DNA of 64,000 nt from Opisthocomus hoazin (Eukaryota; Chordata; Aves; Opisthocomiformes; Opisthocomidae): assembly GCF_030867145.1 (NCBI RefSeq), contig NC_134415.1:72879300-72943299 (forward strand). The letters are read 5' to 3'. A program made the translations under genes and the position numbers. The notes beneath the pieces were generated by a model that did no database searches, had not been told where the DNA came from, and was given only the letters and a program-made list of their open reading frames with translations. Below, one piece after another: positions 1 to 64,000 of the stretch (position 1 is the stretch's first letter; the number at the start of each line of letters is the position of its first letter).

Positions 1-322
1 ACTGGGGAGCCCAGAACTGGACACAGTTCTCCAGATGGGGCCTCACTAGGACAGAGTAGAAGGAGAATTTCCCTCGACCTGCTGGCCACACTCTTCTTAA
101 TGCACCCCAGAATAGCATAGGCCTTCTTGGCAACCAGGGCACACTCCTGGCTCCTGGTCAACTTGTCATCTACCAGCACACCCAGGTCCCTCTCCACAGA
201 GCTGCTCTCCAGCAGGTCTGCCCCAAGCCTGTACTGGTGCATGGGGTTGTTCCTCCCCAGGTGCAGGACCCTGCATTTGCCCTTGTTGAACTTCATCAGG
301 TTCCTCTGCACCCAACTCTCCA
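1..322 (-). mobile_element. CR1 LINE fragment, cut by the window edge
   Basis: The plus strand matches the antisense of an avian CR1 retrotransposon. Recognisable phrases include GAACTGGACACAGTTCTCCA, the 'accagcacacccaggtccc' block and 'gcatggggttgttcctcccc'. The element therefore lies on the minus strand. Its 3' part lies left of the window and its 5'-truncated end is near 322. Open frames on both strands here are by-products of the repeat, not host genes. The match rests on recall of the CR1 consensus, but the phrases are characteristic and fairly well conserved, so this is one of the younger CR1 copies in the window. Confidence 0.9.
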
Positions 323-1340
323 ATATCAAACAAAATAAATTTAGAGAAATCCTGAACTGTCAGTCTCCTGAAAAAGAAAAAGGGGCAATCATCTCTTTCA
401 CAGTGAAAACAATTTAACAAAATGAAGTTCTTCTGTTCAGATGGGAGTAAATGGATGAGGCAGCCAGGTGGAAATCAGTAAGTTACACTTCCAGCATCGG
501 TCAGAACTGCCTTCCTCACCGAGCAGATTTACAAGCCCACAGGGATAGACTGGCATAGGCTTGAACTCCCGTACAGAATCAGTCAAGGTGATGACTGGGT
601 GTGAAACATGTTTTACACTTCCCTGCTGCAGCAAGTCACTCAGTCTCTTGCCAATGACTACTGCTTTACTGTGTGGGGCTGAACTTTTTTTTTCATCTGT
701 CTTTTTGCCTAAATGAACATGTACCCACGGTCTTTGGCTCACTTCCTGCTCCTGCACCCAGAAATTGCTCCACTTTATTTTGGACCCTGAATACAAGTTC
801 TCTGAACTTATTTGAAGCTAGAACACCAGACAGTATTATTTCTTCATTTGCTGAAGCAGAAATAAAACTTCCTTTTTGTTATACTAAACTACCTCAGCTG
901 AGTGTTTGTTGGAATGCAGTTCCGCCTTCCTGCTAATTATTGCTATAGCTTCTTTCCAGCCGTCATCTGAAGAAGTTAAATACTAGCCTCCAGATGAGCA
1001 GCAATGCTAAAGACAACAGAACATTATTCTAAATAAAATAGATGGCAGCATGAAAGGAAAGCAAACATTTTCCTGCTGGGACAGTTGCCTACAGGTCCTG
1101 GCTGAGCAACTCCCTTCTGAAGACAAAGTACAGTTTTGTCAAAATAGGAGTTTGTCAACATCTCAAAACCAGCACACTCTTCATCATGTCAGGGCTCATT
1201 TGGTGGAGAACAGCAGTGATATCCTGCATTACTTGTAGGCCTTTGAGAGTGGGACAGGCTATGCAGCGAGGAGGAGGTGTCTGGGGCAGAGGCAGAAGTA
1301 GAGGATAAACCAAGGCTGAAAAATCATTGGTATAAAATCA
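323..1340. other. Intergenic or intronic DNA, no gene seen
   Basis: This is unique-looking sequence between two CR1 copies. Short open frames on both strands lack recognisable domains and none shows a family signature. I see no RNA gene or repeat that I can name. Confidence 0.5.
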
Positions 1341-1857
1341 TTAAGTAATTCAGGTTGGAAGTTACCTCAGGAGGTCATCTACTCCAACCTCCTGCTCAAA
1401 GTATGGTAAATAATTAATTCAGACCACACTACTCAGGGATTTTTCCAGTCAGGTTTTTAACCTCTCCAAAGATGGAGACTCCACAACATCTCTGGGCAAC
1501 CTGTATCACGGCTTGACTGCCCTCATGAAGAAAACGTTTTCCTCACCTCAAGTCCGAACCTGCCCTGTTCTAGTTCATGACCATAGTCTCTTGTTCTCCT
1601 GCCGTGCAACTCTGTAAAAAGCCTGGCTCCATCTTCTCAGTAACACCTTATAGGTATGGGAAGGCTGCTCTTAGGTTCCTCCAAGTCTTCTCCAAGCTGA
1701 ACAAGCCCCAGCCCCTCAGCCTCCCTTCACAGGGCAAGTGTTCTTTCCCCAATCAACATGGTGGTCTCCTGCTCCAGTTTATCAACATCCTTCTGGTAAG
1801 GCAGGGGCAAAACTGGACACAGTCTTCCAGACATGGTCCGACAAGTGTGCTTTCCTC
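1341..1857 (-). mobile_element. Diverged CR1 LINE fragment
   Basis: On the plus strand the segment runs through the usual antisense CR1 order: 'caggttggaagttacctcagg', 'catctactccaacctcctgctc', 'agatggagactccacaacatctctgggcaacctg', a lysine-rich-like 'aagaaaacgttttcctcac' stretch, 'ctccaagctgaacaagcccc' and finally 'aactggacacagtcttcca'. The element is thus on the minus strand and keeps much of its 3' region. Many substitutions compared with the copy at 1-322 suggest an older insertion. Confidence 0.85.
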
Positions 1858-4800
1858 AGTGGGTAGTGTTTAGCTTGCTGCAGGCAATGCACAAAGCAGG
1901 ATAAGATGGCCACAGTTACCAAGAGCTTTCAGGCTGAGCGGCTCACCCCAACAGGTGTGCAAAAGATGGGGAACTACCAAGTGATCCAGCAGGACTTCGT
2001 ATTCTAAGCGCCTCCATCTTTCAGAAACTGGGCATGGTGACAGACTTCCAGTTCGGCTGTGAGACATGTAGGGCAGAGCATGTGGTACTCCAAATCAGGC
2101 ACCAAAAATCAGCTTTTTTGTTCTGAATGGGGCTGGCACTGAGTCTGCTTTCCAGATGGTTTTCTGTTGTGTGTTTCTGTTGCTTAGAGGAGTACAGCAA
2201 AATCAGAAGGGAAAGCCCTTTCCCATATGGAAGCAAGGAATCAGGGCCACAGAAGTAAAAACGTGAAGAATAAGGCAATAATTGGTAAGTTAAGTCACTT
2301 CCTGTGTCACAGTTTTCTCAAGTAAGGAATCCAAGTGGGAAGCTCTCACTTCTATGCCAAACAACTCTGTGTTTGACTGTCCTGTCTGTAGTAGTTTTGG
2401 CTGGCATTTTCCAGTCTTCTTTATATAGTTAGATGCAAAGCAGCCAATTAACATGCTTGTTATTTCTTTATTAACAAACATGGTCTTTGAAAGGACAGAT
2501 GCTCTTGTTTACCATCCCCTCAGATTTCAGTCAGCCTCCATATCAATGTTTGAGCTCTATGCTATACAAAGCCTGACTTCTTTTGCTCTTTATCTGCTTT
2601 TGATATTTAATTTTTCAAACTGCTTGATGACTGTATTAGGGTTTGTTTCAATTTTTTCCATATTTGGAAATGTTTCTTACAGCTCACTGATCTCAAATTC
2701 ATTCATGAATATCATTAAAAGTCAGTGGGAAAATTCAGCTTAAGGATTTGACCCCTGGAGTAACTCTGCCTTCTAAAAGACTCCCAGCACAGCTGAAGGG
2801 CACGTACTTAATACAGTAGGGACATGACAAAGTGGACTTAAAGGACTGCTACCCACACTCACCTTTAACTATTTGACTATATTCCATTTATTTATTGTAT
2901 TAGAGCCCACTTGTTACCTAGCAAAAGACAACTCAAATACAACAGGAGATAATGTCAAATCAATAAACCGAAGCGCAACATACAATCAAATGCCACTTTA
3001 ACTCCAAGTTGTAGCACTATACACCGTTGCTCTGCATAGCTCCAGTACATAGGAGCACTTCTAATTTTCATAGCTGCATGCTTAAAAACACATGCTTAAG
3101 CACCCTGTACAACTGGGGCCATAATTGCTTATTTTATCTTATTTTCTAATTTTGCCTTTCAAAATAGCAGTTGCAGGCTTAAGAGAGACCACCAGGACAC
3201 ATCAAGTCCAAATGTTCAACCTTCTAGTCTTAATTCTGAAGAGTACCAAGTCTTGTTGACTTCCACAGATACTGGGGAGAGCTGAAGTTATTTAGCAACT
3301 TAAAGGATCAAGCGCTATTAAAACTGCAGGAATTCGATGCAAGACTTCATCAGAAAGGTTTTTTCATCGGGGGAATTTTCTGTTGGAACACTAGACCTTT
3401 CCCTGACATCCAATCTCCTGCAACAGTCCGATACACTGACACATATTCTTGTAGGTCTGTTGTGCTGCAGTGGCCTCAGGCCCAGCCCTCTGAGGAGACC
3501 AAAAGAGTGAAGATGCAGCAAGTGACGGGAAGCAGGCTTCCCTTTGCTGCTCACGCCGTCCTGCCTAAGGGCAACCACAGGAGCCTGAGCCTGGAGCTCC
3601 TCGCTGCTGCTGCTGAGAAGCAGTAGCTGCGACAGAAGAATCGGGGCAGGAAGGCACGTTACCCTTTACCTCTGCTGCTCCTTCAGCCCTCGCCTCTTGA
3701 CCTTGAACCCACGCCATCGCTTCCTTGCTCCTTACCAATGTTTCTCTTTTCCTTTCATCTTACTGATGCAGAATTCAAGCTAATGAGCTTTGTGAGCTTG
3801 TTACTTTTCATGTCAGCTACAACTTCCTTGGCCTGAAGCAGAAACCCAGGAATCTACAGGCTTTGGCAGCCAAAAGGTCAAACCACCTCTGCACAGACAT
3901 AAGCGGTGCATGGACAGAGGGGCCAATTAACCCGTGCCCCTAACCCTGCAGATGTTAATGAACAAGCGTAAAAGGCAAACATGTGGTTGCAGTGCTAGGA
4001 CCCATGAAATACAAAGGGTGAGCAAGCGGCATTTTCAAGGGTAATTTAATTTAATTTCAACCCCTGGTCAGAGATTTACGGAAGGCAGAGAAAGTGTTTT
4101 GGGCTTGCTGCTGCCCACAGTCTGACCATGCAGATGCCAGCATGGCACTAAAACCCCTTTTTTCATGTGCCCTAGCACAAGGTAGACACCAGCAGAGCCA
4201 CGTGGACATCAGCAGAGCATTGACCCGGCGTATCTGCATGCCTGAGGCGCAGAAAGAGCCACAGACTCAAAAGGGGCTGGGGAGGGATGGTGGTTGAAAG
4301 GACCTAGTCTTTTCCTCTTCCACCGTAGAGCCAATCCTGCCTGTTTGTCACACAGAAAGGGAGAAGGGAGAGAAATCTCCCCCAAACATCAGTACGCAAT
4401 CCCCGGTGGCTAGCAGTCAAGAACCAGCAAATTCACACAGATAGACCGAGGTCTGAGTGAGGCGACAGCTTATTTCCGTGCAGGTTATCATACCATGCGC
4501 AGGATTTTTTAAGCGCAATTATAGTCTCTGACAACCTATCTAAAAAGAGTGGTCACCATAGTAACGCCCAAATCACATGGCACCGCACACCTGATACCAA
4601 TCAATCTTGAAAACATCTTTTTAAAGCAACAGACTCCAGGAAAACTGCAGGTGGAGGTTTTTTGTTGAGACTAAGAAGCTAGTCTCTTGCAAGAAAAATG
4701 GAAATTTTACCTTATAGTCTTCTTGTTTGGCTCTCCCTCCACACAATCCCATTCTCTAGCAGCTTATAAAAGCGATAGAAAATAAGAAAGGACAATGGTT

Positions 4801-7800
4801 CTGTGCTGAAAAGAGTGGCAAACAACAAAGTACAGCTGGGATGTAAACGATACGTTACATTCTTCCCCCAGAGCATTAACTGTGACTTCTGAGAATACAG
4901 CCATGCTCTGACTGCTGACACAAAACACACAAATGCCCACCACAGTGCCTCTCCACCTTCCCAGGACACCTGATTTCCCCTCAAATGTTAAAAACCAGAA
5001 ATTTCATCAGCTTCTTTTTCCCTTTTTGCTTTCCCGGACTGCAACTCAATTTACTTGATTAAGAGCTGTGTTCCTCTGTGTGGGTAAAAGAAGAAGCAGC
5101 AGAATGTGCAGGGAAATGCTGTTTGCAGTTAGCGTGGCACCGTGCCTTTCTGAGGTGCATTCTGCCACCAGCCCTCCAGACGCATCCAGCAGCCAAAGAG
5201 ATGATGAAGTTGCGGATGTCTCCGGGGTTTTCGGTGGGTTGCTTTTTTTTTTTTTTTTTTTTTTTACAGCTCAGCTCCACCCCGGCAGCCTTTGGGCTAC
5301 CTGTGCTGTGCCTGCTGCTGGACCTGTTTCAACAGCATGCTGCCTCCCCTTACCCCAGCAAGGGCACTGCTACAGGCTGATGAAAATAAGCCAAGCAAAT
5401 AACTCATGCACAAAGCTCAACCAGCCTCAGCAGTATTTCCAAGATAGTCTTGATATTTCCTATTTGATTCTATCCCAAATTTACGCTTCTTTTCATTATT
5501 TGAAAATCTACCACTTCTCAATTTTCCTTTGAAAAAGACTGTTTCTGTTCAGATGGCTTCCATCTTTGTCATCTTCCATTCCCTCTATACTTGATTTTTC
5601 AAATAGTTCACAGCTATAATCTTTCATTCTGACAGTGCCTCTCATGAGGTTCTGACGTGATTTCAGAACAGGAGAGCCACTGAACTTGTAAATGCCATCG
5701 ACTGACAGAAGTCGGATATCCAGCTGCCGTAATGCTAATAACAAAGTTGGTTAGAAATTCTCCCAGCATCCCAGAGATGCGTGTAAAAACAACAGGAGTA
5801 GACACTCTATGAGTCAAGCAGGTAATGAGACATCCTTTACTAAGCTCACTGAAGTCACTAGAATCTGTCCCCCCTTTGCCATGCCCTCACTGGTGACCAC
5901 CAGAACAGATTACGTGCACAGGATTTCCTACAACAGGTTGTTTAAGCTCATCTGCGTGACTGTACACTAAAATTGATTACCAAAATGCTCCCACAACTCA
6001 CTCCCAGAGAGACGGTCATATCCAGGACTGGATAACTACTTAAATCATTAGATGACCACTGCAACTACTGCGGTTCAAGAAGAGCACGACCAAGCTTTTT
6101 GTAGTAAATTAAGTGCAGTAATTGGGTGGTTATGATATATATGTGTCACTTTGCATGTGTCACAACTGCAATGTCAAATCATACTTGCTTTGCTTCTGTA
6201 GGAAAAAAATTCCAGTTTCCTCTAGTTTTACTATAATTTTGGCCTCTATCATACAGGTGTGCTGCAGGAGCAAAGCGAGCGGCAGAGATAGAACTAAGAT
6301 GCGTGTTGCTTTGAAGCTAGAAACATAAAGGGAATGGATGACATGTGAACATTTCTGGCAGTTGTCTTCTGCCCTCAATATGTTGTCGTCGCGCAATACA
6401 GATACCTCCCAGCAGCTGTACGAAGTATTTGTAGCGTCCGTAACGTTTTAGAAGTCAGTGCTAGCAGTCATGGAGTCCTGTTACACATAAGGAAGTCGGG
6501 CTTTAAACCTGCTTTCACAGTATGGAAGTTACATTTATTCAGCTGTGATTCTGACATGTGCCTCACAGTAAATGGCATTATCGTTCGACAGGGCAACAGA
6601 CCCCAACGACAGAAATGTGATGTTCCAAAATCAAAATGAAGAAGTTAGTAAGTTTATTGAGTTTTAAGCTATGCCAGGGCCCAGTTAGGGTGTTCAAACT
6701 GCATAGGAATTGATAGCTGTAGAGAGCCATTGTTTCTGGCGAGGATCAGAGACCACACCTGGACTATATCCACTATCTTTTGTGAAGGTAAGGGGCGGGG
6801 GAAGATCGGGAAAGCGCAAGTGAGCTGTGAGAGCAACTGAAAAAGCTGCCTGTGGCCTCCTGTGCTTTATCATCAGCCTGTAGGAAAGAACTCAAAATCC
6901 GCCCTTCCCGAATCCTTAGTTTAAAGACAACAACGTAATCCATGCAGTGAAACACACAAAACCAGTCTACCCTCACCCTGAAAGAGCTTTGTTGTAAATA
7001 ACTACTTAACCACGCAGTTCAACCTGGGAGGCATTCAGACACAGGCACCCAGGAAAAACTCAGTTAAAGGAACAGAACAACACGTTATACTCACCACTGG
7101 AAAATCACGATTCATTTGCTTTCCATATCCATTTATAAATTAAGGGTCATTGTAAAAAAAAAAAAAGCAGCGAGGGTCAAAAACGTCACAAATATTCATT
7201 ACCTTCCCTAGCAGGTCTTCATATGCTTTTGCTGACAGTAAGGTCACAAATCTTTCACCGTCATGCAGCTGACTCCGCAATGCTGTACAAGCTGTCAATA
7301 CTGCGAGTTTTGAAAGGTATGCTAAACCGATGCTTCTGTTAAGGTTGCTTTCTTTTACTACTGTCCTTATGCGTATGAACTTCAAATACAGAACGCTGGA
7401 CTGTGGACATGGCATGTGCCTTTTTGGCTGGGAGGCGTTCTTTGTGCTCCCTTAGAAACACAATCTTTATGTAAGCACATCTACACTGTAACTCTTCTTT
7501 ATCCCCTGATGCTATACAGAAGAAATAACTAATAAATAGCTTGCTAAAGAGTTATTTATACAACTGCAAACACAAACCCACTATATCTGATAATATATTT
7601 TCCTTTCATACTAGTGTAAAATAGTAGTGAAATAAAATCAGCATGATAAAAATTTGGTCCGTAAAAAGCCAACAGAATCAGAACAGCAGAACTAGTGAGC
7701 AAAACAAGTCAGAAAGTCTGCCTTCTGAGTTTCCCTTTCAGATTCAGACTTCCATCCCTGGCAACTATGGTAAGGATTTTTCTCCCCTAGCCCAGTTTTA

Positions 7801-10800
7801 ATTTCCAAGTCTCAGTACTATCACCTAGAAGCATAACAGCTTTTTTCCCCTCCTCTTTCTGTGACTCAGAGAAGAGCAAAAAGCAAAGATAAAGCCGGGA
7901 TTCTCGGACGGGGTTTGTCTTCACACTGTGATTGATGAGGCTGATGCTGTACTGAATTTAAACTTGGAAACGTCAAAAAGCACAACAGCCCTCTGAAGCA
8001 GCGAAGAAGAAGGGCACAGTCTCAGCCCACTGCTGTAGGTAGCAGAGCCTGAAGTTGCTTGAATAGGCTCAAAACCCTAAGAAGGCAGAGGCCTGTCGCC
8101 GAAAGGAGGACTCATGGTGCTCATCTACGTGGAATTCGGACTGAACGAACATTAGTTTCTAGCTGTGAAATGCAAAAGGAGTTGCTGCCTGCTGCAGCTC
8201 CGCGCTCCACTCCTTCAGCAACAGGACCCCGGCCAGCAGGACAGGGTCACACCATGGAGGGGCTGGGAGAGGACGCTCCCTGCCCGCCCTTTGTCCACCA
8301 AGGCTCCACTGGAGAGGCCTGACCCTCACCCGTGTCCTTCCCACCCGTGAAACACGTGAGCAGGAGCCCCATGCAGAAGCCTCCAGCCAGCCGGCTGCTG
8401 AAACCAGGGGGTGGCCGACCCACCCTGGGGTGGGGGCACCCCTTCTCACCAGGCCTGAGTCTTTCTTCAGATCTTTGAGCCACACACTTCAGATGTCCAC
8501 CTCCCCACTCCATCCTCACTTCTGTCTGTGCTCAAATAATACGACCTATTTGGAGAAAAATTAAAGTCCTGGGGGATGCAAATGCGATTTTTACCAAGAA
8601 CTGCTAAATGACAAATACTTTTGAGCACAGCCTTAAGGACCCAGACGTCTGATCTACGCATCACAGAAAGTCATGGCAAATACCAGTGCACTCTCCAGAC
8701 GCTCACCTGCCACAGTCTTCTCAAGGTGGCCATGCCTTTCTCAATCACTCTTAAGATAAAAATGTAAAAGGCAACTGGCATGTCAACAGAGAAGAAAGAA
8801 ATGGCATTTTATAGTTGCTCTTTTGATTTTTGTTGATGTTCTGTTTCCAGTGAAGGCATAACCACTCCTAGCTCCTGCTTGTTTTGCAATGAGGGGTGAA
8901 GGCACCTCCAAACCCTTATCTGCAAGCGCATCTGGTCCTTGTACATACCATGGACTGGAGGAAGGTAACCCAGAGGACACAGCTCTGTCCCATCACACAC
9001 AGAAGGAGGCAGCCTACAGACACTGCTCAAGAAGTGCTTTTTATACACGGAGGCCCTCACAATTAGGCTCTTGATGTGCTCACCAGCTGCCTCACCATGC
9101 CCTTCAGGTGAGTTTGCATCTTTGTTAGGAGCAGCCCCCAAAGCGCTGACCTCTGCTGAAAGGCATTTTATGCCAACCACTGAAACACACAGGCTTACCA
9201 GCTGAGCACAGCTCCACAGCATGGGAGGGACCAGAGCCAGAACTCCAGCCGAGGAACAAACCATTCTCCTTAGACTTCCTATCTTTCCCCATGACTGCAA
9301 TTACAGCAGAGCTTTGGCCGTAAGAGACCAACTTGCTCTTTCTTCTGAAATATATAAATACGGCATCAGTTTAGACTGTGCAGCACTTTTATAGGACATC
9401 CTTAACGTGCATGCAGAGTAGCTTTAGAGATCATCCTGTCCTTTTTGTGAGAGGTTTAGACATGGTCTCTTCAAAGAAAAAAATCCTTTATCACAATTCC
9501 TCCTGTATAATTATGTTGACCTGGGTGACTGGTCCCCACTTCAGTGTGGTGCCTATGCAGTCGTTGGAGGCTTTGAAGGAAAAAAACGTGTTTATACTCA
9601 AGAAATAAGGATGTGAAGTTAACATAGATTGCATACTTGATCTGACTCATGCTGAAGGCAGGGGGAGCACTTCCAGGATCTCAGAAGCACGACAGGGCTC
9701 AAAGAGGGGGATTTCGTACAGGCTTGGACCAGCAGGGCGGAATTCTGCCTTCTGTGAAGCGTCTTTGAACCATGAGAGGATGCACAATGACTTAATCCTC
9801 CTCATACAGCCTATGCTGAGCATGAAGGATATTGGCAGGCATGATTTCCACACTGTAAACTCATATTTGAGGAGTTTATCTTTCAAAAATGGATGGAGCT
9901 TATCAATTTGCGCATTTTTACCATTCTCAGACACAGAGATATGTGGGCTTTACGTCTGAACAGATAAAACAGGTCAATTTAATTTCTGATCCCATGTTGT
10001 AAAGTGTTAAGGTACGTAACTTGTGTTATGAGCATTATCTGCAGTGAAATACGCAAAAAAATGATGTTTCATGAGTTCTTTTATCAAGTTTAAAAAAATG
10101 TCTATAGCTGATCAGTAGGTTAATCTCATGCTTAAGCCACATCTACTTACAGCTGTAGCTCTTTCCTCTACCAGTAACTTGCATAAGCAAGGACATTCTA
10201 CTACTTTCAAAAGAAATTTCACAGATGCAGAGAGAAAAAAAAAACTTTACCATACCCAGTGTAATTAATATTATTAATAAGCATTTCAAACTCAAAATCT
10301 GTTCTAAGCATTCAGGAATGAGCACCCCAAAGAAGCTTGTTTTCAGCAACAGGAAAAACAATTTTTCAAAACCAAGTCTGTCTATATTAATGAGGCTTAA
10401 TTAAGCATCTTTCCCTCAACAGCCCTGGCTGTAACTACCTACTGAATTACTTACTGATTTGCAGAACTGCTGAGTATCTGCACTTCTCAAGTGGGATCTC
10501 TAAGAACTTCAGTTAAACGATACAGTGTAAAAATCATCTAATGTGATTAGGCTTTAGTTTTAATTACACAAGTTCAGATGTTTTGTTAACATATATTTTC
10601 TCCAGATCTTCAAACACAACATTAAGGAGCTCTGCTCTCCTTCTCAATAGGATCTTAAAAATCACCAGAACTCTTTCTGTTTCTTCCACATCTGTGACTA
10701 GTTCCTGTTTCATTCTCTTCTTCTGGGACATCCCAATGTATACCTTCTGAAATGAGAAGAGTAGGTAGACAATCTGAAGGGTGTTCGCTGCACACAACAC

Positions 10801-13800
10801 CCTGTCTTCCCTCAATATTTCTTTGTGTGTGGAGAGGTAATGCTTCTGTCTTCAAAACTGCTTCCCCTGCAAAACACTGACAACATCCCTATATACCTGA
10901 AGTGGACAAGAAAGCAATGGCTACAGCTGGGGTCAGGACCAGCAACAACTACACCAGCTGGCAGAGGGCGATGAGGAGGCAGCAGTGACATCCAACAAAC
11001 TATGCAGCAGTGAGGCTTGGCTTTGAGAACACTGGGGCTATCGTGCTGGATGTCCTGTTGCTTGGCCAGGACCTCTGTCAGAAACCTGTAACACTCTGCA
11101 GATTCCCACACCTCCACAGATTTATGGTTTTCTTTCCATTACACACAATCTTAGCATTTCAAATGTCAACAATCAACAGGCAACAAATCTCAATTGTTTC
11201 TAAGACAGAACCTGCTTGATGCCGTGCAGCCATTCAGGGAGCAATTTCTGGATGTCTGTGGCAAATCTATGCTGGATCTGAAGACTAGGCTCAATCTAAA
11301 GAGATGATTGAGAGGTTCAGGAGATAATTAATAATGTTGAGAAGGTCATTCAAAATTGATGACAGTAAAATCTATCAACAGTTATCAAAGACAAAGATAC
11401 TGCATCTGGCTCAAGTAACCCATGAGCTGCTTAGCACTAGACACATGGAGAATATACAGGGGGAAGTACTTTCATGTGTTCATAGTGTTTCTCCTAGGTA
11501 CTTATTTTTGACCTCTCAGCAGCAAGACACTGTGCGCTAGACAGTCATTTTATCTGAACCAGTTCAACTATTTTTATGCTCTGGAGGAAAATATAAAAAT
11601 AACCCCCCCTCAAATGAAATCCCCATTACATCAGTTCAAAGCAAACGGAAAACTTCTTTTCCTTTCCTTACCAAAAAGCAGTTCAAGTCATTTTGTCAAT
11701 GATGATTTAAGAAAACCCACTCCTTTCTGGACACCCAAGCAGTGGAACAGCACAAGCACACTGATATTTCTAGTCTGGTGTGCGCTTCCCAGTGCAGTGG
11801 CAAGACAGAACATCAAGTTTCTAATGAAGAGAAGACCACAAAAAACATTTTCACTTTTCATTTCTACCCCCAGAACTTGGTGTGTGAGACCACCTCCAAC
11901 TAGCCCCACAGCAATCCCCTGCAGAGGGGAAGAAGGACCAGTCCCTCCTGTGGCAAGAAGTCAAACGTATCTGCTGATTTTGGAGAGGCAGAAAGCAGAA
12001 TCTGAAAGTGGAAAATTACAAGGGTATTTTGGGCTAATAAGATATTACAGCTTTCTGATGAAAATGGGAAAGGATCCTATTAACTGTTCATCCAGTTTAG
12101 TTTTTTGATTTCAAAGAAGCATTAGAGAATGAAAAAGCACTCTAAAGATTAAAAGACCTCAATCAGAGAAGAACATATGATTATCAGTTTTGTTTTTCTA
12201 TTGAAACTGTGTGACCCCTCCGCTTGGGCTGAACTCTGCTTGAATGGTAAAATGGGCAGTTTCACAGCGCACAAAGAGATGAACATACAGGTTTTTCCAT
12301 ATTGATCATCCCTGAAGCCCAACAACTCTCCGCTGGTGGCTGCAGAGGCAGCCCTGCAGTGCTGCAGGTTGCCCTTCTGAAAGGGCAGCAACAGCAGCAA
12401 TCAATCCCTGAAGCAGTGCTCTTCAAAGCAAGGTGATGCTGAGGAAATTTAAAAGTCAAATGCCCCAAAGAATCAACACCTGCTCTCCTGTCTACAGAGA
12501 CATTCCTGACATTGGGCAGTCAGGAGATGACAATTTATGTGCTGTATCTGCCGTAAATAAAGCCATCAGCGTAGACACGAGAGCTGAAGTCAGCAGTTCC
12601 AAAACTAAATCCCTCTTTAAAACCTATGATTAGAAGGAAAAGGATGTCAGAAGCCCAGACCTGCCCTGCCAGCAGCTTGTGGTCACTTGCCAATGTTCAG
12701 CTGAAGCAGTCTGCTGGCACACCAGGGCTTGCCAAAGGTTGAATGGCACTTGGAGGTGACGGGAAGGCGGTCCCAAGGAAGACAATAAATCATATCTGAT
12801 CCCTAAAGAGGTGGAGAGGGCAGCAGAGGTGGAAAAAGTTTTTCTTCAGTTTTTGTTCTTACACTCTGCAGCCCAGACACAGCTGCAGCCCAAGGGGTCC
12901 CCTGAGGGTTAGGACTGCACCTCTTAGCTCTCCCTGGAACAGCAGCATCTCTGCAAGGAGCAGGAGAGGGAAAGCAGGAATCGTTAAACCCCAACCCTAA
13001 CCTCTGCACACTCTGTTACAGCTTCATCCATCAAACGGGGATTTTTACAAGTGCTTTGCAAGCCCTGCTGCAAGACTCCATGGTGCTATCAGTATGGGGA
13101 TGCAATTTTACACACCGTGAAAACACAGTATTTATATTTGCATGTAGCAAATAACAACAACAACAACAAAAGATGCATAACTGATGTCAATGGCAGAAGG
13201 ATGATAAGCCTGAATCCTTGATGATAAGCCTGAAGAGAAGCAAGTGTTTGAAAACTACTGTCCTATGTCCAGAGTCACTCCTGAATCCACCATTCATTTT
13301 CCTCTCCCCCATTTCATGTCACTTTATCATTGCGCTTTCTCCTCCCTTTCCCCCACCCAAACTGTTTTGCACAAGAACCTATTGCATTTGTTAGCGTAAG
13401 GGTCTCCATCATGCAGCCTCTATAACGGCATTTGCTAACATTTCTTTTAACCTAACAGGCTGTGACTGACCACATGTTACTCCATGTCCGGTATTGGTGA
13501 GATCAGACCTGAAACAAAACAACAGAAGGAAGCCTTGGCACACTGCGTATCCAAGGATATGACACCGACGATAACTGAAGGTCACCTCCGGATTCAGTGT
13601 GCTGTGAAACCAAACCTCAGGCAATCTGGTGGAGTTCTTGCTCTTCTCTCTGCTACGTGTACCACTTAAATGATGAGAAACTACTTACGCAGCATTTAGC
13701 AGCCTGTGATTGAAGACGGTTCTGATGCCAGTTCCCCAGCTGTTATTCCTGGTCCACCTCTCTCTCGGGTACGCACAGCAACAGCATTCCCTCTGCTCAT

Positions 13801-16800
13801 TCCAGGAATGAAATCTTTCGTTTCCCCATACGGAGGAAAAGGACGAATGCACTGGCTTATTCCGACTGCAGTCCACATGTCAATGCTCTACACAACGGTA
13901 CGCTTGGGCCACACATCAATCAACCATGCAGCTTCACAGAAACAAGCAGGCAGACCTACAGTTTTTTTAATTGCCCTTGGTACGGAGGATGACACCAAAG
14001 AAAAAGCAGAGCCAGCGTACCACTGTGCTGCACAGATCCATCTGAGAGGCTAATGCGGCTGGGCACAGTTTATAACAGATGTTCTGAATTATGTCAGAAG
14101 CCAAGTTCACCGACAAGGCCAACAAGGCACCAATACAAGACTCTGCCCTTCAAGGCCTGGGTGGCCCATTCCTTAGACCTTGATGAGCTCTGGGTCTCAG
14201 ATGCCTAAAGCACCTCTTGAGTCAGGAAACTCTTCCTAAAAGAGCTGCTAAAAAGTTCATCTAAACATGCTCTGCTTCCAAAGAAATGCATAAAAACCAA
14301 ATAGAAATAGCGCTGCACAGGGTAGAATACATCTCACAGAAATGAAGTGGGCACAGGCCTCAAGGTTTCATGTATTCAGCCAAGTTCCTTTCAGGGTTTT
14401 ATTCAACACCATTCTTGTACAACGTGCTGAGTTTTCTCTCACTGTTTGTCCTTAGTGATCTTTTGCTTCTCCAAAGAATTCGGAGGGCAGCATGAAGGAG
14501 AGGAGACAGCAGGTATTTAGCTGTAGCTGTAGTATCATGTCTGGTAAAAGCATAGAAGCTACCCTGCCACAAATACCACTCGTGAGGGGTTGGTGCCTAA
14601 CACCCAGGCTCTTCCTACCACGTGTTCTTCCTAGGATGCATCTGTCAGCCAGTCCTACACTGTCCTCTCAGGTTGTGTGCTCACTGTTTCATGAGCTAAT
14701 ATTTGATTCTTCAGAGATGTGCGTTTTGAACACATCTGGGACCTGACTGTCAAAATAATATATGTATGAAAACTGTATCCGTATGAAGAAAAATTGAGCA
14801 ATATCTACAAATAAACTACTCTTCTGGAATTGTGGTCTTTCAACTACACAATTGGAGGCTGGAAAACGGGTACCAGATATCCAAAACTGACGCAGACAAA
14901 ATAACTTGGTCAAAGGAGAATGAGCTGCAAGTTCACACTAAGTCCTTTACCAGTGCAAGTGGAAATTTTCTTTGAAGCTGTAAATGACTATAAAAAGAAA
15001 AATCAAAGTCAGGATATACCAATAGCCTTTCTAAGATTTCATGCAGCAAGAAAATATGCTGAACGTACATATCCAGGAAAGCTCTATTTAAAAGAGTCTG
15101 GTTTCAGGTTGCTGCTAAGTGACCCAGAATAGTTCAATGGAACTGGAGTAGTTCAGTGCCTGTAGAGAAAAATGAGTGAAACAACGGTGCCCAGTCAGTG
15201 TGTGGGCAGAATGCTTGCATTGCGCAGCATGTTTTACACACGTGCCAATAAATGGGATCATAAACTTTTTCACAAACTATGAATTTCCATTATCGCCCGC
15301 TCAGCACCACCAAATGCAGGGTACGTCACTCATCTGCCTCGTTAGACGAACATAAACTCCTCAGTCTTTCAAGAAACTTCTCTGGTGACACAGTTGTCTG
15401 TTCTGTGTTTTGAAGGCTTCATCTCACAACACAGGTGACATTTTCCCATTTCAGCAAGGACAAGCTGGAGATCCATGAGAAAACCCATGCCTACCTCACA
15501 GATCCCACAACTGAACCATGGCCGCCAGCCACGGGAGAACACTCCCGGTGCACGATGCCCCACAACCAGCTGGGAGGAGCTTCACCGCCAAACCACAGGG
15601 TGGAAGGATCTGTGGGGTGCCACAACCCAGACCCCAGGACAGATCAGCTCCAACAGCCAGATATGGCTCATCAGCAGGCTGGAAAAAAGGCTGAAGAACA
15701 GTGCAGCGACAGGGGCCACAAAAGGCCACGAAACCACCAAGCCGAGGAGGGGGCGTGAAGCTGAAGCCAACACTGTGAACGCTCAACAGATGATAAAACA
15801 AGCAGTAGACAAACACCTGCAGACCTTTCTCCCCTTCCCCATGTCCCACGCTCCTGGATGTGGAAAAGGAGGTACTCGCTACGTTGCTGGGAGGTACTGC
15901 TATGCCACACACCAGCATCTGGGATTTGTTGAAGCCCATTCTGGATTAATTGTATAGCTTCCCTCACTACTCAATCCCAGCGAAAAAAACACAAATAAAA
16001 AATCAAGTTTTACATAGTAAAAATGCCTTTCCAAAATCAAGTAGTGAAAGATAAAAAGAAAGGTTTAAATGAATTTCTGAATTAGAAGTAATCAATTTGG
16101 TGGTGTAGTAGAAAAGCTCTTTTGATCTGTTTGGTTTTTTAGTTGATTGGTTGGTTTAATCTGAACCATCCATCAGTCTAAAGCTCTGTACAATTCCTAC
16201 ATTATCCAAGTAGGCACTGCTGATTCATAGCAAGGATTAGTAACAAATCTGTGCCACCCCAGATCCATTAAAACTGCAAGTTAGTGGATGGAAAAAAGGC
16301 AGTTGCATCTGATAATTAAAATGACCTTTCCCACAGACTTCTATTTTTCATTACCGGTATCTTTTCCAGTTATACAGATCCACTGGTACACGGTAACATC
16401 AGGGCTCTGCCTGAACTGTGGAGATGAGAAGAAGATAGTCTTTACCACCAAAACAGGAGAAGCCTCACACAGTGCAATTCAGTACTGCATATACAGTGCA
16501 CAATAGTGCAAAACCACTGGTACAATTTTATTCTTCTGAATCGTGAAGATACTTTAATGAACCCTATTAAACCCAAGCATCAGTACCAGTCCTAGCATTA
16601 AATTGTTGGATACCGAGCAGTCTTTCCGTGGAAAATTTATGACCAGAGGAAATGATCTAGCCTTGATTTTTTAACAGCATCCATCCATTTTTTAATGGAA
16701 GAGGGGGTGATCCAAGATTTCAAAGGCTATTCAAAGCGTCCTCTACCTAGAAGAGGGAAAGTAACCTGCATCGGGACACCTGCCACAGCTCCCGAAACAC

Positions 16801-17104
16801 AAGATGACAACTGGGTACAGCTGCTGCTGCCAGGGCCCATTCACTTCATCAGCCACTGTTCTCCTCAGTAGACCAGGAAAGTACTCGCAAGGTCTCATCA
16901 GAGCCATCCTGCCCATTTTGGTTATAAAACCAAACCATCCTGACCTTTTACCTCACCCCTCCACCCAGTATCATCAGCGCCCGTTGCCAAAGCCACGGTG
17001 CAGAGCCCCAGGGCTGATGGGCAGGTGGACAGGGATGCCCAAGCCCCTTCCACGCGCCGCAGACCTCGCTCCCCAAGCTGCCCACCGGCCTGTCACCCCA
17101 CAGG
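1858..17104. other. 15-kb gene-free stretch
   Basis: I see no convincing coding exon in this stretch. The longest frames, around 11614-12108 and 15435-15957, have low-complexity or unfamiliar composition and overlap open frames on the opposite strand. Sequence around 15.44-15.83 kb is GC-richer than its surroundings. A 23-base T tract sits at 5243-5265. Small features include an (AAC)n run near 13150-13170 and a duplicated 'gatgataagcctga' near 13200-13230. Regulatory elements or lncRNA exons cannot be excluded. Confidence 0.5.
5243..5265. repeat. Poly-T tract (23 T)
   Basis: An uninterrupted run of 23 T is followed by ACAG. It could be the A-tail of an old minus-strand retroposed sequence or a simple homopolymer. 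No target-site duplication or recognisable donor gene was found next to it. The tract followed by AG resembles a splice acceptor, but no exon is evident downstream. Confidence 0.8.
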
Positions 17105-17195
17105 ATCAATCACAGAATGGCAGGGGTTGGAAGGACCTCTGGGGATCACCTAGTCCACCGCCTCTGCCAAAGCAGGGTCACCCCAGCCCTGCCCT
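17105..17195 (-). mobile_element. Short 3'-end CR1 fragment
   Basis: The plus strand reads 'cacagaatggcaggggttgg', then 'aaggacctctggggatcacctagtccac' and 'agcagggtcacccc'. This is the antisense of the CR1 3' terminus, so a severely 5'-truncated CR1 lies on the minus strand. It sits inside a GC-rich patch. Confidence 0.85.
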
Positions 17196-20100
17196 CCCCC
17201 AAGGCGCTCAAGCGAACGTCCCGCAAACTCAGCAGCCCGGACGAGAAGTACAGACAGCTCATGAGCTATTTTCCGGCAATTTATTACCAAATGCAGCATG
17301 ATCCGAGGAAAAAAAAAAAACTAACTGATATTTTTGTTTCTCTAATTTAGAAAATGAGGGCGCAGTCTCCTCCAGAACGCGGATGCCACAGAATCAGTGG
17401 TGGGTTTTTCCTGGTATTTTGTTCACAGTTCAAACATTCAAATCACAGTCTCAATAACTCTTTGTTGAATGTTTAGCACAGTTAAGCTCTATTTTTATCT
17501 ATAGAAATATCATTTCAGATGTCACAGGTCACCAGCGAATGCTGAGCACCACATTCGTGCAAGGTGGCATTTCTCCTCGGATCTACAACTCCAGACCGGC
17601 TGCTGGAAATGCCTTTTTCTCCCGAGTGGCAGCGTTTCCACCAAAACACAATTAACAATGTAACACATCACTGCAGCTTCTCCGCAGCTTCCATTTGCAA
17701 ACCGGTGCTAATCTCTGTCGGATCCCAGCACCGCGCTCTCCTCAGCTTCCTTTCCTCTTCACCCTCCCCCCTGAAATTCAGAGTCGCAAATCTACAGGAA
17801 AACGTGTGAAGACACTTTCTGAAGAGATGTAAAATGGAGAACCGAGCGTCTGCTATGTTCCTCGCTCAAAATAAGCCTGTGTGCCTTTTGTACAGTCCAT
17901 ATGCTTATTTTCTTAACAATTTTTGAAATTCCCATACTGATACCAGACATGACCATGCTGTAATGCTCCTTCCTCAGCTTCAGGCTTTTTTCCCCTGAAG
18001 GTTTGCTCCGCTGAACAAACCCAGAACAGCTCCAGCCGTTCCCAAGTTAGGTACTGGCTGTGCTGGCGCTGAGCAAGCGCAGCTCCACCACCACCGAGCT
18101 GCTTTTAGCTCCCATGCTGCCTGAGGCTGAGCATCTTCCCCCTCCCTCATCACATCCCATTTAGTGATGAGCCATCTATCCTTACACGCTTTCGAACCCT
18201 AAAAGCCTTAACAAGGTCTCCATCAAAAGAGCGTGTCTCTGTGTGTGCTTCTATCAAGGCCTTTGCCCCAAAACAGAGGAGATGTCAACACAGGCAACAG
18301 AAAATCAGAACTAGGTCTTACCCTGCACACGTTTCGTTCAGCTGTCTGGACTGGCTCGGTGCCTGCTGGAGCAGTTCAGACTGGCACAGGAGACGTGGAG
18401 CCAGATTCCCCTGCCAGCTCCTGGTAAGACATCTGAACAGATACCCCCATTTTGGGAGAAGTTTAATTGCAAATGGTAATTACGTCCTGCCTTCGGTGGG
18501 CTCCTGCTCTTCTAAGCCTGAACTGCTGGACTGCCTCACCTGTTACGGACACAACTAACCAGCCCGCTGCCAGCTACACATCAAATGCAACCCCCGTCAG
18601 GTGGTAGCTCGGTCTGTCAGCCCCACTTTTCTTCCTCTGTGAGATACTGACAACATTGGAAAGTCTTAACAAAGAAGCTGAGACCATGGGAAAAGTCCTT
18701 CGCTCCAGAGAGAGCAGTGCCGGCTGTTATCTCTGCTCTCCAGTTCTCAACCAGCAATACAGCAGGAACAAATGCATTCATTCCTACCCTGAATGGTAGC
18801 TTTACAGAAAAGTCTGGACTGGAACCCCAGTTTTTTGGTGGCTTTAATCAAATGGAACCAAGGCACACAATTGGAGTGGGGCGAGTGGGTAGTTCACCAT
18901 CCAAAATTTGAAATTGACCTTTTTTAATCTGCTTTGATTCACCTCTAATCTCACACATTTTTTCCTAAATTCTGAAAAGGTATAGAAATGAGGCCATGAT
19001 ACAATTTTAAATAAATATGTTACCATTTCATTTCAAAATGTATGCTTAGAAAACTTACATAATTAAAATATTTACAGTAAGAGCTGATTAAGTGATTAAG
19101 TATGCATAGTTTCCTTTTTTAAAAAAAATATGTCTGACTCTTATCTCTGAGTTCTTCTACAGCATATATTTTCATTTAATTTTAAGCAATAGAAATTCAG
19201 GTTTTAAGTTTTACACAGATTTACAGAACAAGTAACTTTTAAGATCATTATGGTGTGAAGTTTTAACTGATTTTTTTTGGTAGTCAGAATCAAGTGGCAG
19301 ATATCACTCCACCGGGACCTGCAAAATTGGTCAGCCGGGTAAATTTGTTTGGCTTTCTTCTACGCTCTTTAGACACCTCACCAATTACTACTTCTTTCCA
19401 AAGAGGCCTCCAAACTTGTTTGTGCTCTCCTTATATATATGATTTAACACTTTACAAAGGCTAGCTTGTTAACCAGTCACTTAATTAACACAGTGAATAT
19501 ACATTTGAATGTCTGATTGTTTCTGTTCAAGATAGCGAAGTTTCTGTAATAACATTCGATTTCCACAGTAAGATGCAGGAATTGTTGTAGTCTACTCAAA
19601 GCAATAAATTCTCTCTCCTTAGATGTGATTATAGCAAGGAGGTTTCCATTTGGAATTATTTTAATAATCATTAAAGGTAAATGATTAGTACTATGAATTT
19701 GTATTTATTTCTTTTATTTTCAAAACTTGGTAGAACAGAAACAATACACTCACTCTATTGGGAAATCTATTTGTGAAACACATTGTCCCATCTATTCTGT
19801 TTTACTTCAAAGTGCTGCTTCCAGCTACCTGTAAGTAATGAGAATCTGGAGGAGAAAAGGTACATAAAAGTGAGTTAGTCATTAATAAGAGGAACTGCAT
19901 GGACAGCATGTATGCTTTCTTCAAAGTATAAGTAATAAAACTACAAATACAGAACAGAAAAAGCTAGCATTGCCTTTGCAATAATTCTTCTTCCTAAAAG
20001 CATCGTGTGCTGGCTTTATGCGATACGCCTTCCACGTTCAAGTGGAGAGCTTCCAGCCACAGCAATAACAGGATGTTTCCATCAATAATCAGCTGAGGTT

Positions 20101-23100
20101 TATTTTTATTCAGTTCAATTCCTTCCACATTTCTGGCTTTTCCAGCAAACAAATGAAAGTTCAAGGGGAAAGAAAACAAATATTCCTCCAACCCTCACAC
20201 GCTCATCTTCTTAAGCTTTTTTTAAGCTCTCTGAGGTAAACAGCAAGCACTTGTAGTGACAGTTTCTGAGTAATGATGGGGAAGAGCGAGGAGGTGGTTG
20301 AAAGCACCACTGGCTTCTTAATGCACACTCTTTTATACTACTCCGGGAACACATGTTCAATCACTGCTTATGAAACAGCTTTGACAACACGGAGAGGAGC
20401 TTTTTGCTTGATGTTTGTTTAAGTGAGACTATATCTATTTTAGAAGCAATTGCTTCTATGTTTTTTTCTTTTTGTATTTTTTTGTTAAACAGAAACAACC
20501 CACGGTCTTAATAACAGACTAGTGAGTGGCTGTCTTCTCTGGAGACTTCATTATCATGAGGTTTCACTGCACTCCAGCTCCTCTGAGAAGACATATAAAG
20601 AGAACATAAGAAGGGTAGTGTAGAATTTCTAATACTTGAGCTTCTCAAGAAGAAAAACAAGCGAGACATTAGAAAAACCCTATCCCCACTGATGGACCTT
20701 TCTTCAAAATGTCAAAATCACACCATTGCACATGATGCCTACTTCCAAGAAAGCAACAGGATCAGCTTTTCATTTTTGAACACAGAACATAAGTATCACG
20801 TTAATACTTCAACAAAACATGTTTACAGACATCCCTGCATATGTACGGTACTATTTTGTGCCTTGGAGAAAGCTTTTCTTAGGTGAACAAAAGCAGCAGC
20901 AAACTGAATTAGACTTGAAGCCTGAAACGGAGCACGTGCAGCACATTTGAAATGATTTTGCAACATCGAATTTAACCCTGTTTGAGACAGATTATATTGG
21001 CAAGATACTTAAGGCAGGGACTGCAAACCACTGTGCTGTTGTAAGCACCTACTTCTTATTTCTTATTAAAGGCACTGTCACTGGCCTTCTTTCAGTCCGG
21101 GAAATAAGGGTCCCTCTTCCCTGCTACGCTTTTCATGCATGGATGGCCACAAGGACTGTGTAGCAGCTCTTCAGAGGCTCAGCTGCGAACCTGGGATTAC
21201 AGGGTCGCAGGCAGCTCAGGCTGGACGGGAGCTGGGGTGTCCCTGGCCCGGCCGTGCCACAGCAGGCTCAGCGCTGAGATTGAACTGGGCTGCTCTGGGC
21301 TGCGACCCCTCGGGGCTGGAACCCCCCAGAGCCAGCTGGCACAGCCTCCCTGGGCAGCCTGCGCCTCTGACCCCCTGGCCCAGGGACAGCCTTTTCCTTC
21401 TGCAGCACCCGAACCTGTTTCGCTTGGTCCGGCCGATGGCCCTTGTCTCTCTGGCTCCCTCTTCTCGACCACCTCCCCATGGGTACCGGGCATATGGACC
21501 ATCACGCTCTTGATACTCCAGAAAATGGTTCCTTCCCTGGAGGAAAGTGCATCCTATTTTACAGGGGAACAGGTAAGGTGAATTGCACCGACAGCCCATG
21601 CCAAGTCCACAGCACCACCTGACTCCTCGCGTCAGGGGTGAAGCCGCGTTCCTGCGTCTGAGCCCGGCTCTGCTACAGGCAGGATCGGAGCTAGGCCAGT
21701 GTCTTCTCTTCCAGGCACAAGCTGTCCCCGTAAGAGCATCCCATTCATGCTCTGGAAGAAGTGGCAACAGAAACACAGAGATCTGCTCCTCAGTTCCAGG
21801 GCGGCTTCCCTTTTTTGCAGAACAGTTTATAAAGCCAATCCTCCAAATTTTTACTCATACTACAGCAGAAAAGCTCCAGCACTCCCACTGTATCCTGGAT
21901 TTAAATTAAGATGAAGTGCCATATGATTGCTTAACACCTTGTTACAGCATCTGCCAAAGCTAACAACGCTATGCACAACCGGCTAAGCCCTAAGAAATGT
22001 AGATACACTTCAAGTGTTAGGCAAACCACAGCCTTCTACTTCATACCATGGGGGAAATTCTGGTTACATTTCAAATACTATTTTCAGAACTGGTTGTCCA
22101 CTCAGAGGCAGAATTTCTAGACACCATCTTCCTATCTTCTGCTTCCTTTAGTCCTCCTGTCTAACCAAACCCCATCCACAACAGACAGAAGAGACCTTCC
22201 AAGGTCTCTATATAAATACTTACAGGACAAATCTTACCAACACTATTTAATAGAAACTCTCTTAGCTAGGGACTGTAAAATCCACGTTTGTAGATACAGG
22301 TTGCTTATGAACAAAGCATACCACATATTGCCCAAGAATTAAAGCTATTTTTGATGAGGCAAAGGGAGGGCATAGACTCACCTCAATGATAACCTCTCTG
22401 GCATCACAGAGTGATATGTCACAGAGCACTTTCATTAGTTAGTATGAAATATCTAACAGCTGCCAACGCTTCTGCTTCCGTCTGAGAAAAAGCAAGACAC
22501 CTTGTAATGAAGAAATTATAAATATTGATGGGTGAGGTGTTCAGCTAGAGCATACAGATGACACAAGATCCACAATTAAGCAAAGCAAAACCTAAAGGAG
22601 GTGTCAAGCCTGAGCAAAAGGGAATATTTTATCCAGACAGAACACATAGTTGCGTGAATTTTTTGTCAAGTATCTCAGCCTCAGTCATTAGACATGGTAC
22701 AGAGATCGTGAAATACCACACTCCCAGGTGTTTTCTGTAGTGCACATGAATAGACACACAGCCACAGAGCTCCCACATAAACACTCCCAAGGATATAGGA
22801 TAACTCCAAGACGTTTCCTAATCAGAGTATGTTTTGTCGTGGGGAAAATGTGCTTGCTTTAATGCACTACTGTCTTGAAAGTATGAAGAAGTTGCACTAT
22901 TAAAAGCTCTGGGCAGACAAACTGGAACTTTCTTCCTCTCTGGTTCTCCGCATTTTCATTTTTGTTAGTTCCTTTTCTTTTAAGGCCTATTACAGAGGTA
23001 CTGCTAACCATTTTGTATTCACAACTAACTCAAAATACTGTGAAGAGTATCCTAGTGACATTCCCCTTCAATAAGTCAGCCTGCTCCATCAGGAATAATA

Positions 23101-23865
23101 ACCACAAAGACCAGACCCAAAGATCTGAAGGCATTTGGGATGGCCTTGTAAAAACGGCTTGCGTACTTCAGTGATGTCCATTTTAATACTTCTTTTTATT
23201 GACCTGTTGGCTTCTCTTTATGCAAACTGAGTCGCAGGACGTCGATCCGACCCAAGGATGACTCTGAAGGATTGATTGCAGAGGAGGAAGCTGTACCTAC
23301 CCAAGAGGTGCTGAATGCAGCACCTCTTCCAAGGGCACTTCAACAACTCTGCAGCTGGGTTACTAAACACAGTCACAAGTTACTCAGGAACCCATGGACA
23401 AACTTGTGCATTTCCCAAATAATTTTGTAAACTGGTTTCAAAGGTAATCGCAAAATGCTACAATAAAAGGCTGCCCATTCGCCCATGAGGACTGGAAAGC
23501 AGAACACATCATTCCCCCGTCCTGCATCAGCAGGTGTTCAGATCTGCAAACACATACAGTGTACTGCGTACTACAAACCCACTTCACCTTCCTCCATCTG
23601 ATGGAATATGTGGACAGGATGGGAAAGCCAACAGAGAGGAAAATAACGCACTGCTATCATTATGCATGCAGCAAATACTGCTTAATCTGGATTAAAGAAG
23701 AAAAAAGCAAAAAGGGCTCCCTGATCTGCAATTGCTTCTCTGGGATCTTCCTAAGGACACCACAGAAAATTGAAGGTTTTTAATCAAGAGCTGCAGCCTT
23801 GCAGCACAACCTAGCTCAGACCTGCCCCCACCTCTGCTTCTTCTCCTTTTCAGAAGAAAAGCTTC
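17196..23865. other. Gene-free stretch with a GC-rich patch near 21.1-21.6 kb
   Basis: No coding exon is recognised here. The 21135-21580 segment is GC-rich with open frames in several phases. It ends in a good plus-strand splice-donor string, ACAG|GTAAGG, at about 21572-21578, so an untranslated or lncRNA exon is conceivable. The remainder, such as 18.9-20.3 kb, is AT-rich and has no visible structure. Confidence 0.45.
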
Positions 23866-24560
23866 CGCCGTGTGTACTCAGCGCTGGCTGAACACCCCCT
23901 GCCCAAACGCCTCAGCCCGGCCACCCCTGACCCAGCCCCACGCTCGAAGGCAGCTCAGGGCACGCGTCTTCCCATGAGCAGTGCAGACCTGAACCAGCTG
24001 GTGAAACCACCACCTCCCTTCGCTGACACCGGTTCCCAGGCTGCAGGCAGGCTCGCGGTCTCGGCCGCAGCTGAACCACGCTCGGGGCTCCCGCTTCCAG
24101 CCCCACCGCCGGCCATCCCACCCCAGCCACGCTCCCGGCCTCCGGGCAGGGACCACCATCCCCTCCCCGCCCTCGCCAGGGCAGGGGTTTACACACCCTG
24201 CCCCGTCTGTCAAAGTGGCTCAAGCTGAACGCTTCTGCTGGCAGGGGTCCGAGATCCCTTGGACGCACCTTAACCGGGACAGACCTACGGATGCTGCCAC
24301 ATCCCGCGCTTCTGGGAGCGATGCGGCTGCTGGTGCAGGGTGGGGGGTGAGACCCCGCTGTGGGAGCTGCCTTTAAAGCAGCGGGGAGGCCCCCAACGCG
24401 ACGCACGGGGCCCGGCGGCAGCTCCTCGGGGCGCAGGGAGAGCCCTGCAGGGCTGCCCAGGGGGCCAGGTCCATCCGTCGGGGACAGAAGGACGCCTGGC
24501 TCCATCGGAGCCCAGGACGACGAGGCAGGGCAAGACATTAACGACAGCGTACGGGCTTGC
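23866..24560. other. GC- and CpG-rich segment, possible minor CpG island
   Basis: This roughly 0.7-kb block is clearly richer in G, C and CpG than its AT-rich flanks. Examples include 'tctcggccgcagctgaacc' and 'ccccaacgcgacgcacgg'. Long open frames on both strands, up to about 200 codons on the minus strand, are expected from GC-rich sequence and carry no domain I recognise. It could be an enhancer or promoter CpG island, or simply GC-rich bird intergenic DNA. Confidence 0.4.
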
Positions 24561-27500
24561 TCCCAGAGAAACAGATGTTCTCACGCACCTCGTTCCTCCT
24601 CTCGCTAATATAAACCAGGAGAATAAAGTCAAATGTCATCGCTATACAAGCACGGCGCTCTCTCTTTAGCACGGAATGGAGGCTTTTATAATATATAAAT
24701 GATTTCTAAAAGATGTAAAGGAGACCTTAGTGCAACTGGAATGAAGATGAATATTTAAAAAGAAATTAACATTATCCACTAAGCACTTTACTAAATTGGT
24801 TTGATTTATATATGTACGTGCATGCCCAGACGGCAAGTCCAGTTGATAGGATTTCTACCATTGGAAAAAAACTAGCAAATCAACTTACTACACTATTAAA
24901 GCTTTCTAAAACACAAACCAAACCAAAACAAATACCCAAAGCGATTTTTTAGGGAGGTAATGAAAGAGAGAAGAAAGGGAGTATTGTGATGGTATTAATG
25001 TTGGAAAGACAATGAAGGAGAAAATGGGCAATTACCCATAAATACAGCTCTTTAGTTAAGTAACAAAAATCAGAACAATAACCACCACTTCAAAGTCAAT
25101 AAAACCATCATGTATTTATAAAGGTGTTGTTAGATAAACTCACAATACCTTTTTGCATTTCTCCTCCATTACCCTTCTCCTGTCATGACACGGGGAGAGC
25201 GCTACAGCATCCCGCTATGCAGAGAAAGCAGAAGAGGACATCTGGATGCAGACACAACCAGAAGAAACAGCAGCGGCAGTGGGAAGCAAATTAAAGGCTA
25301 ATCAAAAACTTGTAAGCAATTTAGAGAGACTGACTGTGGAAGAAAGTGGGGTTACTGTAACCACAGTAATCAAGTGTTTGGACTGAGTCAAGATAACAAA
25401 AGAAAATCACTGCACTATCGGCTATCAACCCTGTATCTAGAAGTATTAAATTATGGGCCAGGAAAGCAACAGGTCAGTTTATGAAATTGAGGAGCAACAG
25501 CATTTATATGTACCTCATTACCAGAAACATCTCCGACAAATAGAGCTTATTTTGAGCTGACTATGGAGGAGCAAAGGCATGATCAAAACTTCAAAGGCTC
25601 TGCACTCCCAAGGAGCAGAGAAATCGAAAAATATAATCACCAACCCTTGAGTAACAGAAGCTATGAAGCTCAGTGTCCTCTGGAGCACCCACGTGAATTT
25701 TCTGATGTCTAATAAGCTGAATGCTTGCTACAGCTCTTCCCTCAGTGGGGGCATCAACCTCATCTCTCTCATCTCCCTGGTCACCAGCCGTCTGGAGGTT
25801 TGTAAGAATTTCACCCCTTTGAAATCTCTACTCTTCTACTTTTATTGGTTGAAATCGATCCCCACAGGTAAAAAATTACTGCGGGGCAATGAGAAGAGCT
25901 ATCAGTCAGACGGCATTATTATTATTATTTTAGCTTCATCTCCTTAGGAAACCAGGTTGAAAAGAATATAGTCAGGACAGATAGGAAGAAATAACGAACC
26001 GAAATCTCAAATGGGAAAAACTTCTAAAACCAGAATTATTAAGTCAAGTACAGAAGACATTATTTCACGTGAGGAAAGACAGATTTGGGAGCTTTTCAAA
26101 AACAGATCACCATTGCTGACTTTCTAGGATTTCTGCTAAGCCATAGTCTTAGGCTGCAATGAAAATCTGGATGATCCCCTTGTAAAAATGTAAATGCCAG
26201 AATCTTAGTCCATTCTAACACAGATGTCGCACTGTCCAAATACTTCTACCAGATAAGATTGCTTGGGTTCATTTTTGTAATTCTCCCCTCTCAGTGCTGC
26301 TGGCGATCCCGTGGGTCTGAGTGGCCGGTCTGGATGCCTGGATGTCTGTTTGCGGAACAAACGAAGCCATCAATCCGAGATCCTGCGCTGTGTCACCGCT
26401 CACAAAACCGCGAGAACAAGGAGCACACTGGGGAGAGAGACTCTGCAGTGCAGGCAGGCTCTCTGGCCATCAAGATACGGGGAGAGCACAGAAATTCCCC
26501 TCACCTTTCCCCCAAAGCCAGTCGGGAGGGAGCCATGCCCAGAGAAGCGAGCAAGGCCCTGGAGCATCTTCACCGGAAAGATCAACCAGTGAAGCCCAGC
26601 AACAGCCCGGCAGGAGTTTGGGGAACGTACGATCTCCCACAAGAGTGACCTTCAGCTGACGGGGAAAACTACACACAGAATCCTCACAGATTTTCATCCC
26701 AGGTTTAGAAATCGAAGGAAACAGTTACATTCTGAACGATTCATTAAAACCACCATTGTACTAAACCAAAATATTATTTGAACAGGACAGATCAATAAAG
26801 GGACACAAGGGAACAATTTTGCACTTCCAGACAGATTAACAACATGACCTGACTGAATTTCTCTCTCTCTGCATTACATGATTTGCATCAGTATTTTTTA
26901 AATTTGCCATGATTTTGAAGCTCATGTATACTTTTACAACATTCTGATGTACGTTATGCTGTTTTGCTTAAATTTATTACTGTCCTGACACATCCAAGCC
27001 AAAATAAAGTAGACTGGTCTCTATTCCAACAAGGTGTATTTCAAAACCAATCTACAGAACCAAACCTTCACTCCAACAGTACAGTAAAGTGACTGCTTTT
27101 AGAAGTTACTTGTGTATTTCTATTGAAGTTTCAATTTATCTTACTTCCATATAAGTAGTTTTTATCAACCACAACGTAACATTTCATGAACATCATAGGA
27201 CAAAAATTTAAGTTCATCATTTCAAAGGGAATATTAACAATCGGAGCAAAAAAAAAAACCAACCCAGACCATTCTCATCCCCACGACTTCTTCAGTGAGA
27301 AAAGTAAACAAAGTGTCACAGTCTCTCCTTCAGTTGTTTTCAAAGTCTCTGTTCTGACCCAATGTTTCATCCACACTATGTTGTTGCTAGCTACAAAAGG
27401 TCATGAAGTTATACTGGCTATGTCAATATGACTTGTGAATTCTCACATTCATAATTCCTAATCACAAGGCCCCCAAAGACAGCTAGGATTTTCTGGGAAT

Positions 27501-27780
27501 CACCAAAGCCTCATGACTTTTCAAATTTCAAATCTTTAAAAACTGAGTGTATCTGCACCTACCAGACAAACAGTAAGCTGTAGATCGTTTTGTCTGTCGC
27601 TTCAGGAGTGTTTTGAATACTCTTATGTTTCTCCCTTTGCTAAGAGCACCTGCCTGCTCTTCAGAGTCCACAAATAACTTTTAATAAATGCAGAGGAGTG
27701 CCATTTATAACTGAATTAAGAAAAAAAATCTCCTACTGCAAACATTTTGTTGCAATCAGAAAGGAAAACTCCTGCCTCGC
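24561..27780. other. AT-rich DNA without recognised genes
   Basis: The stretch is AT-rich with short open frames only. The frames around 26259-26660 overlap in three phases and show no family signature. I see no LINE or LTR remnant. Confidence 0.5.
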
Positions 27781-27789
27781 GAGTGATGG

Positions 27790-29250
27790 AAGCACAAGGA
27801 CCCTCCCGGCAATCAGGGCGCGATGAAAGTCCGTGATGGATTTCAGCTGATTTTCCAGGCACACCTTTCGCCCCCACCAGCCGCGCGTTCGCCGCTCGCC
27901 CGTGCGGCTTCAGCTGCGGGCTCCAGGCGCGCCGGTGGTTTCTCAGAGACGTGTTTCAGCGTCATGAAGCCGTGTCGCCCCGTAAATAACGCCGGCATTT
28001 TTACCCTCCGCTCCTGATGTTTTCACCGCTGGTCACCCCGACCTCAGAACCACCACGGCAGTACCAGGAGACGGGGACGGGAACTGCACCTGGAGCCCTC
28101 CCGACTGCTTTTCTGCCGGAGGAAAACTCTGCTTCGCCTTCCCCCCCCGGTTTCTGACGCCCGTTACCGGCTGCGCTCCCCCCGCAGCACCCGGGGCAGG
28201 GCGGGCTCCCCCACCGCAGGCCCGCGGCCGGACGCGGGACTTCGCGTCCCCCGCAGCAGCTGCTTCGCCTCCCCCCTCCCGGGCACCGGGGCTGCGCGGC
28301 CTCCGCCGGGACCGCTCCCCGGACCCCCCCCCCCCCCCCGCCGCCCGCTGCCGGGGTCCCGCGCCTCACCTGGACGCTCCGCTCCGCCGGGGCCGGCAGC
28401 GCTCCCGTTCACAGGAGCGGGACGCGGCCCCGCCCGCCCGCCCGCCTGCCTTCACCCTTACCGGGCGCCGGCGGTGCCGCTCCGTCTCTGCCCTCGGGCC
28501 GCGCCGCGGCGGGAGGCGGCGGGATGCCGCACCCGCCCCGCGGCCGCGCCGCCCTTCCGCCGGCCCGCCCGGCCCCGCCGCCCGGCCCGGCCCGTCGGGG
28601 AGCACCGCCGGGGGCTGCCGAGCCCGGAGGGGCGCGGCCGGCAGCCTGAGCCGGCCCTCGGCGCTGGCACGGGGCACCGCTCCTGAAACACCGAGCGTGG
28701 GCCGGCCCGGTCCCCTTCCCCCTCCCCGCCGCTTGCCTCTGCAGCCGGGAGAGGGGACCCGGCCGGCGACCCCCCCCACCTCCGTGACACGTGGAGGGCC
28801 GTGTGCCTCCTGAGGGTCCCTGTCCGCCCGTGGCCCGTCCCTCTGCAAACTGGCGAGGAGGGCAGGTCGCGGTGCCCGGTCACCCAAACGCGGCAGGGAA
28901 GTGCAGAGCTCTCACCTGGAGCCCTGCTCGTTTCGGTCTCAGCTCTTCGCCTTAGCGCGGAGGTTTTGGCTGCAGCCTCTCGAACTGCCCCAGCAAGGCG
29001 ACACGGGACATCCGTGTCGCCTGACAAGTCCTGGAGTGAAGACAAGGCCAAAAGCTGGCAGCCGGGTGTAGCCGTGTGCGTGTGCCCCTTCTTGGCAGCG
29101 AGCTGGATGGTGCGGCGCGGGCAGAGGCCATGGCGCGGCTGCACGCGCCTGTTGGAAGGCTTCTGGCCCCCGGGACATCCCGTGACGCACGGCCTTGAAA
29201 TAATCCAACCCGGGCCTGAAATCAGCAGTCTTTGCATTTTGCCGCTTAAA
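27790..29250 (-). promoter_or_regulatory. Strong CpG island, likely promoter of a minus-strand gene
   Basis: About 1.4 kb of very GC-rich, CpG-dense DNA is densest at 28130-28700, with stacked GGCGG and CCGCCC boxes and a C homopolymer at 28325-28339. Three strong splice-donor strings face left on the minus strand: CCAG|GTGAGG (exon end 28370), CCCG|GTAAGG (exon end 28462) and CCAG|GTGAGA (exon end 28916). This is the pattern of a CpG-island promoter with alternative untranslated first exons. In mammals SERINC1 lies head to head with PKIB, which has long 5' introns, so a PKIB promoter is a reasonable guess. No PKIB coding exon was found in the window. Long frames on both strands here are GC artefacts. 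Confidence 0.65.
28325..28339. repeat. C homopolymer in the CpG island
   Basis: About fifteen C residues are flanked by GC-rich promoter sequence. The G-rich minus strand could form a G-quadruplex close to the proposed first-exon donor at 28370. It is also a place where sequencing length errors are likely. Confidence 0.7.
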
Positions 29251-29259
29251 ATGTTGCCC

Positions 29260-32200
29260 TGTGAAGAACACTGCAAGTTCCCTGTCTGAGTTGTGGTGTT
29301 GCTTCAGTGGAGGCACAGAAGTTGACACCTGGCATCTAAAAGTGTATCACGGCACAGCCACGCTCCCCACAGCTGGATGCGTAGGACCGCATCATACCAA
29401 ACTGGCTTTGAAAGCTTTTTAAAAGATCTAGAAATTTCAGGCACTGATTTTTAATCCTTTTTTTTTCTTTTTAATATTGTACCAAAAAGACTCTTCTACT
29501 GAAATCCCTCTAAACTGTTTTGAAAAGCTCACTACAGGCAGCCCGTATTTACCCCGGCATTGCCCCAGACCCAGTCACAGCCGCGTGAGAAGGGAACGGG
29601 CACAGAGGTTTCCCATTTACACCTGACATTCTGAGAACTGGACCGATTCAGCTAAAGATGGGTATCATCATACCTGGGTTTTTCAGTGCTTACACTGCAA
29701 ACTGTGTCCAGCTTTTCGTCAGTTATTTATGATAACAAAGAAAGGGAGCCAGGGCGTTAAAATTTTGTTCTATTTCGAAGCTGAAGTCGGCATTCCTGAA
29801 CATAAAATCCCTTGGTCTTTCTTTTTACATTTTTCTGGTGTGACCTAGAATTCTTGGGATCTATTGTTCAGACTACTTAAGCCATAGTATTACAGTAATC
29901 CAATTTACAATGGGAACTTTAAATACCTACTAACTCAGGTGATAGCTTCGAATTGGTTGATTATCTTGCATTTTTATTAGATCTTTCTCAATGTCGTCTC
30001 AAAGTATGAGAGCTCTAGTTTGGAGTCATTCCACTACTCGCTCTGAAATATTTTTCTTCAATAATTAGTGTCTTTGTAATTTATTTCATTATTAGAGGCA
30101 GATGGTTTGATTTCTCAAAAAGCCCCTTACGACTACTATTTTTAACTTAATGATGAAAATAAATAGCAGATATCTCTCATTTTCTGGGTTATAAGACAAG
30201 TTACTTTCCCGTAAAGCTAGTGTTCATGCTATAGATTTACATTCAGCAGCTCATTTTTCCTGCAGAAAATGGAAGTCAGGGTGGTGATCACCTACCGTGC
30301 TTCATTTGTGTGAGGGCACAGGAGGAAAGAACAATACACCCAACCACCATATCTATTGCCACGGCAGACACTAGTGCCGAAATGCAGCCCTGGACTTAGT
30401 CCTGCTAATACTGCGTGAAGACCTTGACATCTTTCTAGCCCATCGGGGTGTCTTCTGTGGGAAAACCCAGCCTGCGTCTTCCTTCGGGCCGGTGTAGTGG
30501 TGCTGTTTCTTCTGCGGCGGTACGCGACGCTGCCCGCCTTTCCTCATGCCACCCGTGCCTGCTGCACACAGGCAGGATTCCACGTGCGGTGTTCAGTACG
30601 GAGCACTTCAGACACCTACTGTAAACCAGCCCCAAACCGAACGCGTGGAAGAACTGTCAATGCCAGAAAGTGGGATGGTTACTGTACGGCAGGAAGTTCT
30701 TCTCCAGGGACGTGCATGGTCACGCTGTGGCACCGGGAGAAAAGTCCTTTCTGCAGACCTGTCACGAGTTACCTTAGCAATACTCGGTAGTGGAAAGCTG
30801 TTTCGAAGCAGCTGGCATTGACTTATTTTCTGCTGTGGGCATGCCTGGACAGAAACACGGAGCATCCCATGCAGTGCCACAACAGGGTTTCTCTTCCCTT
30901 TCTTTATCGTAAGCTGCTGTTTCTTTGATCTATTTTCATTTTTCCCTCTTTATGGCAAAATCAATGTCACTTGAAAAACACATTTTGTATCGGTAAGGCT
31001 TGCTGAGAAACTTCTGATGCTGTAGCTCTGTGCAGTTTCCATTTTTTTAGATATCTAGAGGATTAGGAAAAAAGCCTAGTGTACTTTAATAATATTCATA
31101 TGAAGCCTTTCTTTCTTTATACTATATTGTACGTATTGTTGGATGTTTCTGATAGAAAACAACACAAGATTAAACTCTAGAGAAGCTTCTAATGAAATTG
31201 ATTGTTATCACGGGAAACAACCCGTGAGGAAAATACCGTAGACGACTATTTTTGAATTCCAGCTGAGAAAGTTGTGAAGAAGATTGTGCCTAGAAGCTGG
31301 GGAATGAATTCAGTGGCCCAGATCCTTGCTAGTCCTGTGACCATGTTCCATGTTTCACCTAGCATCGAAATTTTTTAAGATAAATGGGATGTAAATAAAG
31401 TAAAAATTAAACAAAAGCAAAATGCAGACTTGCACAAAGCTCCTGCCAATGGCCCTTCCCTGAGCTGGGGGTAGACCTTTGCTGAGCTGGGTTTTCAGGG
31501 GAGCTGAGCAGCTACAGTACTGCAGGCAGAGTCTCGCCTCAGTAAAGGCTTCTGAACTCTTCTTCTAGAGACCTGGCTTTAGAAAGCTGACATTTTGCCC
31601 TCCTTAAAAAGCATCATCTTAAGAGACGCATAATAAGTGAATATTCCTTGAAAAAAAAATATTCTTAGAGGGCTATAACTAAGATGACAGAGCTAAATAG
31701 AAGAAGAGGCCTTATCTGAAGGTAAAAAGGCATTTTTCAAAAAGTGGAAGTTGTGTGCCAACAAGGGAGCTTGCATAGATATTACGCAGATCATAAACCC
31801 ACACAAACTGGGCTTAAATCTATAAACAAAGATTTCAAAGAACAACTTGCTAAAGGCAAGTATAAAAGTTACTAATACAGTCTTAGACCGCAAGAAATAG
31901 GAAGTTTTGCAGAGCTGAGAGATGATTTTGCAGTAGAAGGGTCACGAAACAGGCCATGGAAGAGGTGCTAACACAACGCTTCGTTGCAATGTTCACTACC
32001 AAAGAGCTTGGAGATGTTCATATCCGTACTCTTTCTTCACAAAAATCAGGTCTGAAGAGTTCTCTCACATTGAACGGTTGGAAGAAAAAAAAATAGCTCA
32101 GATAAGTAAAATGGATCATAAAACCAGCTGACCTAAGTCCTATTCACCCAGAAGTCCCTAGAGAGGCTGGATACTGAATAGCTGTTCCGCTAACTGAAGT

Positions 32201-35200
32201 GCAAACGTACCATACAAATAGGTTTTGAAGTCAGCCAAACACAAGGGACCAAATCTTGAAAAGGGCTCCAGAGGGTATTTGTATTTGAGGCAATCCACTT
32301 TAAAATATCCTAAAGAATAGTATCAGTTGGCATAGGAATAACTCTGAACTAATGGGGAAGCATCAACCTGCCTTTTGTGGAAGGAAGCCATGCCTCCTCC
32401 TCGCTGTCTGCCGAAGGCTCCACCAAGTTCCTTCATTTGTACATGATCTAGTCTACATGGGACTTTTAAATACCATTAATGCTTCTGTTAAGGTCTTTTA
32501 GGAAAGACCTATGAAGACCTTTATAAAGAAACTCAACTATCTTAAGATGAAAAGGCTTAATAACTACTTAAAGGCCCGTTAGGGGATAATGCAGAAAATG
32601 GTCCAGATGCAACTTCTGTCTCACAACACAAGAGGCACTGAATGAAACCCTCAGGCAGTGGGTTTGAAATGAATAAAAGGAAGTACTCGTTCCACACAGC
32701 ACATTATTAAATGACACTTTACCCACATCATCAGAGAATGATGTAGAAACAAAAATCATAAACGGGTAAAAAAGGTGCAAATTATACAAGAAACATCTAT
32801 CAGGTGCAATTAAACACAAAAATTTAGATTTCTGGTTCTTTATGTGTGCGAGGCCTCTAATAAATGACCGAAAGCAACAAGGCTCATGTCAGGCTACAGA
32901 AACAGAAAAGCAAGCACATCATCTGTGTCTCAGCTCCCTGCAGCTTTAACACCTGCAGTCTTCGTGCTTACTTGGGAAAAGCTCAGACTCTGGAGACATT
33001 CAAAAATCTTCTTGGGGAGAATGTTAGTTGAAAAAGGTGTTTCAGAAGGAATACTAGATTTTTTAATTTACTTATTTACCAGTATTTTCATTAAAACACT
33101 GACAGTATGAGCACAGCATGGAGCCCTTCCTACTTTACATAGCGCAGTTACTCTAAGTGGCAACATCTTTTTCTTGTTACCATCATACCTTCATGTTGAC
33201 CAAAACCGGGAGAGGACCTCTGACATATTTGCCTCCAGCAACCGGCTTCTAAATTAGTATGAAGCAAGAGTTAACTCCACAGGAGTTGAAAGCGAGTACG
33301 AAGCAAAAACCAAGCTTCTGATCCGTGAGATTACATGTATGCACCGAATGCATGCAAACTTCCACCACGTGCAAGCGTCCTGTCGTCTGTGATACGGCGT
33401 CAGGCTTCACATCTCGCTGCGACCTAGAGCAGAACTGACAGCTATACATGTGCTTTGAATTAAAACTCTCTAAGGAGTAGGGAGGCGATTACCTTGCCTA
33501 GAATCAGAAATGTCTACCCAGAGGATATGCAGCTGAAATGTGTGTTTGTATCAGAATGACAAAGCCAGGGATTGAACAGAGATGCTGCTTTTTGAGCCCA
33601 GAGTTGGCCCCGACAGTCTGCATGTGAGATGTGCCCTGCAGATATCCAGCTCTTGCCCCCTACCCTGCCTCACCTCCAGGCTCCCGCACGCATTCATAAA
33701 AGCATTAGAGCATTTATATAGCCCGGCTACAAAATTGTATTGAAACATAGATACGGATGGCAATTGTACAGCCGGTTGGCACTGTATGAATCACACCAGG
33801 CCTAGAATGAGTCTACATTAATTCCAAGTGTGTTATGTTTCCATTGCCAAACTAGCTCTCTTTTGATACTCCTATTGTGAGTTGCCTTCATTTAGATGAT
33901 CTTCTTTCTTTTTGCAATTTTTCTTTGCATCTATTAATGCCTTTGCCAGGTCTTTGTATACATAGCTAATTTCCAAAGCTTCCCTCATCCTGTTCTGTGT
34001 TTGATCTCCAGTTCTTCCAAAGGAATGCAAATAACGGCAATGAGAAATCCAGATAAAGAAAGAGGCATCTCTTGGGCTCGTTATTACAAACAAATCCTTA
34101 TTAGAAACAGAACCAAAAGAATCAGGAAAGGGTCCATTCCCACTGTAAAGTTGCTTTTTTGCATCCCAGAGATACACACAGGGGACTTGTGTCCTGCCAT
34201 TTTGGTCGTCCTCACTTCTTTCATATCAAAAGCACGCACCACCCTTTGATGCCTGTTCCTGCTTTCTAAGGGAAAGCGAGCTGTTCCCGCGTCACCTCCG
34301 CAGGGAACACCGACACACACGCAGCCTCACCAACAGCACACGCACCATGCCGTCAACAGCAGCCTTCTCTCCAAAGGACGGAGAAGAAGGAAGAGAAGTC
34401 AGGCTGGTGATACTGCCACTGATACTCGCTGCAATGGCTGGTGTGAAGAATGGCTTTATTCAGATGACGTGTTTGAGAGCGGCTACAAAACACTCATCAT
34501 CCAGGAGTCTGCATTTATCAAGTCAGACAAAACTTTGGTGAATCTGATACCTGTGGGGATTAAAAGGCAAAATACGTGCAACCCTGCATGCTGCAGCAGT
34601 TCCCGCAAAGTCACTGCATTGTTCTTTGATCCCTTCTACCAAAAATTACAAAAGCACTTTCAACAAATACAGTTGCTCACAAATCCCTGGAATAGCCTGC
34701 TGGCTAGAAAGTTCATTAGAAGTCACATTCAATTAACTAATGACTGTCATTGCCAGATGTGTGTATCCTGAGGTACAGTTTAATATGTCAGATGCAGCCC
34801 AAATGACAGGCTAAATGGTGATTAATGCTTAGCTGACTATTTCACAAAGCATCACACTAAGTAAAGGAATACTTCTGAAATAAACAGCCTACCCTGCGTA
34901 ACTTAAGCTAACTGGGGTGAAAAATATGAAGTCAGGGAAAAAAAAATTATGTCCGAAAAGCACAGATAATTGCAATGTGTTTGCAGTCATTCCCCAGGCT
35001 GTGTTTCCATGTTTCACCCAGCTGGGAAGGAAACATCTCCTTTTCAGATCAATAAATAGATAAACATTTAATTCAGAAGTGATAAACTGCAGCAGCAGAG
35101 CTCTAAGTCCATTCCCAAAAAGACAATGAAGGCAAGGCAGTGTCTCAGACATGACTTGCTGGGCTTCTGAAGAGAAGCAGCGTTGCGTACAGGCTCAGAA

Positions 35201-36390
35201 AACCCAAAATGTTGGTGTTCATGAGCCTTTCCAGAGCTTTGTGGAATGTCTTCCAGGCCTAACACACCTTACTGCGATGTTACAATGGAAATACAGGCAG
35301 CTGAGACTGTGTTTTCATTATACGAGTGCACTGGCAACAATACGGAGTTCAGGAGTTCCTCTGCCTCCCACACCTACTTCACAGACTGTCAATTTTAGCT
35401 CCATGAAATGGTGCATCATCTCCTCAGTTGTCTTGTACAATTGGCTGCAGGGTCATGCTGTAAACCGGAGCAGCAAACGGGGCGCAGGGTGGGCCACAGG
35501 CATTAATGAATATTGCCATATTAGTGAATATTGCCATTGGTATCATGAAAGCATGGTCTCCACTTGAGCTCTGCTGTACTGCAACCATCTACATGCGCTT
35601 AACTTAATTGTTGGGTGAGTCCTTAAGAACCGGGTTGACTATGCAGCGCTGTGCCTTGCCAGATGGACTGGGCTCAGACATTGCCCTTTGCTGGGGTGGA
35701 ATGTCCAGCTCATGCATTAGCATTTAAGGAGAAGACACTGGTTCATTTCATTGCACGGCTCTGAGTTCCTCGTGCAACGGAAGCAGTGCAGAAAAGTTGC
35801 CAGGCCACTACTTGTCTCCTAACAGTTGAGTTTTGCAGCATGAGGCACAGGAAAGGTGCAATGCAGGCACTGGAAAACTGCTGCCTGCTTGCTTTATAGC
35901 AGTGAGAAAAACAACACAAATTGCTTTTGTTTTGTGAAATAGTTTCTTAACACTCTTCGGTGTGCATGATTTCATGTTGTCTACTCAGTGACCCCAGGCC
36001 TTCTGCTGACAGAAATTATTGAGCAAGTTAGCTCAGTTGGAAGATTTACACAGTTCCTGATCTCCAGGGTGTCAGATTTTGGTCCAAATACACCTTCAAT
36101 GCATCGGTTCCTTTTACATTTATCTTTTTATTCGTTTTTCTTATTCTATAAGAATGGCACAAGGAAGTCAGAAGACATTTACTTGTATGGCTATCTGCAA
36201 GGTGTTTCTTTATGACTGAAGTCAATTCAACCCTCCAGAGCTGCTAACATTGGCTGCTGCAGTAATGTCACATCCTGCATGAATTCCTGGGGTGAACATT
36301 TTCACTTTTTCTGAGCTATCTGTCCTCTGCACACCATAGTAGTTAGACAAAAGAATCATATGGGATGAGGATACTAACCAGTCGTAGCTG
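29260..36390. other. 7-kb stretch without recognised genes
   Basis: There is mixed unique sequence downstream of the CpG island on the plus side. If the minus-strand promoter is real, this lies upstream of it. Short frames near 30.4-30.9 and 33.9-34.5 kb have no recognisable domains. A short direct repeat of 'gtgaatattgccat'-like units occurs near 35506-35538. Confidence 0.5.
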
Positions 36391-36397
36391 GAAATCA

Positions 36398-36808
36398 TAG
36401 GATCATAGAATGCTTTAGGTTGGAAGAGACCTTCAAAGGTCATCTGGTCCAACCCCTCTGCAATGAGCAGGGAAATCCTCAACCAGGTCAGGTTGCTCAG
36501 AGCCCCGTCCAACCTGACCTTGAATGGTTCCAGGGATGGGCATCTACCACCTCTCTGGGTACTTGGTCCAGTGTTTCACCACCCTCACTGTAAAAAAAAA
36601 AAAATCTTCCTTATATCCAGTCTAAATCTACCCTCTTCTAGTTTAAAACCATTACCCCTTGTCCTGTCACAACAGGCCCTGCTAAAAAGTTTGTCCCCAT
36701 CTTTCCTACAGGCCCCCTTTAAGCACTGAAAGGCCACAACAAGGCCTTCCTGGAGCCTCCTCTTCTCCAGGCCGAACAACCCCAACTCTCTCAGCCTTTC
36801 TTCATGTT
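36398..36808 (-). mobile_element. CR1 LINE 3' fragment
   Basis: The plus strand begins with 'ggatcatagaatgctttagg' followed by 'ttggaagagaccttcaaagg' and 'tcatctggtccaacccctc', the antisense CR1 3' terminus. It continues through 'caggaaatcctcaaccaggt'-like and 'ccttatatccag' blocks to 'ctccaggccgaacaacccca' and 'ctctctcagcctttcttcat'. The element is on the minus strand and about 410 bp long. An internal A run lies near 36592-36604. Confidence 0.9.
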
Positions 36809-37478
36809 AGGAAATTGTCCTACCAGGAGCAATCTTGTCAGATGTCCAGAATAAGCCCTAATTACTGAGGAAAGGCACTAAAAAGGCAAAGAACTGAGGA
36901 AAAAAAAAAAAAGTTGAATACAAAGAATAATCTCCAGTTTTCTCACTCCAAAATGGACGGGTTCACAGCATCCCTCTTCTCCCCTTCCATGTTTCGCTCT
37001 TCCAAGGGTGTTCAACCTGTCCCTCAAAGCTGGCCCTGTAAATCATGTGCCTGTCACACGCACACGTTGCTCAAACCACAGAGGGGCAAGCAGCAGCGGG
37101 ACATCCCTCCTGCCTGCGCGGGAAGCGCAGATGTGACACAGCACAAGACACAGCATACGCAGTCTGCCAGCAACCACAGCCAGCCAGGGCTCCTGGCATC
37201 AGGCTAACTCCACCAGCAGCAAGGACTTCTTGTATAGCATCAGATGGTGAGTCAGTTGCTAGAAATAAAGCCAGAAGAGTGCCTGATTCTTTCCTAAAAT
37301 CCCAAAATAACACATTCTTTTATTTCCTCATCGAATGACTGGACACTGTGTGTTGTCGTTCCGTTATGTTACAGGTACGCAGGCTACAGTGACGTCTCTG
37401 TCAGGTCTTACTTCTCATTCAGTTTATAATGTACTTGATACTTCTGTAGCTGCATTACAACATCATTCTATCCATTTT

Positions 37479-37481
<3 letters not shown>

Positions 37482-37516
<35 letters not shown>
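37482..37516. repeat. Poly-T tract (about 35 T)
   Basis: An uninterrupted run of about 35 T follows 'ccattttccc' and precedes 'gtccccaagc'. No CR1 tail would give this, because CR1 ends in an 8-bp repeat. It could be the A-tail of a minus-strand retrocopy whose body I cannot identify. It is a length-variable site. Confidence 0.85.
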
Positions 37517-37517
<1 letters not shown>

Positions 37518-40210
37518 TCCCCAAGCAAAGCAAGTAATAACTTCTCTTTCAGCTATAAATTCCCAGGGCTTTGCAGCACTGCTCTTTTCAGAGTGCCAGT
37601 CCCAGCTAAACGAATGCCACGTTAAGGTACCCAGCTTACCTTTGTCATCTCCAAAAAGCCAGGTTCTTCCTCAGACTTTCGTTAAGTAGGGTGCACTCTT
37701 CAGTAAGTGCTGCATAAAGGAGCTGGAGCTCATAAAAGAATATAAAACAGCCTCTCAATGGCTGCAACAGCTAGAAGAGCAAACAAACCCTGAGATGCAT
37801 TAATGAGGAATGAAGCACAAATCAGCAGAGAGACAAAAGACAAGAGAAACAGCACTGTGGAGAATTATCTGCATATCATCTCAAGGTGATCAGAGAACTA
37901 AAATTATTACAGGCATACAAGCACATGACTATCTATTAATTTGGCATTAGCTGTCATTTTAATTTGGTATCTGAGTAATCTGGTCTAAAAAGCTCCAAAT
38001 AAAGATGACACTTAATGCAAGTAATTTGGAATAAAAAAAATCTCAGAGAATAGAATGGACTTGAATCTGAGTTCCCACTTCAGATGTGGAGATGATTAAG
38101 TCAGGGATGATGTAAGCAGCAATAAACTTCCACTGTGTCTTTGTGGGGGGTACTCATTTCATGGCTGGCTCAGAGAAGTTTCCAGGGACAGAGCACATGG
38201 ATACTGAAAAGCAGCAAAAAACAGTTCTGAAGAGGGGTGAAAGGACATTTTGTCTTAAAAAAGATGCCGAGAAAAGATGTTTCATGAAAGAACCTCTCAG
38301 AATGAATCAGCTCTTTGGAGTGCGTCAAGTTAGCTTTACAAAACAGACTGTTTCTGTGTATTCACCATTCAGAAACCTTCAGTGAATCAGTGAATTAATT
38401 TCTTTCGGGAAGTTTCTCAAAAGTGCCTCACCAATGTTACTGAAGAATTAATCTTTATAATTCAGCTGTCAAGCAGTGTGACTGATCACCTATAGTCTTA
38501 TTCTTGCTCCCTCATTAAATGGTCTCTGCTTTAAAAAGACTTTTTCCCCTAAAAAAAAAAATCCTCTCCTAGTCACAAAATTAATCTTAAATTTAAGCAG
38601 CCTTGAAGATCAAAGTTCTTAACTTTGTGTTTATTAGTCCCAGTCAGAATTATAGTTCTCTGAAAATAGTAGGAAAGCAAAAGTTTTGTTCCTTAGAAAA
38701 CTCAGGGAGGGAACGTAAGTAGGGCATAGACAATGGATTTGAAGATACAGGCTGATCCTCTCAAATAACCTTGTACAAGACTTTCTGGGCTTCTGTAAAA
38801 TGGGAATATTAATAATTCAGAAAATCATTAAGAGAATGATCACTGTGGATTTGGAGCTCCAAAACATTATACCAGGTAATGAGACCATAGGGGAAGAGAT
38901 GAAGGATGGACATATCTGAGATCTGATCAGCTCTGAGGCGGGCAGTTTGAGCAAGAATCTAGCCAACAGAAGGACCATCAGTGAACGGCTGGGAAGAGAG
39001 ATGTGCTTTTAGGAAGCAGAACTGAAATATTTCTCCCCTGATGGTAATTAAATTGTGGAATGTCCAACCAAATCTACCAAAGCAGTTGCAACAAAAAATC
39101 GTACTGAAATAAAAGTTGAATGTAGTCAGGTGCTACCAATTAGAAATTGTATCTTCGTCCAGAACCAATGAATGGGTGTATCTCCAATTTATTCACACAT
39201 TATTAGAAAGCCACAGCAGCACCTCTGTTTGCAGACTTTCCATGACTGTGAGAACAGCTGCAATCACTCACACAAAAGCTCGAAGATGACAGAAATGGTC
39301 CATGTGCTCTTTCCATAATTTAGACTTACTATGAAGTTCCTGCCACAACAATGTAGCAACAGTAAAGAGCTTGGTTATTGCAGAACATAAAATTTTCAAA
39401 TCATCACTGTGAAGACACACAGCCTGAGTTTTTTTCCACTCTCTTAATCCCTGAAAGATATGCTTCCTCTAATTGTCCAAATATTATTTCCTCTTCAGAC
39501 TTCCAGGCAACACAACAGAATGTGAACCTTTTCATTATTTTGCTCGTAAGCATTAACTGGATAACCAGATAATACTACAAATATCAGGAGCTGAAAGTAA
39601 AATATACAGTACCAAACATAAACATTAAAACCTAGGTGAACCTAGTTCAGGTTGGGTTGTTCCAATACAGATTTTTGTTGTAGGTGGTTCTCCTCCATAT
39701 TCATTACATTCTTATTTCGTCTAGGTTTTCTTTCCCTCCTAGATCACACAGTGCAAATTAAGGAGGCATTGCTGCCCTGAGGCTCCCTTCCACAAAATCC
39801 CTGTGAGGTGGTCACAGATGTGCCAGCGTAGGAGTACAAAGGATCTATAGTTTGCTCCCTTCTATTCATTCAGCAGCGCATGAAAGTTTCTGGGACTGAC
39901 CTTTTTCCTTTCCTGCAGTCAGCTTTAAAAACGCGTTTTCTGCTAAGGGCATATCGAGTCTTGACATGAGAATGCCAGAGTGAGCTGTGAAATGGTTCCC
40001 AGCCTCCTAAGCTTGACTGTCTGTTGCCCTTTCTTTAGAAAGACGTGCGTAAACACTTGTATAAACATGAGATTCCACAAGAATCAGCATTTATACTGCT
40101 TGAATATGAAAAGCTACTAAATGGAGAGCTAAGGATGTTACCTGGGGTCCAGAATGGTACTTGTCACTAGCTAAGTCAATAAGGATAAAAACATAACACC
40201 ATAGATTCAA

Positions 40211-40312
40211 TTTATATACATAAAATATATGTATATAAATATATTTTATATTTATATACATATGTTTTCATATAATATATGAATATATTTATCATTCATA
40301 TATTCATCATGG
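40211..40312. repeat. AT-rich microsatellite (TATA/ATAC type)
   Basis: About 100 bp are composed almost entirely of interrupted TATA, ATAC and ATTC units, for example 'atatatgtatataaatatat' and 'catataatatatgaatat'. Parts are self-complementary and could extrude as hairpins. Confidence 0.8.
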
Positions 40313-42004
40313 GTTTAACATTTTTCTTTTGTACTAATGTCTATGTTTTATATACAAAAATATACTGCATATTTATACGCCCAAGCCACTTCACACATGC
40401 TGGGACACCAGAATGCACCTGCTCGGATGTGCAAATCCAGATTCACCCCACCTGATTGCACTCAGCAGGCTGCTCTCCACTTTCATTCACCATCATCTGG
40501 GTTAGGATATACACACAGGGAAGAGATTGTCTGCCTCCTGAAACATGTCTCCAGGCCTGAGGCTCGGAGTCCTGTCACCAAGATGCCAGAGTCCAAAGCC
40601 CTCCCCCCCCCAGACTCCATGTTTAAATCAGTGAGAAAAATAGCAGCGGGTTAACTGTCATCTGCTCGCTGACTATGCAGAGGAGCTTGGGGAACCAGAT
40701 GTTTATCTGGGGCACATCATTTAAGAAAGCATTAAGAAAGCTTTAGAGTGTCCTTTAATTTGGCATGTTGCAAGAGATAGATGAGGGCATTTCTGGGCCT
40801 CTAATCTACCCAGGATGATGGACACTGGATAGTGACCTTTAATCCACCCCCATCACCACTTGGACCTTTCACCATCTACATCGCCCTGAAACCACCACTG
40901 GCCTACTTCAGGCCTGTTCTATCATCTGTCTCATTTGACACACTGCTGTCACAGATTTTACCACCCCAGAAAGAAGAAAAATTGCATTGTATTCTTTTTC
41001 CTGGAGCATCAACATCGAAATCTGCCTCTGCTGTTGAGTAGCCCGGAGCTGGCTCTTCTTACCTGGACAGCAAGGGAGTAGGCAAGAACAACACCTTTGT
41101 CCCCAGGCTCTGATTCACTGCTCAAAGCTGGCAGAAAATCTGGCAGCCTTTTTAACGACGCCTTGCATGCCCACCTGCAACAGTTTTGCTACATGGAGAC
41201 AGGCAAATGCTGTTTGCAGCTTGGTCAGCTTGCACCAAATTACTTTGCTCAGAAACAAAGCTTTTCTGGGGGCATTCCAGAAATGGTGGGAGGCTGCTGA
41301 AAGCCATAGTGCCAATCTCCAACAGGAGACAGCACAACCCAGGCATGACTGTCCTAGCTTTAGCCCTAGAGTCGAAATAGGAGTTAATCCAGTTCAGCAT
41401 TACAAGCTTTGTGTCAGGGTAGGTGTGAAACAGTCCAGGTGCTCAGGACAAGCTGTGATAAAACATAAGATGAGAGTGTAATGAGGAGCTGGCAGAAGCT
41501 GTCTTGACCGTGGTGCTGACTACTGCAGGTTCTGGAAAGCTAGAGAAACTGCTAGTCGCTGCAGGCTAGAGCCCTGGAAGCCCAGAGAAGGAGGGAGGTC
41601 AGGTAGTATGTCCTTTAGATGAACGCTTTCTCTCTACAGTTGCCATACATTGCCTATGGCACATGTTGTCGTTGGAGACAGATGTTTTGCAGGATAAAAG
41701 TTAAACTGCCATGAAAGTCAAGAGACAAGATAAGAAAAATACTTTTCCATCTGGATCTGAAAGGATATTCGTATAAAATAACTGATTTATATAAAATATA
41801 GAGATTATACCAAGCAAATTTGCCATAATAATATGCTGAGAAAGCCTGGAAAACCTAAGAAAGCAAACCTAGACCAGGTAACATTTATATACTAGATCAT
41901 CGATGACTTCTAAAATCAGCGTTTGTAATTCACTTATGTTAGATAGATGAAACAGCAAAAATCCAGCTGCACTAGTCTGAAAAAAAGTACAAAATCTTTT
42001 GTTG

Positions 42005-42625
42005 GTAGTGATGCCGTGAAAAGCCGGAATTGAAGACTCAATAGTCGGAAGACTATTAAGCAGGTATTCTTTATTACAGCGCCGGGCACACGGGGGACCT
42101 CTCCTCAAAACGTGTGCACCGAAAGGACACACTTACTTGGTATTTATTCTATGTTAACATACACATTCATTACATTTGCAAGAAATGCTTATCATAGTTT
42201 TACTGAGAACTCATTAGTATATGGTAATGTCCGTCGCGCATGTTTGTTTGGCGTCTCTCGGTGATCGGCGGGGTCTTCAGATTATCCTGCAGCCTCCTTA
42301 TCTCTGTAGTCTGCATACCTGTTCTCCCAAGGCCCAGGTGCCTACTGGGATTATTCAGGAGTCCCTTATCTTGCAGCTGTCCCATCCCAATTATTCACAA
42401 AGAACCAAGACTTGTTTTGGTTGTGCAATGATTCTGACCATCTGAAGTGATAACATCCCCTACATGTTACATTTGTTACATTTACAGTTATTAGTAGAGA
42501 AACAACAGTTACAGTGATTCCTTTTCCTGCCTTCAGTTACAAAAAAAAATCTGCAAATGGGATCAGGAAGAAATTAAGAAGCTACCAGTAATAAATAAGA
42601 TGTACTGCCACATTTGTGGCAGTAG
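42005..42625 (-). mobile_element. Solo LTR (613 bp) related to the provirus LTR, with 4-bp duplication
   Basis: The LTR spans 42009-42621. It begins TG and ends CA on the plus strand and is flanked by GTAG at 42005-42008 and 42622-42625. It shares blocks with the provirus LTRs in the same order: 'ttaagcaggtattctttatt', 'gcgccgggcacacggggg', 'cctccttatctctgtag' and 'tcccaattatt'. The rest differs by many substitutions and indels, so it belongs to an older or different subfamily. The polyadenylation signal AATAAA reads on the minus strand at 42070-42075. No gag, pol or env sequence adjoins it, so it is a product of LTR-LTR recombination. The 4-bp duplication fits a gammaretrovirus-type integrase. 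Confidence 0.85.
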
Positions 42626-45552
42626 ACTAGATAGACCCCTCCTAAACTCTTGCATGGTTAAATAACCTCCTCTCTTGTTTTCAGACATCAGAATTTTTAT
42701 ATACAGGAAATGGATCCTATAGGAGACACGTTGAATTCACAGCAGACTGTGTAAATATTTCCTGACACCATTATCATTGTATGGTATTTGGCCTGTGTCC
42801 CTCCTTGTCATAAAGGCTTCAAGAAGAAAAAGAATCATTAGTCATAGTTAGAGAAACAAATACAGGTAAAGTGCAGTCTAAAGACAAAACTTAAAATGGT
42901 TTAAAAAATGGGAAAGACAAGTGTTAGTGTCCCCAAAAGCCTCCTTGTTGCTAAATTGTATCTGCGAAGCCATGTTGATTGGCCTGAATACTCTCCCGTA
43001 GACCTCAGTCAAGAAATACAGTTTATTTGTATCGAAGTGAATATTGACCTTCAATACCTGCTAGTACTTACATCTTTCTTGGTAACATCTCATGGGTCAA
43101 TGCTTGACCATCAAAGGTGGTTATAGGTCGTGACTTAGTACGTGAGACACCGTCATCCTTGTGAGCTTGCTGGTCGGATGGGTGGGAGCAGGGCATGCCA
43201 TCGAGATCCAAGTTCACAGAGCGGTCAGGTTATCCACCAGTTCCACCCACCCATCAGCTCGGCTTTTGTTGTCTGAAAAGCAAAAAGGGTTCTGCTCTGG
43301 TCCCTCAACAGCAATTAAACACCTTGAAATAAGTTGTGACTGTTGATAGAAAGTCTCTATGAAACAAATAAGGGAAATTACTGAGGTTCTTGTATTTTTC
43401 ATGATAACAAACTTCCACATGCAGTGTGCTGAACCAGATGTATGCAACAAGGCCTTGCTGCACTTCAGTAATTTCATATGCCTAAAGAGGAAATCAGTGC
43501 TGAACACATTCCAGAGCAGTCATAGAAATACCAATGCTTCTGAATGTTTCCTCTAGCCTATGGCTCTTCCATCATTATTATAAAGCAATTCTTCCAATAC
43601 CATTACTCCAGTGCAGAATACCATGAATGCTGAAACTCAGATTTAGCAGTGAAAAAACACTGTTCTTCAAACCAATCTGTCAATCCGGAGAAGAAAAACG
43701 GCAGACGAATATTTATGTTGTTCAGTGTGGTTTTTTTCTTTCATGGTATTAAATCAGTTTAACTTTGGTTTCTGGAAAATAAGTTGCCCATCATCACAAA
43801 TAAGCAATTGTTTAAAATTAATTCTGGCTCTAAGCATTCTCTCAAGGTTTTCTTTGAAAAAAAGGGACCTAAAATTAGGCATGATTTCTGGGTGGCCTGA
43901 ATGGTCTGCTAGCTGGTGGTCCAGAGAATCAGCAAGTTCAGCTGAAGTATAATGGGACTGCAGAGGACTTATTTACATATTAATTTAGGCATTCATCTCT
44001 GAAAACATTGATTCTTTTTCTCTCTGTTTAAAAACTGGTTCCATATGAAGTCAAAGGATTCTGAAAATAAACACTGATTTACTCCCTTGAATGCATTGAT
44101 CAGTATATCCACGGTGTCTTTTACTATTAGGCTATACCAGCACACAGGCAATTTGTTCCACTCCAAAAAACCGCAGCGAACCATTCTAGCTTGCTGAGAG
44201 ATGATACCGACAGCTTAGCAGACTGAGAGAGCAATTTGTCTGTTCTGTACAGAGACATAAATCTTTTCTCCTAACAGCTTTGTTTAAGGGACAGAACTGC
44301 TTGCTTCTACACTTGAACCTGCCACTGACACACACATGGTCATGGTGCAAAAGAAGCTGTACTGAGGAAGAACGTTTACATTTACAACAGCCGACTTAAA
44401 TAGTGTTGCCCTCTCTAATGTGAGTTTATACAGCTGCAGAGTTCATGTTGTCATTCGAACTTTCAGTGCTGCAGTGCTTGTGGCCCTGTGCCTTACTACA
44501 GCACACACGTACAAATTCCACCTGCGCCTTCCCGGGACAGGGGCAGCTCTTGCGTTCAAGCATTACACTCGAGATGTGTCCCTGTCGGCCTCCCAGGGCC
44601 CTGAGGAAGAGGCCTATCATCACAGCTCATCAAGCTGCAGGAACCGCGTTCCTCTCTCCAAAATCTTCTGAAAACAAGCGGAATGACAGATTTTTCCATG
44701 CCCCCCTAGATTGTACTGCAGCAATTAAAAAAATGGACAAAGGCTCAAATTTTGTGAGTTGGATACCCTCCACAAAAGAAGCTATCGATGTGGAAATTTT
44801 TACTCTATTTGAAAATGAAATTATTAAGTTATGTAAGGAAAAACCGGTTTATCATTAAAAAGAGGAAAATATAGATGCTTGTTATTAGTGTATAATCTTA
44901 CACTTGGCTAAGAATATTGTAAAGGCTGCGCTAAGGTCCGGGTGAAAGACTTCTTGCCCAGAATTATGCCCCTGACAGATGCCCACAGCAAAAGCTTAGG
45001 GAAGAGCGTGAGCTAAGCACAAGCAGGTGGTGATAGCTTTGCCATCCGGGCTCCAGCAATTACCATTTTAAGGATTTGCTGAATAGAGGTTGCAACTGGA
45101 CAATTATGTTTAATAGCCCTTGATGGATCTTGCTAGTAGCTACTAATCGAAAAGGGAGGCTGTTTTGTCACTTCATGACTGATTAGTTGCTTTGAAAGCT
45201 CTCAGTGAGGACCTTGTGTGAGGCTTTTTAGTAATCCAGGTACACTGCAGAAGCCAAATCACCCTTATTCATATGCTCGCTCACTTTCTGAAAGAATGCC
45301 CTCAGGTTTGAGGCGAAGCTGTGCAGGTGCCCTGCAGCCTCTGGAAAAACCGGCATCGCATTTGTTGCCCCTTGTCTTCTGGGACAACTGCCAGAGCCAG
45401 TTAAATAACAGCTAGCGGTTCAACAATTTCATATTTTGTTTAAAATAGCCAGTGAAAGCATCTGATTCTACCGTTATGAATTTCTTTGAAATTAGCCATA
45501 GTGCCTGAAATATCAGCCCTGAAGGCAAAATGATCCCTAGCTGTTAATTTTC
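42626..45552. other. Gene-free stretch
   Basis: There is unique AT-rich sequence between the solo LTR and the next CR1. Frames near 44420-44860 have no recognisable domain. A segment near 44.93-45.17 kb looks like an ancient interspersed repeat, but I cannot name it with confidence. Confidence 0.45.
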
Positions 45553-45701
45553 CTTCTCTGGAGATATTCAAGACCCGCCTGGACAAGGTCCTGTGCAGCC
45601 TGCTCTAGGTGACCCCGGCTTCGGCAGGGGGGTTGGACTAGATGATCCACAGAGGTCCCTTCCAACCCCTACCATTCTGTGACTCTGTGATTCTGTGATT
45701 T
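45553..45701 (+). mobile_element. CR1 LINE 3' end with terminal 8-bp repeats
   Basis: The plus strand reads 'ctggagatattcaagacccg', 'cctggacaaggtcctgtgca', 'ggttggactagatgatccac' and 'aggtcccttccaacccctac'. It ends in repeats of ATTCTGTG and its variant ACTCTGTG, the diagnostic 3' terminus of CR1. This is the only CR1 copy in the window on the plus strand. It is strongly 5'-truncated (about 150 bp) and well conserved. Confidence 0.93.
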
Positions 45702-48700
45702 CTTGTTGCTGCAACAGGTTAGATGTTTTTGTGGAGCAAACACTAAAATCCTGCAGCCTGAACTCCTCATGACTACATTTCAAGAAGATTAGAACCTCTG
45801 TATTGCCACCGCTGACTGGCAAACTTTATGCTTAGCTGAAACACGTATTTGAGGGAAATATGTCCTCAATGCCTTTGAAAATGAAAGGAAGTTTATTAAT
45901 AATACAGACCAGTAACATCTGATGTATATCTGATGTATATCAGCTCAAATAACATCCCTGCAGATACAACAAAATAAATAAAAATTACATTATCTTCTCT
46001 AAAAATATACTAGCCTTCTGTAACAGTTGTGCACTTTGTATGTATATATGTATTTCAAGGGTTATTTAAAAAACTTATTTCAACTGGCTCCAGTCACTGC
46101 TATCCAGAAAACACTGAGCAGCTAGTGTCTGGACCACTATCTTCTTCTAATCTTGACCTTAACTATGAGGTACAAAACTCTGAGGCCATTTAGAGCTAAA
46201 CTGCCTCATTTAAAACTTGCCTATTAATCCTGAGCTAAAAATACCCATATTTCTGTAGATATCTGGTCTATTTTTAGATGAGACTGTAGTTACATGTATT
46301 TATCAAAAGAGATGCAATTAACAAAAATGTTACAGACCATACAATTATACGTATTGTGTACTATATATATAAAAATCATCATCTTTTTAGTTAATGTTGG
46401 GGTATATGCACCTCCATTATTTTCAGTGGAGAGAGGTGATGCTGCGCCAGCTAAGGTTCTGGCCCAGAGGCAGATTTCACATAATTAAGAGGCATTTATA
46501 AAAATTCGGGAAAAGGATTTGGCTCCAAATTACCCATTGTTAATAAAAAGAAATAAATAAAAAGCAAATGGCTGTGTATCAACAGTGTTGAAATGAAGAG
46601 TGAAGTGCCAACAAATGGATCAGAAGTGGTGGTACAGCATAAAGATCCACGGCAGTTCATTCCAAGTAACATATTGATGCATACAGGTACGTACGTGCAC
46701 AGGTTGGTGTACACATCTAAACAGTGCATCAGTGCAACATGCAGATACGTAATTAAGCACATGCATGTTTATCTACATACACACATCTACATGAAAAATG
46801 TGAAATTACAAATACTCTCTGTGTGTCTGTACCAATGAGGATAAATTACATAACGAGGTGGTGACAGCATGGCTTTCAGTTCTGAACTAGTTTTTGTTAA
46901 ATCTGCTCAGAGCAAAAGCCAAGGAAACCCTGCCTGCCTGCAAAAGAAAAAACAATCCAGAGAAGAGAGCCAGGTTACCACTTAACACCGAACATGCACA
47001 AAAGATGGGTAGGGGCAGCTTTCACCGCACCTCCTCTCTCTGTTCTCATCTGGCTGCTGATCGGTGTGTCCTCACGGGCTGGGGAGCCGGGCACCGGAGC
47101 AGTCACAGCTAACCAGCGTGCACCCCGGGACCCCGAGTGCGAGCCCCCTGCCAAGCCTGTGCGGAAAGCTGCCTTCGTTGGGCAAAGCCACCTCAGCCAG
47201 GCCGCTGGTCACTGATCCCTGAGGCCGGAGGCAGCCCAATGCAATGCCAGTTCTGGGTCCTCAGGTCCTCTCAGACACCCCGGGGGAGCCCGCCAATACA
47301 CAAGACAGGATGATTTTGAAGAACGTAAATGGACCGAGGTCTTCTAAAATGTCACTGGCTGACAAAAAATAAGGGGAAAAAAATCATTCCTTGATGAATT
47401 CCGCAGGCTTCTTTAAACTGATCCCCAGGATGACTAATACAAACAGAAAGCTTCTCACTGTTGGACCACGAGACAAGACGGGAATAGACTGAAAGTTGTC
47501 AGTATTGGGTTTTAAAGGCATCCATCACACATTGGTACAATGGTAGCAGCAGTCTCCAAAATGCCAATTATTCAGACACACTGAACCATACGATGCTACA
47601 CAAATTGAAGGAGTTTGACTTTATTACAAATATTTCTGTCTTTTCCTGTTAAGAACGTAGAGCATTATGTAGTGATGTAGAACTGTCTTGTTAATTTAAC
47701 CTCGGAGAGCATTTTTCTCCAAGCAAACAGTAACAGAGGTAGAAACTAGTTTTCCTCTCTCACTTGCCTTGACTGTGATGGGGCTTAATAAAAAAGTTAA
47801 TAACAGTCTTGACTAAATCTGCATTTAATCTTCTTTTGCCATGAATGGAGTGACAGCAATTTGCACAATCTGATGATTTTTTCCTTCTTTGCTTCATGAC
47901 AGTAGCTGTATAAAACAGTTTCAGATTATTCACTCTTATCGAAAGAGGGATTAAGACCATAGATATTTACAAAAAATGTGTGTTGTTCATCAATTTCTAC
48001 TCAGTAATGTATTTTTCTAGATGACAAAACATAATTTTATAAACAGGCATAATAATGCTTTACCATTTAAAACCATTGCATCATTTGATTTTGATCTACA
48101 TAACTGGGTATTGTTAGAACAAAAAAACTTGCAAGTAAGAGATAAAGAGAAATATTTATTCTATAGTCTTACCTATTTACTTGAATCAGTATTTGATTTA
48201 CAGCTAGGTGAGTCCTTAAAAATATGGCCTCTGAATTACATTTAATTTCAGATACGTCTAATTTCAGATTTTTTTAGGAGTCTTTGCACGGTCCATCAGA
48301 AAGAAGAGTTTTATGCTTTTGTGCTCCGCTTCTCTCTCATAGTAGAGACATAACCCTGGATATCATAATCTGTTATCACAGACATGATTTCAATATTACT
48401 TTTAATTTGGATGATCAAGGGGAAAAAAGGGGAATTTTTATAGATTTCACTTAAATCTAACTTAAAGTGAGCGAAATGTAGAGTCATGCTGTGTACACAG
48501 ATTTATTCAAGAAAATTCATCCCTGTAGACTATTTTTCTGTTAACATCGTTGAGATAAAACCCACAACCAAATGGCCGATTTCCATGTAAATGCCGTCTG
48601 GGAGACATTTCCATTCTTTAAGTTGCACTGCCCTCTGGGGGAGATGATCTTCAGATATATCTCCATATCCATGGCAAGAGAACAAAAGCTTTCCTGAGTT

Positions 48701-49629
48701 TTCTCCTTCAGTTTTGAAGGCTGAACATTTTGCTTCCTCCAAACTTTATGCTGATGCTTGGTACGATTTTGGCTTTGCAGCACAAAGATGAGAGAAGCCC
48801 CATGACAGTGACCTTTTATTCCCTTGCACACATTGTATTTTTTGCGTGTGTGCTTGGAAATCTCGTCTGGGAAGGCCTGGAGCTGTTTTTACATTTTTCT
48901 GAGATTTGTGAATGTAAGGTAGTCTATCCATGGTGAAAGGTCTGATGCTGCTGTACCGTAGTGCTGGATGCTTCATGAAGCAAGGTCCTGGAGAAACATG
49001 CTCACAGCTTCTGCACAACTGGAAGTGGACAGAAAACATGTTGGGATCAACATTTTTCACAGAATGTTTTAACTTCTGTTCACACAGTGCACATTCCTAA
49101 CACATACATGGGCACTGCCACACTGTGTGGAGAGCTGCTGGACTTTGGCTGTGCATGCTGCATGCGTGGTCGCCCTATGTACACCCAGCGCCTCCTGCAA
49201 GCCTTAGGGTTTATTCTGTGTATGCCAGGCAGGATATTCTTTGCACTGCGTTCCCAGCGTCCTACTTGCTTGTTCCTTCAAACAACGAATGCAATGAACA
49301 GTAACTCCATCACTGAGGGCAGGAGCTCATGGCAACAAGGGCAGCCTCCCTCAGCGTGAGGCTGGCAGGCAACTGGTCCGCCTCCTGTCCACAGCGATAT
49401 CAGGATTCTCCCTCTCATGCTGTTGGCCAGTATGTTGAAGCACTAACAGTAAAGTATGGATTTGGAAAAGCCTAGCCTAAAGCATAAGCCTGTTTGGTGT
49501 ACCTTGTTCTGTCCAGCTCGCCCTTCCTCTCAGCAGTCTGAGGACAGAATCTCAAGAGACAAAATGGTCACCAGGGCTTTTCTGCTGCAGGTCAAAGTGT
49601 GTGTAGCCATGTCTGGGATCCCCCACAAT
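45702..49629. other. Gene-free stretch left of the provirus
   Basis: There is unique sequence with short frames only. The frame at 48021-48245 is AT-rich and has no recognised homology. A GC-richer patch lies near 47.0-47.3 kb. A small direct repeat, 'atctgatgtat', occurs twice near 45917-45940. Confidence 0.5.
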
Positions 49630-49633
49630 GCAG
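49630..49633. repeat. Target-site duplication, left copy (GCAG)
   Basis: GCAG immediately precedes the left LTR and is repeated immediately after the right LTR at 55837-55840. Four bases is the duplication length typical of gammaretroviral integrases. A matching pair means the provirus ends are original and not the product of recombination between two elements. Confidence 0.9.
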
Positions 49634-49694
49634 TGATTCGAAGATCCGGTAAGAAAAACCTAACAGTACAATGTATACTGTTAAGCAGGTATTC

Positions 49695-49700
49695 TTTATT
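49695..49700 (-). terminator. LTR polyadenylation signal AATAAA (3' LTR)
   Basis: TTTATT on the plus strand is AATAAA in the provirus orientation. It lies in R, shortly before the presumed cleavage site near 49675-49685. The same signal is present in the right LTR at 55179-55184 and in the solo LTR at 42070-42075. Confidence 0.8.
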
Positions 49701-49765
49701 GCGGCGCCGGGCACACGGGGGATTTCTCCTCCAAACGTGCGCGCCAGACACCCTGTTGCTTCAGG

Positions 49766-49772
49766 TTAAATA
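49766..49772 (-). promoter_or_regulatory. Candidate LTR TATA-like box (TATTTAA)
   Basis: TATTTAA on the minus strand lies about 66 bp upstream of AATAAA. That spacing fits a start site near 49740 and a short R region of the kind common in gammaretroviral LTRs. The copy in the active-position 5' LTR is at 55250-55256. It is assigned from spacing only. An alternative AT-rich box, AATATAATG, lies slightly farther upstream. Confidence 0.4.
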
Positions 49773-50352
49773 CAATCACACAGGTAATTATTCATTATAT
49801 TTCTAGGAACTAATTAGCATATGTAAATATCTTTCACGCATGTCTGCTAGTATCTTTGGGTGGTCTTCGGGGGTCCCAAGATGAAGGCCCATCCTCTTCA
49901 TCACGCTGTTCACTGATTGACATTTGTTTTCTGCGCAAACTCAGTTCTAGCATTACGTATATCATGTCCTTCAGGTTGTTTTGCTCCAGTCTTGTTGCTC
50001 TCTTGGTGCCTCCTTATCTCTGTAGCTTAGCGCATTTGCCCTCCCAAGGCTGAGCTGTCTGGAGTAGAGTTATTTAGGAGTCTCTTTTATCCCACAATTA
50101 TCCCAATTATTTGCTGAAAATCAAGACCACTTTTGTTTCACTTAATTATTTTGTCTAACGACTAAGTGATAGCTTGTGCCCATGTCCTTCCACTACATTC
50201 CTTAATGAGAAAACAGGGATTAGTGTAACAGTTATATTGTTAGATCACTATGCATGCAGAAATACAAGTTACAATACTAAAGACTACTAAAAACTAGAGA
50301 ATATTAAGGCCTTTTTGTTGTAGTTTCACATTTCTTACAATCCTCTCTATCA

Positions 50353-50369
50353 TTCCCCCCTTTTCTTTT
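50353..50369 (-). other. Polypurine tract (plus-strand DNA primer site)
   Basis: The minus strand reads AAAAGAAAAGGGGGGAA directly abutting the U3 start TGATAGAG. This is the RNase H-resistant primer for plus-strand synthesis. Its position fixes the LTR boundary and confirms the orientation. Confidence 0.9.
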
Positions 50370-50410
50370 AAGACTTTTGCTTCTTTTAGATCAAAAAGTC
50401 TTAGTAATCA

Positions 50411-50626
50411 TTAGATCAGTCTATTCTTACATTGCCAGCATAATTGATTACAGCACTTGCAGCACTGAATCATTATGCAGGCCAAAACACATACACCTAC
50501 TATCACAAGAGCTAGGAAAAATAGGTTCTTTAACCAGGATAAATTTGGTAGCCATGAGGTGAGTTTATTCCACATTTCCTCAAATCCGTAGGAAGTATCA
50601 TCTTTAACTACTTCGTGTAATATTCT
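50411..50626 (-). pseudogene. env: env remnant: transmembrane anchor and cytoplasmic tail
   Basis: An open frame of about 71 codons ends in TAA at 50411-50413 and lies in a different phase from RT. It encodes a juxtamembrane stretch rich in W (LTSWLPNLSWLKN), a 19-residue hydrophobic span (LFFLALVIVGVCVLACIMI, 50468-50524), and an 18-residue tail with a CCKCC cluster of the kind palmitoylated in retroviral TM proteins. This is the C-terminal end of a TM subunit. The surface subunit, fusion peptide and most of TM are absent. The frame has no start codon of its own at a sensible place, and its upstream edge overlaps the end of the pol frame where the deletion joined them. It is probably not expressed as a protein. 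Confidence 0.85.
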
Positions 50627-52590
50627 GGTGTTAAATAAATCTTACCTTGTTCACTTGCTCCCAAATCTTTTACTAATTTCATATCTTCTTTTGAATATTT
50701 AAATTCCATTTCTGTATCTACGAGTTTACCGTCTGGTACCAGTGCCAAGGTTTTTACAAAACTTCTTTCTGCTGCCCTTTTAGCCTCTTGATCTGCTAGT
50801 TTATTTCCCAGTTCCTGTTCAGTGTTACCTTTTTGATGTCCTCTGCAATGCATTATTGCCACTTGTTCTGGTAGATTTATAGCATCCAAAAGCTGTAAGA
50901 TTTCTTTTGCATGTTTGATCTGTTTACCTTGAGCTGTGAGCAGTCCTCGTTCTTTCCACAATGCTCCATGAGCATGGACGACCCCGAAGGCGTATTTGGA
51001 GTCTGTCCAAATATTTATTTTCTTTCCTTTCGCCAATTCTAAGGCTCTGGTTAAAGTGATTATCTCTGCCTTTTGAGCAGACGTACCTGCAGGTAAAGGT
51101 TCTGCCTCGATTACCTTGTGTGCGGTGGTTACTGCATACCCTGCTTTACGAGCTCCGTCTTTTATGAAGCTGCTTCCATCGGTGAACCAGGAGTCCTCTG
51201 TGCTTTCCAACGGTTCCTCCTTTAAATCAGGTCTGCTGGAATAGACTGTTTCAATAGTCTCCAAGCAGTCGTGCGTTAGGGGTTCCATAGTGGCGGAATC
51301 TTTACTAAGAAAAGATGCTGGATTTACAATGTTAGCTGTCACAATATTAACATCATCTTGTTCCACCAAAATAGCCTGGTACTTTAGGAATCGGGATGGT
51401 GAGAGCCAATGGTCCCCTTTTTGTTCCAATACTGCAGAAACTGTGTGTGAGACTATGACTGTCATTTTCTGGCCCATAGTGAACTTACGAGCTTGTTGAA
51501 TGTTAAGGACAACTGCTGCCACAGCTCGCAGACACCCAGGCCATCCTTTGCTTACCTCATCCAATTGTTTGGAGAAATATGCCACTGCTCTCTTGTGCGG
51601 CCCCAGCTGTTGAGCGAGCACTCCCAGGGCAATGCCTTGTCTCTCGTGAGAAAACAGCCAAAAGGGTTTTAGAACATTTGGAAGTCCAAGAGCCGGGGCT
51701 CTCACAAGTTCCTTTTTTAACTGTTCAAAAGCCCTTTTTGCATCTCCGGTCCAAATTAGGTATCTGGCATTATTTTTCAACAGTTCATATAAGGGCTTTA
51801 CCATTAGTCCATAATTATATATCCATAGTCTACACCATCCTGTCATTCCTAAAAAGGTTCTTAATTCTTTTACCGTTTGTGGTTCTGGAGTCCGGCAGAT
51901 TGCTTCTTTCCTCTCTCTTCCCAGTTCTCGTTGTCCTCTTGAGATTTTGAGTCCGAGGTAAGTCACTTGTTGTTGAATCATCTGAGCTTTCTGTTGAGAA
52001 ACTCGATAACCATTAAGTCCCAGAAAATTAAGAAGACTCACTGTCCATTTTCTGCAATCCCCCTCTGTTTCTGCAGCGATGAGGAGATCATCGACAGATT
52101 GTAACCAAGTCCCCTTTTGTGTCGGAGGATTCCACTTTTCGAGATCCCGAGCTAGCTGATTTCCAAAGATGGTAGGGCTATTTTTGAAACCTTGGGGTAA
52201 CACTGTCCAGGTTAACTGGGTTTTTCGTCCAGAATCTGGATTTTCCCATTCAAAAGCGAATAGGTTCTGACTGTTTGAGGCCAGAGGTAAACAGAAAAAG
52301 GCATCTTTTAAATCCAGTACAGTAAACCATCCCTGGCTATCTTCCAGTTTATTCAACAAGGTATAGGGATTAGCTACTACTGGGTAGAGATCTTCCACGA
52401 TTTTATTAATTGCCCTCAAATCTTGTACTAACCTGTAACTTTTCCCATCCGACTTTTTCACTGGCAAAATGGGGGTGTTGTATTCAGATTCACATTCTAT
52501 TAACAATCCAAAATTTATAAAACTATCAATTATTTTCTTAATTCCTCTTCGGTCCTCTAGCTTAAGGGGGTATTGTTTGATCTTAACTGG
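50608..52590 (-). pseudogene. pol: pol: reverse transcriptase-RNase H, truncated at the start of integrase
   Basis: This is an uninterrupted frame of about 660 codons. Reading from 52590 it opens with the gamma-type RT start PVKIKQYPLK, then NTPILPVKK, RLVQDLRAIN, TVLDLKDAFF (first catalytic Asp) and LPQGFKNSPTIF. The active-site loop reads QSVDDLLIA (codons at 52098-52087), where retroviruses have YVDD, so the usual Tyr is Ser. RNase H follows with WFTDGSS, AEIITLTRALE, WTDSKYAF and NKLADQEAK, giving an intact D-E-D-D set, and a CRGHQKG loop. The frame then enters the first ~30 residues expected of integrase and stops at 50608-50610. The HHCC finger and the DDE core are missing. RT activity is doubtful because of the Ser substitution. 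Confidence 0.93.
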
Positions 52591-52880
52591 TCGAGCTCCA
52601 ATAGGTCTCGTCCTAGAAGGGACTTAGGGGCCCCAGGCAGGTACAAAAATCTGTGTATTCCAATGTGTTTACCTAATTTGTACTTTAATGGTTTTAGAAA
52701 ATATGCCTTTTCCGATTGGCCTGTAGCACCCACAACGGTTATAAAATCCTTATCCAAAGGCATCAGTTGTTGATTTAAAACAGAAAACGACGCACCAGTG
52801 TCTACCAAAAATTCCACATTCTGTTTCCCTAGCTTTATGTTAACCAGTGGATCCGCTAGGGTGGATTCCCCAGGTTCCCG
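52557..52880 (-). pseudogene. pro: pro: retroviral aspartic protease, frame-disconnected
   Basis: The frame carries VEFLVDTGASFSVL, with the catalytic DTGA at 52802-52791, the flap-region text TVVGATGQSEKAYFL, and the C-terminal LLGRDLLELD signature. Length and order fit a gammaretroviral protease of about 100-110 residues. It lies in a different phase from both capsid/NC and RT, and a TGA at 52881-52883 precedes it in frame. It therefore cannot be made as part of a normal Gag-Pro-Pol chain. Its frame runs past the RT start and stops at 52557. The phase change to RT falls near 52590-52610. Confidence 0.9.
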
Positions 52881-52899
52881 TCATTCAGTATCCTGTAGG

Positions 52900-53004
52900 T
52901 CAGCAACTATTCTGGGGCAGGGTGCCTTTTTTCTTCTGTGGACATTCCCTCTGCCAATGTCCGAATCCTTTACAACGAGCACACTGATTGCTTTTTAGTC
53001 TCCT
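52900..53004 (-). pseudogene. gag: gag nucleocapsid segment with one zinc knuckle
   Basis: Beyond the TAA at 53005-53007, in the same phase as capsid, the minus strand encodes a basic stretch and one CX2CX4HX4C zinc knuckle (CARCKGFGHWQREC, 52942-52983), followed by a PQKKK basic tail and TGA at 52900-52902. A single knuckle is typical of gammaretroviral nucleocapsid, which packages genomic RNA. Because a stop separates it from capsid, the element's own Gag would lack RNA-binding NC unless the stop is suppressed. Confidence 0.88.
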
Positions 53005-53934
53005 TTAATCGTAATTCCTCTTACTGTTCTCATCCCTGTTACGATACACTCGCCACGCCTCTTCCACTAGTTTCTCTAAATTCCTTACATCTGGTTCTTT
53101 AAGTCTCTGCAGCTTCTTTCTAATATCGTTAGCAGCCTGTCCTATAAATAGAGATATTAGCTGCTGTCTAGCTGCATCTGATGCTGGATCCATGGCAGTG
53201 TATTTCCGCACTGCTGTTCGTAATCTATCTAAGAATTCTGTCAGAGTTTCTGTCGGACCTTGTTTTACTTCATATAAGGCTGACCAGTTTACTGCTTTCG
53301 GGATCCCGTGTTCCAGCCCATACTGAATCCAAATACGGTATTGCTGTAACAGTCGATACTGGGTTTGATCATTAGGGTCCCACCCCGGGTCTCTAAGTGG
53401 AACATGTTGTTCCTCGGTCCCTTGTAAAGTACCTGCAGTAATTTGTGCCCTCACATGATCCCTTGCTGTTTTTAACACAATTCCTTTCTCAGTCTCTGTC
53501 ATTGCCTCTAACATCAAATCCACATCTTTCCAATCCGGATTCAAATTCTTAACTATCCATTCAAATTTCTTGGCTACCCTGCTAGGATCTTCCCTGTATT
53601 CCCTTACAGTTTCTCTCCATTTGTCTATATCTTCCATCTGGAAGGGTGTTCTTATCAGGGTTGGCCCCCCCGGCCCCATCGCCTGTCTTAAAGGGGCTTG
53701 GATGATGGGTCCCACCTTACTACGAGTCCGAGCAGTGATGGGACTTGACCCGCTAGGTGGCGCTCCGCCCTCATCAGAGGCCTCGTCCCCGTCTGCGCGG
53801 GCGGGGGTTCCCGCAGCCGACCCAGCATCAGGGAGAGGGGGGGTGACACAAAATCCTCCATACGCTCTTCTAATTTCTTCCGATTCCCTTTTGTTTTTAG
53901 ACACCTTTGCCCTATGCTGCACGCAGAACAACAC
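53005..53934 (-). pseudogene. gag: gag: spacer and p30-type capsid
   Basis: This is an open frame of about 309 codons whose listed first residue is a GTG, so it has no true start and is the continuation of gag after a frame change. It begins with a Pro/Gly/Asp-rich linker (residues ~30-95), which corresponds to the p12-like region and has no PPPY or PTAP late motif that I can see. The capsid domain follows, with PFQMEDIDKWRETVREY, the alpha-helical p30 core and a major homology region at QGPTETLTEFLDRLRTAVRK. It ends at TAA (53005-53007), just before the zinc knuckle. Family assignment is to the gammaretroviral Gag_p30 type. Confidence 0.92.
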
Positions 53935-53936
53935 CG

Positions 53937-54323
53937 CTAAAGTCTTCCCGGCTCTTTCTTTCTATCCCTTTCCAATGCCAACACAAGGGGATCCTGCGGG
54001 GCTAGATTTATACCACTTTCTTTTTGCCACTCGGGGTGATTTCGCAAAGTGAAAAACATATCGGCATATGAGACCTCATCCCATTTTCCTTCTCTTCTCA
54101 AGAACAACATTAGCTGTAGCAAAGTATTATAATCCAGGGTCCCATTCTCAGGCCACTTTGCCTCCTCATTTAACTTGTACAACGGCCACCATTGATTACA
54201 ATACTTAACTAACGTCCTTTTATTCACAATACCTCCTGGGGGTCCCCCTATCTCCTTCCAGTGTTGCAAAATACAGCCCAAGGGGCTCTTCTTCAGAATC
54301 TCTTTGCTCTGTGAAGTTCCCAT
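53937..54323 (-). pseudogene. gag: gag: N-terminal matrix, ends at a frameshift
   Basis: I chose the ATG at 54323-54321 because it gives MGTSQSKE, a good N-myristoylation signal (Gly2, Ser6), as expected of a matrix protein that targets the plasma membrane. It is followed by SPLGCILQHWKEIGG, which resembles the first matrix helix of gammaretroviruses, and WPENGTLDYNTLLQLMLFL. The frame ends at TAG 53937-53939. The capsid frame is in another phase and overlaps this point, so a one-base-type frame change lies close to 53940-53960. An in-frame extension upstream to 54368 exists but lacks the myristoylation start. Confidence 0.9.
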
Positions 54324-54797
54324 TATGCAGCACATCCACCTCTTTGTTCCCCAATCAATGTACAGCAAACCCTAACAAACAAACCTAAACAAATCCTTCT
54401 AACGCCGATAGCTCTAATTACTTAACCAAAATTCTATACTTTAAGCTAAGAGAAATAGTTACTGAACCGCGATTTTACACCAGAACGTTATACGACACTT
54501 AAAACAACTATTACAATTATCACTAGTAGTATTCCGTCGATAACAACAATGGGATAATTACTTTAAAATAAACATTCACTGTTTTCTTACGCTTTGTTCT
54601 TTACCGGTCGCTTCCCTCGCGGGAGAACAGAACCGCAGGTCAAAACTCCACACTCACCCTTGTTTCTATGTCTCATTCACACAGAGGCCTCACACACAGT
54701 CACACAATTTTCACCCGGAGTTACTGCAATCCGAACCGTTTGCCAGAACCGTAGTCAATTTCCAGAATAATGATCCATGTATCAGTCAAGACCGTGT

Positions 54798-54861
54798 CCA
54801 GTGGGGACTCAAACCCCTACAGTGGGGACTCAAACCCCCCACAGTGGGGACTCAAACCCCT
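54798..54861 (-). repeat. Three tandem ~21-bp units in the leader
   Basis: Three consecutive copies of a unit containing CAGTGGGGACTCAAACCCC (plus strand) start near 54798, 54819 and 54841. On the RNA strand each contains GGGGTTTGAGTCCCC, which folds as a 4-bp stem with a seven-base loop TTTGAGT. A fourth, separate copy at 54921-54938 reads GGGGTTCGAGTCCCC, whose loop TTCGAGT matches the tRNA T-loop consensus. Confidence 0.85.
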
Positions 54862-55065
54862 ATATACCTCTAAGGTGCTAGCAGCCCGGTATACTCTCCC
54901 TGCGTAATTAAATTACGACTTAGGGGACTCGAACCCCGTTGCTTAGTAAAAAGTAGTAAAAGAATACCTTTACTCATGGATGGTCCTTGTCTGTTCCCGC
55001 GGTGATCCAGATAAGGCGAGGAGCCCCTTCGGGAAAAGGCTCCCGAGGGCCCAAGGGGGTCCTGT

Positions 55066-55075
55066 TCTTACCGGG
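55066..55075 (-). promoter_or_regulatory. Candidate major splice donor in the leader
   Basis: The minus strand reads GACCCG|GTAAGA, with the intron starting at 55071. It is 24 nt downstream of the primer binding site and upstream of gag, as expected for a retroviral major donor that makes env mRNA. Since env is nearly gone here, spliced products would have little coding potential but could splice into flanking host sequence. Confidence 0.5.
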
Positions 55076-55094
55076 TCCCGCAGCCGAACAGAGT

Positions 55095-55114
55095 GAGTCC
55101 CATCTGGGGTGCCA
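55095..55114 (-). other. Primer binding site, tRNA-Arg(CCU) type
   Basis: Three bases after the 5' LTR the minus strand reads TGGCACCCCAGATGGGACTC. Its complement, ending CTGGGGTGCCA, matches my recollection of the 3' end of a vertebrate tRNA-Arg(CCU), including the GAGTCCC of the T arm and the CCA tail. TGG at the start and the distance to the LTR are canonical. The tRNA identity rests on memory and should be aligned to the tRNA set of the host. Confidence 0.75.
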
Positions 55115-55117
55115 AAT

Positions 55118-55836
55118 TGATTCGAAGATCCGGTAAGAAAAACCTAACAGTACAATGTATACTGTTAAGCAGGTATTCTTTATTGCGGCGCCGGGCACAC
55201 GGGGGATTTCTCCTCCAAACGTGCGCGCCAGACACCCTGTTGCTTCAGGTTAAATACAATCACACAGGTAATTATTCATTATATTTCTAGGAACTAATTA
55301 GCATATGTAAATATCTTTCACGCATGTCTGCTAGTATCTTTGGGTGGTCTTCGGGGGTCCCAAGATGAAGGCCCATCCTCTTCATCACGCTGTTCACTGA
55401 TTGACATTTGTTTTCTGCGCAAACTCAGTTCTAGCATTACGTATATCATGTCCTTCAGGTTGTTTTGCTCCAGTCTTGTTGCTCTCTTGGTGCCTCCTTA
55501 TCTCTGTAGCTTAGCGCATTTGCCCTCCCAAGGCTGAGCTGTCTGGAGTAGAGTTATTTAGGAGTCTCTTTTATCCCACAATTATCCCAATTATTTGCTG
55601 AAAATCAAGACCACTTTTGTTTCACTTAATTATTTTGTCTAACGACTAAGTGATAGCTTGTGCCCATGTCCTTCCACTACATTCCTTAATGAGAAAACAG
55701 GGATTAGTGTAACAGTTATATTGTTAGATCACTATGCATGCAGAAATACAAGTTACAATACTAAAGACTACTAAAAACTAGAGAATATTAAGGCCTTTTT
55801 GTTGTAGTTTCACATTTCTTACAATCCTCTCTATCA
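55118..55836 (-). repeat. 5' LTR of the provirus
   Basis: This 719-bp LTR appears identical to the left copy and carries the promoter in active position, reading leftward. Its U3 edge (55836) is followed by the right GCAG duplication, and its U5 edge (55118) is followed by the primer binding site. U3 faces SERINC1, whose coding start is 2.2 kb away, so enhancer elements in U3 could act on that promoter. Confidence 0.95.
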
Positions 55837-55840
55837 GCAG
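55837..55840. repeat. Target-site duplication, right copy (GCAG)
   Basis: This matches GCAG at 49630-49633 at the other end of the provirus. Confidence 0.9.
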
Positions 55841-57740
55841 CTCTGGGCTCTCTGCAGACCTGGTGTTCACTGAAGGAGCTGACGGCAGTTGCTTGTGCAG
55901 ACCATGGAACTGACAGGTGGTCCCTTGTCTGGAGAAATCCAATTTTCCAATCACAGTCTGACAAAAAGGCAGTTTTTAGTGAGAAGCTCCTCAACACAAA
56001 CAAGAAAACAATATGATTTAAAGCTGTCAGGCAAGCTGTATGACTTGAAAGTGTAATAGAACTCCAGGAGAGGAATTCCTGCAGCAGATAGGGTCTTTCT
56101 TTAAAGTTGTTAGAAAGGATGTGTGATGAAGGAGAAGAACTTGGTTCAGGTGAAGCGTATGTAATGCTTCAGTGTCTGTCCACAGTAGATGCTCCAAAAA
56201 AAACAACAGAGAGAGTGAAAGAATCAGAGAACAATGTTGTGATTTAACATTTCGAAAGAAAAGAGATCATGTTGGTCTCTCAGAAATAGTCTGCCTTGAC
56301 TATCAGAGGTTTTTGTAAGGAAAAAGAGCTCACTGTGAAGATCGTGGGAATACTGAAGCAAGAAAAAAATCTGTAACTAATGAAAACTCGTATTTGGAAA
56401 AGGGTAAGGGCTTCTGAAAGGAGAGGGAACGTACTCCCGTTTTGAGAGATTACAAACCCATCACCCAAAGCAAGCCACGGTGTCAGCTGTGAGCTGACGC
56501 TGAGCCTGCAGGACCGTCTGGCTGTCCTGGCCGTGCTTCGTAGATGAAGACAGCGCACCTGACTGGCTCAGACTAGTGCCCAAGCGATCATTAAGAATCA
56601 CTGTTGGGGATCCACTGGCCGAACTAGATGGACTCCAAACATTTTTCCCCGGCCCCTGTCCACCTGTTGCTCTTCTGGGCAGATGCGGGACGCAGGATGA
56701 CCCAGTCCTCATTGACCGCCAGTCCCAGCCTCGTGTCCCTGCAGCTGGGAGCAGAAGAGAGCCCCACTCGCCGCCTCCCTTTCCCCACAGCTTTTCTCCT
56801 CCTTGATGTAGCTGCAAATCCTCTCCCAGCCCCCTGCCTCACATGGAGGAAGGTCCCGCCATGCTACAGCGAGTCTTGCGGGGGAAGATGGCTCCCACCG
56901 GCGCTCACCCGTGTCCCAACTGCTGTCTCGGGGCAGGGCGAAGTGGCGGCAGGAGGCTGAGGACAACCCGGTGGCCAGGGGCAGGCAGATCATTTGGCCA
57001 CAGAGCAGAGGTACCCCAGCTGGCTGTTGATCCCCGTCCCACCCTCAAGTACCTCCACGCCACCAACATTTCTACTTTTACAGAGACTGACAAACGCTTT
57101 CTTCACCTTTCGGCAAGGACCAGCGCGCTGCATGCTATTTCCGTTCAGCGCTCAACGTCTGCCAACGCCACGCGCTTGCCTCGCAAACGAACAGCTATAA
57201 CCATGTTCTTCATTATCCCCATTCCCTTTTTCACCACTGAATGACAATCGCGGCCCTAAACCTTCAGAGTGCAAAAGCTCCTTCTCAGCTTTTTCTCGTC
57301 ATGTTTGATTTTGATTTTGGAAATAGGATCGCCTTTAAAATCTGTGACAAACGATAGATTTGGCAGCTAGGTGAGTCCAGCCTGGGCAGTAGCTCTGTCT
57401 GTAGCACTGTGATCGCTTCACGTGTTTGTAAGAAGACAAACCTGGGAGTCAAAAATGTTTCTTAATTCACAAAATTTACAGACGTTTTACTCCATGTGGA
57501 ATGTCCTACCTCATACTGCTTTTATTTAAAAATTATTTATCCTTCTTAAGGGCCTACTTTTGGACACCAGAACGCATTTGACAGAACAAACCGCTGCCTT
57601 TTCTCAGCAGGACGGTATCCTCCGTGCTACGACGTCTCTATCACTAAAATGCACATTTTCTGTTCCTCGGTGGTCCAACTATTTTATGAAGACCTTTGAG
57701 GAACACGTCTTCTTTCCAGACTGTTTTATTTTCAGGGCGA
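55841..57740. other. Spacer between provirus and SERINC1 CpG island
   Basis: This 1.9 kb of sequence has several overlapping frames on both strands near 56.46-57.24 kb and no recognised domain. The 56.6-57.2 kb part is GC-rich. If a minus-strand gene starts head to head with SERINC1, as in mammals, its first exon could lie at the right edge of this region, but I cannot point to it. Confidence 0.45.
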
Positions 57741-57921
57741 TGTTCATCATCTCCTACGCGGCACCGCCACGGCGGCCTGAAGGCCCCGCGGGGTTTCACC
57801 CGCTTTTTTCGGGACGAAGCCTGCCCTTGTGCGGTGGGGGCCCGTGAGGGGAGACCCGCCGGGCCGGCCCCTGTCAAAGGTGGCCCGACCGCCATAGCTC
57901 CGCGGAGACGCCCGTCCCGCC

Positions 57922-57934
57922 CCGGAAGTGACGT
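57922..57934 (+). promoter_or_regulatory. ETS/CRE composite site
   Basis: CCGGAAGTGACGT joins an ETS-family core (CCGGAAGT) to a CRE half-palindrome (TGACGT). It lies 125 bp upstream of the start codon inside the CpG island, an ordinary position for a core-promoter activator site. Confidence 0.65.
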
Positions 57935-58058
57935 TGACGCCGCCGCCGGAGCAGCCGGAAGCGCCGCCGGGAGCAGTAAACAACCCCGTCGGGAGGCCGC
58001 GGCCGCCGCGCTTCCATCTTTGAGGCGCCGGGACCAGGGCCGGAGCGGGCGGCGGATC

Positions 58059-58097
58059 ATGGGCGGCGTCCTGGGCCTCTGCTCCATGGCGAGCTGG
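58059..58097 (+). CDS. SERINC1: SERINC1 coding exon 1 (MGGVLGLCSMASW)
   Basis: This 39-nt coding exon begins at an ATG in good context (GATCATGG, G at +4) and ends in phase 0 at the donor TGG|GTGAGG. It encodes MGGVLGLCSMASW, the conserved SERINC N-terminus, and joins exon 2 in frame. SERINC proteins are multipass membrane proteins reported to aid incorporation of serine into phosphatidylserine and sphingolipids, and more recently described as lipid scramblases. Paralogues SERINC3 and SERINC5 reduce retroviral infectivity, while SERINC1 does so weakly if at all. The longer open frame through this point is only a GC-rich read-through of the intron. Assignment to SERINC1 rather than SERINC3 relies mainly on exon 2. 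Confidence 0.9.
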
Positions 58098-58332
58098 GTG
58101 AGGCGGCGCGGCGCGACGGGGCGGGCGGGCGCGGTGGTTCCCTGCACCTCTGTGCCCGCCGCAGGCCCGCGGCCGGCCCTGCCCCCCCCCCCCCCCGGGG
58201 CCTTTGTCTCTTAGGGGCGGGGGCGTCTGCGGCGCTGCCCGCCTTACCCCTTGTCAAGCGCGGGGAGGCTGCGGGCCCGCTCCTGCGGGGCATGGCTCTC
58301 TCCCCGGGAGGCGATGGGCCTTGGGGCGCGCC

Positions 58333-58408
58333 CCGCGGCGGTGCCCGGTCCGTTCCCACCCCCACCCCCCCCCCGGAGGGGGGGGGCACGGACCGGGCAC
58401 CGCCGCGG
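58333..58408. repeat. GC-rich inverted repeat with C/G-tract loop
   Basis: Two perfectly complementary 21-nt arms (58333-58353 and 58388-58408, containing GGTGCCCGGTCCGT and its complement) flank a 34-nt centre. The centre is a C-rich tract followed by a G-rich tract that can itself pair. The whole could fold as one long hairpin of around 30 bp in intron 1, about 240 bp after the exon 1 donor. G-quadruplex or i-motif forms are also possible. A foldback assembly artefact must be considered. Confidence 0.85.
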
Positions 58409-61400
58409 CGAGGGAGGGGGTGTGTGTCTGAGCCGTTTCGCTGGGGAGATGGGGAGCTTCGTGCTTCCTCGGCCGTATTGTATTTAATTCCTCTTTTCTT
58501 ACGGCTTTGTCTTGAGCAGCTCCACCCTTTGTAGCACCTTTGTCTGACCGAGCCGTCGGTTTCTCGCCGCACGGTAGTCTGTGGTGATGTGTCGGCACCG
58601 TGCTGAGCATCATCAGGTGGTTTTTCTTAGTGGGAAACGGTAGTTTGAGATGGTTTTGAAACTGTCGGCACTATGCAGAATAACAGAGAAGTCAGTAGAG
58701 CTCCCGCATAGCAGTCCTTAGCTGAGGCACTGCTGTCTTATCTTTGAGTGACAATATGTCTTTCCAGGTCTAGTCCTGATGCAGATAGACACGGTCAGGT
58801 GGATTGTGAATCTGTGGACGTTTGTCTTAAAAATGCCAGTGGGATTGTGGAAACCTGAATTTTCCATACCAAAAAATATTGTACCATGCTTAGGTTAAAT
58901 GAACCTACATGTATTTAAACAGTTCACACACACAACTTAGTGGTCTAACAAAACCTCATATTGATTCAAGGTCCTATTTTTTGTGCTGTCAAAATATATG
59001 GACTTTGTTTCCCCTATTGCAGTGTGGTATTTAATTGGAGAGATGATGCTCAACTCCTTAATCTCTTGTACAAATTCTGTGACATGATGCTAGAATTGGT
59101 AAATTTGTATGAGCTAAGCTTCCAGGCTGATACGCATGTAAATAAGCGACTAGAAGACTGATAATATCCTGTAACAAAGTACTGTCAGTGTTCATTTTAC
59201 TTTAATTAACATTTTAAACACTACTTAATGGATTAGCCAGTTAGGCTTTAATTACTAGCTGAATATAGTTAACGTTAACATTTTTAATTATTGTCAAACA
59301 CTAAGCGACAGTGTAACTATAGGTTTTAATTTAAATGCTTGAGTTAATATATACTGCATTTTCAAGTGCATAAACAGGCTTTCTGATAACTGGCTGGTGT
59401 TTGTAGTGCATGAAGAATCCCTGTATACTTGCTCTTGGTTTTGTGTGTCTGTACAGAGCATTTCAGCTAATGGTCTTTTAGATAAAATGATTTACATGAG
59501 CATGTAATCTTGATTAGGTCAGATTTACTGTGGGTAACTAACTCCCATCCCTTCCTTTAAAGTGCCCAAACAAATAATTTTTTTTTTTTTGTTTTGAGGT
59601 TCTTTTTTCTTTCCCCTGATGACTTCAAAGATTTTCTTTCTGCATTTAAAAACGCATCTAATCATCACTTAAAGGCTACAGGGTAGTTCTTATAGGAGAC
59701 ATCTGCCTGCTCTGGTCTCTGAGTTGTGTTGGCATAAACACCCTTTGTGGCTCTGGAAGAGAAACAAACTGTGAGGGTGAGGTAGCAGGGGAGCCAGAGG
59801 TAGCAGAGTTTGTGCTAGTGTAGACTGTGTCACAGCCAGGAAAACTGCTCCTCTTTTACCTGGGAAGACGCTGCTGTCAGTGTAGCTTCAGCTGTGCCGC
59901 TTCTCTGCGGGGCCATGGGTTGTGTGTGCCCTGCAGAGCTGCTCTGGGTAACTGGCCTCGGCGTCTGGCTTCATACCTTTATTCCTTCTGGATTTTTTTT
60001 TTTTGTGTGGTTGTTACTGCTGGTTGTAGCTCTGCCCTACTGTGTGCTGATCAGGCAGTGTTTCAGTTCAGCATTATTAAGAGCAAAAATGAGCCTGTCT
60101 GAGGCGGGGGGAAGGCCTTAAAAGCACTGTCGTCTCTGCAAAAGTCTTCTGATCCTGATGACCTAGATTAGTCAGGCAGTGCTGTTTTCACTCTGTTGGG
60201 CCTTACTTCTGTTGCAGTGTTCCCTGAAATGGCACAGCTGCTGTTTTGCTCACTGTAATGTTCTCTGTCAAGGCAAAGATCTTGACTGAATCAGTTTCTT
60301 TAAGCATATGAGTAGGGATGAGGTAGCTAAAACTGAGTAGGCCTGACGGGGAGGCTTAGTGTTTTGGCAATACTTAATTCAGTATATAATCATTTAGTCA
60401 TTACCCCAGTAAGAAGATTAGGTTTGATATTAAAAACTTGTTCGGTGTGCATCAGGGTCAATAACGCTTGACTTTCAGTAGTTTTGTGGGATTTTGTCTC
60501 TCCATTTCTCTCGCAGTATTAATCTTGTTACGTGTTCCTCCTGCAATTTCCACTGCCCAAGGGAATGAAATGACTAGTTTAGCAGGCATGAATTAACTTG
60601 TCTGCCCAGCTGGCTGCTCCCAGAATAGGTGTGTGGGTCGCTGCTTCTTATTTTGCCTCAGTGAACACCACCGAGCTGCTTATTTTTCTCCAAAACATGC
60701 GGGGATGTGAGTTGGTTGGTGGGTCCAGAAGTTACTGGATGGCAATAGGTTTATGCAGGTGTGACTTGGTAACTGCTGTCTGAGCTTCCTTAAGAAAGCA
60801 AGCTCAAAGCTAAGTGCAGTGTAACTCTTTGCATCTATGAGTAAGCTGGGCTTCACCTGGGGAGTTAATATGAAGCTTTGATCTGTGTAGTAGTGTCTTA
60901 CTGTTTGTACTGTAGTGTTTTTTGTAGGAGCCGAGCTCTGAATTTAGGAAGAAAGAATGTGACACAAACTGTCCTTGTCTCCTCAATTCCATGGGCCACA
61001 TGTTCTTTGCTTTCTGTTCTTTCTGAAGTCTGTTGCTTGTTAGAAGTGTTTTTGCCAATAGTACAATAATACTTTTTTATTGGAATGGTATGTATTTTAT
61101 TCTGTCTTGCTAAACCAAAGAGGGACTTGGACTGTAATGTGATTCCTTGTAGAAGAGGACAACTTCTATAAATAGTATCAGTTATCAGTAGATGTCTCTT
61201 GTTCAGAGGTGTGCATGATGACAGCTTGTAAGGGTGAGCTGTTTGGGGGCAGAATCTTTTAAAAGCTGGTACTGGAGCTCAGACACTTACATGAGGTATA
61301 TTGCCTTGTTTGAGGCACCTGGCTTCCCAGTGAGGGGAAGACACATGTTTTTCAGCTACTGCAAGCCTCCCTTCTCCCTAGAAACATGCATTCGTTTGTG

Positions 61401-61766
61401 TCCCCCTTGATACACTCAGGAGGAAGCAGCTTGAATTATTTTTAAGTATTTAACAAACGATTTAACACTGGGATTCTCCAGATAAGTGACTTTTATGCCA
61501 GATGGTCCTTGCACGAAATTCTCTGCAGCAGATGAGCCTAGTCTTACATTCGACCCTGCCAAATTCAATCTTTTATTCAACGATATCTTAAGAAAATATT
61601 AATGCAGCCAGAATTAGTTCAGTTCAGGAAAGTATTTTTTCGAACAGAGAAGAGAAATACTCTTCACAAGAAAGGTTATTTGTGTGTATGTAGGAGCATC
61701 CTAAGCCAGTATTTGTCATACATTTCCTGCTGACTAAGCGTAATGCCCCTAATGCAGCTGCTTGCA

Positions 61767-62006
61767 GTCATAGAACAGCCTCGAAGGACCATCTGGTCCA
61801 GCCTCTCGTGGGAAGGGGAGCCCAGATGAGATGATCTGGCACCATGTCCGCTTGCGTCTTGAGAACCTCCAGTGACGGGGACCTTGCCACGTCCCTGGGC
61901 ATGTTGTTGTGGTGACCGATGGTTGTCACTGTAAAAAAACCTTTTTCTTACATCCAGTTGAAACCTCTCCTAGAATCGACACCTTCATATTCTCTGTGCT
62001 CTAATG
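61767..62006 (-). mobile_element. CR1 LINE fragment in SERINC1 intron 1
   Basis: The plus strand reads 'cagtcatagaacagcctcga', 'aggaccatctggtccagcct' and then 'cacgtccctgggcatgttgt' and 'ttcttacatccagttgaaac', which is a diverged antisense CR1 3' region. The element is on the minus strand, antisense to SERINC1, and about 240 bp long. Many changes suggest an old insertion. Confidence 0.8.
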
Positions 62007-63662
62007 ATGCTGAGTGGAGGAGGAGGTAAAAAAGGGCAGTATGACATCTTATACATACTGAAATAGTTATAATCTAGTTTCACTAAAAACTGAAGTTTGC
62101 CAGTTTAAAAATGATTCTGTAGCACAGTGGAGTGAAAATTCTTGGCTCCTCCATCCTTGGAAAGGAACACAAGCACAAAAAGAATGCAAGGAAATTACGT
62201 AGAAGACCCAGTTTGCTGGTCCAGCGTGTGGGTCTGGTGGAACCTGTAGGAACAGGCCATCTGTGTCTCTTTCCTGAGGGCCTCTCAGGAGGCTGCCGGG
62301 AGTGTTGTGGCTCTCTGTCTGCTCAGCGCCTCAATCCCCGGGGCCCTCCCGGCAGTGGCAGATTGCTGACATTTTTGCTCATCGTATGACTGAACTTTTA
62401 AGAACTCTTTCTGACACGTGCCAGTCATACTGGATGATTGACTTGCGCAGGTCATGTGGCCGTGTAACCAGTCATGTTCTTAGGTGACTGACTGGTTGTC
62501 TTTCATGCGGTGATTGATACCTGAGGCATCCCTGCGTGGGCGCTGGGGGAGACGCAGGGTTTCGCTGCCAGTCGGTGTCTGGCAGAGGCTGCTGGAGCTG
62601 GGACAGGGCAGCGCTCGCAATGTAGCTTCACTGTAGCTGAAAAACTCGTGGCCTCCAGAGCTGAGTTGTTAACTGCTCTCTGGGATATTGTCTTCTAAGC
62701 AAAATAAGTGATTTGTAGAAGAAAACCCCAACCCTCAAACATTGTGATTCTGCCTTTCCTGTTTTGGCTTATGTTTACTTGTGGAATCTTGCCCTTCTTT
62801 CGCTTCCTGAATTGTCACTCAGGAAGTGGCAGAAAATGGCAATGGGATGAAGTTCGTGGGTGTTTTTTTTTTATTTCCCCCCTGGTGAAATAGCGCTCTC
62901 TGTTCCCTTTCCTTCTTCCCAGAATTTTTCTGTTTCAGAGTTTAATACAGATAACTTCTGTCCTAGCTTTTTCCCTCGTAGTATTACAGCTGTGCAGCAC
63001 TCCTGTCCACTTTTGCCATTTATATTTGGCAGTGACGGTAATATGTGTACTGTGTGTTTGCTTTGTTTTTGCAGTTTAACTTTTTACATTGCTTAAGTTA
63101 ATTTGCCAGCTGACAGTTATGTGACACATAAGTAGTTGCTAAATATGCAATAATTTGCAACCTAAGCTTTAGGCTATTTTACCTATTGTTTGTGCTCCAG
63201 TAATGCCTACGGCCCCAGTGAGGATTGTGGCCCTGCTCTGCCAGATACTGAATGTGTACCTAGATCCCCATTGCACTCAAATTTTTTTTCACGGTGTATT
63301 TGTTTAATCTGTACAGCTCTGGAGGGGAGGATGCAATCCTTGCATCTCATTTAGCTGAAATGAAGTAAAATTCAAGAGAACAGATAAGCCTGAATCCAGT
63401 CTTTATTTCCTCTGTGTGGATAAGTAATTACTTTTGATGTGGCACTAATTACACTGTACAGTGGTGCATTAGGAAGCGTTGACAAGATTGTTAGGAGGTT
63501 CTGTAACATGTTGCAGCAACTTAGTTTACACCAGTGATGAGATGCATGGGATGAGTCATTTTCCATCATAACTTCTGATGATCTACGCAGCCTACTGAAA
63601 TAATGAAATGTGGTGATGCAAAACTTTTTTAAGAATTTGGTTTTATGTTCTGTCTCTGTCAG

Positions 63663-63824
63663 ATACCGTGCTTGTGTGGAAGTGCCCCGTGCCTGCTCTG
63701 CCGATGCTGCCCCAGTGGAAACAACTCCACCATAACTCGGCTGATTTATGCATTCTTTTTACTCCTTGGCGTGAGCGTTGCCTGTGTAATGTTGATACCA
63801 GGCATGGAAGAACAGCTGAAGAAG
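63663..63824 (+). CDS. SERINC1: SERINC1 coding exon 2
   Basis: This is a 162-nt, 54-codon exon in phase 0, between the acceptor CTGTCAG (63656-63662) and the donor AAG|GTGAGG (63825). It begins [19 protein letters not shown], a cysteine-rich segment highly characteristic of SERINC1, followed by an NNST glycosylation-type sequon, then a hydrophobic helix ([19 protein letters not shown]) and PGMEEQLKK. The wording [19 protein letters not shown] fits SERINC1 and not SERINC3 (CSGASCLLCSCC). It supplies the first membrane region of the protein. The remaining exons, which would encode the other membrane helices, lie right of the window. The reading frame through 63845 beyond the donor is intron. 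Confidence 0.95.
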
Positions 63825-64000
63825 GTGAGGTTACTTCTTTGCTAACGTGTTTGGTTGAACAAATGTTGCAGATAATTGTAAACCACATCTTGAAAGCACA
63901 GGCTTTATTTGGAAATATGTAACTGTGCTGCCACCGGTGCTTCACAGTCACAATTCATTTGATTGTAGATCAAATAAACAAAGAACTCGTGGGACAGTCA
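63825..64000 (+). other. Start of SERINC1 intron 2
   Basis: Intron 2 begins with GTGAGG and continues past the window edge. No exon is visible in the remaining 176 bp. Confidence 0.85.

What the first reader, a model, noticed from the sequence alone, without database searches (positions are those of the whole stretch)
49634..55836. Identical LTRs around a heavily broken body: probable trans-mobilised passenger retrovirus
The two 719-bp LTRs show no difference by eye and sit in an intact GCAG duplication, so insertion was recent. Yet the body has frame changes between matrix and capsid, capsid/NC and protease, and protease and RT, stops before NC and protease, a changed RT active site and loss of integrase and env. 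So much damage after a recent insertion is unlikely. The simpler reading is that the defects predate insertion and the RNA was packaged and copied by proteins of a relative. LTR gene conversion is the alternative.
Basis: partly seen in the sequence, partly recalled or inferred. Interest (0 to 1): 0.75.

Follow-up and report, generated by a model that had tools for sequence, protein, structure and literature searches.

The report
Broken bird retrovirus copied in trans
This is a recently inserted, badly damaged endogenous retrovirus of a bird whose damage is shared with a second copy elsewhere in the same genome, which means that it was broken before it moved and was most likely copied by proteins of an intact relative, a known kind of hitchhiking seen here in unusually clear steps.

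Summary
Two LTRs identical over 719/719 bases lie in a GCAG duplication around a minus-strand gammaretrovirus-like provirus. The host genome was searchable. Another locus (C12), with a different target duplication (CTAC) and unrelated flanks, has the same 5,484-base LTR spacing and all seven lesions: two stops, two frame changes, a 220-nt protease/RT deletion, Tyr-to-Ser in the RT motif, and a 2,064-nt integrase/env deletion. The window copy has no private change in 4,765 body positions. So the defects predate insertion. A third copy (C16) shares only the Ser and the integrase/env deletion, and has gag of the longer class. That deletion junction recurs in 12 of 40 scored copies, about seven insertion sites: an established non-autonomous subfamily. 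A longer class (LTR spacing about 7.75 kb), some with open gag, pol and env frames and LTRs 0-2 bases different, is the likely helper. Correction: the stop before protease is normal for the family (30 of 30 loci). Known kind (cattle ERVK D-type, chicken EAV-HP); interest moderate.

The parts
49630..49633 (.). target-site duplication GCAG, left copy
49634..50352 (-). 3' LTR (719 bp), identical to the 5' LTR; TATA-like GATAAAA near 50091, AATAAA near 49700 (element sense)
50353..50370 (-). polypurine tract beside the 3' LTR
   Evidence: read from sequence
50414..50641 (-). remnant of env transmembrane frame (76 codons; Pfam gave no hit to this piece; assigned by its match to the env end of longer copies)
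50630..50638 (-). junction of the 2,064-nt integrase/env deletion, with 9 nt that match neither side
   Evidence: shared by 12 of 40 scored copies
50608..52623 (-). RT-RNase H open frame, 671 codons, ending just after the deletion junction
   Evidence: Pfam RVT_1, RNase_H
52096..52098 (-). RT motif codon: Ser where relatives have Tyr
52595..52600 (-). junction of a 220-nt deletion at the PR/RT border, 6 nt of overlap between the two half matches; shared only with C12 among 40 scored of 193 candidates
52557..52880 (-). protease frame, truncated by the deletion
   Evidence: Pfam RVP
52881..52883 (-). stop codon between gag and pol, normal for the family (30 of 30 loci)
52884..53004 (-). nucleocapsid region with one zinc-knuckle-like motif (read by eye); frame change in a homopolymer run near 52.93 kb
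53005..53007 (-). stop codon at the end of the capsid frame, absent in 28 of 28 other loci, present in C12
53005..53961 (-). capsid frame (318 codons)
   Evidence: Pfam Gag_p30
53830..53845 (-). frame change in a homopolymer run, shared with C12 only among 30 loci
53937..54371 (-). matrix frame (gag start at 54323), ended by a stop at 53937-53939 that 28 of 28 other loci lack and C12 has
   Evidence: Pfam Gag_MA 22.9 bits, below its cut-off of 30
54324..55117 (-). leader, with primer binding site next to the 5' LTR (tRNA-Arg-like by recall, not tested)
55118..55836 (-). 5' LTR (719 bp)
55837..55840 (.). target-site duplication GCAG, right copy

Best explanation
The element is a non-autonomous (passenger) provirus of a gammaretrovirus-like family in a bird genome. 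Its defects arose in earlier generations of the element. Its RNA, which keeps LTR, primer binding site, leader and polypurine tract, was packaged, reverse transcribed and integrated by proteins from an autonomous relative of the longer class (LTR spacing about 7.75 kb). Shown: lesions shared between independently inserted copies; recent insertion; relatives with open frames and the same or nearly the same LTR in the same genome; one recombinant between the two classes. Inferred: that those relatives supplied the proteins, and that copying went through RNA in particles rather than any DNA-level route.
For: (1) C12:5962433-5968635 has the same LTR spacing (5,484), all seven lesions and 6 substitutions in 4,765 body positions relative to the window copy, but CTAC instead of GCAG at its ends; its two 1.5-kb flanks give one 30-base match (87%, E 5e-4) in the 64-kb window. 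(2) The window copy has no private substitution: all 6 differences are on the C12 side, with C16 carrying the window state, so nothing in the window copy needs to have happened after insertion. (3) The integrase/env junction is matched over its full length by 12 of 40 scored copies that fall into about 7 insertion sites by their flanks. An element without integrase therefore inserted repeatedly. (4) C16 has the Ser codon and the integrase/env deletion but gag with 0 differences from 4 of the 5 longer copies compared over MA-p12 (474) and CA (821), and 0 and 2 from the fifth (C7); at sites that separate C2/C12 from the longer copies it follows the longer class at 22 of 22 in MA through PR and C2/C12 at 6 of 7 in RT. 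This is a passenger/helper recombinant, which implies co-packaging. (5) Gag changes private to C2/C12 are 11 nonsynonymous, 1 stop, 3 synonymous, close to a neutral expectation of about 72% nonsynonymous plus stop (binomial p 0.77): no sign of selection on this gag. (6) Of the 27 loci other than C2, C12 and C16, 6 keep gag and pol frames open as far as the loci reach; integrase and env frames are open in 4 of 4 pieces. LTRs of C7 and C17a equal the window LTR at 719 of 719, those of C8a, C40a and C16 differ at 1-2.
Against: Only one copy shares all seven lesions, so the full defect set is proven through two insertions only. No donor for the diverged gag was found (40 of 591 candidates scored; 38 of 40 at 97-98%). 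The Ser codon also occurs in a copy on C1 (0.334 Mb) that keeps integrase (346 bases aligned to the C7 integrase part, 7 mismatches) and differs at 21 of 1,061 positions downstream, so lesions did not accumulate along one simple line. C16 lacks a matching target duplication and follows the longer class, not C2/C12, at 2 of 2 sites in the env tail and at 9 of 10 in the leader. The control for point (5) is not sharp: some comparisons between other old copies are also rich in nonsynonymous changes (for example C13a against C40x, CA: 10 to 4). C17a, one of the longer copies, has a pol stop after 465 codons. No RNA, particle or population data were available.
Confidence: 0.9

Rival explanations
1. 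Post-insertion decay hidden by LTR gene conversion: the provirus is old, decayed in place, and its LTRs were made identical later.
For: Gene conversion between LTRs happens in general (recalled). Related LTRs are abundant in this genome (40 scored of 2,338 candidates).
Against: All seven lesions are present at C12, another site, and the window copy has no private substitution in the body, so no decay in place is left to hide.
Confidence: 0.02
2. The defects were made in the one reverse-transcription cycle that led to this insertion (template switches and RT errors), starting from an intact genome.
For: The 220-nt deletion has 6 nt of overlap at its junction, as template switches leave.
Against: Identical junctions and stops at two unrelated sites, and the integrase/env junction at about seven, would have to arise again each time.
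Confidence: 0.02
3. C2 and C12 share their bodies through DNA-level copying (interlocus gene conversion or segmental duplication) and not through an RNA intermediate.
For: Segmental duplication does multiply other copies here (C40 triplet and C13 groups share flanks; LTR loci L004/L005, L006/L015 and L026/L027 share flanking bases).
Against: C2 and C12 have different 4-base duplications and unrelated flanks, with identity running from LTR end to LTR end. A conversion tract would have to cover the whole 6.2 kb and stop at both ends.
Confidence: 0.05
4. Helper proteins came from an infecting (exogenous) relative or from particles of another family, not from the longer endogenous class.
For: No expression data were available; the chicken EAV-HP literature speaks of a helper virus (PMC4607243, passages seen).
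Against: The longer endogenous class includes copies with open gag, pol and env frames and the same LTR, and C16 carries its gag.
Confidence: 0.2
5. Frame changes are sequencing or assembly errors.
For: Both single-step frame changes sit in homopolymer runs, and one run varies in length among copies.
Against: They are shared by C2 and C12, while two stops, the Ser codon and two long deletions are not homopolymer events and are shared as well.
Confidence: 0.05

Closest known systems
Bovine ERVK[2-1-LTR] D-type (defective) elements mobilised by C-type (competent) ones (PMC10924933; found passages only, abstract passages among them)
   Same: Short defective copies coexist with longer competent copies of one clade, insert anew, and recombine with them, which the authors take as a sign of co-packaging.
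   Different: Different retroviral group and host; there, de novo insertions were observed and the mobilisation rate mapped; here only the record of one assembly.
Chicken EAV-HP (PMC4607243; found passages only)
   Same: Bird element with inactivating mutations whose spread is believed to need a helper virus.
   Different: EAV-HP is placed among alpharetroviruses in that paper; the element here is gammaretrovirus-like, and helper candidates lie in the same genome.
Koala recKoRV1 (PMC5696478; found passages only)
   Same: Recombinant, coding-defective provirus found at several sites that would not transpose autonomously.
   Different: Built from two different retroviral elements; here deletions and gag exchange within one family.
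Mouse ETn/MusD and VL30 (recalled; VL30 seen only as a listing)
   Same: Non-autonomous LTR elements carried by relatives.
   Different: Larger families that have lost nearly all coding sequence (recalled).

Membership tests
Non-autonomous LTR retrotransposon / trans-mobilised ERV | Lacks proteins needed for its own reverse transcription and integration | tested here: met
   Integrase absent; gag broken and PR truncated; RT motif changed
Non-autonomous LTR retrotransposon / trans-mobilised ERV | Keeps cis signals: two LTRs, PBS, PPT, leader | tested here: met
   packaging signal itself not testable, primer tRNA not tested
Non-autonomous LTR retrotransposon / trans-mobilised ERV | Same lesions at independent insertion sites | tested here: met
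   All seven in C2 and C12; integrase/env junction in 12 of 40 scored copies, about 7 sites
Non-autonomous LTR retrotransposon / trans-mobilised ERV | Autonomous partner with matching cis sequences in the same genome | tested here: inconclusive
   Longer class with the same or nearly the same LTR and open frames exists; that it is functional was not tested
Non-autonomous LTR retrotransposon / trans-mobilised ERV | Packaging and mobilisation by partner proteins observed | not testable with these tools
   No expression or particle data
Gammaretrovirus-like (class I) ERV | Gag p30, MLV-type RT/RNase H and integrase, TLV-type coat protein | tested here: met
   Pfam on window pieces and on C7 pieces for integrase and env; top PDB matches 4hkq and 5dmq are named RT/RNase H p80, with MMLV RT further down
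Gammaretrovirus-like (class I) ERV | gag and pol in one frame separated by one stop codon | tested here: met
   Stop in 30 of 30 loci; gag frame runs to it in 14 of 30; readthrough itself not testable
Gammaretrovirus-like (class I) ERV | 4-base target duplication | tested here: met
   C2, C12, C17a, C7, C8a and 15 of 30 LTR loci that look solo; C16 has no matching pair

The most novel reading that the evidence does not exclude
A still-active helper and passenger system in a bird: an integrase/env-deleted lineage that has kept inserting for a long time, refreshes its LTR and gag by swapping RNA segments with the longer class, and is probably still segregating in the population, so that it acts as a parasite of the parasite.
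Probability: 0.45. Interest if true: 0.6.

Novelty: new member of a known kind. Interest (0 to 1): 0.45.

Why it matters
It is a clean natural record of how a retroviral family breeds defective hitchhikers: one deletion carried through about seven insertions, further lesions in two of them, and a recombinant that carries the longer class's gag. With population reads the balance between competent and defective copies could be measured in a bird as it was in cattle. The mechanism itself is known.

Tried and rejected
Rejected: counting the stop before protease as damage (present in 30 of 30 loci). Rejected: topological conflict as proof that C2/C12 are themselves recombinant; the gag and RT trees can both place them between the C13/C40 copies and the longer class, so only C16 is clearly recombinant. 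Rejected: a straight order of lesions, because the Ser codon is also in a copy on C1 that keeps integrase. Led nowhere: IMG/VR search for RT relatives (9 pattern matches, none confirmed); Rfam and ARAGORN on the window (0 hits); the right LTR ends of C2b, C13c-e and two of the three C40 copies were not at the expected place; C2b has no RT at the expected place; a tRNA-gene search to test the primer binding site did not complete, so the tRNA-Arg reading rests on recall. In one search the rows for copies whose loci do not reach a position are unreliable; only the C16 rows, which do, were used. In one search the LTR difference counts of reverse-oriented loci (shown as about 535) are meaningless; one search repeats twelve loci in the right orientation. 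G-to-A changes make up 5 of 6 C12-private body differences, too few to interpret. Trees used alignment columns fixed to window positions, so insertions relative to the window were dropped. The estimate of nonsense changes assumes 4.0 kb of coding sequence and 5% nonsense.

Full report
What is there. The element runs on the minus strand from 55836 to 49634. Its LTRs are identical over 719 of 719 bases, the target duplication is GCAG, and PBS-like and polypurine sequences are in place. Pieces of gag, protease and RT/RNase H match Pfam retroviral families when searched apart; the matrix piece scores below its cut-off and the env piece has no hit. Of the 120 RT relatives listed (1051 found), each that carries an organism name is a bird. 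The top solved structures are named RT/RNase H p80, and MMLV RT follows. The host genome is held without a name: 1.48 Gb, 415 contigs.

Which defects are real. Thirty loci around the protease/RT region were compared (L031-L060; 40 of 193 candidates had been scored and 30 cut out): the window copy (C2), one at C12, one at C16 and 27 others. C2 and C12, and none of the 28 others, have a stop in the matrix frame, a stop at the end of capsid, frame changes near 53.84 kb and 52.93 kb (both in homopolymer runs), and a 220-nt deletion between protease and RT. The RT motif has Ser in C2, C12 and C16 and Tyr in the other 27. The integrase/env gap is 2,064 nt against 4 of 4 longer copies (C7, C17a, C8a, C40a). 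The stop before protease is in 30 of 30 loci, and in 14 of 30 the gag frame runs straight to it: it is the usual gag/pol stop of this family. RT/RNase H is still one 671-codon frame.

Defects before insertion. C12 has the same spacing of LTRs (5,484), all seven lesions, 0 differences from C2 in the leader, MA, CA, NC and PR pieces and 6 substitutions in the 4,765-base body, every one on the C12 side. Its LTRs differ from each other at 1 of 719 positions. Its target duplication is CTAC, and its flanks share only a 30-base weak match with the window. Two separate insertions therefore carry one set of lesions. With no change in 1,438 LTR positions the 95% upper age is about 206,000 generations, and about 48,000 if the 4,765 body positions are added, using the mean bird rate of 1.01e-8 per site per generation (PMC9995274, found passages seen).

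An older passenger lineage. A search with the integrase/env junction (281 bases) scored 40 of 292 candidates; 12 match over its full length and 28 match one side only. By flanking sequence the 12 make about seven insertion sites: C2, C12, C16, C2 at 10.07 Mb, three C40 copies with one shared left flank, three C13 copies near 11.8-11.9 Mb (two with the same left flank, the third alike at 11 of 14 bases), and a C13 pair near 13.8-13.95 Mb. Complete 4-base duplications were seen for C2, C12, C40 (15.73 Mb) and the C13 pair; C16 has none; the right ends of the others were not found where expected. Tyr is present in the C13 pair, in C13 at 11.90 Mb and in C40 at 17.51 Mb, so the deletion is not tied to the Ser change. 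Ser also occurs in a copy on C1 (0.334 Mb) that keeps integrase (346 bases aligned to the C7 integrase part with 7 mismatches) and differs at 21 of 1,061 positions downstream. Lesions have thus been shuffled between copies.

Recombination with the longer class. At sites where C2 and C12 differ from all five longer copies compared, C16 follows the longer class at 22 of 22 in MA, CA, NC and PR (9, 11, 1, 1) and at 9 of 10 in the leader, but C2/C12 at 6 of 7 in RT (51340-52590; seven longer copies compared there), and again the longer class at 2 of 2 in the env tail. Trees agree: C16 sits inside the longer class in gag and with C2/C12 in RT. Template switching between two RNAs in one particle is the ordinary cause (recalled), and the cattle study read such recombination as a sign of co-packaging (PMC10924933).

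Helper candidates. Of the 27 loci other than C2, C12 and C16, 6 keep the gag frame (from about codon 27) to the gag/pol stop and the pol frame open for the 595 codons to the end of the locus; the rest have a stop in one or both, C17a among them (pol stop after 465 codons). In 4 of 4 longer copies the 3' pol frame continues open through integrase and a 463-codon frame follows; on the one piece run through Pfam (C7) these match integrase and TLV_coat models. LTRs of C7 and C17a equal the window LTR. I did not test any for function and single out none.

How it works, with likelihoods. Shown: pre-existing defects, repeated insertion of an integrase-free element, one recombinant with the longer class. 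Likely (0.75 in my judgement): the endogenous longer class supplied Gag, RT and integrase. Open: whether copying stayed inside germ cells or passed through infection.

Known or new. Non-autonomous ERVs carried by relatives are well known (cattle ERVK; koala recKoRV1; chicken EAV-HP believed to need a helper; mouse examples recalled). The literature searches on this subject covered an open-access library only; no title in their listings names this family, which is no proof that no study exists.

Noticed in passing
window 42052-42422: Weak LTR-like matches (69 bases at 88% and 134 at 69%) suggest an old related LTR remnant in the same window.
   Followed up: no
host contig C40, about 4.8-18.1 Mb (L046-L060): Fifteen of the fifteen loci cut out there share a stop 42 codons into the pol frame, and three copies of C40 share one left flank: an apparently amplified region rich in this family, perhaps a W chromosome (not tested; a W refugium for ERVs is described in PMC8310711, search listing only).
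   Followed up: partly
host LTR loci L001-L030: Fifteen of 30 LTR loci show the same four bases on both sides and no closely matching body, i.e. they look like solo LTRs; some share flanking bases with another (L004/L005, L006/L015 inverted, L026/L027) (read by eye).
   Followed up: partly
C17:12102683-12124962 and C8:6900186-6914456: LTRs at spacings 7746/6069/7746 and 5800/7752 suggest tandem proviral arrays sharing LTRs.
   Followed up: no
C12 copy (L003, L013, L032): Five of six body differences private to C12 are G to A in element sense, and so is its one LTR difference; too few to call hypermutation.
   Followed up: no
C1:333900-335900 (L088-L090): A copy with the Ser RT motif and the linked variant at 52106 but about 2% divergence downstream and integrase kept.
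   Followed up: partly
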